Of a DNA stretch of 43,489 nt, positions 1 to 43,489 are shown piece after piece. This DNA comes from Microcaldota archaeon. Lineage in GTDB: Archaea > Micrarchaeota > Micrarchaeia > Micrarchaeales > Micrarchaeaceae. Below the pieces are notes generated by a model. It did not search any database and was not told where the DNA came from. It saw only the letters and a program-made list of their open reading frames with translations. The DNA is taken from positions 1 through 43,489 of the forward strand of contig JAKAUR010000017.1 in NCBI GenBank assembly GCA_021827665.1, in the 5' to 3' direction. The translations under genes were made by a program, and so were the position numbers. Within the stretch, counting starts at the first letter, position 1. Each line of letters starts with the position of its first letter.

Positions 1-356
1 GGCGGTACTGCCGCGTGCGAATGTATAGTACTTGATTCGCGTACGGATACGCTGAGCCTTTCCGATAGCGGCGCAATAATCTCCCCATCTCTGAATTCAA
101 GCAGGTTATTCCCCAAAAAACTACTCGGTTTTTTCCTTACCGCATTCGATATCTTTCCGTACAGCTCATCTATTATCATCAGCTTCCTTTTTCTGCTGCA
201 GCGTTGCGGCACCCTTATTACCACCCTGCCGTTCCTTATTGCTGCGTATCCGTTCTTAAGCCTGGCCTCTACTATTTCAACTTCCAGCCTTTTGCCGTAG
301 AATTCTATTGGCTCCAAACGTTTTCCGTATTCGGAGGGAGAGGAAATGCCTAGCAT
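1..356 (-). CDS. Partial protein resembling the N-terminus of a YgjP-like (DUF45) metallopeptidase
   Basis: This minus-strand gene starts at an ATG at 356 and is still open at the window edge, so only about 118 N-terminal residues are seen. The visible part is very basic and holds a beta-rich pattern (YGKRLEVEIVEAR, then GRVVIRVP followed by basic residues). That is the layout of the N-terminus of YgjP/DUF45 metallopeptidases. The zinc motif HExxH of that family would lie outside the window, so catalytic status cannot be judged. A TATA-like box at 377-385 sits about 25 nt before the ATG, which supports this start and a leaderless mRNA. The family call rests on pattern alone and is tentative. 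Confidence 0.45.
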   Translation of the reverse strand, partial: MLGISSPSEYGKRLEPIEFYGKRLEVEIVEARLKNGYAAIRNGRVVIRVPQRCSRKRKLMIIDELYGKISNAVRKKPSSFLGNNLLEFRDGEIIAPLSERLSVSVRESSTIHSHAAVP

Positions 357-376
357 AATAACTATTGTGTTTTAAC

Positions 377-385
377 TTTTTTATA
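377..385 (-). promoter_or_regulatory. TATA box for the partial YgjP-like gene
   Basis: On the minus strand this reads TATAAAAAA, centred about 25 nt before the ATG at 356. This is the spacing expected of an archaeal TATA/TBP site for a leaderless transcript. Confidence 0.55.
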
Positions 386-398
386 CCTGAGCAGCGTT

Positions 399-980
399 TC
401 ATGCGGTCGCGCGCTGCCTGAGCGCCCTAACGCAAGCGTTGTTCATGTCCTCCGGGGCTGCAATGCTCACTAGGTTATTGACTCCCCTAATGAAAAATCC
501 TGCAGCCCGGTTATAATCTGTGCGTATCAGTACTGACCGTATGCCCTTGCGGGCCGCATTTATCACTACATTGGGCTTGTCGTCGAGCAGAAGCGCAGGC
601 CTTTCGCCGTTGCGCTCTGCATATTTGTATTTGTCCTCTGTGAGCTCCACGCTTGCATCTATTCCGTAGCCCTTCAGCACGGATTTTATCCTGTCCGCTC
701 CCACCTTTCCTATCTTTCTGTTTGCTGTCCTAACCACTATCTCAAACCCGGAGTCGTAAATCGTTTTCAGGGCTTTGACTACGTACATGTTCAGCTCCTT
801 CTCAACGTCTATGCGCTTAGCCACTGAGTCCACAACAGTGGGTATCCTGTCAAGGACGTTGAATATGAGCTCCTTGAACATATGTTCCGTGCCCGAATCC
901 TCGCGCCTTAGGAACCTTCCGAAAGTTTCATGGACATCGTCCACCAAACATCCGTCCAAATCCACTACAACGAAAGCCAT
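399..980 (-). CDS. HAD-superfamily hydrolase
   Basis: Predicted 193-residue phosphatase-type enzyme. HAD motif I is VVVDLDGCLVDD, with the nucleophile and acid/base aspartates at about D7 and D9. Motif II is VVRTAN (Thr85). The metal-binding acidic motif is LLLDDKP (D133/D134). The segment between motifs I and II is helical, as in a small C1-type cap. I chose the internal ATG at 980, directly before the first beta strand. A TTG/ATG extension of ten residues to 1010 is possible but adds only a weak hydrophobic tail. The substrate cannot be told from sequence. It is transcribed in the same direction as the partial gene, away from the primase gene. A second, unrelated-looking HAD protein lies at 4824-5378. 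Confidence 0.75.
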   Translation of the reverse strand: MAFVVVDLDGCLVDDVHETFGRFLRREDSGTEHMFKELIFNVLDRIPTVVDSVAKRIDVEKELNMYVVKALKTIYDSGFEIVVRTANRKIGKVGADRIKSVLKGYGIDASVELTEDKYKYAERNGERPALLLDDKPNVVINAARKGIRSVLIRTDYNRAAGFFIRGVNNLVSIAAPEDMNNACVRALRQRATA

Positions 981-1092
981 GTTGGTCAGCAAGTAATTTT
1001 TAATGCACATTTAAATTGTGCTGCTGCCACTACGTCTATCGTCAAAGTGCAGATATGCCGCTTACGTCGGCGTTATAACGGCAAAGGCAAGC

Positions 1093-1100
1093 AATAAATA
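1093..1100 (+). promoter_or_regulatory. TATA box for priS
   Basis: AATAAATA centred about 25 nt before the ATG at 1122, so the primase mRNA is probably leaderless. No Shine-Dalgarno sequence is seen before that ATG. Confidence 0.55.
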
Positions 1101-1121
1101 AGCCTAAAGGCAATCAATATT

Positions 1122-2273
1122 ATGCCTGATATAGATCAAAGCGTGCAGAGCCTGGCAAGGTCCATGTTCAGGGAGTTCTACAGGAAGCACCCTGTTACGA
1201 TAAGCAATTTGACGAAGAGGGAATTCGGATTCGGCACGTTTGACAAGAAAATAGCGAAGAGGCACATCGCCTTCAACAACGCTGAGTCGCTCAACAGGTA
1301 TATAGACGCAAACTCTCCCGCTTTCATATCTGCATCCCCCGCATTCTATGAAAACCCTTCGGGCAGGCCAATGGAAACAAAGGGCTGGCTAGGGAGCGAG
1401 CTGGTTTTCGACCTTGACGCTTCCGACCTGCACCTGGAGTGCCAGACGAGGCACGGCACGTCATGGGTATGCCCAAACTGCCTTCACGAGGTCAAGCGCG
1501 AGGCATTCAAGCTGATAGAGGAATTCCTCGTTCCGGACTTCGGGTTTTCGAGCAAGGAGATAAAAATAAACTTCAGCGGCAACAGGGGCTACCACATAAT
1601 AATAGGCTCGGAGTCTGTACTCACGCTTGATGAGGCATCGAGAAGCGAAATAAGCGACTACGTGACAGGACGTGGCCTGAAACCTGAGAGCTTCTTCCCG
1701 AACATAGCTGACAAGAGCTCAAGGCTCCAGGGCCCGAAGCCCAATGACCCTGGCTGGGGCGGCAGGATGGCCAGGTCGCTGGTCACAGCACTGAATGCCG
1801 GGGAGACACAGCTCCAGGCGCTGGGAATGAGCAGGCAGATGGCTCGCAAGATGTATCTCAACAAGCCGAGCATAATGCTGGGCATAACTACTGGCAACTG
1901 GGACAAGGTCAGCATACCGAAGAAGGACGAGTTCTGGAGAAAAGTAGCGGAGAGCATGACGATAAAGCAGAGCGATTCCATAGACAGCAACGTAACCAAG
2001 AATCCCCAGCACCTGCTCGGCATGGCGGATACGCTGCACGGAGGCACCGGCCTCATTGCCAAATCCGTCGAAAGCGTATCGTCTTTCGAGAAGTTTGACC
2101 CGATGAAGGACTGCATAGCCTTCGACAAGGGCGAAACGTTGATAGTTGCCAACACCAAGGAGAAGCTGGCGATGAACGGAATGGAATACGGGCCATTCGA
2201 AAACAAGAAAATCGTTCTTCCAAACTATGCGGCCATGTACTTGCTTTTGAAGGGCGTCGCAAAGCTTCCGTAA
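1122..2273 (+). CDS. priS: DNA primase small (catalytic) subunit PriS
   Basis: The 383-residue protein is the catalytic subunit of the archaeal/eukaryotic-type primase, which makes primers at replication forks together with PriL. The first catalytic strand is ELVFDLDAS, with D97 and D99. A zinc-binding cluster follows (C107, H111, C117, C120). The nucleotide-binding motif FSGNRGYH is at 151-158. The third catalytic acid is probably D288, just before the VTKNPQHLL and LHGGTGL segments that correspond to the family's VTxDxxRLIR and SLHGKTGL motifs. The usually conserved Arg of that segment is replaced, a mild divergence. Length is normal for the family. It has its own TATA box and looks monocistronic. 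No priL is in the window. Confidence 0.93.
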   Translation: MPDIDQSVQSLARSMFREFYRKHPVTISNLTKREFGFGTFDKKIAKRHIAFNNAESLNRYIDANSPAFISASPAFYENPSGRPMETKGWLGSELVFDLDASDLHLECQTRHGTSWVCPNCLHEVKREAFKLIEEFLVPDFGFSSKEIKINFSGNRGYHIIIGSESVLTLDEASRSEISDYVTGRGLKPESFFPNIADKSSRLQGPKPNDPGWGGRMARSLVTALNAGETQLQALGMSRQMARKMYLNKPSIMLGITTGNWDKVSIPKKDEFWRKVAESMTIKQSDSIDSNVTKNPQHLLGMADTLHGGTGLIAKSVESVSSFEKFDPMKDCIAFDKGETLIVANTKEKLAMNGMEYGPFENKKIVLPNYAAMYLLLKGVAKLP

Positions 2274-2339
2274 TTCGACAGTCCAAACAACCAATGATAT
2301 AGTTTTTTAATTGCTTTATTCCATATTTTTACTGATAAG

Positions 2340-3560
2340 ATGGCTGAAAGGCTCCTTGTGCTTGCTGTAGACATAGACAACGACCTCTACAGGAAGACAA
2401 AGATAAACGGGCCCGTAATAGGGAAAAACGAGATAATAAAGGCAGCGACAAAGCTGGCCTTGGCGGACCCTCAGGAGACAGACGCCAACACGATGTTCGA
2501 GGCCGTCAAGAAATACGAAGAGCTTGTATCGAAGAAATATTCGGTCAGGGTGGCCACAATAACCGGTGCCGAGGACGAAGGCTTCCTTGCAGACAACGAG
2601 CTCTCCAGGCAGATAGACCTGCTCGTAGAAAGGTTCAGGCCGGATGCGTGCGTATTAGTTACCGATGGCGCAAGCGATCAGCGCGTGCTTCCCCTGCTTA
2701 AGAACAGGCTGAAGGTCAACAGCGTTGACCTGGTCAGGATGAAGCAGGCCGAGCAGTTTGAGAATACCTATTTCACAATTATAGAGAAGCTTAAGGAGCC
2801 CCATTACGCAAGGGCCGTTTTCGGCATCCCTGCCGTGCTCTTGCTGCTATTCGCGCTAAGCTACTACCTGAATCTCGGATGGCAGTTTCCCGTTGCGTTA
2901 ATAGGCCTCTACCTTCTAACCAAGGGCTTCGGGCTTGAAGATTACTTCATATCATCTGTTAAGGGTTTGGGGTTCAGCGTAAGCAGGGTCACATTCACGC
3001 TCTACATGGCTTCGCTATTGTTCTTCATAATAAGCGTAGTGCTTGGCTACGGGGGCTACGTCCATGCCTTGACAATAACCAGGAATCCGCTGACGCAGGT
3101 TTCATACGCAATAGAAAACCTTCTTCTGCTACTGCCTGTAAGCCTTGTGCTTTATTTGATAGGCAGGATGATAGACCTTGAGAGCAGGCACTACAAGTAC
3201 AGGGCCATAAACCAGGGGACCTACATGGGTTATACTATAGTGACGCTGGCTCTGATATACTTAGTGTCGGCATGGTTCATAGGGCAGATATACTTCTATC
3301 AGCTCCTAGTCTTCAGCGTCCTGGTGGTAATACTCGGGTATGTGGTGTCATATACGAGCATGATGCTTAAGAGGCACGCCGTCAGGAAGGCCAAGCTAAA
3401 GGACAAGAACGTCATAAACGACATAGGGGCGTACATAGGCAAGGTCACAAGCATAGACTCCAAAAGGGGCTACATGATGGTAAAGACCGACTATGGCTCC
3501 ACGCTAAAGTTTGAGATAGACAGGATAACCAACGTGTCAGACAAGGTAATAATAAGGTGA
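2340..3560 (+). CDS. DUF373 family membrane protein
   Basis: The 406-residue protein has a soluble N-terminal domain of about 150 residues that opens with ERLLVLAVDIDNDL and contains ACVLVTDGASD, the signature of the archaeal DUF373 family. Several predicted transmembrane helices follow (about residues 155-345). A soluble beta-rich C-terminal tail of about 60 residues (IGKVTSIDSKRGYM) ends the protein. The function of the family is not known to me. The N-terminal domain has a Rossmann-like alternation and two acidic loop motifs. AT-rich TATA candidates lie at 2302-2320, about 25-35 nt before the ATG. The next gene begins 28 nt after the stop, so the two may be co-transcribed. Confidence 0.85.
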   Translation: MAERLLVLAVDIDNDLYRKTKINGPVIGKNEIIKAATKLALADPQETDANTMFEAVKKYEELVSKKYSVRVATITGAEDEGFLADNELSRQIDLLVERFRPDACVLVTDGASDQRVLPLLKNRLKVNSVDLVRMKQAEQFENTYFTIIEKLKEPHYARAVFGIPAVLLLLFALSYYLNLGWQFPVALIGLYLLTKGFGLEDYFISSVKGLGFSVSRVTFTLYMASLLFFIISVVLGYGGYVHALTITRNPLTQVSYAIENLLLLLPVSLVLYLIGRMIDLESRHYKYRAINQGTYMGYTIVTLALIYLVSAWFIGQIYFYQLLVFSVLVVILGYVVSYTSMMLKRHAVRKAKLKDKNVINDIGAYIGKVTSIDSKRGYMMVKTDYGSTLKFEIDRITNVSDKVIIR

Positions 3561-3588
3561 ACGGAACCTCGTTCAAACGGTGCATTCA

Positions 3589-3909
3589 ATGCCAAAATCA
3601 AAACAACAAGCGGAAAACGACCGTATATTGTTCCTGCTGGCATACGTCTTCCCGATAATATCCGGAGCGATAATATACCTGTTCTTTTCCAAGGGTAACA
3701 AGCAGCTCAAGATCCATTCGGAGCAGGCCATAATACTGGGCGTAATAATAATAGTCGTCGAGGCGGTGCTCTTCCTGGTTCCGTACATAGCAGGCATAAT
3801 CGGGCTCCTAATGTGGCTATATGGCATTTACGTGGGCTTTGAGGCATACATGGGCAGGGATGTCGAAATACCTTACATAACAGATTTCGTAAGGTCCAAC
3901 GGCACGTGA
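3589..3909 (+). CDS. Small membrane protein, DUF4870/Tic20-like
   Basis: The 106-residue protein has a short polar N-terminus (MPKSKQQAENDRI) and three hydrophobic segments. Between the first and second is a KGNKQLKIHSEQA segment, which resembles the conserved loop of DUF4870 proteins. A GTG at 3580, three codons upstream, is an alternative start. It follows the DUF373 gene closely and is probably in the same transcript. The function is unknown; a role in membrane housekeeping is the most that can be said. Confidence 0.6.
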   Translation: MPKSKQQAENDRILFLLAYVFPIISGAIIYLFFSKGNKQLKIHSEQAIILGVIIIVVEAVLFLVPYIAGIIGLLMWLYGIYVGFEAYMGRDVEIPYITDFVRSNGT

Positions 3910-3936
3910 AACAAGCGGAAAATCCTATATATTATA

Positions 3937-4824
3937 ATGTGCGAAATCCACTATGGTGTTCATGTGTCCGCGTACAAATCTGTTCCGTTCCGGCAAACCG
4001 ACCTGAAATTCAAGATCAATTCAAGCCAACTGCTGGAGAAATTAAGCTCCACGTCACCAAAAACCGCAGAATTTCTTAAAAGCTCAGACTACATAGTGGC
4101 GCTCAAGGATCTTGCTGGCATTTCCGGCGTAAATGCCAAAAGCTATGAAGTACATGAAATAGAAAACGGGGAATTATTCTCCATGCTCAGGGGTGCCAGG
4201 GACAACTCTGGCAACCGGGTGTATAAGGATGCACGCTTTTCAGTAGAGCCTCACAACGCAGAATTCATATATGGAGTGCAGACGTTCATAAGCGCGGCCA
4301 AGCTTGCCGAGTCGGAAAAAAGGGATAGATTTCTAAGCAGCATAGGCGCAACTGCATATTCTGACGGAATTAGCTACGCAATAAAAGCCACCATTGGCAG
4401 CAAAACCTACGCGTCTATACTGGTGCCTCCGGTAGTCATAGATTATAGGGCCGCCGACCTGGAAGGGCCAATCAAGGCGGTGGAGGAGAGGATTGCAAAA
4501 GGCGACACGATAAAAATAAATGGTGTTGAAGGCACGGTCACATTCGACATTGTCAGTGCCCTCGCAGACGTAAAAAACACAATATCAAAAAGCGATACAG
4601 TAAGGACTGTGAAAGATGGAACGCACAGGGCTTATTTGGCATACCTACTAAACAGGGAGTTCAAAGCCATAACAATAAGCAATCAGACCGAGAAGCCTAC
4701 GAACATACCAGTGCGCTTCGGCACGATGGTTATATCAAAAGAAAAGCCAAAGCCGGAAGACAGGTATCCAGGGTATACCCCTGTTGCAAATTCCGAGCTT
4801 AAGCAGTTCGGCATAGACTCGTGA
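3937..4824 (+). CDS. Protein of unknown function with a ParB-like DGTHR motif
   Basis: I do not recognise this family as a whole. The product is about 295 residues, soluble and without signal or membrane segments. Near residues 225-245 it has VKDGTHRAYLAYLLNREF, which resembles the DGxHR motif of ParB/sulfiredoxin-fold domains. The rest does not match a standard ParB domain, so this is only a hint. The ATG at 3937 directly follows an AT-rich TATA candidate (3926-3936). A GTG at 3964, in frame, is a better-spaced start for a leaderless mRNA and would remove nine residues. The stop overlaps the start region of the downstream HAD gene (TGATG), so the two are probably translationally coupled and may work together. 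Confidence 0.6.
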   Translation: MCEIHYGVHVSAYKSVPFRQTDLKFKINSSQLLEKLSSTSPKTAEFLKSSDYIVALKDLAGISGVNAKSYEVHEIENGELFSMLRGARDNSGNRVYKDARFSVEPHNAEFIYGVQTFISAAKLAESEKRDRFLSSIGATAYSDGISYAIKATIGSKTYASILVPPVVIDYRAADLEGPIKAVEERIAKGDTIKINGVEGTVTFDIVSALADVKNTISKSDTVRTVKDGTHRAYLAYLLNREFKAITISNQTEKPTNIPVRFGTMVISKEKPKPEDRYPGYTPVANSELKQFGIDS

Positions 4825-5378
4825 TGAAGTTGGGGCAAAAAACCACAAAGGCAAAAAAACCCGGTTCCGGCAGGGCAGCGGTCGTGGATTTCGACAACAC
4901 GCTGTTTTTTACCGACGAGTGCACTATAATGGCTTCTAAGGACATCTACGGCAGGCTTATGTCGATCAAGGAGATAAGGTCGCTACCTAAGCCAGAAAAA
5001 CACAGGATTTACAGGCTCGGATTCGACAAATATCACAAAAAGAGCAGGCCCAACCTGCCAATGATAAACAAGCTCAAGAAAAGCAGTGCAACGCTGATAC
5101 TGCTGACCGCCAGGTCAAAGGACGATTCCGAAACCATAACGTCCCTGATCGCATCCAGCGGCCTCGAGTTCAACCGCCTTATCTTCAGGCCAAAGAAATA
5201 CCTCATCGGCCACGACGAAGAATGGAAGCTCGGAGAACTGGGCAAGATTTCGCAAAAGTACGAAGAAATCGAGTTCTACGAAGACAAGATTGAAAACATA
5301 ATGCACGCCAAGAAGAATATCGGCAGCCGCAATATCCAGTACTTCAGGGTTTCCGGGGCTTCTATAAGGAGGGTGTGA
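4824..5378 (+). CDS. HAD-superfamily hydrolase
   Basis: The 184-residue protein has HAD motif I AAVVDFDNTLFF (D22 and D24), motif II LLTARSKDD and an acidic motif IEFYEDKIEN. It therefore has a complete set of HAD positions and is probably an active phosphatase or nucleotidase of unknown substrate. A Lys/Gly-rich tail of about 17 residues precedes the first strand. The ATG at 4824 overlaps the stop codon of the preceding gene by one base; a GTG at 4821 is the alternative. The tight coupling to the DGTHR-motif protein is the only contextual clue to its role. Confidence 0.75.
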   Translation: MKLGQKTTKAKKPGSGRAAVVDFDNTLFFTDECTIMASKDIYGRLMSIKEIRSLPKPEKHRIYRLGFDKYHKKSRPNLPMINKLKKSSATLILLTARSKDDSETITSLIASSGLEFNRLIFRPKKYLIGHDEEWKLGELGKISQKYEEIEFYEDKIENIMHAKKNIGSRNIQYFRVSGASIRRV

Positions 5379-5449
5379 ACACCAACACAGTGCTGGCCAC
5401 CACGTCATAATATATAAAGGTTGTGACCTTCCTCTCCTCCAATAAACGC

Positions 5450-5457
5450 TTAAATAT
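5450..5457 (+). promoter_or_regulatory. TATA box for the 204-residue unknown protein
   Basis: TTAAATAT centred about 26 nt before the ATG at 5480. A second TATA-like run (TATATAAAG, 5411-5419) lies farther upstream, so the gene may have two start sites. Confidence 0.5.
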
Positions 5458-5479
5458 CTTGAAAAGCGGATATTATACC

Positions 5480-6094
5480 ATGGCATTGATAAGAAAGGAT
5501 GGGATAAGCGTAAGGATTGTCGATACCAAAAAGGCAGAGCAGTTGCTGTCCTATTTCATCGAAGTGGCTTTGCATACCAACAAGGCAATATCCGAGCTGA
5601 AGGAGCCAAGCATAAGAAAGCTCAGGCGCGGCATGGTCTCCGTAGAATCCGAACCCGAAGGCATAGAGGCTTTCGAGAAGCTTCACAAATTCGAACTGGA
5701 CAGACTGGGATACGAAATCGGTGCGATGCGCCTAATGTACAAGGGGTTAAAGCATTCGGAGTTCCGCAGCGGGCAGAAGGACCTTCTTAAATTCATAAAG
5801 CTATCCATAAAGGACTCGCGCGTGCACGCGACATCAAAGCTCGGTCAAGCGGAAGAGGCGAAATTCAATGCCGATATTTTGGCAGACCGCATGCTCAATG
5901 TGATGAAAGGCCTAAAGCGAGACCTGCTCCCTGACAAGACCATAAAATTAGACGAGAGGATGCAAATAGATTCCTACATGGACATCTCGCGTTCTTACGA
6001 AAAAAGCCTTATCGACTCTTTTACGCGCTACATAGAAAAGCTCAGGGAAGCCAACGAAGTCGAATACCTGAAGCTCAGGTTTAAAAGGGGATAA
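5480..6094 (+). CDS. Conserved-looking helical protein of unknown function
   Basis: The 204-residue, highly charged protein is predicted to be almost all alpha-helical after a short N-terminal strand (KDGISVRIVDTKKAEQLL). It has no signal peptide, membrane helix or cysteine pair. I do not recognise the family. The ATG at 5480 is preferred over an upstream GTG at 5423 because a TATA box sits 26 nt before it. The gene is followed after 18 nt by the RNase P subunit gene and then the ribosomal run, so a role linked to RNA or translation is conceivable. That is inference from position only. Confidence 0.6.
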   Translation: MALIRKDGISVRIVDTKKAEQLLSYFIEVALHTNKAISELKEPSIRKLRRGMVSVESEPEGIEAFEKLHKFELDRLGYEIGAMRLMYKGLKHSEFRSGQKDLLKFIKLSIKDSRVHATSKLGQAEEAKFNADILADRMLNVMKGLKRDLLPDKTIKLDERMQIDSYMDISRSYEKSLIDSFTRYIEKLREANEVEYLKLRFKRG

Positions 6095-6112
6095 TCCCAA
6101 TTCAGCCTTGCG

Positions 6113-6454
6113 GTGCTTTGCTTGAGAAGTCCTAAAAAAAGCCCTGGGCATGCGCTGGAACCAGAGTACAACAACAAGAACATAGTGCTCCAGGAACTGA
6201 TAGGGCTCAGGGTAAGCGTCAAAAGCTCAAACGATTCTGGCAGAATTGGCATATCGGGCATAGTCTTGGACGAAACAAAGTCCACGCTTTTGATAAAAAA
6301 ATCCGATAAAACAGTAAGGGTGCCAAAAATCGGAACAGTTTTTGCGTTCAGGAGCGGCAGGAAAAGCTTCGTTGTCGACGGAAAAGAGATAAATTTCAGG
6401 CCCCACGAGCGAATAAACAAGGGTCTCAAGTTCTACAAGGCGCGAAGCGTATGA
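6113..6454 (+). CDS. rnp1: Ribonuclease P protein component 1 (Rpp29/Pop4)
   Basis: The protein of about 113 residues is the Rpp29 subunit of archaeal RNase P, which removes tRNA 5' leaders. Family features are LQELIGLRVSV, ISGIVLDETKSTLLI, the RVPKIGTVFAF stretch and the C-terminal FRPHERINKG. Together these form the Sm-like barrel and its conserved RPxxR tail. The frame can begin at GTG 6113 or TTG 6122. In many archaea this gene lies in the ribosomal operon just before uS17, and that order is kept here even though the usual upstream genes (uS3, uL29) are missing. A 129-nt spacer then leads to uS17. Confidence 0.88.
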   Translation: MLCLRSPKKSPGHALEPEYNNKNIVLQELIGLRVSVKSSNDSGRIGISGIVLDETKSTLLIKKSDKTVRVPKIGTVFAFRSGRKSFVVDGKEINFRPHERINKGLKFYKARSV

Positions 6455-6583
6455 TTTTTATATATTATACATCTAATAATTAACTGCAATTTTATTGCTT
6501 TTCGGCTCTCGGCGTTTTTTGCCCAGGCCAACTGCTATGGTGGCACCCTTATTCGTGCCTTTAAAAGTTTGCAGAGTGATTAA
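6455..6583 (+). promoter_or_regulatory. Promoter region of the ribosomal protein run
   Basis: This 129-nt AT-rich spacer has two TATA candidates. One is TTTTTATATA at about 6451-6460, just past the rnp1 stop. The other is TTTAAAA at 6560-6566, about 21 nt before the TTG start of uS17. No gene is seen in it. The distal box would give a leader of about 100 nt, the proximal box an almost leaderless mRNA. Confidence 0.45.
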
Positions 6584-6880
6584 TTGGAATGCGAAGACCC
6601 TAAATGCCCGATACACGGCAGCGTCAAGACGCACGGCAGCAGCATAGAAGCCGTGGTAGTCAGCGACAAGGCTGCCAAGACAGTGATAGTGGAAAGGCCG
6701 TACACGACCTTCCTGAAGAAATACGAGCGTTCGCTTAGGAAATCATCGCGCATACCTGCCTACAACCCACAGTGCATAGGGGCAAAGGCCGGCGACACTG
6801 TGATAGTCGAGGGCTGCAGGAGGCTGAGCAAGACAAAGTCCTTCGTGGTCACTAAGATAATAAAGAAATCAGGTGCTTGA
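6584..6880 (+). CDS. rps17: Small ribosomal subunit protein uS17
   Basis: The 98-residue OB-fold protein binds 16S rRNA in the 30S body. The N-terminus CEDPKCPIHGSVKTHG is the archaeal uS17 cysteine/histidine element. It is followed by AKTVIVERPYTTFLKKYERS and the C-terminal RRLSKTKSFVVTKII. The start is TTG at 6584, with a TATA box about 21 nt upstream. It is the first gene of a dense ribosomal transcript. Its stop lies one base before the uL14 ATG. Confidence 0.95.
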   Translation: MECEDPKCPIHGSVKTHGSSIEAVVVSDKAAKTVIVERPYTTFLKKYERSLRKSSRIPAYNPQCIGAKAGDTVIVEGCRRLSKTKSFVVTKIIKKSGA

Positions 6881-6881
6881 A

Positions 6882-7280
6882 ATGAAAGGTATTACCACTA
6901 ACATATCAAAAACATTGGTTCCCGGCAGCATACTCACGTGCGCGGACAACAGCGGCGCAAAGACGCTAATGATAATAAACAAGATAGGAAAGTCCGGGGC
7001 GCACAAGAGGATGGCAAGCAACGGCATAGGTGACATAGTCCTAGCTAGCGTCAAGAGCGGATCCCCCCAATACATAAAGAAAAAGGTCAGGGCGGTCATA
7101 ATAAGGCAGAGGCAGCCCATAAGGCGTGCCAACGGCATGAGGGTCAGGTTCGAAGACAATGCAGCTATACTTATAAATGACACAAATCTTCCGATAGCGA
7201 CCGAAGTAAAGGGCGCAATGGCCAGGGAGGTAGTCGAAAGGTACATAAAGCTGGCCGGCATAGCTTCAAGAGTGGTATGA
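6882..7280 (+). CDS. rpl14: Large ribosomal subunit protein uL14
   Basis: The 132-residue protein of the 50S subunit sits at the subunit interface. Recognisable segments are ILTCADNSGAKTLMIINK, GDIVLASVKSG and VRAVIIRQRQPIRRANG. The ATG at 6882 is preferred over an in-frame GTG at 6873, since an AGGTG ribosome-binding sequence lies just before it. The stop overlaps the start of uL24. Confidence 0.96.
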   Translation: MKGITTNISKTLVPGSILTCADNSGAKTLMIINKIGKSGAHKRMASNGIGDIVLASVKSGSPQYIKKKVRAVIIRQRQPIRRANGMRVRFEDNAAILINDTNLPIATEVKGAMAREVVERYIKLAGIASRVV

Positions 7281-7711
7281 TGATCAAAAGCAGCAAGCCC
7301 AGAAAGCAGAGGAAATTCAGGCATACGGCGCCGCTTCACCAGATGCAGCACATGGCGCACGCACACATAAGCAAGGAGTTGAGGCAGAGGCTAAAGATTG
7401 CAAAAAGGTCAATACAGGTGTCGAAGGGCGACACAGTAAAGCTGGTCTCAGGAAAGAAGAAGGGAACCACCGGAAAGGTCGTGAACGTGGACCTGAGGAA
7501 GGGAAAGCTCTCAATAGATTCTATGAACAGGAAGGACGTGAAGGGCAAGGAGAAGCCAGTCTTCGTAAGCATAAGCAACGTTTACATAACCGATCTGAAC
7601 CTGTCGGACAAGAAAAGGGCTCAAAAATTGAAAGTCGCTCCCACTACAAGCGCAAAGCCCAGCGTGGAGGCAAAAGACGTGATTCAAAATGGCAAACAAA
7701 GGGAACAATAG
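7277..7711 (+). CDS. rpl24: Large ribosomal subunit protein uL24
   Basis: The 144-residue protein helps start 50S assembly and lies near the exit tunnel. The archaeal N-terminus (KSSKPRKQRKFRHTAPLHQ) is followed by the KOW motif VSKGDTVKLVSGKKKGTTGK. The C-terminal 25 or so residues are a low-complexity polar tail. The last 23 nt overlap the eS4 gene in another frame, an unusually long overlap for this run. Confidence 0.95.
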   Translation: MMIKSSKPRKQRKFRHTAPLHQMQHMAHAHISKELRQRLKIAKRSIQVSKGDTVKLVSGKKKGTTGKVVNVDLRKGKLSIDSMNRKDVKGKEKPVFVSISNVYITDLNLSDKKRAQKLKVAPTTSAKPSVEAKDVIQNGKQREQ

Positions 7712-8372
7712 GCACATAAAGTCGCTCAACGCACCCAAGTTCTTCGGGGTTGCGAAGAAGGGCAACAAGTACACGGCAAAGCAGAGGCCAGGGAGGCACA
7801 GCTTCGAAAAGTCGGCTCCTTTGCAGACGATAGTGAAAAAGACATCGCTTTTTTCAGGAACGGCGGAAGCAGTTAGGTCAATAAAGAACATGCAGATAGC
7901 CGTTAACGGGACAAAGGTCAAGGACCCGAAATACCCTGTGGGCCTTAACGACATAATAAGCATAGAGTCCATAGGAAAGAAGTTTTCGGTAAGCATAAAC
8001 GGGCACAGCCAGGCAGTTCTGGAGGAGCAGAAGGGCCAGCCGGAAAGGAACGCCAAGGTCACGGGCAAGTACGTATACAAGAACAAGAAACTCATGCTCA
8101 AGCTGCACGACGGCAGCATAATACCGTCGCCAAACAATGACGTGAAGGTAGGCGATACGATCGCGCTTTCAGAATCAAACGAGGTCAAGCAGCATTTCCC
8201 GCTGAAGGCGGGCGCAAAGTGCATGGTCATCGACGGAGTGCACGTAGGGGCGAAGGGCAAGATCGCCAACATGGCCAAGGGCACGATGCACACAGGGGCA
8301 ACAGCAACAGTCGAGCAGGAGAACGGGGAAAAGTTCGACACGCTCGTCGAGAACCTCATAGTTATAGGTTGA
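7689..8372 (+). CDS. rps4e: Small ribosomal subunit protein eS4
   Basis: The 227-residue protein is found in archaea and eukaryotes. It has an N-terminal RNA-binding stretch (HIKSLNAPKFFGVAKKGNKY), an S4-like region with AVRSIKNMQIAVNGTKVKDP, the central eS4 domain and a C-terminal KOW-like segment (MVIDGVHVGAKGKIANM). It begins inside the end of uL24 and is followed after 5 nt by uL5. Confidence 0.95.
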   Translation: MANKGNNRHIKSLNAPKFFGVAKKGNKYTAKQRPGRHSFEKSAPLQTIVKKTSLFSGTAEAVRSIKNMQIAVNGTKVKDPKYPVGLNDIISIESIGKKFSVSINGHSQAVLEEQKGQPERNAKVTGKYVYKNKKLMLKLHDGSIIPSPNNDVKVGDTIALSESNEVKQHFPLKAGAKCMVIDGVHVGAKGKIANMAKGTMHTGATATVEQENGEKFDTLVENLIVIG

Positions 8373-8377
8373 TTCCA

Positions 8378-8929
8378 ATGGCAAAGAAAGAAACAGGAGC
8401 GAAGAAGGAAGACAACCCAATGAGGCGCATAAGGATAAACAAGCTAGTGATAAACATAGGCACGGGGAACGACGAAAAGCAGCAAGCAAATGCCAAGAAG
8501 CTGCTGCAGCAGATATCTGGCTTCAAGCCCGCCGATTCAATATCCACGAAGAGGATACCGTCATTCAAGATATCAAAGGGCGCCAAAATAGGCTCATTCG
8601 TGACTGTCAGGAACGAGCCTGCAAGGAAGCTCGCAAAGAAGCTGTTCGAGGCCGTAGGCAACAAGGTCGCGGAGCGCAGCATCCAGGACAACACAGTGAA
8701 CTTCGGCATAAAGGAGTACATAGACATAAACGGGATAAAATACGACCCCGTCATAGGCATGCTCGGCATGAACGTCAACGTATCGTTCAAGAGGCCCGGC
8801 CTCAGGACAGAGCTAAAGAAGCGAGCGAACGGGGTCATAAAGAGGGCACACAGGCGCATACCTAAAGAGGAGCTCAAATCATACTTGAAAAAGGAATTCG
8901 ACGTAACCGTAGAGGGTGCTGCTCAATGA
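8378..8929 (+). CDS. rpl5: Large ribosomal subunit protein uL5
   Basis: The 183-residue 5S rRNA-binding protein starts at ATG 8378 with a polar tail and the conserved NPMRRIRINKLVINIGTG. It also has ISTKRIPSFKISKGAKIGSF and the FGIKEYIDINGIKYDP loop. An open frame extends upstream through eS4 but has no family similarity there. The stop overlaps the uS14 start by four bases. Confidence 0.95.
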   Translation: MAKKETGAKKEDNPMRRIRINKLVINIGTGNDEKQQANAKKLLQQISGFKPADSISTKRIPSFKISKGAKIGSFVTVRNEPARKLAKKLFEAVGNKVAERSIQDNTVNFGIKEYIDINGIKYDPVIGMLGMNVNVSFKRPGLRTELKKRANGVIKRAHRRIPKEELKSYLKKEFDVTVEGAAQ

Positions 8930-9084
8930 AAGTTAGACCGGAAGAAAAATACAAGGGAAAAGGCACAAGGAAATGCAGGATATGTGGCGCTAGCCGCGCC
9001 CTGATACGCGAGCACGGGCTCTACGTATGCAAGAGATGCTTCAGGGAGGTTGCAAAAGACCTAAACTTCAAAAAATATGGCTGA
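8926..9084 (+). CDS. rps14: Small ribosomal subunit protein uS14, zinc type
   Basis: This 52-residue protein of the 30S head is short but unmistakable. It has two CxxC zinc pairs (C18/C21 and C36/C39) around CRICGASRALIREHGLYVCK, and the C-terminal FREVAKDLNFKKYG. It overlaps the end of uL5 by four bases and the start of uS8 by eight bases, which indicates translational coupling. Confidence 0.95.
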   Translation: MKVRPEEKYKGKGTRKCRICGASRALIREHGLYVCKRCFREVAKDLNFKKYG

Positions 9085-9472
9085 TTTGATGGTTGACAGA
9101 CTCGCTGACACTATAAACAAGATAAAGACGAACGAAAACATAGGCAGGCGCGAGTGCGTAGTGTACTCGACGAAACAGATAAAGGCCTTCATAGACCTCC
9201 TAAAGGAGGAGGGCTACCTCGGCGATTACGAGGAGTTCAGCGACAGGTACTCAAAGAAGATGAGGATCAAGCTACTGAACAAGGTCAACGGCATAGGCAT
9301 AGTAAAGCCCCACTACTCGATGTCCAGCGGCGACATAAGGAAGTACGAAGAGAGATACATACCGAGCAAGGACTTCGGCATACTGGTGCTCTCCACGTCT
9401 AAGGGCCTCATGACGCACAGGAAGGCGAGGGAGCAGAACATCGGAGGCAGATTGCTGGCATACATATACTGA
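9077..9472 (+). CDS. rps8: Small ribosomal subunit protein uS8
   Basis: The 131-residue 16S rRNA-binding protein has DRLADTINKIKTNENIGRR near the N-terminus, a central FIDLLKEEGYLGDYE and the C-terminal signature LVLSTSKGLMTHRKAREQNI. It begins within uS14. A 30-nt gap, long for this run, separates it from uL6. Confidence 0.95.
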   Translation: MADLMVDRLADTINKIKTNENIGRRECVVYSTKQIKAFIDLLKEEGYLGDYEEFSDRYSKKMRIKLLNKVNGIGIVKPHYSMSSGDIRKYEERYIPSKDFGILVLSTSKGLMTHRKAREQNIGGRLLAYIY

Positions 9473-9502
9473 AAATTATGTTTAAAGATTCATGGTAATT
9501 GA

Positions 9503-10027
9503 ATGGCTGAAATAACACTGGCACAGGGCGTTAGCGCAACACTCTCAGCTGGCAAGGTGACCATAAAAGGTCCGCTGGGAAGCAACGAGAGGCAGTTCAA
9601 CGACGCGCTTCTGAAGGTAGAAATAAGCGGCTCGAAGATAAAGGTGGAGCCGTCTCCGGCCAACAAGAAGCTCGCCAAGAAGGCAATGGTGGCAGAGCAG
9701 TCGCTGGCCAAGGAGCTGTCGAACGACGCCGAAGGCGTTGTAAAATACTTTGAGGTCAACATGGAAGCGGTGTATGCACACTTTCCGCTTACCATGGAAG
9801 TGAAGCCCAAGGAGATAACAATAAAGAACATGCTTGGCGAACGCGCAGCGCGCACTGCAGACATAGTCGGCGCGACAAAGGCCGAAGCCAAGGAAAAGAA
9901 GCTCCGCATATACGGAATAAAGCTTGAAGACGTGACGCAGACTGCAGCCAACGTGAGGAAGGCATGCAGGGTAAGGCACAAGGACGAGAGGGTATTCCAG
10001 GACGGAGTATACTATGCTATCGAGTGA
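9503..10027 (+). CDS. rpl6: Large ribosomal subunit protein uL6
   Basis: The 174-residue protein has two similar alpha/beta domains and contacts the sarcin-ricin loop region. Recognisable parts are VSATLSAGKVTIKGPLGSNE and, in the second domain, YAHFPLTMEV followed by IKNMLGERAARTADIVG. A TATA-like TTTAAAG at 9481-9487 in the short gap before it could be an internal promoter, though at 19 nt the spacing is tight. The gene is followed after 5 nt by eL32. Confidence 0.95.
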   Translation: MAEITLAQGVSATLSAGKVTIKGPLGSNERQFNDALLKVEISGSKIKVEPSPANKKLAKKAMVAEQSLAKELSNDAEGVVKYFEVNMEAVYAHFPLTMEVKPKEITIKNMLGERAARTADIVGATKAEAKEKKLRIYGIKLEDVTQTAANVRKACRVRHKDERVFQDGVYYAIE

Positions 10028-10032
10028 AGATC

Positions 10033-10428
10033 ATGGCGATAAAAAAAGAGAAAAAGGTAAAGGTAAAGAAGAAGGGCCATCCCAAGTTCAACGTGCCGAA
10101 CGTCGGCGCAAAGAACAGGAAGAGGGTCCCGGACAGGTGGCACAAGCAGCGCGGCCAGGACAACAAGAAAAGGATAAAGAGGGACTTCATGGGGGCCACC
10201 CCTACGATAGGCTACAAGAATCCCGCGAGCGTCTCCGGAGTGCGTTCCGATGGCAAAAGGCTTATGCTCGTCCACAACGTAAACGAGCTCAACGACGCGC
10301 TTAAGAATCCGGAAATAGCCTCCTACAACATAGTCATATCACACGACGTAGGGAGGAGGAAGCGTCTCGAGATGGCGAAGATCGCATCATCGAGCGGCGT
10401 CAGGATAGTAAACGGTGTTCATCAATGA
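10033..10428 (+). CDS. rpl32e: Large ribosomal subunit protein eL32
   Basis: The 131-residue archaeal/eukaryotic 50S protein starts at ATG 10033 with a Lys-rich tail. The conserved core is HPKFNVPNVGAKNRKRVPD, then RWHKQRGQDNKKRIK and KNPASVSGVRSDGKR. An in-frame upstream extension reads back into uL6 and was discarded. The stop overlaps the eL19 start by four bases. Confidence 0.95.
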   Translation: MAIKKEKKVKVKKKGHPKFNVPNVGAKNRKRVPDRWHKQRGQDNKKRIKRDFMGATPTIGYKNPASVSGVRSDGKRLMLVHNVNELNDALKNPEIASYNIVISHDVGRRKRLEMAKIASSSGVRIVNGVHQ

Positions 10429-10898
10429 GCGTAAAACTTACAAAGAGGGTTGCCGCTGACATAATGAAGCGCGGAGAAACCAGCATAAGGATAAAGCCGT
10501 CTGCGATAGACGATGCCAAGAAGGCCATAACCAGAGACGACGTAAAGGAGCTCATAAAGAGCGGAAGCATATACGCCATGGCCGAGAAGCACAACGTCAG
10601 CAGGTACGGAAAATCGCTAAAGAAGAAAAGGGCAGAGGGAAGGAAGCGCGGCCCTGGAAAGAAGAAGGGAACAAGGAAAACCCGCTCTACTGCAAACCAC
10701 ATGAAGAGAATGAGGTCCCAAAGAAGGATACTCGCGGCTCTCAAATCAGACAAGACTATAAACAACGAGCAGTACAAGGAATTTTACGCCCTGGTTAAGG
10801 GAGGCACGTTCCAGACAAAGCTCACGCTACTGAACCACATAAGGAGCAGGGGCGTAGAGATAAACGACGAAAGGCTTGAGAAGCTCAAGCACATATGA
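10425..10898 (+). CDS. rpl19e: Large ribosomal subunit protein eL19
   Basis: The 157-residue, very basic, long-helix protein of the 50S subunit forms an intersubunit bridge in family members. It has KLTKRVAADIMKRGETSIR at the N-terminus and the basic GKSLKKKRAEGRKRGPGKKK. The C-terminal helix is KGGTFQTKLTLLNHIRSRG. Length is typical. Confidence 0.95.
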   Translation: MSVKLTKRVAADIMKRGETSIRIKPSAIDDAKKAITRDDVKELIKSGSIYAMAEKHNVSRYGKSLKKKRAEGRKRGPGKKKGTRKTRSTANHMKRMRSQRRILAALKSDKTINNEQYKEFYALVKGGTFQTKLTLLNHIRSRGVEINDERLEKLKHI

Positions 10899-10907
10899 GG
10901 CATTTTT

Positions 10908-11465
10908 ATGGAAATCAAAAAGAGGAGGCGCGCGAAGTCGCTAACGAATTACAGGAAAAGGATTGCGATTCTCAAGGGCAGGCTGCCGCGCGTAGTCATA
11001 CGCAGGAGCAACAGGTCTATAACGGCACAGATAATATCCTACGAGCCAAGCGGCGACAAGGTAGAGGCCAGCGCGGTCTCTTCTGAACTAAAGGCCATGG
11101 GCTGGGTGCCAAAGTCCAACATACCTACCGCATACCTTACTGGGATGCTGCTTGCAAAGAAGGCACACGAGAAGGGCATAAAGGGCGCGATGGTTCTGGA
11201 CATAGGCCTGAACAAGCCGATAAAGGGGAACGTCATATTCTCTGCGGCCAAGGGCTGCAAGGACAATGGTCTTGATCTCATATCGGAAATAGAAGCCGAC
11301 GAGTCAAGGCTTTCCGGGAAGCACATAGCGGACTACGCGAAGACCGGTTCCAGCAAGGGCGCTTCCGAGTTCGCGCAGTATGAGAAGGCCAAGCTCAACG
11401 TAAAGGAGCTGGACAAGGTTTTCGCCGACGTGAAAGGCAAGATTGCGATTGCGATAAACAAGTGA
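10908..11465 (+). CDS. rpl18: Large ribosomal subunit protein uL18
   Basis: The 185-residue 5S rRNA-binding protein has the archaeal N-terminus with RRRAKSLTNYRKRIAILKGR and RVVIRRSNRSITAQII, a Rossmann-like core (AYLTGMLLAKKAHEKGIKGA) and a long C-terminal extension. ATG 10908 follows a GAGGC sequence. Gene order eL19-uL18-uS5 is the usual archaeal one. Confidence 0.95.
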   Translation: MEIKKRRRAKSLTNYRKRIAILKGRLPRVVIRRSNRSITAQIISYEPSGDKVEASAVSSELKAMGWVPKSNIPTAYLTGMLLAKKAHEKGIKGAMVLDIGLNKPIKGNVIFSAAKGCKDNGLDLISEIEADESRLSGKHIADYAKTGSSKGASEFAQYEKAKLNVKELDKVFADVKGKIAIAINK

Positions 11466-11469
11466 TTTT

Positions 11470-12138
11470 TTGAGAGGAAGAGGACGTTTTAACAATCAGG
11501 AAAGGCGCAGGGAATTCGATGTAGCTGCGTGGGAGCCGGTGACGGTTCTCGGAAAGATGGTGAAGGCCGGATCGATAACGAGCCTTGAGCAGATATTCAG
11601 CATGGGCAAGAGCATCGAGGAGAACGGCATAGTGGACGCGCTTCTTCCAAACATAAACAGCGAGGTCGTGGAGATAAGAAGCGTGCAGAGGATGACGAGC
11701 AACAACAGGAAGCAGAAGTTCAGGGTCACGGCAATAGTCGGCGACGGAAACGGCCACGTCGGCGTCGGTGCAGCGAAGGACGTCGAAGTCAAGGCTGCCA
11801 TCGATTCTGCAATAAATGCGGCAAAAAGGAACATAATGCCAGTAGTGATGGGATGCGGCTCATGGCAGTGCACCTGCGGACAGCCACATAGCCTTCCGTT
11901 CATAACAAGGGGCAAGTGCGGCAGCGTAGAGGTTCTGCTCAAGCCGGCTCCGAAGGGCCTCGGCATAGTGGCGAGCAAGCACGTCAAGCGCATGCTCGAG
12001 CTTGCTGGCGTCAAGGACATTTGGAGCTTCTCCAAGGGAAGAACGAGGACAACCTACAACGTTCTCATGGCAGTGATGGATGCGTTCCAGCACACGATAA
12101 GCATGAAGAACCTCGAGGACTTCAACAAGTCGAAGTAA
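11470..12138 (+). CDS. rps5: Small ribosomal subunit protein uS5
   Basis: The 222-residue protein of the 30S decoding region has a double-stranded RNA-binding-like N-domain (KFRVTAIVGDGNGHVGVG). The archaeal cysteine insertion GCGSWQCTCGQPHSLPF follows, then the C-domain LLKPAPKGLGIVASKHVKRM. The start is TTG at 11470, four bases after the uL18 stop, with GTGAT just before it. It is the last ribosomal gene of the run. In most archaea uL30, uL15 and SecY would follow, but here an intergenic promoter and a ferredoxin come next. Confidence 0.95.
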   Translation: MRGRGRFNNQERRREFDVAAWEPVTVLGKMVKAGSITSLEQIFSMGKSIEENGIVDALLPNINSEVVEIRSVQRMTSNNRKQKFRVTAIVGDGNGHVGVGAAKDVEVKAAIDSAINAAKRNIMPVVMGCGSWQCTCGQPHSLPFITRGKCGSVEVLLKPAPKGLGIVASKHVKRMLELAGVKDIWSFSKGRTRTTYNVLMAVMDAFQHTISMKNLEDFNKSK

Positions 12139-12173
12139 AACTTTTACATCGGGTTAACGAATCTCAACAGCCC

Positions 12174-12183
12174 GTTTTAAATG
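12174..12183 (+). promoter_or_regulatory. TATA box for the ferredoxin gene
   Basis: GTTTTAAATG centred about 42 nt before the ATG at 12221, which predicts a leader of about 15 nt. A GTGAT ribosome-binding-like sequence fits in that leader. The box marks the ferredoxin as a unit separate from the ribosomal run. Confidence 0.45.
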
Positions 12184-12220
12184 TTTTTGTCGAAATATGT
12201 GTATTGACCAAGTGATATAA

Positions 12221-12580
12221 ATGAAAGTGTATGTAGACAAGCCATTGTGTACTGGATGCCAGCACTGCAAGGACGTATGCCCTGTTGCGGTATTCGAGCT
12301 TAGGGACAGGAAGAACATCGACGAAGTCAACAAGGACACGGCGCCGGAGAACGCGCAGTGGAAGGGCACAGCAGACCAGGCGATTCTTGACAAGTGGTCC
12401 AAGGTCGAGGACGGCCATCATCACTTCGCGGACACTAACGACGGCACAAGCGGCGGAATATCCGTTGCGGTCAACGGAGACGCATGCATACTGTGCCAGG
12501 CGTGCCTGATACAGTGCGAAGGGGAGTGCATACACATAATAGACGATTCCGGAACGGAATACAAGTCAATATATGCGTAA
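12221..12580 (+). CDS. Two-cluster [4Fe-4S] ferredoxin with a long central insert
   Basis: The 119-residue electron carrier has two cluster-binding motifs: C10-x2-C13-x2-C16-x3-C20-P near the N-terminus, and C89-x2-C92-x2-C95-x3-C99 near the C-terminus with an additional C103. The insert of about 65 residues between the motifs is longer than in bacterial-type ferredoxins and contains a histidine triplet (H66-H68) beside acidic residues. In zinc-containing archaeal ferredoxins, histidines help bind zinc, but those lie in an N-terminal extension, so a metal site here is only a possibility. The second motif lacks the usual proline after its fourth cysteine. The redox partner is not evident from context. 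Confidence 0.85.
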   Translation: MKVYVDKPLCTGCQHCKDVCPVAVFELRDRKNIDEVNKDTAPENAQWKGTADQAILDKWSKVEDGHHHFADTNDGTSGGISVAVNGDACILCQACLIQCEGECIHIIDDSGTEYKSIYA

Positions 12581-12608
12581 ATCCCTGATTTCTTTTATTT
12601 TCAGCCGT

Positions 12609-12623
12609 GCCGGATTTTCCGGC
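12609..12623 (+). terminator. Hairpin followed by T-rich DNA after the ferredoxin gene
   Basis: A perfect 6-bp inverted repeat (GCCGGA / TCCGGC with a 3-nt loop) is followed by a pyrimidine- and T-rich stretch. It lies between the ferredoxin stop and the next gene. It may terminate the ferredoxin transcript, although many archaeal terminators are simple T-runs. Confidence 0.4.
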
Positions 12624-12675
12624 CGTTATTTCTTCTTATTTATCCTTATGCTAGGTGTTTCATCTGATAAGCTAC

Positions 12676-15306
12676 ATGAGTAAGGGCTTCAGCGACAAGG
12701 AGTCACTCGGCGTGCTCAACAAGGACGTCAGGGAATGGTTCGCGGGCAACTTCAAGGAGCTCACGATGCCGCAGAGCTTCACGTTCAAGCTTGTCAGCGA
12801 GCACAAAAACATACTCGTAGCCGCGCCAACCGGTTCCGGAAAAACCATGTCCGGATTCGTCGCGATACTGAGCGACCTGTTCAACAAGGCCTCGAGAGAC
12901 GAGCTCAAAGAGGGGGTATACTGCATCTACGTTTCCCCGCTCAGGGCGCTAAACAACGACATATACAAGAACCTGAGCAAGCCCCTGGAGGAAATATACA
13001 AGCTGTCGGAGAAGAACGTCAAGTCGTCAAAGGTGACGATAGCCGTGAGGACCGGCGACACGCCACAAAACGAAAGGAAAAAGCAGCTCACGCACCCTCC
13101 GCACATACTAGTCACCACGCCGGAAAGCCTTGCCATACTGATAACCTCGGAGAAATTTGCCGAAAACCTGAAGATGGTGGAATACGTAGTCATAGACGAG
13201 ATACACGAGCTTGCCAACAACAAGCGCGGCGTGCATTTGTCCCTGTCGCTGGAAAGGCTTCGCAGCATGATAGGCCACGACTTCACGCGCATAGGGTTGG
13301 GAGCCACGCTGTACCCTCTCGACGAGGCTGCAAAATACCTGGTGGGGTGCAACGAGGACGGCACATCGCGCGATTGCGTTATAATAGACGCATCATGGGG
13401 GAAGAAGCTCCAGGTACAGGCGATAAGCCCTGTAAAGGACATGATATACACCCCGGACGAAAAGATAGAGCAAAACACCTATTCGATAATAAATGAGATA
13501 ATAAAGAAGAACAAGTCAACCCTGATATTCACGAACACAAGGAGCGGCACCGAGCGCGTTGTATTCAATCTAAAGAAGAAATTCGGCTACAACGAGGACA
13601 TAGCCGCGCATCACGGCTCCCTTTCAAGGGAATCAAGGCTTGAGGTGGAAGAGCTGCTTAAATCTGGATCGCTAAAATGCGCCGTATCATCTACAAGCCT
13701 AGAGCTGGGCATAGACATAGGCAGCATAGACGACGTTATACAGCTAGGCTCTCCGAAGAGCGTAACTCGTGCGGTCCAAAGGATTGGCAGAGCAGGGCAC
13801 AAGTACAAATCCATCGCAAAGGGCGAAATAATAGTTCTCAACAGGGACGACCTTGTAGAATGCAGCATAATGCTCGACGCTGCGCTCAAGCGCCATCTGG
13901 ACTCTTTCAGGGTTCCAATGAACGCGCTTGACATACTCTCACAGCACATAGTTGGAATGTCCATAACAAAGAAGTGGGACGTCAAGGAGGCATATTCGGT
14001 AATAAAGTCATCATATCCATATTCGAAGCTGCCCTACGAAGATTTCATGTCCACCATAAGATACCTTTCCGGCGAGTACGTCGGCCTGGAAAGCAGAAGG
14101 GTTTACGGCAAAATATGGTACGACGAAAAGGAAAACACGTTCGGCAAGCGCGGCAAAATGATACGCCCAATATACATGCTCAACCTCGGTGCCATACCTG
14201 ACGAAGTATCGGTCAACGTATTCGACACCAAGACAAAAAAATGGATAGGCAACATAGAAGAGGAATTTCTGACAAGGCTGAAGCAGGGCGACATATTCGC
14301 GCTTGGCGGAAGGCTTTACAAGTTTGAGTACGCAAAGGGAATGAGGTGCTACGTGTCTGCTGCGGTTTCCGCAGCCCCAACGATACCGCCATGGTTCTCG
14401 GAGCAGCTCCCCCTGAGCTACGAGCTTGCGCTTGAGATAGGGGAATTCAGGCGCAACTTTTCCGAGTCCATATCAAGGCATTTCAAGAAGTCGTCGCTCA
14501 AGCTGGCGTCGAAGATGCCGAAGGAGGCTTCCGAAATGCTCGGCTCGCTTCCTATAGACTCTAACGCGTCAAAGGCCATATACGGGTATTTTGTTGAGCA
14601 GCTGCTCTTCGCTGGGGTTGTACCTAACGACAGGCTCATGCTGATAGAGATAACAAAGGACCCTAAGAGCGGCCAGAATCTTGCGATATTTCATTCGCTT
14701 TACGGCAGGCGCATAAACGACACTCTTTCTAGGATAATAGCCATACACATAGGCCGTAGGCTTGGGACTGACGTGGGCATAATGATAAACGACAACGGCT
14801 TCCTGATAAACACCGAAGGGATGTTAAAGCCGTCCGACATAGAGGAAGCCATAACATCCATGGCGGGCAGGGACCCTGAACCGCTGCTGAAGTCCAACAT
14901 AAGGAAGACGGAGATAATGAAACGCAGGTTCAGGCACGTGGCAGCCAGGAGCTTCATGATACTGCGCAACTACAAGGGATACAAGCTGCCAGTCGGCAAG
15001 CAGCAGATAAACGCTACGCTACTGATCAAGGCTGTGGAGAGCATAGACAAGGATTTCCCTGTCCTGAAGGAGACATACAGGGAAATATTCGAGGAGGTAA
15101 TGGACCTTCCAAGGACAAAATCGTTGCTTAAAAGCATAAAGTCTGGTGACACGAAATACAAGATCATAAAAACACAGATTCCAAGCCCGTTCGCACACTC
15201 CATGATAACATTCGGCCATGCAGACGTAGTGCTCATGAAGGAAAGGCATGAATACCTCAAATACCTTCACAAAATGGTAATAAAGAGGATAAACGCATCC
15301 AAATGA
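12676..15306 (+). CDS. lhr: Lhr-type ATP-dependent helicase
   Basis: The 876-residue superfamily 2 helicase acts on DNA or RNA:DNA in repair. Walker A is AAPTGSGKT (about 49-57). Walker B is VVIDEIHE with DEIH at 174-177. Motif VI is QRIGRAGHK (368-376), the form typical of Lhr. The region after about residue 400 matches the Lhr winged-helix and DUF4145-like core (for example GKRGKMIRPIYMLNLGAIPD). Motif III reads LGATL rather than the usual SAT (residues 208-212), a visible departure. ATG 12676 is chosen because a TATA box (12636-12643) lies 36 nt upstream; a GTG at 12655 would sit too close to it. A phosphoesterase gene follows after 4 nt, a common archaeal pairing. Confidence 0.92.
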   Translation: MSKGFSDKESLGVLNKDVREWFAGNFKELTMPQSFTFKLVSEHKNILVAAPTGSGKTMSGFVAILSDLFNKASRDELKEGVYCIYVSPLRALNNDIYKNLSKPLEEIYKLSEKNVKSSKVTIAVRTGDTPQNERKKQLTHPPHILVTTPESLAILITSEKFAENLKMVEYVVIDEIHELANNKRGVHLSLSLERLRSMIGHDFTRIGLGATLYPLDEAAKYLVGCNEDGTSRDCVIIDASWGKKLQVQAISPVKDMIYTPDEKIEQNTYSIINEIIKKNKSTLIFTNTRSGTERVVFNLKKKFGYNEDIAAHHGSLSRESRLEVEELLKSGSLKCAVSSTSLELGIDIGSIDDVIQLGSPKSVTRAVQRIGRAGHKYKSIAKGEIIVLNRDDLVECSIMLDAALKRHLDSFRVPMNALDILSQHIVGMSITKKWDVKEAYSVIKSSYPYSKLPYEDFMSTIRYLSGEYVGLESRRVYGKIWYDEKENTFGKRGKMIRPIYMLNLGAIPDEVSVNVFDTKTKKWIGNIEEEFLTRLKQGDIFALGGRLYKFEYAKGMRCYVSAAVSAAPTIPPWFSEQLPLSYELALEIGEFRRNFSESISRHFKKSSLKLASKMPKEASEMLGSLPIDSNASKAIYGYFVEQLLFAGVVPNDRLMLIEITKDPKSGQNLAIFHSLYGRRINDTLSRIIAIHIGRRLGTDVGIMINDNGFLINTEGMLKPSDIEEAITSMAGRDPEPLLKSNIRKTEIMKRRFRHVAARSFMILRNYKGYKLPVGKQQINATLLIKAVESIDKDFPVLKETYREIFEEVMDLPRTKSLLKSIKSGDTKYKIIKTQIPSPFAHSMITFGHADVVLMKERHEYLKYLHKMVIKRINASK

Positions 15307-15310
15307 TATA

Positions 15311-16060
15311 ATGATGCTTGGCGAAGACATAGAGCTTTTAGACGGCATGCCATTGCTATTCATAAAAAGCCTGAACTCTATAGTAGTCGCAGACATGCAC
15401 CTCGGGTACGAAGGCGTTATGGCGAAGCGCGGAGTCCTGATACCAAAGGTAAATTTCAGGAAAATGTCAGAGACCATAAGTGCGGCGGTCGAGAAGACTC
15501 ACGCCAAGAAACTCATAGTCGACGGGGACATAAAGAACGAATTCTCCAAGGTCGACGAGGAGGAATTCAACGAGCTCTACGATTTCATAATGTTCTGCAG
15601 GAACGCCGGAATAGAGCCAGTACTCATAAAGGGGAACCACGACAATTTCGTCGAAAGGTACAGGGAACCCTTCAAGCTTTCAGTTTATAGGCAGCAGGCA
15701 GTGATAGGCAAATACCTATTTTTCCACGGAGAGGAGCTTCCCGAGCTTGGCAAAGAAACAAAGGGAATAAAGGCCATGATAATGGGCCACGAGCACCCGG
15801 CCATAGGCATAATCGACGCGATAGGAAAGCACGAAAGGCTGAAGTGCTTCCTCTACGGCAAATACAAGAACATACCCCTTATCGTCGTACCGGCTCTCAA
15901 CTTTTTCGCAGGCGGCACAGAAATAAACATGGTGCCAAGGTCTGAGCTGCTCGCGCCGATATTTTCAAAGGTAAACCTGGACAGCATGCATGCCATAGCC
16001 GTGGGATACGGATCAACCATAGACTTCGGCACGATAAAGGACCTTCGCAAGCTCGCATGA
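15311..16060 (+). CDS. Lhr-associated calcineurin-like metallophosphoesterase
   Basis: The 249-residue protein of the Mre11/SbcD-like metallophosphoesterase class has the complete set of two-metal motifs: VVADMHLGYEG (D28, H30), VDGDIKNEF, LIKGNHDNF and IMGHEHPAIG. Proteins of this type (the PF1019/MJ0037 kind) are often encoded beside Lhr in archaea and probably act as nucleases or phosphodiesterases with it. ATG 15311 or the next codon, ATG 15314, can be the start. It follows lhr by 4 nt and is surely in its transcript. Its stop codon directly abuts the end of the convergent site-2 protease gene. Confidence 0.88.
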   Translation: MMLGEDIELLDGMPLLFIKSLNSIVVADMHLGYEGVMAKRGVLIPKVNFRKMSETISAAVEKTHAKKLIVDGDIKNEFSKVDEEEFNELYDFIMFCRNAGIEPVLIKGNHDNFVERYREPFKLSVYRQQAVIGKYLFFHGEELPELGKETKGIKAMIMGHEHPAIGIIDAIGKHERLKCFLYGKYKNIPLIVVPALNFFAGGTEINMVPRSELLAPIFSKVNLDSMHAIAVGYGSTIDFGTIKDLRKLA

Positions 16061-17575
16061 CTATATCCAAGGCAGTATGTTTAAGAGCAGGGCTACGACT
16101 ACTACTGCAGTGAGAACGTTTATGTACTTCTTTTTCAGGCTGTTGTCGTATATCCTCCATCCGTCAAATCCCGGCACGGGAAGAAGGTTCACTACCGCTA
16201 TGAGGAAGTTCAGCATGAACGATATCCCGAAAAGGGAGTAGAAGAAATATGCTATCCTCTTTAGCGGCGTGTTCGTTACCGGGAAATACTTTTCATAAAG
16301 GTTGACCCCTATCACCCCGCGCGATGTGCCGTTGTATGATTGCGCCACGAAAGTATAGTTGCCAGTGCTTGCAGCGACGCTCACAAGAGACCCTGGCTTG
16401 TCACGCAGGGCCACTGTGCTGAGCTGGGTGAGGTTGCTTACTGCCTGCCCATCCCATGCCAGAACTTCAGTGCCTGGCTGTATTACATTGTACGCCGGGT
16501 ATCCTGGAGTGGTCGAATAAACGAATACGCCGTGGCCGTATATGTTCGTAAGCACGAACGGCAGCATCAAAAGCATGGGTATGAGGAATATTATCATTGC
16601 AAGGAAGTTTGACGATACTCCTGCCGAAAATATTTTGTTCTGCTTTTTCTTGTCCAGCTTCAGAACCTCTGCCTCGTCAGGCTCTACAAATGCGCCAACC
16701 GGTATGACGCCGAACAGCAGAACCCCTACGGATTTGAGCTTCACCTTGAACGACCTGGCAAGTATTCCGTGCGAAAATTCGTGTATTATCAATATTATCG
16801 CAAGCGACAATATGCCGCTGAACAGCGGAAGGTCTATCCCAGGTATGACTGGAGCCACTCCGGGGGTGGAGCTGTGCAGCGGTGCTATGGAGCTTATGGA
16901 TATGGATTTTATCAAGGCTTCGACTATGGTTCCTGCATTGGCCACGAGCAGGGCGATTATGTAACCCGAGAAACCTGCGACAAGGACTATTCCCTTCAAT
17001 ATGTAATCAAGATAATAAGCTCCTGGATATGCGAAGCTGTAAACCAAAGCCTGGAACGTCGGCAGCGTTGTCGAGAACTCAGCGCTGGATATTAGGTTGA
17101 AGCGCGATATGTTTATGAAAAGAAGCGCGTACGAAGTAAACGGCAGCACGAACGCCATTATGAGCATGTTGCTTATGATGCCTACTGCATATACCTTTTT
17201 GGATGCCCTGCCGCGTATCAGCGGATACGAGAGAAGTCCGAAACCTAGCACCATGCCCCACATGGAAAGCAGTTCCCAGAAGTGCGAATACCTCTTGGCA
17301 AGGTAGTCTATTTCCTTTATCCCGTGCTCTCCGCTCAGCATGACCATGCCGTAGCCTCCTTTGAGCGAAAGCAGCTTCTTGATCGCCAATCCGGAAACGA
17401 CAAGGACGGCTATTGGAAGTATTATCTGCAACGCCAATCCAAGGTAATAAGCATAATAATCGAAATATATGAACGCGAAAACTACTATCGCCATAGCTAC
17501 GGATGCAGCTTTCTTGTATGCCAGAAAACGCGATCTGTCAGTTCCCTTGTCGACCTTTCTACCCTTAACCACCAA
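16061..17575 (-). CDS. Site-2 protease-like intramembrane metalloprotease (M50)
   Basis: The 504-residue polytopic membrane protein has a zinc motif HEFSH at 265-269 inside a transmembrane helix and the second M50 motif NLLPVPGFDGWRIY, with the metal-binding D471. A PDZ-like segment lies between them (about 352-390, containing VIQPGTEVLAWDGQ). About six hydrophobic helices precede the catalytic core. Such enzymes cut membrane-bound anchors of regulators, but no obvious substrate gene is adjacent. The start is TTG at 17575, with GTG codons immediately after it. It converges on the lhr unit with no spacer. Confidence 0.9.
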   Translation of the reverse strand: MVVKGRKVDKGTDRSRFLAYKKAASVAMAIVVFAFIYFDYYAYYLGLALQIILPIAVLVVSGLAIKKLLSLKGGYGMVMLSGEHGIKEIDYLAKRYSHFWELLSMWGMVLGFGLLSYPLIRGRASKKVYAVGIISNMLIMAFVLPFTSYALLFINISRFNLISSAEFSTTLPTFQALVYSFAYPGAYYLDYILKGIVLVAGFSGYIIALLVANAGTIVEALIKSISISSIAPLHSSTPGVAPVIPGIDLPLFSGILSLAIILIIHEFSHGILARSFKVKLKSVGVLLFGVIPVGAFVEPDEAEVLKLDKKKQNKIFSAGVSSNFLAMIIFLIPMLLMLPFVLTNIYGHGVFVYSTTPGYPAYNVIQPGTEVLAWDGQAVSNLTQLSTVALRDKPGSLVSVAASTGNYTFVAQSYNGTSRGVIGVNLYEKYFPVTNTPLKRIAYFFYSLFGISFMLNFLIAVVNLLPVPGFDGWRIYDNSLKKKYINVLTAVVVVALLLNILPWI

Positions 17576-17732
17576 AGCGCCTCAATGCAATAGGCTTTGA
17601 CGATAAAGCTATTTAGCGTTTATCCCATCTGCAGGTGCGTTTTGGCGTTTCCTTCCAAAAATTTGAGATTTTGGGCTTAGATAAACATTTCTAAACTTTC
17701 CCATACAACATAAAACATTCAAGGGTGGGAAT

Positions 17733-17951
17733 TTGGGTATAAAGTTCTGGTACTACAGGCATTTCAACAGGGAAAAGCTCCTGGAAGAGCTGTCGAAGCC
17801 TGCCGAAGGAGACTACGTAGCGGTAACAGAGGGCAATATGGTTACGCGGGTAAGGAGGGACGAGCTTGAGGAATACATGCGCTCCGTCAAGGAAAGAGAC
17901 GTTAAGCGCGAAGTTGTACAAAGCGCAATTGTCAAGCAGACCAAGCCCTGA
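17733..17951 (+). CDS. Small charged protein of unknown function
   Basis: The 72-residue protein starts at TTG 17733. It has an aromatic, basic beginning (MGIKFWYYRHFNREKLLEEL), a predicted strand (DYVAVTEGNMVTRV) and a charged helical end. I do not recognise the family. A TATA-like CATAAAACA (17709-17717) lies about 20 nt before the start. An open frame on the opposite strand covers the same region but lacks a promoter and has an atypical Cys/Leu/Tyr-rich composition. The 157-nt stretch before this gene (17576-17732) holds only promoter-like AT-rich DNA for this gene and the divergent protease. Confidence 0.5.
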   Translation: MGIKFWYYRHFNREKLLEELSKPAEGDYVAVTEGNMVTRVRRDELEEYMRSVKERDVKREVVQSAIVKQTKP

Positions 17952-17991
17952 ATCCATATGTGCGTATCCTGCTCATTCTGCGGCTTCAGTC

Positions 17992-18010
17992 CTATATAAG
18001 AATATATAAC
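17992..18010 (+). promoter_or_regulatory. Double TATA-like promoter of the MBF1-fen1 unit
   Basis: Two consecutive TATA-like runs (CTATATAAG and AATATATAAC) lie 30-45 nt before the start of the MBF1 gene. A GGTGTGAT sequence before the start could act in ribosome binding. Confidence 0.5.
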
Positions 18011-18041
18011 TTGCCGGCATTAATATACTGGGTGTGATTTG

Positions 18042-18503
18042 ATGGAAGAATGCGAGCTCTGCGGCAGGCAAATGAGTGTTGTGTACGTCGTATCCATAGA
18101 AGGGGTCGAATTCAGGGTATGTGCAAATTGCGCAAAGGGCAAGAAGATAGTTTCTGAACCCAACGAGCGCAAGCCCAACAGCAACGGCAGCTATTCAAAA
18201 AGGGAAAGGTCCGAAAGCGATGAGTCCGGCCCCGCTTTGATAGACGGCTACGGCACAGTCATACGCAACGCAAGGGAGGGGCTTAAGATACCGATAAAGG
18301 TTCTTGCGGAAATGATAAACGAGAAGGAGACGTTCCTGGCAAGGGTCGAGGAGGAGAAGACCGAACCGCCGATGCCGCTAGTCAAGAAGCTGGAGAAGAC
18401 ACTGAACATAAACCTTATCTCAGCAACCGACAAGCCAGAGACAAAGACGCATTCGATAGGCCAGCGCGGCAATGTCACCCTTGGCGACTATGCTACCAAA
18501 TGA
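18042..18503 (+). CDS. mbf1: Multiprotein bridging factor 1 (MBF1), archaeal type
   Basis: The 153-residue protein has an N-terminal zinc ribbon (CELC and CANC pairs in the first 35 residues), a polar Ser/Lys-rich linker and a cro/C1-type helix-turn-helix near the C-terminus (YGTVIRNAREGLKIPIKVLA, then EMINEKETFLARVEEEK). This is the archaeal MBF1 layout; the protein binds the transcription or translation machinery in other archaea. TTG 18039, one codon upstream, is an alternative start. The fen1 start follows the stop by 12 nt, so the two genes are probably co-transcribed. Confidence 0.9.
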   Translation: MEECELCGRQMSVVYVVSIEGVEFRVCANCAKGKKIVSEPNERKPNSNGSYSKRERSESDESGPALIDGYGTVIRNAREGLKIPIKVLAEMINEKETFLARVEEEKTEPPMPLVKKLEKTLNINLISATDKPETKTHSIGQRGNVTLGDYATK

Positions 18504-18515
18504 AAAGTGCTTGAG

Positions 18516-19565
18516 ATGGCGGTAGACCTTAGCAAACTCATACTCAGGGAGAAGATATCGCTCAAGGAGCTCAGCGGCAAAACAGTTGCGATAGATGCGT
18601 ACAACGTCCTATACCAATTTCTTTCCATAATAAGGCAGCCCGACGGCACTCCGCTCAAGGATTCAAAGGGCAGGGTGACTAGCCATCTCTCGGGGCTTTT
18701 CTACAGGAGCATAGACCTTATACAAAACGGGATAACGCCGATATATGTCTTCGACGGGATACCATCAAAGCTCAAAATGAAGACCATAGAAGCCAGGACG
18801 AAAAGGAGGGACGACGCATACAACGCGTGGCTGGAAGCCAAGGCGCAGGGGGCTCTAGAAGCGGCAAGGACCTATGCGCAGGAAAGCACAAGAGTCGACA
18901 AGGCCATAGTGTCTAGTGCCAAGCAGCTCCTGGATCTCATGGGCATAGCGCAGCTGACTTCGACCGGCGAAGGCGAGGCCCAGGCCAGCTACATGTGCAA
19001 GGAGGGGCTGGTAGACGCGGCAGCGAGCCAGGACTACGACACTCTGCTCTTCGGTGCTCCTGTAATAATAAGAAACCTTACGCTTTCAGGAAGGCGCAAG
19101 CTGCCCAAAAAGAACGTTTATGTTGACGTAGAGCCGGAGCGCGTGATACTAGAGGAAACCCTCAAAGCCCTTGGGATATCAAGGCAGCAGCTCATATGGA
19201 TAGGCATAATGCTGGGAAACGACTTCAACGACGGCATAAAGGGCATAGGCCCAAAGACCGCGCTCAAGATAGTGAAGGAGGCTAAAAGCATAGGGGAAGT
19301 AGAGTCGATAATAGACCAGAAATTCAAGACACAGTTCCAGACTGATATACGCGAGGTCGAAGAGCTGTTCAACAACCCGGATGTCACGCGCATAGAGCGG
19401 TCGGAACTAGAAAAAATGGTGTCCGCTAAGCCCGACATTGAAGGCATAAAGCACATGATGTGCGACGATTACGAGTTCTCCGAAGGCCGGATTGTCAAGT
19501 TTGCCGAAACCCTCGCCAAAAAGAGGGACTCGTCGAGGCAGGAGGGCATATCCAAGTGGTTCTGA
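18516..19565 (+). CDS. fen: Flap endonuclease 1
   Basis: The 349-residue structure-specific nuclease removes RNA-primer flaps in lagging-strand maturation and acts in repair. The N-terminus MAVDLSKLI matches the archaeal FEN start, which decides for ATG 18516 over GTG 18507. Metal ligands include D27 (VAIDAYN) and D80 (YVFDGIPS). Other motifs are STGEGEAQAS, SQDYDTLLFG and the helix-two-turn-helix GNDFNDGIKGIGPKTAL. The last eight residues, QEGISKWF, form a canonical PCNA-interacting peptide. The family's usual Gly2 is Ala here. No PCNA gene is in the window. Confidence 0.96.
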   Translation: MAVDLSKLILREKISLKELSGKTVAIDAYNVLYQFLSIIRQPDGTPLKDSKGRVTSHLSGLFYRSIDLIQNGITPIYVFDGIPSKLKMKTIEARTKRRDDAYNAWLEAKAQGALEAARTYAQESTRVDKAIVSSAKQLLDLMGIAQLTSTGEGEAQASYMCKEGLVDAAASQDYDTLLFGAPVIIRNLTLSGRRKLPKKNVYVDVEPERVILEETLKALGISRQQLIWIGIMLGNDFNDGIKGIGPKTALKIVKEAKSIGEVESIIDQKFKTQFQTDIREVEELFNNPDVTRIERSELEKMVSAKPDIEGIKHMMCDDYEFSEGRIVKFAETLAKKRDSSRQEGISKWF

Positions 19566-19614
19566 ACCTCCCATACAAATAAAGGTAGGCCCAGTTATGG
19601 GGTTTCTGCAAAGC

Positions 19615-19623
19615 TTTTTATAT
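19615..19623 (+). promoter_or_regulatory. TATA box for the Hsp20-like gene
   Basis: TTTTTATAT centred about 37 nt before the ATG at 19656, which predicts a leader of about 10 nt. Confidence 0.5.
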
Positions 19624-19655
19624 CTGGGTCAAAAAGTAAAGAGTGTGGCGATTTT

Positions 19656-20198
19656 ATGCCAGGAAAGAAGAAAAAGAGCGACAATAAGGACCAAAACCCG
19701 AATGGCGTTCCAGATATAGAGAACCTGATAAAACTTATTGCAAAAACATTGAAGGAGAATTTTGACAACAACGACATGGCCAGCATAGCCAACGAGTTCG
19801 GCATAGACATAAAGCTTTCGTCAAATCCTTCCAAGGCCGTACCTCCTTCAAAGCCAATTCTACCAAAAAAGCCGGAAGCTAAGCTGCCGCAGGGCATGCC
19901 TCCGGAAATACAGACGCCAACCGAGCCTTTCGTAGAAACGATATACAAGAAGGATTCGGTAGTGATAGACGCGAGCATGCCTAATGTAACTAAGGATGAG
20001 ATAAACGTAATCGCATCGCAGGGAACGCTGATCATAGAGATAAGCCACAAGGGCACGATATACAGCAAGAAGCTGCAGCTCGAGGCCAACGTAGATCCGG
20101 AAAGGGCATCTGCCACTTTCAAGAACGGGGTGCTCGAAGTCGTCATGCCCATAGTTGAAATGGCTTACATGAAGGACTTCAAGCTCAACATAAAGTGA
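19656..20198 (+). CDS. Hsp20/alpha-crystallin-like small heat shock protein
   Basis: The 180-residue protein has an N-terminal arm of about 90 residues: Lys-rich, then an amphipathic helix, then a Pro/Lys-rich linker. A C-terminal alpha-crystallin-like beta sandwich follows, with DSVVIDASMPNVTKDEINVI, GTLIIEIS and the GVLEVVMPI strand that matches the family's GVLxVxxPK. It probably binds unfolding proteins without ATP. The linker is unusually long for a small heat shock protein, and the C-terminal IxI anchor is not obvious. Its own promoter suggests separate control. Confidence 0.78.
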   Translation: MPGKKKKSDNKDQNPNGVPDIENLIKLIAKTLKENFDNNDMASIANEFGIDIKLSSNPSKAVPPSKPILPKKPEAKLPQGMPPEIQTPTEPFVETIYKKDSVVIDASMPNVTKDEINVIASQGTLIIEISHKGTIYSKKLQLEANVDPERASATFKNGVLEVVMPIVEMAYMKDFKLNIK

Positions 20199-20211
20199 GC
20201 GAATCAAAAGC

Positions 20212-20220
20212 AATAAATAT
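20212..20220 (+). promoter_or_regulatory. TATA box for the 44-residue basic protein
   Basis: AATAAATAT, about 40 nt before the ATG at 20256. It is about 29 nt before an earlier ATG at 20245 that opens a three-codon frame (Met-Val-Leu-stop) whose TAA overlaps the real start (TAATG). Confidence 0.45.
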
Positions 20221-20255
20221 GCCAACGGGGAAATAAAGCTGTCAATGGTGCTTTA

Positions 20256-20390
20256 ATGCAGAAGAAAGTAACAAAATCGAACAGGAAGCTCGGCAAGGAG
20301 TACAGGAACAAGAAGAAGGTCAACAGGCTAAAGAAGGAGCACAGGAAGAGGCTCAAGGCAGTAAGAAGGAAGGGCAAGGTAGTCGGCTGA
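20256..20390 (+). CDS. Tiny, highly basic protein of unknown function
   Basis: The 44-residue product has 14 Lys, 7 Arg and 1 His, so about half its residues are positively charged. Only a few are acidic or hydrophobic (for example KEYRNKKKVNRLKKEHRKR). It is probably a single basic helix that binds RNA, DNA or the ribosome. I do not recognise a family; it is longer than eL41 and not clearly related to it. A TATA box and clean start and stop codons support it as a gene. Its stop lies 2 nt before the end of the convergent gene. Confidence 0.6.
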   Translation: MQKKVTKSNRKLGKEYRNKKKVNRLKKEHRKRLKAVRRKGKVVG

Positions 20391-20392
20391 GC

Positions 20393-20986
20393 TCAGGTTA
20401 TGTCAACGTACATCTTGTCATTGAATTCATAGGCAACAGAATCCTCGCCTATGCTCATGTATGCGAGCATCTCATCCTTGTTGCCGAATTTTCTTATTTC
20501 GCTGTCGAAGTCCATAAGGTATATTCCGTCCAGCTCGTAGTATAACACAGGGTTGAGCCTGTCGTTTTTCTCTATTATCAATATCTTTGACGAAGGATTT
20601 CCCAGCGCTATTATCAGGCTGCACAGGAGCGTATACCTGTCGAGCTTTTCCCCGGCGCCGAACTCCATGGTTTCCGCAGGCTCGAGCCAGAACTCAACAG
20701 GCAGGTTTATAGTCTCTATCTCCTTCCTCACGAACTCATAGGCCGTCACGCTGGCGGCGTAGAAGTCCCTTTCATAGGAATACTGTTCGAAGCCGCTTTT
20801 TATCTCCTCGGCTTTTTCTACCACCGAACGGTTTTTCGGAGTCACCAGCCTGGGCAGCTCAGCTACCGAAAGGCTCTCCTCTTCTCCTATGTAATCGCGA
20901 TACCTGTTTATGATCCTTGAGTATATCGCGTTGAGCTTTCTGAGCCTCTCGAAATCAGGGCTTTTCTCTTCCGCTTCCGAATCCAT
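20393..20986 (-). CDS. Protein of unknown function, possibly a degenerate transglutaminase-like fold
   Basis: The 197-residue soluble protein has a charged, helical first half (DFERLRKLNAIYSRIINRYR). The second half reads GEKLDRYTLLCSLIIALGN, then KILIIEK and YYELDGIYLMDFDS. This order resembles a transglutaminase-like core (helix after the catalytic Cys, then strands carrying His and Asp), but the expected Cys in the GxC position and the His are not present. If the fold is right, the protein is inactive as a protease or transferase. The gene is divergent from polX, with a shared 91-nt promoter region (20987-21077). Confidence 0.5.
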   Translation of the reverse strand: MDSEAEEKSPDFERLRKLNAIYSRIINRYRDYIGEEESLSVAELPRLVTPKNRSVVEKAEEIKSGFEQYSYERDFYAASVTAYEFVRKEIETINLPVEFWLEPAETMEFGAGEKLDRYTLLCSLIIALGNPSSKILIIEKNDRLNPVLYYELDGIYLMDFDSEIRKFGNKDEMLAYMSIGEDSVAYEFNDKMYVDIT

Positions 20987-21048
20987 TCAAATGCACTGTT
21001 GTTATGGCGCTGGCAAACGATAAATTCCTTGCGGTGCCTCCCGCTGCA

Positions 21049-21060
21049 TATTTTAATTTT
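21049..21060 (+). promoter_or_regulatory. TATA region for polX
   Basis: ATATTTTAATTT centred about 25 nt before the ATG at 21078, consistent with a leaderless mRNA. The same 91-nt spacer carries an AATTTATCG element on the minus strand (21019-21027) for the divergent gene. Confidence 0.45.
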
Positions 21061-21077
21061 TTCATAGCTTTATTATC

Positions 21078-22811
21078 ATGGCAAACAAGGAGCTGGCCGA
21101 GATATTCAACGAAATAGCGGACATGCTTAGCGTCGACAAAAGGCCCACGGCCAGGTTCGAGGTGCGCGCCTACCAGAACGCCGCCATGGCCCTGCTTTCC
21201 ATGGACGAGGACGTATCAAAGCTTTACGCGCGCTCAGGCCTTGACGGGCTCATGTCAATAAGCGGCATAGGCAAAGGCCTTGCCGGAAAGATAGAGGAAT
21301 ACATAAAGACCGGCCACGTCAAGAAGTACGAAGAGCTCAAGAAGAGGTATCCAATAGATTTCGAGAACCTCACAAAGATAGAGGGCATGGGGGCAAAAAG
21401 GGCCATAACGCTCTACCAGAAGCTCGGCGTCACTGACATACAAAGCCTTAAGGATGCCATATCCTCCCACAAGGTAATGGCTCTAGACGGCTTCGGCGAA
21501 AAGAGCGAGCAGCTTCTCGAAAAGGGCATAGAGATGCTCGAAGGCTCGAAGGGCAGGATGCTTCTCGGAGACGTGCTGCCCGTAGCCGAATCCATAGTTT
21601 CAGGGCTGCTGGACTCGAAAAAGGTCGAGAAAGCGATAATATGCGGCTCAACAAGGCGCATGAAGGAGACAATAGGCGACATAGACATACTTGCAATATC
21701 GCAGCACCCTGAGGACGTAATGGACATGTTTGCAAAAATGAAAATGGTAACAAGCACCGTGGTCAAGGGCCCTACGAAAACCACAGTATGGCTCAACATA
21801 GGCACAACCTGCGACCTTAGGGTGATAGCTCCTGAAAGCTTCGGCGCTGCAATGCAGTACTTTACTGGCAGCAAGGAGCACAACGTAGAGGTCAGGAAGA
21901 TCGCGATATCCAAGGGCTACAAGCTTAACGAATACGGCCTCTTCGACAAAAACGACAAGGTCATATCAGCGATAGATGAAGTGGACATATATTCCAGGCT
22001 TGGAATGGACTGGATAGAGCCGGAAATGAGGGAGAACCGCGGCGAAATAGCCCTTGCCAAGAAGCACAGGCTGCCAAAAATAATAACGCTCAAGGACCTA
22101 AAGGGGGACATGCATTCCCACACGAAGGAAACGGACGGCACAAACACGCTAGAAGAAATGGCCGAAGCCGCAATCGCCCATGGGCTCGAATATCTCGCAG
22201 TAACAAATCATACCAAGAGCCTGAGGGTGGCGCACGGCATGGACGAGAAGAAGTTCGCAGAGTTCTTCAAAAAGATTGACGACCTGAACGAAAAGCTTGA
22301 CGGAAAGCTCACGCTCCTAAAAGGGGCAGAAGTCGACATACTGAAGGACGGCTCGCTTGATCTTTCCGCAGACACGCTGAAGAACATGGACTGTGTGGTC
22401 GCAGCAGTGCATTCAGGCTTCAACATGGGCATCGGGGAAATGACGTCAAGGGTAATAAAGGCAATAGATTCGGGTTACATAGACATACTTGCGCATCCGA
22501 CCGGCAGGATAATAAACGAAAGGGAACCGTATGCGATAGACCTGAGGGAGGTTGCGGAAAAGGCAGAAGAGCGGGGCGTAGTTATGGAGATAGACTCGTA
22601 TCCGAGCAGGCTTGACCTCAACGACGCATCCATATTCGCGATACGCGATTACAAGGTGATGTTCTCAGTAGATTCGGATGCCCACAACGTGTCCCATTTC
22701 GACTACCTGCGCTACGGCATCGGAATGGCAAGGAGGGGCTGGCTCACTAAGGACAAGGTAATAAACACGATGCCGGCGAAGCGCGTAGCCAAGCTGCTGA
22801 ATCGGAAATAA
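21078..22811 (+). CDS. polX: Family X DNA polymerase with PHP exonuclease domain (PolX)
   Basis: The 577-residue bacterial/archaeal-type PolX fills gaps in base-excision repair. It has an N-terminal 8-kDa-like domain, helix-hairpin-helix motifs (ISGIGKGLAGKIEEYI and IEGMGAKRAITLY) and the polymerase site GSTRRMKETIGDIDIL, with D201, D203 and the third aspartate D246 (CDLRVI). The C-terminal PHP domain opens with KGDMHSHTKETDG (D344, H346, H348) and continues with VTNHTKS and SVDSDAHN, so a 3'-5' exonuclease or phosphoesterase site appears intact. It ends 2 nt before the stop of the convergent DP2 gene. Confidence 0.94.
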   Translation: MANKELAEIFNEIADMLSVDKRPTARFEVRAYQNAAMALLSMDEDVSKLYARSGLDGLMSISGIGKGLAGKIEEYIKTGHVKKYEELKKRYPIDFENLTKIEGMGAKRAITLYQKLGVTDIQSLKDAISSHKVMALDGFGEKSEQLLEKGIEMLEGSKGRMLLGDVLPVAESIVSGLLDSKKVEKAIICGSTRRMKETIGDIDILAISQHPEDVMDMFAKMKMVTSTVVKGPTKTTVWLNIGTTCDLRVIAPESFGAAMQYFTGSKEHNVEVRKIAISKGYKLNEYGLFDKNDKVISAIDEVDIYSRLGMDWIEPEMRENRGEIALAKKHRLPKIITLKDLKGDMHSHTKETDGTNTLEEMAEAAIAHGLEYLAVTNHTKSLRVAHGMDEKKFAEFFKKIDDLNEKLDGKLTLLKGAEVDILKDGSLDLSADTLKNMDCVVAAVHSGFNMGIGEMTSRVIKAIDSGYIDILAHPTGRIINEREPYAIDLREVAEKAEERGVVMEIDSYPSRLDLNDASIFAIRDYKVMFSVDSDAHNVSHFDYLRYGIGMARRGWLTKDKVINTMPAKRVAKLLNRK

Positions 22812-22813
22812 GC

Positions 22814-25800
22814 CTACATGAATTTAAGCAGGTTGAACTGCTTGTCGTCCTTTATCGGGACTGTCCCCACCTGCCCGAATACGGCTTCTATCTCTTCCTT
22901 GAGCAAAATTATCCTCTGCTTTATGTAGGGCTCAAGCTCGTACCTGTCTGCCAGCTTTATCGCGGTGTTCAGATATTTCTCTATCCCTCCCTTTGATATG
23001 GTGAGCAAAAGCTTTCCGCCGCATCTGGTGCATACGCCCTTTATCGGTATGCGCCTGTATTTGGCGTTGCACTGCACGCAGCGGAATCCCTGCCTTGAAT
23101 ACGAATGGAGGTTGCCCATCAGGTCCGGTATGAAATGGCTTAATATTAGTCTTCTGGCCGTGTCCCTCTTGTCTATGCTGTAAAGCTTGTCCATCAGGCT
23201 GAACTGCATCTCTATCTTGTCGTTCATTGTCTTGAGCGTGGTGTACGAGCTCCTCTTCGGCGCTTGGGCAACGGCGTTTATTCCGGAAAGGTGCGTGAAC
23301 CTTATCCCTGAATATATCGAATCCTTCTGAAGCCTGTCGCCCACGATTTCGACCTTCACCTCTCCAGGCGCCGGATACGAATACGTCTTGTCGTAGAAAT
23401 CTATGCCGTAGCTTTCTACGACCTCCATGGCATGTACTTCGTCGTCAACTTCTTCAGGCTTGACGTTGACCGTGAGTATGAGCGGCGCATCCATTGTGCC
23501 CCCTACGGTAGTTGGCATGTAGTGCTTCGAGAAATTCACAAGCGCGTCAAGCAGCATCATCGTTGTGTCCTCGTCTCCGTCGCAGTTTCTCCTCCTTGCG
23601 GAAATCAGGTAGGGATGTGCGAAACCCACGCTCGCATCAGTGAACCCTATTATCCTGCCGAGCACCCCTGCGGACGTGTGCGGCGAAAGAGTTATCACGT
23701 AATGGCCCACGAGGTCCTTCTGCTCAGACACGTTGTAGAATCTTTCCAGGCCGTAGAACTTTACCAGCATATCGTCCATGAACTGGGTGACATTCACGAA
23801 ATAATCGGCGCCCCTCCTGTTCAGTATGACGTCCTGGTGCATAATCTCGACGAGCTGGTCTCCGCGCTCCAGGGGATTTCCCAAATAGTCCTTGTCATAA
23901 CCCAGCTTCTTTAATATCTCGACGTCTGCCGATATCTCGTCAGGATAGAAATGTGTTATCGGGACGTCGGTTGCGTCGAATCTTGAGGTCCCGTCCTTGA
24001 ATATGAATATCTTGTGCACGCTGCGTAGCAAACCCTTCTCCAGCGGCTCGGCTAGCTTGTCGGAATTCGAAAGCCCCTTGACTCCTTTCATGAGCTTGGG
24101 CAGCGAAGTCATTCCTATCTTCTCCATGGCCCTGTTGACTTCTGCGACTATGTTTATCTGCTTCATTTCGCCTCCTTCCATATGGCCTCCGCATTTCTCG
24201 CACTTCAATCCAATCCCGAAGTTTCCGCAAAGCTTGCATTTGCGCATTATCTCCGCCCTGCACTTATGCTCCTCGCAGTAAAACGAGTTTATGTATTCTC
24301 CGCCTTTTGTGCACAGGTGCCTTGCCAGCTCCACGTTTATGTTCTGGGAATTGAACTTCTTGCCCTGCAGCATGTAAGCCTTTGTTATGCTTCTCTCCTT
24401 GCCGCCGTATTCGCCTATCGGAAACAGTATATGCGGGGCGGGCTTCATCAGCCTCTCTCTTGCTTTCTCCGGCCTTCCCATCCTTCCTCCAACCTTAGTT
24501 GAACGCCTCATTATCTTGAACTTCGCCAGCTTGTTAAGCATCTCAAGGGAGCTCTGCGCCCTCAGCGCGTCTTCTGGCAGCTCTTCGTCCTGGATTATCC
24601 TTCCATTCCTTACTAGCCCAAAGCTTGCCATGAGCGACTTGGCGGTTTCGCCCTCTACATATATGCTGTCGTTCCTGTCAACGTGGGGTATGCAAGCTCT
24701 CTCCAAAAGCTCCCTTACCTTGGCAAGCCCGTCGCCGCTTATGGCAACGGAAGAAATGGCATCGAGCGTTTTCGCACCTTTAAGATCCGCTTCCTTGAAA
24801 GCTTCGACTAGGGATAACATGTCCTCGGTGCTTATGTCCGAATAATCGTATATGAATCTGGGGTGCATGGGCACTCCGTACTTTTCAGAGATGCTAAGCG
24901 CATCTGCAAAATTTGATATCTCCGGAATCTCTTCGCATCCGGCCTTTTTGAGCTGAAGCGCCCAGTACTCCTCAACATAGCTCGTCGGGCTCAGCGGCGT
25001 GTTCGTTTTCTTAAAGTCTCCATACGTGACAAGGATGTCGCCGACTGACAGGATCTTCTTGATGTGCGGCTCTAGCCTTCTCGCCTCATCCGCATCCTTT
25101 ATCCTGAACGCTTCTCCGGTATCGAGCTTGACGAACGGGCCCTCTATGCTATCCACAGGGACGGCAACGCAGCCCTTTCCTGGCTTCTCCACCTTCAGCT
25201 GCGTTCCCGTTGCTATGAATTCGTCCATAAGGTACATCGTAGCAGGGCTGAAGCCCTTCGAGGCTATTCCGGTAAACCTGCTCCTCCCGTATCTGAGCCT
25301 GAAAGCTCCCGCATGCTCAGGGTATGCGAATATCGGCCTCCCGGCAACGAGCTCCTGCAGGAACACTACGTCCTTTTTTGTCTCCTTCTGCTCCGTCTGC
25401 TGGGATTTTTCCACCTTTATTATCTGGTTGAGCCATGACCAGTCGAGCCCAGCCCCCTTTGTATATTTGAGAACGCTCTTGGCCTTCTGGGCTATGCCCT
25501 CGCACGACACAAGGCATATGCCGCTCCTTATCTTGTTCGATATCATCTGCGGCTTTCCGGCTGCGTCTAGCCTGTTTATGTTCCTGTGTATGCCTATCTC
25601 TATCTGCTCCGAAGCCAGGCCGTCAAGGCATACGGGGCAGTTCTCGAATATGGTCCTTATGTCCTGTTCCGGCGGCAGGTATTGCAGCCTGGCCACCCTG
25701 GAATTGTAAATCTGTATCTCTTCAACGTATCTGTCTATTTCCGCCTTAGTGGCCTTGTAGGTGCCTATCCCTAATATCCTCCTTCCGTAATCCGCGAGCG

Positions 25801-26257
25801 CCACTGAGAGCGCCGCCGCAGTTCCTCCTGCACCTCTTATCGGCCCCGCATATATTATGGCTGCGTAGTCTGTTCCGTCCTGATTCCTGTGGAGCTCTAT
25901 CCCCTGCAGCCCTTCCGTAGGGGCAACCAGTATTCCTTCGGTAAGCACTGCGAGGCCGACCTTGGTTGCTAGCGAAAGCCTCTTGTCTATGTCGTCGTTG
26001 AACCTCTCGTTGGTGCACACCTCCTTTACCATTGTGAAGGCGAGCTCCTGCCTTGATTTTCCTTCGGAGTTTTTCTTTATCAGCTCCGCCAATCCCTTTA
26101 TTCCTATTATTCCCTCCACTCTTGTGGCAAGGTCAGGAGCTGGCAGTATCTCGACAAATGGCTCGGGATCGTAGCCCCTTTTCTTGGCTTCCATGGCTAT
26201 GCCGAACGTCCTTTCGAAATTTTTGTTGAGCTCTGAAAAGTATTCGTGTATGTCCAT
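22814..26257 (-). CDS. polC: DNA polymerase D large subunit DP2 (PolC)
   Basis: The 1,147-residue catalytic subunit of archaeal replicative polymerase D begins with the family N-terminus (EYFSELNKNFERTF). It contains the catalytic NCDGDEDTTMMLLDALVNF around residue 890, with the metal-binding aspartates of the double-psi beta-barrel site. Zinc-binding clusters occur at CKLCGNFGIGLKCEKCGG and at the C-terminus (CVQCNAKYRR, CTRCGG). No intein interrupts it. The last residues, KQFNLLKFM, fit a PCNA-interacting peptide. It starts 4 nt after the DP1 stop, so both subunits come from one mRNA. Confidence 0.97.
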   Translation of the reverse strand: MDIHEYFSELNKNFERTFGIAMEAKKRGYDPEPFVEILPAPDLATRVEGIIGIKGLAELIKKNSEGKSRQELAFTMVKEVCTNERFNDDIDKRLSLATKVGLAVLTEGILVAPTEGLQGIELHRNQDGTDYAAIIYAGPIRGAGGTAAALSVALADYGRRILGIGTYKATKAEIDRYVEEIQIYNSRVARLQYLPPEQDIRTIFENCPVCLDGLASEQIEIGIHRNINRLDAAGKPQMISNKIRSGICLVSCEGIAQKAKSVLKYTKGAGLDWSWLNQIIKVEKSQQTEQKETKKDVVFLQELVAGRPIFAYPEHAGAFRLRYGRSRFTGIASKGFSPATMYLMDEFIATGTQLKVEKPGKGCVAVPVDSIEGPFVKLDTGEAFRIKDADEARRLEPHIKKILSVGDILVTYGDFKKTNTPLSPTSYVEEYWALQLKKAGCEEIPEISNFADALSISEKYGVPMHPRFIYDYSDISTEDMLSLVEAFKEADLKGAKTLDAISSVAISGDGLAKVRELLERACIPHVDRNDSIYVEGETAKSLMASFGLVRNGRIIQDEELPEDALRAQSSLEMLNKLAKFKIMRRSTKVGGRMGRPEKARERLMKPAPHILFPIGEYGGKERSITKAYMLQGKKFNSQNINVELARHLCTKGGEYINSFYCEEHKCRAEIMRKCKLCGNFGIGLKCEKCGGHMEGGEMKQINIVAEVNRAMEKIGMTSLPKLMKGVKGLSNSDKLAEPLEKGLLRSVHKIFIFKDGTSRFDATDVPITHFYPDEISADVEILKKLGYDKDYLGNPLERGDQLVEIMHQDVILNRRGADYFVNVTQFMDDMLVKFYGLERFYNVSEQKDLVGHYVITLSPHTSAGVLGRIIGFTDASVGFAHPYLISARRRNCDGDEDTTMMLLDALVNFSKHYMPTTVGGTMDAPLILTVNVKPEEVDDEVHAMEVVESYGIDFYDKTYSYPAPGEVKVEIVGDRLQKDSIYSGIRFTHLSGINAVAQAPKRSSYTTLKTMNDKIEMQFSLMDKLYSIDKRDTARRLILSHFIPDLMGNLHSYSRQGFRCVQCNAKYRRIPIKGVCTRCGGKLLLTISKGGIEKYLNTAIKLADRYELEPYIKQRIILLKEEIEAVFGQVGTVPIKDDKQFNLLKFM

Positions 26258-26261
26258 TTGA

Positions 26262-27785
26262 CTACCTGTTGAAGTCTATAGATGTCACGCTGTAATCCTT
26301 AGACCTGAATACCGGCATTATGCAAGGCGTGGGTATGTGGCCCTGCCTCACCTGAAAATCCGTCCTGCCCTGCCAGGTGCCGCTGTTTATTACTGTAACT
26401 CCGTGGTATTTCGTCGTGCCGTTCTTGTGTATGTGGCCCATGTGCAATATGTCCGGTATCGTGTCCATGACGAGGTTGTCAGTCTTCGACGGAACTATTA
26501 TGTTGCCGCCGTATATCGGCGACAGGTGCCTGCGCTTGAGCAGCTCCACCATTGCCTTTTCCGGCACTGAGTAGCTGTTGTTCGGTATTGCGCTTATTAT
26601 CGAATCGAGAGAGGTGCCGTGGTAGCCCAACACCTCGAGCCCGTGCAGGGTCATGTAGGAAGGATTCGACACTATGTGTACGTTGTCCTTCTTGAAATCC
26701 CCTATGAGCTCCTGGGGCAGAGGCGGCTGCGGCTCGGCCCTCTGCACAGCGTCGTGGTTTCCCGGCATTATGAAAACGTGTATGTAATCGGGTATCGCGT
26801 CTACGAAGTCAAAAAGCATCTTGTACTGCGTGTACATGTCAGAAACTGCTAGGTCCCTGTCCTGGTTGGGGTATACCCCTATTCCGTCGGCATCGTCCCC
26901 GCTTATGACTATGTATTTTATGCCACCTACTAAATCCATCTGCGTGTGGTCGGCATCTCCGTTGAGCCACCTTACCATCTTGGAGAAATTCTTCTCCATG
27001 AAAAGCTTGCTCCCCACGTGTATGTCCGACAGGAAAGCTATGTTTATGTCCTCCTCGACTTTCTTCTGCTGCCTTATAGGCACGTCGGGCCACACTATCA
27101 TGCTTGCTATCACGAACGGCCCGGATATCTTGCCCTTTATCGCAATGACCTCGTCGTTGGTTATGGAATTCGCGTTCATGTAAAGCTCCTGCGCCTCCTT
27201 GGAGCTCCCGTTCATGAACATTACCTTCGCGTAGCCTTCCTCGTCCTCGAGCTCCAGCATCAGGTTGTTGTTCTTGGTTATTATCTTCCTGTTTACTATG
27301 CCGAATATGTAGACCTCCCTTCCGGAAGCATAGTCGTTTATGTGCTCAAGGCTCTGCAGGAACTGGCCGTAGCTGCTGTGCTGGGCTATTATCTGGCGCA
27401 TCCTTGCAAGCCTGTCCCTGAAATACATTACGAAATCGTTTATGTTGCCGTTTGTGTGCTCCACCTCGCGGCCCCTTATCTTGTACTGCGCGTCTATCTC
27501 AGCAGCGAGGGGCTTGAAGTCGGCGGACCTGCTAACCTCTATCTTTATCGGCTGCTTCTGCTCCATTATCTTGTCTATCGCCTTTTGGAGCTCCTCTCCG
27601 CTCACTATGTGCAGCGTCTCCTCGGAATTCCTACCCTCTATAAGCTCGTATGCCAGCGCCGAAGGATCCACGTCCTTCAGCATTTCCTCCTTTATGTCTC
27701 CCCCTATGAGCATCCCTGCCTTGGACAGGGCCGAGGCGAGCTGCTTGAGCGAACCCCTCGCGATAACCTCCTTTTCGCTCTCCAT
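26262..27785 (-). CDS. polB: DNA polymerase D small subunit DP1 (PolB), proofreading exonuclease
   Basis: The 507-residue protein has an N-terminal helical domain, an OB-fold (about 165-225, with YIFGIVNRKIITKNNN) and a C-terminal calcineurin-like phosphoesterase domain. The nuclease motifs are all present: FLSDIHVGS, VISGDDADG, IMPGNHDAVQ, YHGTS and ILHMGHIHKNG. Proofreading is therefore probably active. A UPF0147 gene lies 10 nt upstream, followed by DP1 and then DP2, all on the minus strand, which suggests one operon. Confidence 0.96.
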   Translation of the reverse strand: MESEKEVIARGSLKQLASALSKAGMLIGGDIKEEMLKDVDPSALAYELIEGRNSEETLHIVSGEELQKAIDKIMEQKQPIKIEVSRSADFKPLAAEIDAQYKIRGREVEHTNGNINDFVMYFRDRLARMRQIIAQHSSYGQFLQSLEHINDYASGREVYIFGIVNRKIITKNNNLMLELEDEEGYAKVMFMNGSSKEAQELYMNANSITNDEVIAIKGKISGPFVIASMIVWPDVPIRQQKKVEEDINIAFLSDIHVGSKLFMEKNFSKMVRWLNGDADHTQMDLVGGIKYIVISGDDADGIGVYPNQDRDLAVSDMYTQYKMLFDFVDAIPDYIHVFIMPGNHDAVQRAEPQPPLPQELIGDFKKDNVHIVSNPSYMTLHGLEVLGYHGTSLDSIISAIPNNSYSVPEKAMVELLKRRHLSPIYGGNIIVPSKTDNLVMDTIPDILHMGHIHKNGTTKYHGVTVINSGTWQGRTDFQVRQGHIPTPCIMPVFRSKDYSVTSIDFNR

Positions 27786-27795
27786 GTTATTGCTT

Positions 27796-28062
27796 TCAAT
27801 CCTTTATCGATTCAAGTATGCTTAGCACTCCCCATATTACCGTCCTTGCCTGCGGCGGAAGGTTTATGTCGTTGCTCACAGAATCAAGGCTGTATATGGC
27901 CGAAGACGCCCTGACTGTGAATTCGCCCTCCTCGTTAAGCTTCGATTTCGCCTCGCTTACCGCGCTCCTTACGTTCTTCGGCACGCTAGTGTCGCTTATA
28001 AGCATGTCCATCTGCATGTTTGCCTGTTTTATAAGCTCCAGCACTTCCTCTTTCTTTGGCAT
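27796..28062 (-). CDS. UPF0147 family protein
   Basis: The 88-residue archaeal protein is helical. It has the family core DTSVPKNVRSAVSEAKSKL, VRASSAIYSLDSVSNDINLP and QARTVIWGVLSILESI. The function is unknown. An AAGGTG-like ribosome-binding sequence is replaced here by GGTGAT (28066-28071), four bases before the ATG. A TATA box (AGCTATAAATAGCT, 28107-28120) would give a leader of about 25 nt. As the first gene before DP1 and DP2 it may be tied to replication, but this rests on position only. Confidence 0.9.
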   Translation of the reverse strand: MPKKEEVLELIKQANMQMDMLISDTSVPKNVRSAVSEAKSKLNEEGEFTVRASSAIYSLDSVSNDINLPPQARTVIWGVLSILESIKD

Positions 28063-28106
28063 ATCATCACCGATAATTAGTACACTACAGCCAGTATTGC
28101 AATTTA

Positions 28107-28120
28107 AGCTATTTATAGCT
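28107..28120 (-). promoter_or_regulatory. TATA box of the UPF0147-DP1-DP2 operon
   Basis: On the minus strand the element reads AGCTATAAATAGCT and is itself palindromic. It lies about 51 nt before the UPF0147 ATG. Confidence 0.5.
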
Positions 28121-28166
28121 GAGCCTCATTCAATCTTTTGAGCGCAATTTCAGAAAAGCGAAAACG

Positions 28167-28178
28167 CATAAATATTTT
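28167..28178 (+). promoter_or_regulatory. Orphan TATA-type promoter facing tRNA-Asp
   Basis: CATAAATATTTT preceded by an A-rich BRE-like GCGAAAAC points to the right. About 27 nt later there is a TTG, but the frame it opens has no believable protein and soon runs antisense through tRNA-Asp. The downstream 100 nt can form two short hairpins (stems TGGCC/GGCCA and GAGCG/CGCTC). It may start a small RNA. Nothing else is seen in the 247 nt between UPF0147 and tRNA-Asp. Confidence 0.4.
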
Positions 28179-28309
28179 CGCAGGGATCGAAGACACGCTT
28201 GGCCAAAACAAAGGGCCATAAAAAGCAGCAGAGCGCCGCTGCGCTCATAAGAATTCGGCAACGGCAGCATTCACCAATTTGCCCTCTGGCTACATTGCGA
28301 ACAAAAAGC

Positions 28310-28380
28310 GCCTCGGTCGGGATTCGAACCCGAGTCGCAACCGTGACAGGGTCGTATGCTAACCACTACACCACCGAGGC
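28310..28380 (-). tRNA. tRNA-Asp (GTC)
   Basis: The minus strand folds as a 71-nt cloverleaf. The acceptor stem is GCCTCGG/CCGAGGC. The anticodon stem is CGACC/GGTTG with loop CTGTCAC (anticodon GTC), and the T-loop is TTCGAAT. The CCA end is not encoded. No intron is present. A TATA box on the same strand (28407-28419) lies about 32 nt before the mature 5' end. A 17-nt palindrome (28383-28399) covers most of the leader region. Confidence 0.93.
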
Positions 28381-28382
28381 TC

Positions 28383-28399
28383 TGCAGAATATTTCTGCA
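28383..28399 (-). repeat. Palindrome in the tRNA-Asp leader region
   Basis: TGCAGAA-TAT-TTCTGCA is a perfect 7-bp inverted repeat two bases upstream of the mature tRNA-Asp 5' end, between it and the TATA box at 28407-28419. Confidence 0.6.
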
Positions 28400-28406
28400 T
28401 TGTCAG

Positions 28407-28419
28407 CTATAAATAACTT
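28407..28419 (-). promoter_or_regulatory. TATA box for tRNA-Asp
   Basis: AAGTTATTTATAG on the minus strand, about 32 nt before the mature 5' end. The expected transcription start falls inside the adjacent palindrome. Confidence 0.5.
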
Positions 28420-28428
28420 CTTGTCGCG

Positions 28429-28917
28429 CTATTTCTTCATGAGCCCAAGTATGCCTCCTATTGTGCCTAAAACTGCTCCTGCTATAAACACTATGAAACC
28501 TGCGCTTATGATCAAGCTCACGAGCGAGAATATTATTCCAACCAATGAGAATATCTTGAGCCTGCTGCCTTTGGGCCTGTATACCATTATGCCGCTAAAG
28601 ATCAGCACGCCGCCGCATATTATCTCTATTGCCAGTATTGCAATCGTTCCGTTTATGATGTAATTTTTAAGGTTATTGACGTACGTTACGTTATGAGTCA
28701 AAGTTGAGTTTACTCCAATCGTGTTAGCTACGAGCGCGTTGAACGCCAAAGAATTTGTAGAGAGTACGCTGGCATAGCTGAGCACGTAGCTTAGCTCGAA
28801 AATCCCGGCGGCCAGAATAAGCAAGCTCCCTATTATCATCAGTGCCGCCACGAGCGTGTGCTTTTTCTGTTCCGAAGCCGGCGCCATGAACTTCTCCGTT
28901 GCGCTTTTTCCCTGCAT
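28429..28917 (-). CDS. Four-helix membrane protein, DUF4064-like, between two tRNA genes
   Basis: The 162-residue protein has four predicted transmembrane helices. A loop of about 50 residues after the first carries several N-x-S/T sequons (for example GVNSTLTHNVTYV), so it probably faces outside. The final helix, AGAVLGTIGGILGLMKK, resembles the end of DUF4064-type proteins, but the match is weak. The ATG lies only 15 nt after the 3' end of tRNA-Tyr. That spacer contains AAGGTG (28923-28928) at good ribosome-binding distance but no room for a promoter, so the mRNA is probably released from a joint transcript with the tRNA. Confidence 0.65.
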   Translation of the reverse strand: MQGKSATEKFMAPASEQKKHTLVAALMIIGSLLILAAGIFELSYVLSYASVLSTNSLAFNALVANTIGVNSTLTHNVTYVNNLKNYIINGTIAILAIEIICGGVLIFSGIMVYRPKGSRLKIFSLVGIIFSLVSLIISAGFIVFIAGAVLGTIGGILGLMKK

Positions 28918-28932
28918 AATTACACCTTATTT

Positions 28933-29025
28933 CCCGTTGGAGCGAGTCGAACGCTCAACCTGCCGGTATCTTCTTGACGAAGAATCAAACTACAGCCGGC
29001 CGCTCTGCCATTGAGCTACAACGGG
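28933..29025 (-). tRNA. tRNA-Tyr (GTA) with an intron of about 22 nt
   Basis: The minus strand gives a 93-nt gene. Removing an intron at the canonical 37/38 site leaves a 71-nt cloverleaf: acceptor CCCGTTG/CAACGGG, D-stem GCTC/GAGC, anticodon stem GCCGG/CCGGC with loop CTGTAGA (GTA), T-stem GAGCG/CGCTC with loop TTCGACT. The C1:G72 pair is the archaeal/eukaryotic tyrosine identity element. The intron contains a TTCTT/AAGAA stem. Archaeal splicing endonuclease would remove it. The CCA end is not encoded. A TATA element on the same strand (29047-29060) centres about 28 nt upstream. Confidence 0.92.
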
Positions 29026-29046
29026 TATAACACTTATTTCGGCAAG

Positions 29047-29074
29047 AATATTAATAAGTTTACCTTATAAATTT
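29047..29074. promoter_or_regulatory. Divergent promoter pair for tRNA-Tyr and the spermidine-synthase-like gene
   Basis: Within 28 nt there is a minus-strand TATA element for tRNA-Tyr (AACTTATTAATATT, 29047-29060) and a plus-strand one (CTTATAAATTT, 29064-29074) about 36 nt before the TTG at 29104. The two pre-initiation complexes could not easily be bound at once. Confidence 0.45.
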
Positions 29075-29103
29075 ATCCTATCGCTATTCAAAATCCCCAT
29101 CGC

Positions 29104-29901
29104 TTGCAATGCGATGCTGGTGATAAAATCACGAACATACTGAAATCCTTCTACGAATCTGCTTTCGGAAAGGTCATCGCGGAAAAGTACAGCCACGGGG
29201 CCAGAATAAGGATAATAAAGAAGGGTCCGTACAAGGAGCTGATATACAACAACACGGTCTTTTCCCGCATAGTCGAAGGGCGCCTCCTTACCGGAAGCTA
29301 TTGGGATTACTTCCTGCCGCTTCCATCATTGTTCGAGAACCCTAAGATCCTTATAATCGGCCTTGGCGGAGGCACCATACCTTACCAGATGGAATCGCTA
29401 TACTCCAACGCAAGCATAGACGTTATAGAGATAGACGAGGCCATCGCTTCCATGTACAAGATATTCATAGGTAAGAACCTGAGGTCAAACATAATACTCG
29501 GCGACGGCATAGAGTACATGGAGTCCCACGGCAACATGTACGACCTAGTGATATTGGACGCATACGTAGATGACAACATGCCTACGGAATTTTTTTCAGA
29601 CAGGATGATAAACGCCGCTGACTCCTCGCTAAAGGAAAAAGGAGTGCTAGCGATAAACTACACGCTTACCTCTTTCGGAATAGCAAATTCGAAGAAGCTC
29701 ACAACGTCCCTGGCCAGGATGTTCGAAGTGTATACTCTTTCAATGCCACCTATATCGGGAAACAGGGTTGTCATATGCTCAAAAGGGGTCAATGCAGAAA
29801 AACTGAAAGAGATAGGCACTCTCCCCAGGCTCAAGGAGGCCCATGCATACATAACCAAGGCGTATTTCAACATGGACGAAGACAATCAGGAAGTAATTTA
29901 G
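29104..29901 (+). CDS. Spermidine synthase-like Rossmann methyltransferase-fold protein
   Basis: The 265-residue protein has the nucleotide-binding loop ILIIGLGGGTIPYQ, the acidic strand end DVIEIDEA and DLVILDAYVDD, as in the spermidine synthase superfamily. The N-terminal beta domain is short. The residues that hold the diamine and act as base in true aminopropyltransferases (the QxxxxDExxYHE stretch) are not found, so it is probably not a classical spermidine synthase. It may use S-adenosylmethionine or its decarboxylated form on another substrate. TTG 29104 is the only well-placed in-frame start after the TATA box. The gene is followed by cysS after 31 nt. Confidence 0.75.
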   Translation: MQCDAGDKITNILKSFYESAFGKVIAEKYSHGARIRIIKKGPYKELIYNNTVFSRIVEGRLLTGSYWDYFLPLPSLFENPKILIIGLGGGTIPYQMESLYSNASIDVIEIDEAIASMYKIFIGKNLRSNIILGDGIEYMESHGNMYDLVILDAYVDDNMPTEFFSDRMINAADSSLKEKGVLAINYTLTSFGIANSKKLTTSLARMFEVYTLSMPPISGNRVVICSKGVNAEKLKEIGTLPRLKEAHAYITKAYFNMDEDNQEVI

Positions 29902-29932
29902 CGTTGACCTAATAAATAAAATCGGTGCTGTT

Positions 29933-31402
29933 TTGCCTTCAATAAAGATATACAATACGATGTCCCGCAGGGTAGAAGACTTCAAGCCCCTGAACCCTCC
30001 GAAGGTGCGGATGTATGCTTGCGGCCCTACTGTTTACTTCTACGCCCACATAGGCAACATGCGCGCCTACGTATTCGAGGATCTGCTCAAGAGGACTCTG
30101 ACTCACGAAGGGTACGAAGTCAACCATGTCATGAACCTCACTGACGTTGGCCACCTGGCAAGCGACGCCGACACAGGAGAAGACAAAATAAGGAGCGAAG
30201 CTACGAAGGAGCAAAAGAGCATGTCGGATATCGCCGATTTCTATACTAAGGCCTTCATGAAAGACATGGCAATGCTTAACGTAATGACGCCGACAACCAT
30301 GGCAAAGGCTTCGGATCATGTCGGCGAAATGCTTTCGCTCATAAGCACGCTGGACAAGGATGGCTATCTCTATACGATAAAGGATTCGAGCAGCGGCGTA
30401 TACATGGATACGTCCAAGGTGAAAGATTATGGGAAGCTTTCAGGGAGGACGTTCGAAGAGTTGAACAAGGGCCAGCAGGCTGGCGCCAGGGTCGACAGGC
30501 CCGAGGGTTTGAAAAACATAACGGATTTCGCCGTGTGGCGCTTCGCCCCAGAAAGCCTAAAGGAAATGGTATGGGACTCGAAGTTCGGAAGGGGCTTCCC
30601 AGGATGGCACATAGAATGCAGTGCAATGAGCATGAAATACCTAGGCAATACGTTCGACATACACTGCGGGGGGATAGACCACATACCCATACACCACACC
30701 AACGAGATAGCACAGTCGGAATCCGCTACGGGCACAACGTTCGTCAATTACTGGTTCCACGTCAATTTTCTTACGGTGGACGGGGAGAAGATGGCCAAAT
30801 CAGTGGGCAACATATACACGATGGACGACATAGTCAAAAAGGGCTTCTCGCCTCTCGCATACAGGTATTTCCTCCTGGGCTCGCACTACAGGAGCCAACA
30901 GAACTTTACGTTCGACGCACTGCAAAACGCTCAGAACACTATAAATTCCATATACACGGTGGCACAGAAGCTCGCAAAGGTATCTGTAAAATTCGACAAG
31001 CAGGACAAGGAAACGATAAAGTTCGCGGAAAACATCCGCGTCAAATTCTTCAGCGCCATAAGCAACGACTTAAACACTCCCGAAGCCCTTGCGGCAATGC
31101 ACGAGCTCGTATCAAAGGCCGCCAATCTCGTCGAAACAGGCAGCATAGGCATAGATGCATCGTCGCTGGTGCTCAACGTCCTTATGGATTTCGACTCGGT
31201 TCTAGGTATAAGCATAGACGGCTATGCCAAGGAGAAGAGCCTTCCAGCGGGCGCCGAAGAGCTTCTCAAGGCGCGCGATCAAGCGCGCACCGCTAAGGAC
31301 TTCGCCAAGGCTGACGAGATACGCAAAGAGCTTGAAGAAAAGTTCGGGGTAGTCGTGGAAGACACGCAGGATGGCAGCAGATGGTTTTTGAAGGCGCAGT
31401 GA
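29933..31402 (+). CDS. cysS: Cysteinyl-tRNA synthetase
   Basis: The 489-residue class I synthetase charges tRNA-Cys. The N-terminus IKIYNTMSRRVEDF leads into MYACGPTVYFYAHIGN, with zinc ligand C30 and HIGH-type motif HIGN at 39-42. The zinc site continues at GWHIECSAMS. The second signature is GEKMAKSVGN, with Ala in place of the usual Ser in KMSKS, a common variant. A C-terminal helical domain contacts the anticodon arm. The start is TTG at 29933; an AT-rich AATAAATAAA lies just upstream. The following methyltransferase begins 2 nt after its stop. Confidence 0.95.
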   Translation: MPSIKIYNTMSRRVEDFKPLNPPKVRMYACGPTVYFYAHIGNMRAYVFEDLLKRTLTHEGYEVNHVMNLTDVGHLASDADTGEDKIRSEATKEQKSMSDIADFYTKAFMKDMAMLNVMTPTTMAKASDHVGEMLSLISTLDKDGYLYTIKDSSSGVYMDTSKVKDYGKLSGRTFEELNKGQQAGARVDRPEGLKNITDFAVWRFAPESLKEMVWDSKFGRGFPGWHIECSAMSMKYLGNTFDIHCGGIDHIPIHHTNEIAQSESATGTTFVNYWFHVNFLTVDGEKMAKSVGNIYTMDDIVKKGFSPLAYRYFLLGSHYRSQQNFTFDALQNAQNTINSIYTVAQKLAKVSVKFDKQDKETIKFAENIRVKFFSAISNDLNTPEALAAMHELVSKAANLVETGSIGIDASSLVLNVLMDFDSVLGISIDGYAKEKSLPAGAEELLKARDQARTAKDFAKADEIRKELEEKFGVVVEDTQDGSRWFLKAQ

Positions 31403-31404
31403 AT

Positions 31405-31998
31405 ATGCACGGAAAGGAGCCCAAGGACGAGAACTTCGGTTTTTTTACCTCAAGGCTTTACAGGGTCTTCTCCAACACGTTCCCAAGCATGAAAAAGTTC
31501 TACTCCTTCATACTTTCGGACATGTCGAATTACAGGTTCTCCTCGGTGCTTGACATAGGCTGCGGTCCTGGAATCCTAGACGCAAAAATTGCGCAGACGT
31601 TTCCCAAAGCCAAAATATACGGGATAGACCCATCAAAGGACATGGTGAAGCAGGCTTCTGCATTGGCCAAGCGCGCCGGCCTCGCTAACCTCAAATTCTC
31701 GATGGGCAAAAATACTGAAATACCTTTCGAGATTAAATTCGACTTGGTTATAACAACGCTGTCATTCCACCACTGGGCAGTAAAGCAAAAGGCCTTGGAG
31801 TACATAGCGGGGCATATCGCCGATGGAGGCAAAATAGCAATATACGAATTCCTCAAGCCGGAGAAGGGGATGGGCATTTCGGGAAGCCATTCCCTTAGCG
31901 TAAGAGAAGCGAACACATACTCAAATATCTCCGGGCTAAAGCTTGCAAGCGTGGCAACTGAAAAGGGCTTCATAAAGCTAATTCTGGAGAAGGCTTAG
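31405..31998 (+). CDS. Class I SAM-dependent methyltransferase
   Basis: The 197-residue protein has motif I VLDIGCGPGILDAKIA, motif II-like YGIDPSKDMVKQA and the post-motif LVITTLSFHHWAVKQ, typical of small-molecule or UbiE-like methyltransferases. The substrate is not evident. ATG 31405 follows the cysS stop by 2 nt; an in-frame ATG at 31381 inside cysS is possible but would add only eight residues. The last three bases overlap the stop of the convergent aglB gene. Confidence 0.82.
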   Translation: MHGKEPKDENFGFFTSRLYRVFSNTFPSMKKFYSFILSDMSNYRFSSVLDIGCGPGILDAKIAQTFPKAKIYGIDPSKDMVKQASALAKRAGLANLKFSMGKNTEIPFEIKFDLVITTLSFHHWAVKQKALEYIAGHIADGGKIAIYEFLKPEKGMGISGSHSLSVREANTYSNISGLKLASVATEKGFIKLILEKA

Positions 31999-34364
31999 GA
32001 AGTCGAATTCGCATAGCTTATCTTGAATATCCTGCTGTCCGAGTTCTGGTAAACGAGTTTCATGCTTACGCCGGTTCCGTCACTATAACTGCAGTTGGTC
32101 TCGGAGCATCCGTAAAGGAACTTGAACAGGTTGCTCATCGTGAAGTTTTGGCCGACCAAAGCCGCGCTCGTTATATTGTGCCCCGAATATGTCATCAAGA
32201 ACGTATAATTAGCTGCAGGTCCGGTCACGTTGTGTTCTATGTAAGTGTCATTCAAAGTATCATATAAGATGGTGTGCCTTAAGACTGTATACCTTCCATT
32301 GCTGCCAAGCCCTGTTTCTACATCGTTAGGGTTGGAAAGATTTAGGAGCATGACGCTGCTTAGGCCGCTGCCTCCCTGCGCTACGAAGAACAGCCTTTCG
32401 AAAGTGCTGTTGCTCGTCTCGTTAACGCTGCTGAACGCGTCATATCCGTATGTGGCGGCTATGGTGTTGCTAAGGTTGCCCTCAGTGGCTATGCCCCCTA
32501 GCTCCTGAAGCCAATAATACCGCGCCAGAAGGTATTCTGGTCTGTGCGTTTCGTTTACAAGGTAATTCGTGTCAGGCGTGGTGTTAAATATAAATCTGGA
32601 GAAGCCGGCTATCAGCTTTGGGTTCTGACCGCCAACGCTGTCCATGGCGCTCGTCCTGTTAGCCCATCCCTCTATGACGGAGCCGTCGGGCCACACTGCA
32701 AGGAAGGTTGCGTTGCTCGGGGTATTGTTCCTTACCCATGTCAGCGCGGAAAGGAAATTGGCATTTATCCCGTCAGCCTGCACTGATGTGAAGGACTCGA
32801 GGTTTGTCAGATAGAGCATGTATATGAGTATGAATATGGTGACGGCGGCAAACACCAGCCTCCCGTATGTTGCGATTTCCTTCTTCGCGTTCTTCAGGAC
32901 ATTCTTGTCGAATCCCAGGAGCCTGCCTATCGCGTAAAGCCCGTACGCCGCAAATATCGCCATAGGCACTGCAACTATGGAATTGAATCTCACTGCATTG
33001 ATCTGCAGGTAGAAAGTCGCAACGAAATAAGCCAGCATTACCAAGAATTCAGGCGAGAACTTGAGCCTGTGCAGCGTTGTATATTTCTGTCCTGGATGTA
33101 TCCTGTCGGCAAAGAGCAGGTAAAGGATTATGCCAACAGGAGCAAGGAAGAGCTGATAAGCAAAGCTTGCCCAAAGGAACGCAAATGTGGGCGGCTGCAG
33201 CTCCTGTATCGTCGTGTCTAAGTGGCTGCTCGCTATAACGAGCCCGCCGCCGCTAGCAACCTGCGCCAGGAATCCCCCGAAGAATGCGAAGATTATGATC
33301 AGGGCAACTACTACAATCCCGGCAACGAACTTAGCCCTTGCCTCCGTGTTCATGGTAAACGACGGGAACCTGTTCCTTTCACGTATAAGGTAATAGGCGA
33401 GAAGTGTGCCCATTATCACAGGTCCGTAAAATACGAAGAAGTGCAGGCTCGACAGCGCCTGAGTCCCTCTTATTACGGTGAGCGCCATCCACATATGCTG
33501 CATGGCGTAAGTCAGCAGCAGAGCAAAGGCGAGTATAACCGAATCCTTGAGCAGTTGTAGGTCTGCAGTAAGGTAGCCAAGCACTGTTATGAAGATTACC
33601 GCAAGCATGTAAACTATCACTGCGAACGGCGCTCCGTTCCACACTGCCGTCCCGACGCCGAGCACGAAAGCGGCAAGCACCGCGGCCAGGATTTTTCTTT
33701 TTAAGTTTTTCTGCCTGAAAACTGCTATGAAAAATATGAGCGAGAGTATCACGAACGACGTTATGAAACCGTCGCCCCTATACACCAATGCGGCTGTTCT
33801 GGCTATGTCCCCGCTTGATACTGCCACTAAGAACAGGGCCAGAAATCCCAGGACTCTGCTTTTGGCGAAATACTTCACAATGTAGTATGCACCTATCGCG
33901 TCCAAGATCCCGAAGAGTATCGGAACCAGCCTCATCACTGTGTAATAGCTTGCGCCGAAATACCTCAGTATCGCATACGGGAAAAGTGTGACGAAATAAA
34001 GCCCCAAAGGTTCAGTAATCTGGAAATGTGCTGGAAATCCCGAAAGCACCAACGTCTTCGGAACTGCAAAATTATGTGCGGCTGCGGCCCTTATGACTGA
34101 GAAATGGTAAAAGCCGTCAGGCTCGAAGAACCCGGCGTACTTGAGCATGCCGGTCCTGAGGTATATGTCTAGCATTATTATGATTATGAAAAGGGCTATG
34201 GCAGCATAGCCATATTTGCTTATGGCTAACTTTGCACTTTTGCCGTTGCTTGCGTTGGCGTTATGCCCTGCGGAAGAGTCTGAGCCAGCGCCGGAACCGA
34301 CATGCTGTACGCTCTCATTATGCTTCTCCGCAATTCCTGCTTGTGCTCCCTGTTCAGAATCCAT
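31995..34364 (-). CDS. aglB: AglB/STT3-like oligosaccharyltransferase with a divergent WWDYG motif
   Basis: The predicted 789-residue membrane enzyme would transfer glycans to Asn-x-Ser/Thr of exported proteins. A low-complexity cytoplasmic N-tail of about 55 residues is followed by 11-13 transmembrane helices. The first acidic motif is FFEPDGFYHFSV, the second is YRGDGF, and the external loop motif TIQELQPP matches the AglB TIxE element. In the soluble C-terminal domain the sequon-binding WWDYG motif is represented by VWPDGSVIEGWANRTSAMDS, so the Asp and Gly remain but Trp-Trp and Tyr are changed. A TTG at 34394 is an alternative start with a TATA-like ATTAAAAAAG about 28 nt upstream. It is divergent from a sequon-rich surface protein operon. 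Confidence 0.8.
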   Translation of the reverse strand: MDSEQGAQAGIAEKHNESVQHVGSGAGSDSSAGHNANASNGKSAKLAISKYGYAAIALFIIIIMLDIYLRTGMLKYAGFFEPDGFYHFSVIRAAAAHNFAVPKTLVLSGFPAHFQITEPLGLYFVTLFPYAILRYFGASYYTVMRLVPILFGILDAIGAYYIVKYFAKSRVLGFLALFLVAVSSGDIARTAALVYRGDGFITSFVILSLIFFIAVFRQKNLKRKILAAVLAAFVLGVGTAVWNGAPFAVIVYMLAVIFITVLGYLTADLQLLKDSVILAFALLLTYAMQHMWMALTVIRGTQALSSLHFFVFYGPVIMGTLLAYYLIRERNRFPSFTMNTEARAKFVAGIVVVALIIIFAFFGGFLAQVASGGGLVIASSHLDTTIQELQPPTFAFLWASFAYQLFLAPVGIILYLLFADRIHPGQKYTTLHRLKFSPEFLVMLAYFVATFYLQINAVRFNSIVAVPMAIFAAYGLYAIGRLLGFDKNVLKNAKKEIATYGRLVFAAVTIFILIYMLYLTNLESFTSVQADGINANFLSALTWVRNNTPSNATFLAVWPDGSVIEGWANRTSAMDSVGGQNPKLIAGFSRFIFNTTPDTNYLVNETHRPEYLLARYYWLQELGGIATEGNLSNTIAATYGYDAFSSVNETSNSTFERLFFVAQGGSGLSSVMLLNLSNPNDVETGLGSNGRYTVLRHTILYDTLNDTYIEHNVTGPAANYTFLMTYSGHNITSAALVGQNFTMSNLFKFLYGCSETNCSYSDGTGVSMKLVYQNSDSRIFKISYANSTS

Positions 34365-34394
34365 AAACAGACCAAACCCGCAAACGAAAATCAA

Positions 34395-34564
34395 GTCAAT
34401 AAAACCTTTTTGTTATGAACTTTTTTAATGCTTATCCCAACACGCATCGCATCTGGCTTAAAATGCACGACAGCCATTGCGACAAAGAGAATAAAAATGC
34501 TAATAAACATATCTAGCAAATATATCATACAGAACCGATGCCTCGATCAATGCCTGGAGATACT
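34395..34564. promoter_or_regulatory. Divergent promoter region between aglB and the surface-protein operon
   Basis: This 170-nt AT-rich spacer contains TATA candidates toward aglB (ATTAAAAAAG on the minus strand, about 34417-34427) and toward the operon (CTAATAAACATA near 34500-34511 and AATATATCAT near 34518-34528). In-frame ATG codons at 34538 and 34550 offer longer starts for the plus-strand gene. Confidence 0.45.
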
Positions 34565-36586
34565 ATGAATACAAAAAAATACAAGGCTATGGCCTTAGAC
34601 TCGCTGTTCGCACTTATAATCATCGCATCTTTCTCCCCCTATTCAAATGCTAATACTGTTAAGGTCAATGCCTCGATAAATGCCGTGTGCCAGTTCGCCC
34701 TGTACAACACGCATTCCGTTGCTTACCCTCTGCTTTCCAATATTTCGGTAAGCTTTGCATCCCAGGACCTTGCAAACTGCTCGATAGCCAGCATGCCTGG
34801 CATCATGACTGTTTTCTACCCTAACGGCACCAAAGCGTTGAACTTCAGCTCGGTATTCTACAATTTCACGAACCTGCAAGCCCAGCGCGATTTTCCCGCC
34901 TCTTTCAACGGCCTAAAACAGGGCAATTACACGGCAAACATAACCATGGAAGAAACATCGAGCTATAAAAATTCCACTACAATGTCCCTTGTACTTCTAA
35001 ATCCTCCGAACGTCATCGCTAGCAACATGATAATAGGAAACGTAAGCTACGGCTCGCCGCTTCCTGTTTCACTGAACCTCCACAACAACGGCTCCCTGGC
35101 ATCCAACACGATTACGCTCTACATAAGGATAAACGGCACAGCCTCATTCAACAGGAGCTATGTCCTGAGCTCCATGGCTCCCAACCAGACATTCCCTGTA
35201 GTGCTGTCGCTGAGCAACGTAACCAGCACTCCGGGTTCATACAATATATATGCGTATGCTGGCTTCAGCGCATACGGTAGGGCATTTCTGTCAAACATGG
35301 TCCGGGCGAACTACACCGTGCCATCTCCTCCTTCAAGTTCGACAATACCTTCGAACAGGACTGCTACGCCAATAGTCAAGTCACCTTATGTCGAGATAAC
35401 TACGGTGCCAATATACTCCTTAATACCTTACGGTACTTCAGCAGTCTCGTCGCTGGGCCTGAAGGACATAATAACCCAGCCTGAAACCGTCACGCTAAGC
35501 ATAAACAGTTCGTACTCCAACCTGATGAGCGTTTCAGCCACGTCGCTTCTGCTCAAGCCTAACCAGACTGAGCTCGTGCAGGTATACGCAAACGGAAAGT
35601 CGAACAAACCTGGCAGCTATATAGTTCCAATAGACATAAACGCAACACTGGCTAACGGAACATCTTCGTTGCAGACAGAATACATATCATTCACGGTCTA
35701 CAACAAGACAAACTCCACTGCCTCAATAAACTACAACGTAGCGCTCCAAAACGACACCACATCCGCACTTGGAACGGTCACGGTTTCCGGTGCTGCCAAT
35801 GCAAGTCTGAAAAACACCACGCTGCTCACCATAATACCTGAGGCAGAGGTTTCTTCGGCCAACGACATAAATGCCTACGGGCTACCCAACAGGCTAGAAG
35901 TCGTCAACAACTCCTACTACATAATATGGAACATAAGCAGCATACCTGCATCCAAGCAGGTCATAGTCTATTATTCGATAAAGAACCCGAAAAGCCAGTC
36001 CCTTCTAAGCGACATACAGAACATACTATACTCCCCGTCCTCCGTATCGTTCCTTAAGCTTTTCAAGATAACAAGCCTGTCCCTTCCCACGCTATTCACA
36101 AACTCCTACGGATTGGTCAATGTTTCCGCAATATACACCGGAATACTTCCCAGCACTGTTTCGCTCTATCTTGTAAGCTCTTCAGGTCTCAAGGCCCTCA
36201 ACGCCTCATACAGCCAGGGTATGGTGCCAAACCAGCAGGTCTTTCACTCTTTCAAAGTGGAGTCCGGATCGGTATCCGGGACATATCTGCTGTACCTGTA
36301 TGCATCCGCTGCGGGCATAAACTACAATTATACGCTGCCGCTGCTGGTTGAAAAGCTTGTGCCCTCAACCACTGTGCTTACAACGGTACCTCCAACTCCT
36401 GTGCTGGAAAGAAACATATACGCCTATTCTGCCTATGCCGCCGCAGCGATAATATCCATAGCAATAGCCACATACGTCGCATATAAATATAAAAACAAAC
36501 CCAGATACAATCCGAAAGTGGCCAAGGAACTTGTCGAAATAACAAAGAAGGAGCGTTCAAGGAAGGGCGGAGGTGCTTCAAAATGA
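34565..36586 (+). CDS. Membrane-anchored surface glycoprotein of unknown function
   Basis: The 673-residue protein has a signal peptide (MNTKKYKAMALDSLFALIII and ending near SNA). A long extracellular part follows, built of Ser/Thr/Asn-rich beta domains, one of which (about residues 170-240) resembles a CARDB-type module. Near the C-terminus there is one membrane helix (YAAAAIISIAIATYVAY) and a basic cytoplasmic tail of about 35 residues. Asn-x-Ser/Thr sequons are abundant, consistent with glycosylation by the neighbouring AglB. Starts at 34538 or 34550 are also in frame. The stop overlaps the MinD-like gene start (ATGA), so the two are translationally coupled; the basic tail could touch that ATPase. 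Confidence 0.75.
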   Translation: MNTKKYKAMALDSLFALIIIASFSPYSNANTVKVNASINAVCQFALYNTHSVAYPLLSNISVSFASQDLANCSIASMPGIMTVFYPNGTKALNFSSVFYNFTNLQAQRDFPASFNGLKQGNYTANITMEETSSYKNSTTMSLVLLNPPNVIASNMIIGNVSYGSPLPVSLNLHNNGSLASNTITLYIRINGTASFNRSYVLSSMAPNQTFPVVLSLSNVTSTPGSYNIYAYAGFSAYGRAFLSNMVRANYTVPSPPSSSTIPSNRTATPIVKSPYVEITTVPIYSLIPYGTSAVSSLGLKDIITQPETVTLSINSSYSNLMSVSATSLLLKPNQTELVQVYANGKSNKPGSYIVPIDINATLANGTSSLQTEYISFTVYNKTNSTASINYNVALQNDTTSALGTVTVSGAANASLKNTTLLTIIPEAEVSSANDINAYGLPNRLEVVNNSYYIIWNISSIPASKQVIVYYSIKNPKSQSLLSDIQNILYSPSSVSFLKLFKITSLSLPTLFTNSYGLVNVSAIYTGILPSTVSLYLVSSSGLKALNASYSQGMVPNQQVFHSFKVESGSVSGTYLLYLYASAAGINYNYTLPLLVEKLVPSTTVLTTVPPTPVLERNIYAYSAYAAAAIISIAIATYVAYKYKNKPRYNPKVAKELVEITKKERSRKGGGASK

Positions 36587-37329
36587 CCAAAACATTGAGC
36601 ATAATTGTGGCTTCAATAAAGGGTGGAGTGGGAAAGACCACGGTAGCAGTCAATCTTGCGGTAACGCTAAGCATAGCAGGATACAAGACCCTGCTCTACG
36701 AAATGGACACCGTAAATCCCGGGGTGGGCTACCATCTTGGCAAACTTGACGAGGAATCCCATGTCCAGACATACAAACCTACCGGTCTTCAATACGTTTC
36801 GGCGCATGTATCCGAATCTTACGACGCTCCGGATGCGGAGCGAGCCTCTCAGCTTGAATCAGAGATTAAAAAGGGAGACTATGATTTTGTCATAGTGGAC
36901 ACTCAATCAGCTGACAAGTCCCTGTTAAAGAAGCACTTTGACAGTGGTCTGATAATCATAAATCCGGACGAGCAGTCGTGCGCTGCTGGCATAATGGCCA
37001 AAGATCTTATCGAATCTTCAGGGGCCAAATGCAACATAATGCTTAACATGGGGTTTGAGAAGCCCTACGCGCTGAGCGACAAGGAGATAGAAGAGATGTT
37101 TGGCACTCCGATAATGGCAAGGGCCGAAGAAGATCTTTCTCTGCGCAAGAGCCTGCTGGAACATGTGCCAAACATTCTTACCGAAAACGCTCCGAAGTTC
37201 AGCGCCCAGATAAGCAAACTGGCAAGGGTATACGCTGCGATGATTGACGAGGATTATGCTCAAAAATTCGAAAATTTCAGCAGGGAACTAGGAAGGGCGA
37301 AATCCGAAATCAAAAAATTACAGCAATAA
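36583..37329 (+). CDS. MinD/ParA-family ATPase
   Basis: The 248-residue P-loop protein has the deviant Walker A KGGVGKTT (residues 13-20; both signature lysines K13 and K18 present), a switch region with DTVNPGVGYHLGK and the Walker B-type strand YDFVIVDTQSAD. The C-terminus is helical and charged (SRELGRAKSEIKKLQ) and could be a weak membrane-targeting helix or coiled coil. Family members position proteins, chromosomes or surface machines through ATP-driven dimerisation. It is enclosed by two surface-protein genes, overlapping the first by four bases and ending 13 nt before the second. That points to a role in assembling or placing the surface structure rather than in chromosome partition. 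Confidence 0.85.
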   Translation: MTKTLSIIVASIKGGVGKTTVAVNLAVTLSIAGYKTLLYEMDTVNPGVGYHLGKLDEESHVQTYKPTGLQYVSAHVSESYDAPDAERASQLESEIKKGDYDFVIVDTQSADKSLLKKHFDSGLIIINPDEQSCAAGIMAKDLIESSGAKCNIMLNMGFEKPYALSDKEIEEMFGTPIMARAEEDLSLRKSLLEHVPNILTENAPKFSAQISKLARVYAAMIDEDYAQKFENFSRELGRAKSEIKKLQQ

Positions 37330-37342
37330 ATCACTTGGTCAA

Positions 37343-40300
37343 ATGGGAAGCGAAACAGCCAAAGCATATGCAGGTTCTGCAAGGAAGCCGCTAAGGCAGC
37401 AAAGTGCCATGGAGTTTATCATGACATATGGCTGGGCGATACTTCTGATAGCTATAGTGCTTGGAGCGCTATACGCCGTCGGGCTTTTCAGGCCCAGCGT
37501 GCCCACGATGTGCCTGCCTAATTCTGGATACCTTTGCGAATCCCCGATAATGAACACAAGCGGCTACGTTGCCGTCAAGTTCGGCACTGTCAATCAGCAG
37601 AACATAGTAATAACCGGTCTAGGATGTTCGAACGGCGACGTTGTGCCGTCAAACATAAGCTTAACTAACCTTCCAGTTTCTTCTGGTCAGGTAAAGGCCC
37701 TAGTTTTCAAATGCCCAGTACAGGCGCACTCCATAAATTCTCACTTCACAGGCACGCTCTGGCTGCAGTATACTGCGGCTGGGATACCGGGACAGCTGGG
37801 CGAAATCGGGACCCTCAGCGCAGCGGAAAGCACCCCTAACATAGTCGCCACCGCCTTCGTAAGTTCTAATTCCACTTCGACAAGCACCAGCACGACTTCA
37901 ACCAGCACTTCCACAACTACCACTTCCACGTCTACAACGTCAACATCTACGACTACTTCCACTTCTACTATACCATACGTGCCTGTAATACTCAAAAATT
38001 CGCAGGCGTCCAACACTCCGGCACCGTTCCAGCAGATGGTTTCAATAAACAGCAGCACTTATTCAAAGTACATTTATTCCGGTTGGTCAAACGTCGAATT
38101 TACAACAGGCCCGGCAGCTACTGGCAACACGATAGACGCTTGGATAGAAAGCAATGCGACAAACTCTTCCAAAAACACTGTGGTGTGGCTCAAGCTGCCA
38201 TCCGGCATACCTGCAAACAGTCTCAGCGTCCTATACATGGATTTTATGCCGAGTAATGTGCTCTCGTCCAACGGCCCGACTGGCGAAGCACCTCAGCTCA
38301 GCCCGACCTACGCGCAATACGACGACGGCGCGAACGTGTTCACGAACTATTGGAACTTCGCAGGGACAACCCTGCCGAGCGGACTGACCGCAGGCTCAAC
38401 CATTACTGCAACAGTAAATAACGGTATCACAATCAGCGGAGGAACAGGCACAGATACGGATGCAGTTACTACCTCTTCTTTGACTGTATCTCCTCCATTC
38501 ATCGTCGAGGCGTACGGAACTATCCCAACCTCTTCATTCAGTTGGGCAGTCGGAGCATCTGATATAGCTGGAAGCAATACTAAAGGCGCCAGCGGATTTA
38601 GTGGACTGGCCGGAACCGGAACAATAGAAGCAGGACAATCAACCACCACTGCATTCACGATTGGAGGAAACTTCGGAAAATCCAGCACGACCGGGATATG
38701 GACTACCGAAGCAACATCTACTTCATCATCTACGTTCTATTTAAATTACGGAAGTGCATTTACAGAGCCAAGCGATGCACCGACATATCCTGCTTATTTA
38801 TCGCTTGTTTACTTTGATGACGGTGCTACTTTGAGCTATAATTGGCTCCGCACCCGCGCATATCCGCCCAACGGCGTCATGCCAAACGTGAGTTTCTGGG
38901 TTCAGGATGGCGCCCCGTACTTGAAACTGCAAAACAACACGATAACCTATGCCTCCTCTAACGACATAATCACGGCAAGGGCTCTTTTCTCAAGCACAAG
39001 CATAGAGTTGCTCAGGAACGGCACCGTCATAGCTTCCGGCACGGGCAACGTTTCGTATGTTCTGAATTCCAATTCCGTCTCAACATGGCCGGCAGGAAAG
39101 TACAACATAACCGCGTACGAGCCCGGGGCAGGAGTCCCTAATAGTTCGGAAAATCTGACAATAGGCAAGGCAAAGCCCGTATTGACGATAAGCACGAATA
39201 ACCAAACAAAAGTAAGCATGAGCGGCGTCGGCAATTACATAATATCTTATTCTGTAAATTCCATAAACAACCAGCTCGAAGCGTACTTGTCAATTAACGG
39301 GATAAACGTCTCATCTACGAACTCGTTAAGCACCTATTCGCTTAACATATCGAACACTACGGAGTTCTACGCATACACGCCAGGCAACACCAACTACACA
39401 CAGCTAGCGCTCAACAAGACCTCAATATACATAGTAAGGTATCCCTACTACGTGCCTATAACGATATACAACAACCAGACGAGCAACACCCCCGCGCCCT
39501 TCCAGCAGCCAATAACCATGAACCTGTCAAAATATGCCAGCCTTGTTTCTCCAAATCTAAGCAACGTATTCTTCTTCTACGAAAACAAAACCATAATACC
39601 TTCATGGCAGGAGAACGGCGCATCAGGGGTAACATTCAACGGATCATCGGGATACATGGTGCAGGAGAAGGGGTATCAGTGGATGAACAACGCGGCCCAG
39701 CACTTCACGCTCTCAATATGGGTTAACCCTTCATCGCCGAACGGCGTAATAATAGACGAGCTTAACCAGAGCGATAGCTGGCACGACGCCTGGCTAGATT
39801 TGGTGAACGGAAACGTATACATGAGAATTTGGGGTCTGGGGTGCGTGAACCTCGGGCCAATACCTGACGGACAATGGAGCAACATAGCAATGGAATACAA
39901 TGGCTCCACGTATTCTGGCTACATTAACGGGAACTTTTCAGGCTCAGGCACGGGAACCCGTTCTGTTCCTGGGGGTTCATACACATTATCTTATGCCCTT
40001 GGAAAGAACGACACGACAAACTGCGGTTCAAGCTCAGCATTCTACGGATCCATGCTGAACTACCAGATATACAACAAAACCCTTCAGCCAAGCGGAATAA
40101 AAAGCATATACTCCAACGGCATATACGGCGAACCACCATTCAACGCTTCGGAAGGGCTGAGCGGATGGTGGCAGCTTGAATACAATTCCAGCGCAGGGGA
40201 GGGCAACGACGGCCTTTCCTACGAAGACGTCAATTTCACTAGCTCGCATGTGCTTTACTGGCTGAAGCTCGCAAACGGGATAAAAGCAAACGGCAATCTC

Positions 40301-43300
40301 ACGATATACATGGGCATCGCGAATAAAAGTTCGATGCTGCTCAACGATAAAAATATCGGCGAAGCCCCTCAGCTCTCTCCCGCATACGCAGAATACGACG
40401 ACGGCGCTAGCGTGTTCAACAACTACTGGAACTTTGCAGGGACAAGCCTGCCGAGCGGGCTTAATTCGCTTTTAAATGGCAGCTCGGTTTCATCCGATGA
40501 CGGCCTTACTCTCTCAGTCCCGAGCACTACAGGGGATTATGCCGATGCCTATTTCACAAATGCCATAATCGATCCCCAAAATTATTATCTGGAAGCGTAT
40601 GTTCCAAGCTATGTTGCCTCGTTGGGTCTTTATGCGGGCGTCGCCTGGAGTCCCACAAAGCCTTCGACAAGTTCAGATTATTACGGGCTAAGCAATACGA
40701 CGGGATATACGGAAACTAACGATGTGCCTGTCGGAGCACAAATATACCAGGTTTCAAGCGGTTCATATATCAGCGGAAACACAATACCCAACCCAAGAGC
40801 ACCATACATAATATCTCTACACGCTGGATCATCGGCACAGTCCGGATTGTTCAATTATGAAATTAAAAACACATCTTCATACTCTTTCAATGCTCCTTCC
40901 GCCTATATAACGTTGCCGTATATAGTCCAGGGCACGTATAGCGCGATAAGCCCAGCAGCCACCTACACCTGGCTCCGCACCCGCGCATATCCGCCCAACG
41001 GGGTGATGCCCGCATACGCAACAGGCCAGATATATTCTCCAGGAGCACCAGAACTAACAATAAATAAATCTTCGATACAATACGGGCAGACTGACGGTAT
41101 AACCGCGTCATCGCAGATAAGCGGGGACGAAGTAGAGCTTTCGATAAACGGCAACGTTGTCGCAGGCCCGACTAAAAATTCCCTGACTTACCTATTCCCG
41201 GTAATTACCGCAGGCGCATATTCGATAAACGCCATAAACATAAACAACTCCAAGTACACATCCGCACAAATTTTGGTAAATAAAGCAGTTCCTGCAATAT
41301 ATACGCCAAAAAGCGGGTTCTACTCCAATCCGCTGAATTTCACGTATTCGATATCAACCGTAGGCAACCAGCTGACAGGCAAACTATATCTTAACGGCAC
41401 TGAAATATCATCGACAAATTCTGCTAATTCGCTGGTGCTGTCTGGGGTAGGCACAACATACTCTCTATTGTTCAACGTCTCTGGAAACGCCAATTACACA
41501 AGTGCAACAACGGGGCAGATAACCGTGCGCCTCAAAAGCCCAAGCAGTCCTTACAAAATACCTTCTGGGGTTTACTACTATGCTCCAGTTTACATACACA
41601 ACAACCAGACTGTCCCCACAATCTCACAGCCACAGGAATACCTCCAGATAAACGCTAGCGCGTTCGCCAATTACCTAACATATAACTACAGCAATGCAAA
41701 TTTTGAATTCTTCTACGGAAACGGCACCCATGTGCCTGGCTGGATAACTAGCAATTTTTCCGGCCGCATAGGCATATGGCTGAAGCTACTGAAAAGCATA
41801 CCTGCAGAATCGAACACTACATTGTATATTGGCTTCGCAAACAAGACAACCAATCTTCTATCAAACACAGGAACATCTGGCATCGGCGAAGCCCCTCAGC
41901 TCAGCCAGACCTACGCGCAATACGACGACGGAGCCAGCGTCTTCCAGGCGTACTTCAACGCAGACACTCCTCTTTCCGACTTCGCCATAGAAGGGGGCTA
42001 TGGCGTAACCAAAGTATCTACGCAATGCGACCCTACATTAAACTGCAGATCAGGGACTGTTTATCTACTAGAAGTCACTGGCTCGGGCACCAGGTCCTTC
42101 GACATGGCTTACAGCACTGCATTTCCCGACAACGCAACATTGGTGCTTGGCTCCAACATAGGGACAGATCTTACTGACGAAGGCTATGTCGGCCTTGGTG
42201 CGGCGTCAATGGCCTCGAATCCACCAGGCATAGACACGGCAGCCGGAAACGGCAATTCCATAGGCGGCACTTGGCTGCAGAACGGGGGTTTCGGCTACTT
42301 TTCAGGGTCATCGTCAAGTCTGCCTCCGAATTACCTGTATTACGAGATGAGCTATGTTCCGGGAGCCCCAAATGTGGTAGCTTCAATATACGGCCAAAAC
42401 GTGTCCGAGAACGGAGCCGATTATATACCTTCAGGCTATGCTCCGGGGCTTTACATAGGGGTAGGAAGCGCAACCGAGAACATAAATGAGCTCGACTATA
42501 CGAGCTGGCAAGCAGCAGCACAGTCTACAAGTACAGGGGTATTCCCTTCTGCCATCGTCTTGCAGAACCCTAAGCCTTCGGGATCCATACAAATTTTCAT
42601 AAACGGGAAGAGCCAAAACACCACGCTCAATTATTCTGTGGTAAACATTACCGCGTCTCTGCAGTCCGCTGTATATTCCAACGACATTGTAGATCTGCTG
42701 CTGAATGGAAATACTCTGTGCACTGGTACTTTCTCCTGCACGTACACGGGCTACATAGCGGCATCAAAGAGTGCATACAATATAACTGCAGAGAACGTCA
42801 ACGTGTCGTCAAGGCAATCGTTGAGCCTTAAGGTTAACAAGGCGATTCCGGAAATAAGCGCAACCGCGCCTTATTCCGACATAAACAACGGCACAATATA
42901 CTACTCTGCAAGTGCCGTAAACGCGCAGCTGAAGGCCTACCTGTATGTCAACGGGGTAGAAGTCGCCAATACCATAGGTGCGTCAAGCTACTCTATAACC
43001 GGCATAGGCAACTACAGCTTCTACGCATACACGCCCGGCGACGCCAATTACACCAATCTCACAACGGCTACAAAAACTCTGCACATACTGCGCTCTCCTA
43101 AGTTCTACATACCCATACTTATAACCAACAGCCAGACGAGCAACACCCCAGCGCCGTTCCAGCAGGAGATCACGTTCAACAGCCTCGCGTACAAATATGC
43201 AGAAGCCGGCAACCTCGACAACATTATGTTCTTCTACTCCAACGGAACTGCGGTGCCTTCATGGCTTGAAGCCGGAGCCAGCAATACTAGTGCGAACACC

Positions 43301-43489
43301 ATATATTGGCTAAACATAAGCCGCGGCATCCCTGCACAAGGCTCAATAAAAGTATACATGGGTATATTCGCGCAGAACATAAGCACATTTAACAACATAT
43401 CGACTGGAGAGGCTGCGCAGCTGTCCACTCCCTACGGCAAATACGACAATATTGCCCACATAATGAACAAAGGCCTGCTTTACCAGATA
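37343..43489 (+). CDS. Giant pilin-signal surface protein with repeated DUF2341 and Ig-like domains (partial, 3' end outside the window)
   Basis: The frame is open from ATG 37343 to the window end, 2,049 codons, with no stop codon seen. Residues 18-48 (RQQSAMEFIMTYGWAILL and on) match a class III/type IV pilin-like signal, with Glu five residues after the likely cleavage point. A Cys-containing domain follows (to about 170), then a Ser/Thr-only linker (about 174-208). After it come repeated units, each a DUF2341 domain (opening with YVPVILKNSQASNTPAPFQQ in unit 1) followed by two Ig-like domains. Units start near codons at 37976, 39449, 41573 and 43106; the last is cut off. Most DUF2341 copies hold an inserted LamG/concanavalin-like sandwich and GEAPQLSxxYAxYDDG. 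Sequons are abundant. It is probably the main product of this operon, a filament subunit or adhesin. Confidence 0.88.
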   Translation, partial: MGSETAKAYAGSARKPLRQQSAMEFIMTYGWAILLIAIVLGALYAVGLFRPSVPTMCLPNSGYLCESPIMNTSGYVAVKFGTVNQQNIVITGLGCSNGDVVPSNISLTNLPVSSGQVKALVFKCPVQAHSINSHFTGTLWLQYTAAGIPGQLGEIGTLSAAESTPNIVATAFVSSNSTSTSTSTTSTSTSTTTTSTSTTSTSTTTSTSTIPYVPVILKNSQASNTPAPFQQMVSINSSTYSKYIYSGWSNVEFTTGPAATGNTIDAWIESNATNSSKNTVVWLKLPSGIPANSLSVLYMDFMPSNVLSSNGPTGEAPQLSPTYAQYDDGANVFTNYWNFAGTTLPSGLTAGSTITATVNNGITISGGTGTDTDAVTTSSLTVSPPFIVEAYGTIPTSSFSWAVGASDIAGSNTKGASGFSGLAGTGTIEAGQSTTTAFTIGGNFGKSSTTGIWTTEATSTSSSTFYLNYGSAFTEPSDAPTYPAYLSLVYFDDGATLSYNWLRTRAYPPNGVMPNVSFWVQDGAPYLKLQNNTITYASSNDIITARALFSSTSIELLRNGTVIASGTGNVSYVLNSNSVSTWPAGKYNITAYEPGAGVPNSSENLTIGKAKPVLTISTNNQTKVSMSGVGNYIISYSVNSINNQLEAYLSINGINVSSTNSLSTYSLNISNTTEFYAYTPGNTNYTQLALNKTSIYIVRYPYYVPITIYNNQTSNTPAPFQQPITMNLSKYASLVSPNLSNVFFFYENKTIIPSWQENGASGVTFNGSSGYMVQEKGYQWMNNAAQHFTLSIWVNPSSPNGVIIDELNQSDSWHDAWLDLVNGNVYMRIWGLGCVNLGPIPDGQWSNIAMEYNGSTYSGYINGNFSGSGTGTRSVPGGSYTLSYALGKNDTTNCGSSSAFYGSMLNYQIYNKTLQPSGIKSIYSNGIYGEPPFNASEGLSGWWQLEYNSSAGEGNDGLSYEDVNFTSSHVLYWLKLANGIKANGNLTIYMGIANKSSMLLNDKNIGEAPQLSPAYAEYDDGASVFNNYWNFAGTSLPSGLNSLLNGSSVSSDDGLTLSVPSTTGDYADAYFTNAIIDPQNYYLEAYVPSYVASLGLYAGVAWSPTKPSTSSDYYGLSNTTGYTETNDVPVGAQIYQVSSGSYISGNTIPNPRAPYIISLHAGSSAQSGLFNYEIKNTSSYSFNAPSAYITLPYIVQGTYSAISPAATYTWLRTRAYPPNGVMPAYATGQIYSPGAPELTINKSSIQYGQTDGITASSQISGDEVELSINGNVVAGPTKNSLTYLFPVITAGAYSINAININNSKYTSAQILVNKAVPAIYTPKSGFYSNPLNFTYSISTVGNQLTGKLYLNGTEISSTNSANSLVLSGVGTTYSLLFNVSGNANYTSATTGQITVRLKSPSSPYKIPSGVYYYAPVYIHNNQTVPTISQPQEYLQINASAFANYLTYNYSNANFEFFYGNGTHVPGWITSNFSGRIGIWLKLLKSIPAESNTTLYIGFANKTTNLLSNTGTSGIGEAPQLSQTYAQYDDGASVFQAYFNADTPLSDFAIEGGYGVTKVSTQCDPTLNCRSGTVYLLEVTGSGTRSFDMAYSTAFPDNATLVLGSNIGTDLTDEGYVGLGAASMASNPPGIDTAAGNGNSIGGTWLQNGGFGYFSGSSSSLPPNYLYYEMSYVPGAPNVVASIYGQNVSENGADYIPSGYAPGLYIGVGSATENINELDYTSWQAAAQSTSTGVFPSAIVLQNPKPSGSIQIFINGKSQNTTLNYSVVNITASLQSAVYSNDIVDLLLNGNTLCTGTFSCTYTGYIAASKSAYNITAENVNVSSRQSLSLKVNKAIPEISATAPYSDINNGTIYYSASAVNAQLKAYLYVNGVEVANTIGASSYSITGIGNYSFYAYTPGDANYTNLTTATKTLHILRSPKFYIPILITNSQTSNTPAPFQQEITFNSLAYKYAEAGNLDNIMFFYSNGTAVPSWLEAGASNTSANTIYWLNISRGIPAQGSIKVYMGIFAQNISTFNNISTGEAAQLSTPYGKYDNIAHIMNKGLLYQI
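37861..37968 (+). repeat. Ser/Thr-only linker coding region
   Basis: About 36 codons encode almost only Ser and Thr in short irregular STST/TTST runs, between the N-terminal domain and the first DUF2341 unit of the giant protein. Such mucin-like stretches are usually rigid, extended and O-glycosylated spacers. The repeated codons make it a likely site of length change by slippage. Confidence 0.85.
38282..38383 (+). repeat. GEAPQL-YDDG-YWNFAG coding repeat, unit 1
   Basis: This stretch encodes GEAPQLSPTYAQYDDG followed by the YWNFAGT segment. Closely similar DNA starts at 40358 (unit 2) and 41885 (unit 3), and a more diverged copy at 43406 (unit 4). Long runs of identical codons between copies 1, 2 and 3 suggest recent duplication or gene conversion. 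Confidence 0.8.
38843..38874 (+). repeat. 32-bp exact repeat, copy 1 (end of DUF2341 unit 1)
   Basis: Encodes the WLRTRAYPPNG segment. The identical 32 bp recur at 40970-41001 in unit 2, with no synonymous changes even though the flanking domains differ clearly. Confidence 0.9.
39449..41572 (+). repeat. Second DUF2341 + double-Ig unit, with LamG-like insertion
   Basis: This 2.1-kb unit of the giant gene starts with YYVPITIYNNQTSNTPAPFQ. It includes an extra LamG/concanavalin-like domain (FTLSIWVNPSS to SGWWQLE, about 39690-40175) and ends with two Ig-like domains before the next unit. It is longer than units 1 (1.47 kb) and 3 (1.53 kb), mostly because of that insertion. Confidence 0.75.
40970..41001 (+). 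repeat. 32-bp exact repeat, copy 2 (end of DUF2341 unit 2)
   Basis: Identical to 38843-38874 at the DNA level. It encodes the same WLRTRAYPPNG segment, just before the Ig-like pair of unit 2. Confidence 0.9.

Follow-up and report, generated by a model that had tools for sequence, protein, structure and literature searches.

A giant Micrarchaeota protein that joins a type IV pilin-like head to a long arm of lectin-like and Ig-like modules

Results and Discussion

The giant gene and its operon

The window, that is, the whole stretch of DNA analyzed, is one entire contig of 43,489 bp from a genome of 40 contigs and 852 kb. On its + strand, a frame of 2,049 open codons runs from position 37343 to the last base at 43489. 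Because the window is a complete contig and the frame is still open at its end, the encoded protein (hereafter the giant) is truncated at 2,049 residues. Two full-length orthologs with the same head are found in the same genus, of 5,094 aa (genome G002) and 5,074 aa (G003), and the ortholog in G004 is a fragment of 1,125 codons. The true length of the giant is therefore put at ~5,100 aa; judging from the orthologs, which add ~3,000 residues past the contig end, the full protein would be about 2.5 times as long as its visible portion. The original prediction of a protein exceeding 2,000 residues agrees with the visible codons and is far surpassed in the full orthologs. That the giant is an artefact of a misread start or a chimeric assembly, as the contig end that cuts the window copy might suggest, is extremely improbable, since the identical fusion is found in four genomes, including a single 989,838-bp contig (G002), and the leader is conserved among orthologs. 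Chimeric assembly in particular is ruled out by the orthologs. Our literature search, which covered open-licence papers, found none on giant pilins in Micrarchaeota.

A gene for a 248-aa MinD/ParA-like ATPase (36583..37329, + strand) ends 13 bp upstream of the giant, with synteny in G002, G003, G004 and G007, and the two genes probably belong to one operon. The first gene of this operon is probably 34538..36586 (+), whose 682-aa product is secreted, matches CARDB weakly and has a TM at its C-terminus. The divergent neighbor (31995..34394, −) encodes an STT3/AglB-type oligosaccharyl transferase and is syntenic in G002, G003 and G004. The order AglB-type gene, CARDB-like gene, MinD-like gene, giant is kept in three orthologous loci. 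STT3-like proteins were also recognized by eye at loci L213, L217 and L218.

The N-terminal signal and the pilin head

The giant starts with the leader MGSETAKAYAGSARKPLRQ (residues 1–19, 37343..37399, +), which is kept in the orthologs, and continues as QSAMEFIMTYGWAILLIAIVLGALYAVGLF, the presumed cleavage falling between the two, before Q20. The leader is short and hydrophilic, with Arg at −2 (R18) and Gln at −1; its last residues, LRQ, are followed by QSAMEF. A class III-type hydrophobic helix (residues 20–49, 37400..37489, +; model residues 2–29) begins at Q20 (+1) and has E24 at +5, and within the portion of the giant covered by the window, the sole stretch with a 19-residue mean KD above 1.5 starts at residue 31. 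Gln at +1 and Glu at +5 mark EppA-type pilins (PMC4371748), and both Q20 and E24 are invariant in an alignment of 67 heads.

The class III signal that had been predicted here stood in its +1 Gln, its +5 Glu and its hydrophobic helix, but the match to the canonical motif is imperfect: Gly, Ala or Ser at −1 has been stated as a requirement (PMC4371748), and the giant has Gln there, as do three orthologs and L043. Pfam's model of the class III signal, PF04021, gave no match to the giant's head in the genome search. An oddity of the giant alone is ruled out, however. Among 138 distinct family heads from the fetched loci, the −1 residue is Ala in 75, Leu in 23, Ser in 21, Gly in 9, Gln in 7, Met in 2 and Ile in 1, while −2 is Lys or Arg nearly without exception. 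With Leu, Gln, Met or Ile at −1 in 33 of these 138 heads, rule-based class III predictors requiring Gly, Ala or Ser would miss many Micrarchaeota heads. A class III-like protein within the T4P operon of contig C28, with GIRL before and QSSIEF after the presumed site, is likewise off-consensus at −1. The Gln in the orthologs and the common departures in the family suggest a tolerant prepilin peptidase. The −1 Gln is the main doubt about the pilin reading; the giant is therefore not filed here as a proven pilin, and our claim is that it works like a modular pilin.

The helix is followed by a globular (beta-sandwich) domain with Cys57 and Cys65 (residues 50–176, 37490..37870, +), delimited from the alignment of 67 heads and an AlphaFold model, and then by a Ser/Thr linker (residues 177–209, 37871..37969, +) that is 100% identical to three orthologs at aligned positions. 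Both the Cys domain and the Ser/Thr spacer of the original prediction are thereby located. Besides the +1 Gln and +5 Glu, a Thr, a Tyr, a Trp, an Ala and both Cys are invariant in the 67 heads. No Pfam family covers these heads, and their profile retrieved no sequence from the PDB. With the 38-residue head as query, nine other ORFs were recovered from the giant's genome (E 5.9e-13 to 1.1e-5), of which two lie at contig edges, while three further ORFs match more weakly; these counts of class III proteins come from searches of the genome. Such heads are contained in all 60 genomes searched, and the complete members among the 138 distinct heads are mostly 150–200 aa, the ordinary size of a pilin. 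The globular head is 90.6–94.5% identical to the three orthologs, versus 53–82% for the longer arm segments. This higher identity, the nine other ORFs and the occurrence in 60 of 60 genomes indicate that the head signal is not due to chance.

The AlphaFold model of the head (pLDDT 80.7) consists of one long helix (2–29) and eight strands, that is, a helix and a beta-rich globular domain. Its best two matches among 350,542 PDB chains are the AAP pilin of Sulfolobus acidocaldarius (8q30) and the archaeal T4P of P. calidifontis (8fk7), both at probability 1.00, with TM ~0.4, E ~1e-3 and other beta sandwiches scoring close behind; with these TM and E values, the structural likeness is a loose one, to be read at the level of fold only, and this counts against the modular-pilin reading. 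The two pilins resemble the giant in predicted head fold, but they are stand-alone, armless and short, with PDB chains of 141 and 136 residues. The earlier idea of a pilin-like base carrying a very long extracellular arm is well supported, and this base goes beyond a mere signal to form an entire pilin module.

Architecture of the arm

In the window, the arm consists of DUF2341/lectin-like modules and Ig-like repeats, all on the + strand. Module 1 (residues 212–516, 37976..38890), detected with Pfam PF10102 and an internal profile, precedes an Ig-like repeat region (residues 525–700, 38915..39442). Module 2 (residues 703–1225, 39449..41017) is split by an inserted LamG domain (Pfam PF13385, E 3.3e-13; residues 785–919, 39695..40099) and is followed by an Ig-like pair (residues 1236–1389, 41048..41509), module 3 (residues 1413–1737, 41579..42553), another Ig-like pair (residues 1756–1903, 42608..43051) and module 4 (residues 1922–2049, 43106..43489), which is truncated by the contig end. 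Apart from LamG, these later elements were all delimited with the internal profile.

The full arm, as seen in G003 and G002, has ~4,900 residues. It comprises seven DUF2341/lectin-like modules of ~310 residues each, one of them split by LamG, and ~26 Ig-like repeats of ~82 residues each, 15 of which form an unbroken run; the C-terminal ~120 residues form a domain that contains two Cys. Outside the head, the full-length orthologs have no TM-grade stretch except one borderline window in G003, and no C-terminal TM. Asn-X-Ser/Thr sequons number 205 and 208 in two full-length orthologs versus 110–113 in shuffles. A modular pilin is built of a pilin module, a linker and non-T4P domains, and the linker, LamG, DUF2341 and Ig-like repeats of the giant conform to this plan. 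A solute-binding domain of the bindosome kind was not found in a Pfam scan of the window part.

Phylogeny of the head

In a quick tree of the heads, computed without bootstrap from non-independent rows after removal of three long-branch rows, the giant's head falls within a clade of 23 rows (SH-aLRT 99). Every member of this clade is at least 262 aa long, and 66 of the 87 rows outside it are shorter than 250 aa. Kelch, Gly-rich and DUF2341 domains are the passengers in some members. By sequence, the giant's head belongs to a subfamily of carrier pilins. Multi-DUF2341 proteins with pilin-type heads also occur in other genera (L243, 1,551 aa mature; L238, at least 1,962 aa), and since a first tree placed them apart from the giant, the construction of a pilin head with several DUF2341 modules probably arose repeatedly. 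The other long DUF2341 proteins examined have mostly ordinary N-termini.

Two further sets of pilin-headed proteins were seen. In the same genome as the giant, locus L029:444-3284 (G000:C23) spans 947 codons for a class III-type protein (KGQIALEFLIVYS...) that matches LamG three times, and this predicted product is a second long modular pilin-like protein of the genome. The region G015:C1:581304-603704 holds more than 12 closely similar pilin-headed ORFs of ~290–312 aa, the size class of head-plus-LamG proteins.

Sister operons and the C-terminal domain

The CARDB-like gene is present in 29 of 60 genomes. In the loci read, the CARDB-MinD pair commonly precedes a large secreted adhesin, which has an ordinary signal peptide and a C-terminal domain with the last residues IENSC, as well as small proteins consisting of this IENSC-ending domain. 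In G002, two such adhesin copies (frames of 1,792 and 1,809 codons) exist besides the giant. The ordinary signal peptides of adhesins encoded in other copies of the operon count against a modular pilin. The C-terminal ~120 aa of the giant are homologous to the adhesin domain, which ends ...IYFGLxIPGGTPAGTYxQTITIENSC; the domain gave only chance-level matches in a PDB sequence search, and within the aligned set the giant's version diverges most, sharing 26% identity with the first row. The giant carries this domain in divergent form, so that in its lineage a pilin head occupies the place that a signal peptide has in the sister operons.

The homology to adhesins in the same operon position would also fit a secretory adhesin that has merely taken over the pilin head as an export signal and whose arm is held via the shared C-terminal domain. 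Against this speak the hydrophobic helix and pilin domain that the giant has retained, the divergence of its C-terminal domain, the furthest of the set, and the lack of a C-terminal TM in the full-length orthologs, so that we consider this explanation quite improbable.

Prepilin peptidase and type IV pilus machinery

The genome is not without a candidate prepilin peptidase, whose absence would have told against the original prediction, and it also encodes T4P ATPases and platform proteins. The peptidase candidate, encoded on C21, is a FlaK/PibD-like membrane protein of 293 aa whose putative catalytic residues, Asp22 and Asp81, are invariant in 28 homologs. Its family has one copy in each of the 31 genomes at least 90% complete. 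Its Pfam A24 score lies below the cut-off. Among structures, the only credible match to its model (pLDDT 90.3) is the FlaK protease 3s0x (probability 1.00, E 0.049), so that the product is predicted to combine two catalytic Asp with a FlaK-like membrane fold. T4P-type ATPases score above the cut-off on C23, C14 and C28; the one on C23 is accompanied by two T2SSF platform proteins, and C28 carries a second operon with an ATPase and small class III-like proteins. The related Mia14 genome is reported to have two T4P systems and one FlaK-like peptidase, as well as an expansion of LamG proteins, some of which are tied to T4P loci (PMC5498576).

The location of the giant's gene in a CARDB-MinD-adhesin operon, outside the T4P operons, counts against a modular pilin. 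It would be expected of a membrane-anchored giant stalk, whose pilin head, cleaved or uncleaved, anchors the arm and never enters a filament, as in bindosome subunits. The departure of the −1 Gln from the consensus (PMC4371748) and the use of class III signals by archaeal substrate-binding proteins (PMC4371748, PMC4858521) point the same way. So does the frequency of pilus-free display in the adhesin and DUF2341 families, where the adhesins of sister operons are exported on an ordinary signal peptide and a TM at the C-terminus occurs in other long DUF2341 proteins. For a bare anchor, however, an entire pilin globular domain would be superfluous, yet this domain is better conserved than the arm; Glu5 is retained, and the head lies in the carrier-pilin subfamily. 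A pure anchor is thus conceivable but rather unlikely.

On balance we lean toward a (minor) modular pilin composed of a type IV pilin module, a Ser/Thr linker and an adhesive arm. The class III signal would put such a modular pilin into the membrane, and the FlaK/PibD-like peptidase would cut off the leader just ahead of Q20. Through the T4P ATPase and platform proteins, the head could then be built in as a rare (minor) subunit, either at the tip of a pilus or along its length. The arm may be glycosylated, in favor of which we count the sequon excess and the adjoining AglB-type gene. With an estimated length of ~100–150 nm (at ~4 nm per Ig repeat), it could reach glycans of a partner cell or matrix. 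The source archaeon is tiny and probably symbiotic, and holding a partner cell is probably the role of the arm. We offer more tentatively the specific picture of a single 5,100-residue polypeptide that is polymerized as a T4P minor subunit and whose ~100-nm lectin/Ig arm lets a DPANN symbiont grip its Thermoplasmatales host. To our knowledge, the means by which DPANN symbionts grip their hosts are largely unknown, and the conserved, pilin-headed giant is a concrete single-gene candidate for this function. The related Ca. Micrarchaeum sp. A_DKE grows in co-culture with its host; cryo-ET of these co-cultures has revealed filaments between the cells, for which the authors favor a host origin (PMC8975820).

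Comparison with known systems

With over 1,200 proteins, modular pilins are an established idea in bacteria; the extreme case among those named has 860 residues (PMC8179133), and the known grafts include LamG/concanavalin-type lectins (PF13385) (PMC8179133, PMC9934059). By its architecture, the giant is an extreme new version of the modular pilin, a kind known in bacteria. By analogy, it can be compared to PilB and PilC of Streptococcus sanguinis, which also have an N-terminal pilin module and a grafted module, adhesive in the bacterial proteins (PMC8179133, PMC9934059). In contrast to these, the giant is archaeal, has ~5,100 aa versus 454 aa in processed PilB and 860 aa in the largest multi-domain protein named, and carries dozens of modules rather than one or few. 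The idea of modular pilins, surveyed in bacteria, is thereby extended to archaea, and the largest named example is exceeded about six-fold.

Among archaeal systems, clade 1 T4P loci encode large DUF2341 proteins (arCOG03508), likened to PilY1, along with FleN/MinD ATPases (PMC4858521). The giant is similar to these adhesins in its DUF2341 modules, large size, nearby MinD/FleN-type ATPase and proposed pilus-borne adhesion (PMC4858521). However, the arCOG03508 adhesins are described as separate proteins, whereas the giant carries its arm in covalent linkage to a pilin head and has no T4P ATPase in its operon. The bindosome proteins of Sulfolobus are likewise archaeal and have a large ectodomain on a pilin-like signal or anchor (PMC4371748, PMC4858521), but they are substrate-binding, whereas in the giant a full pilin domain is combined with modules of adhesin type.

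Recurring operons in Micrarchaeota

The operon of a CARDB-like TM protein, a MinD-like ATPase and two kinds of secreted product, a large adhesin and small proteins, recurs in Micrarchaeota (window positions 34538-37329; L208, L209, L211, L213, L215, L216, L217, L218, L080 and L110). The ~120-aa domain shared by its adhesins and small proteins, with two Cys and the ending ...YxQTITIENSC, matched no Pfam family. The small proteins, which consist of this single domain, could be the building blocks of a surface layer or fibre that has yet to be described. At G059:C5:8570-10177, a CARDB-like match lies inside an open frame of 5,658 codons, which is another giant surface-protein candidate.
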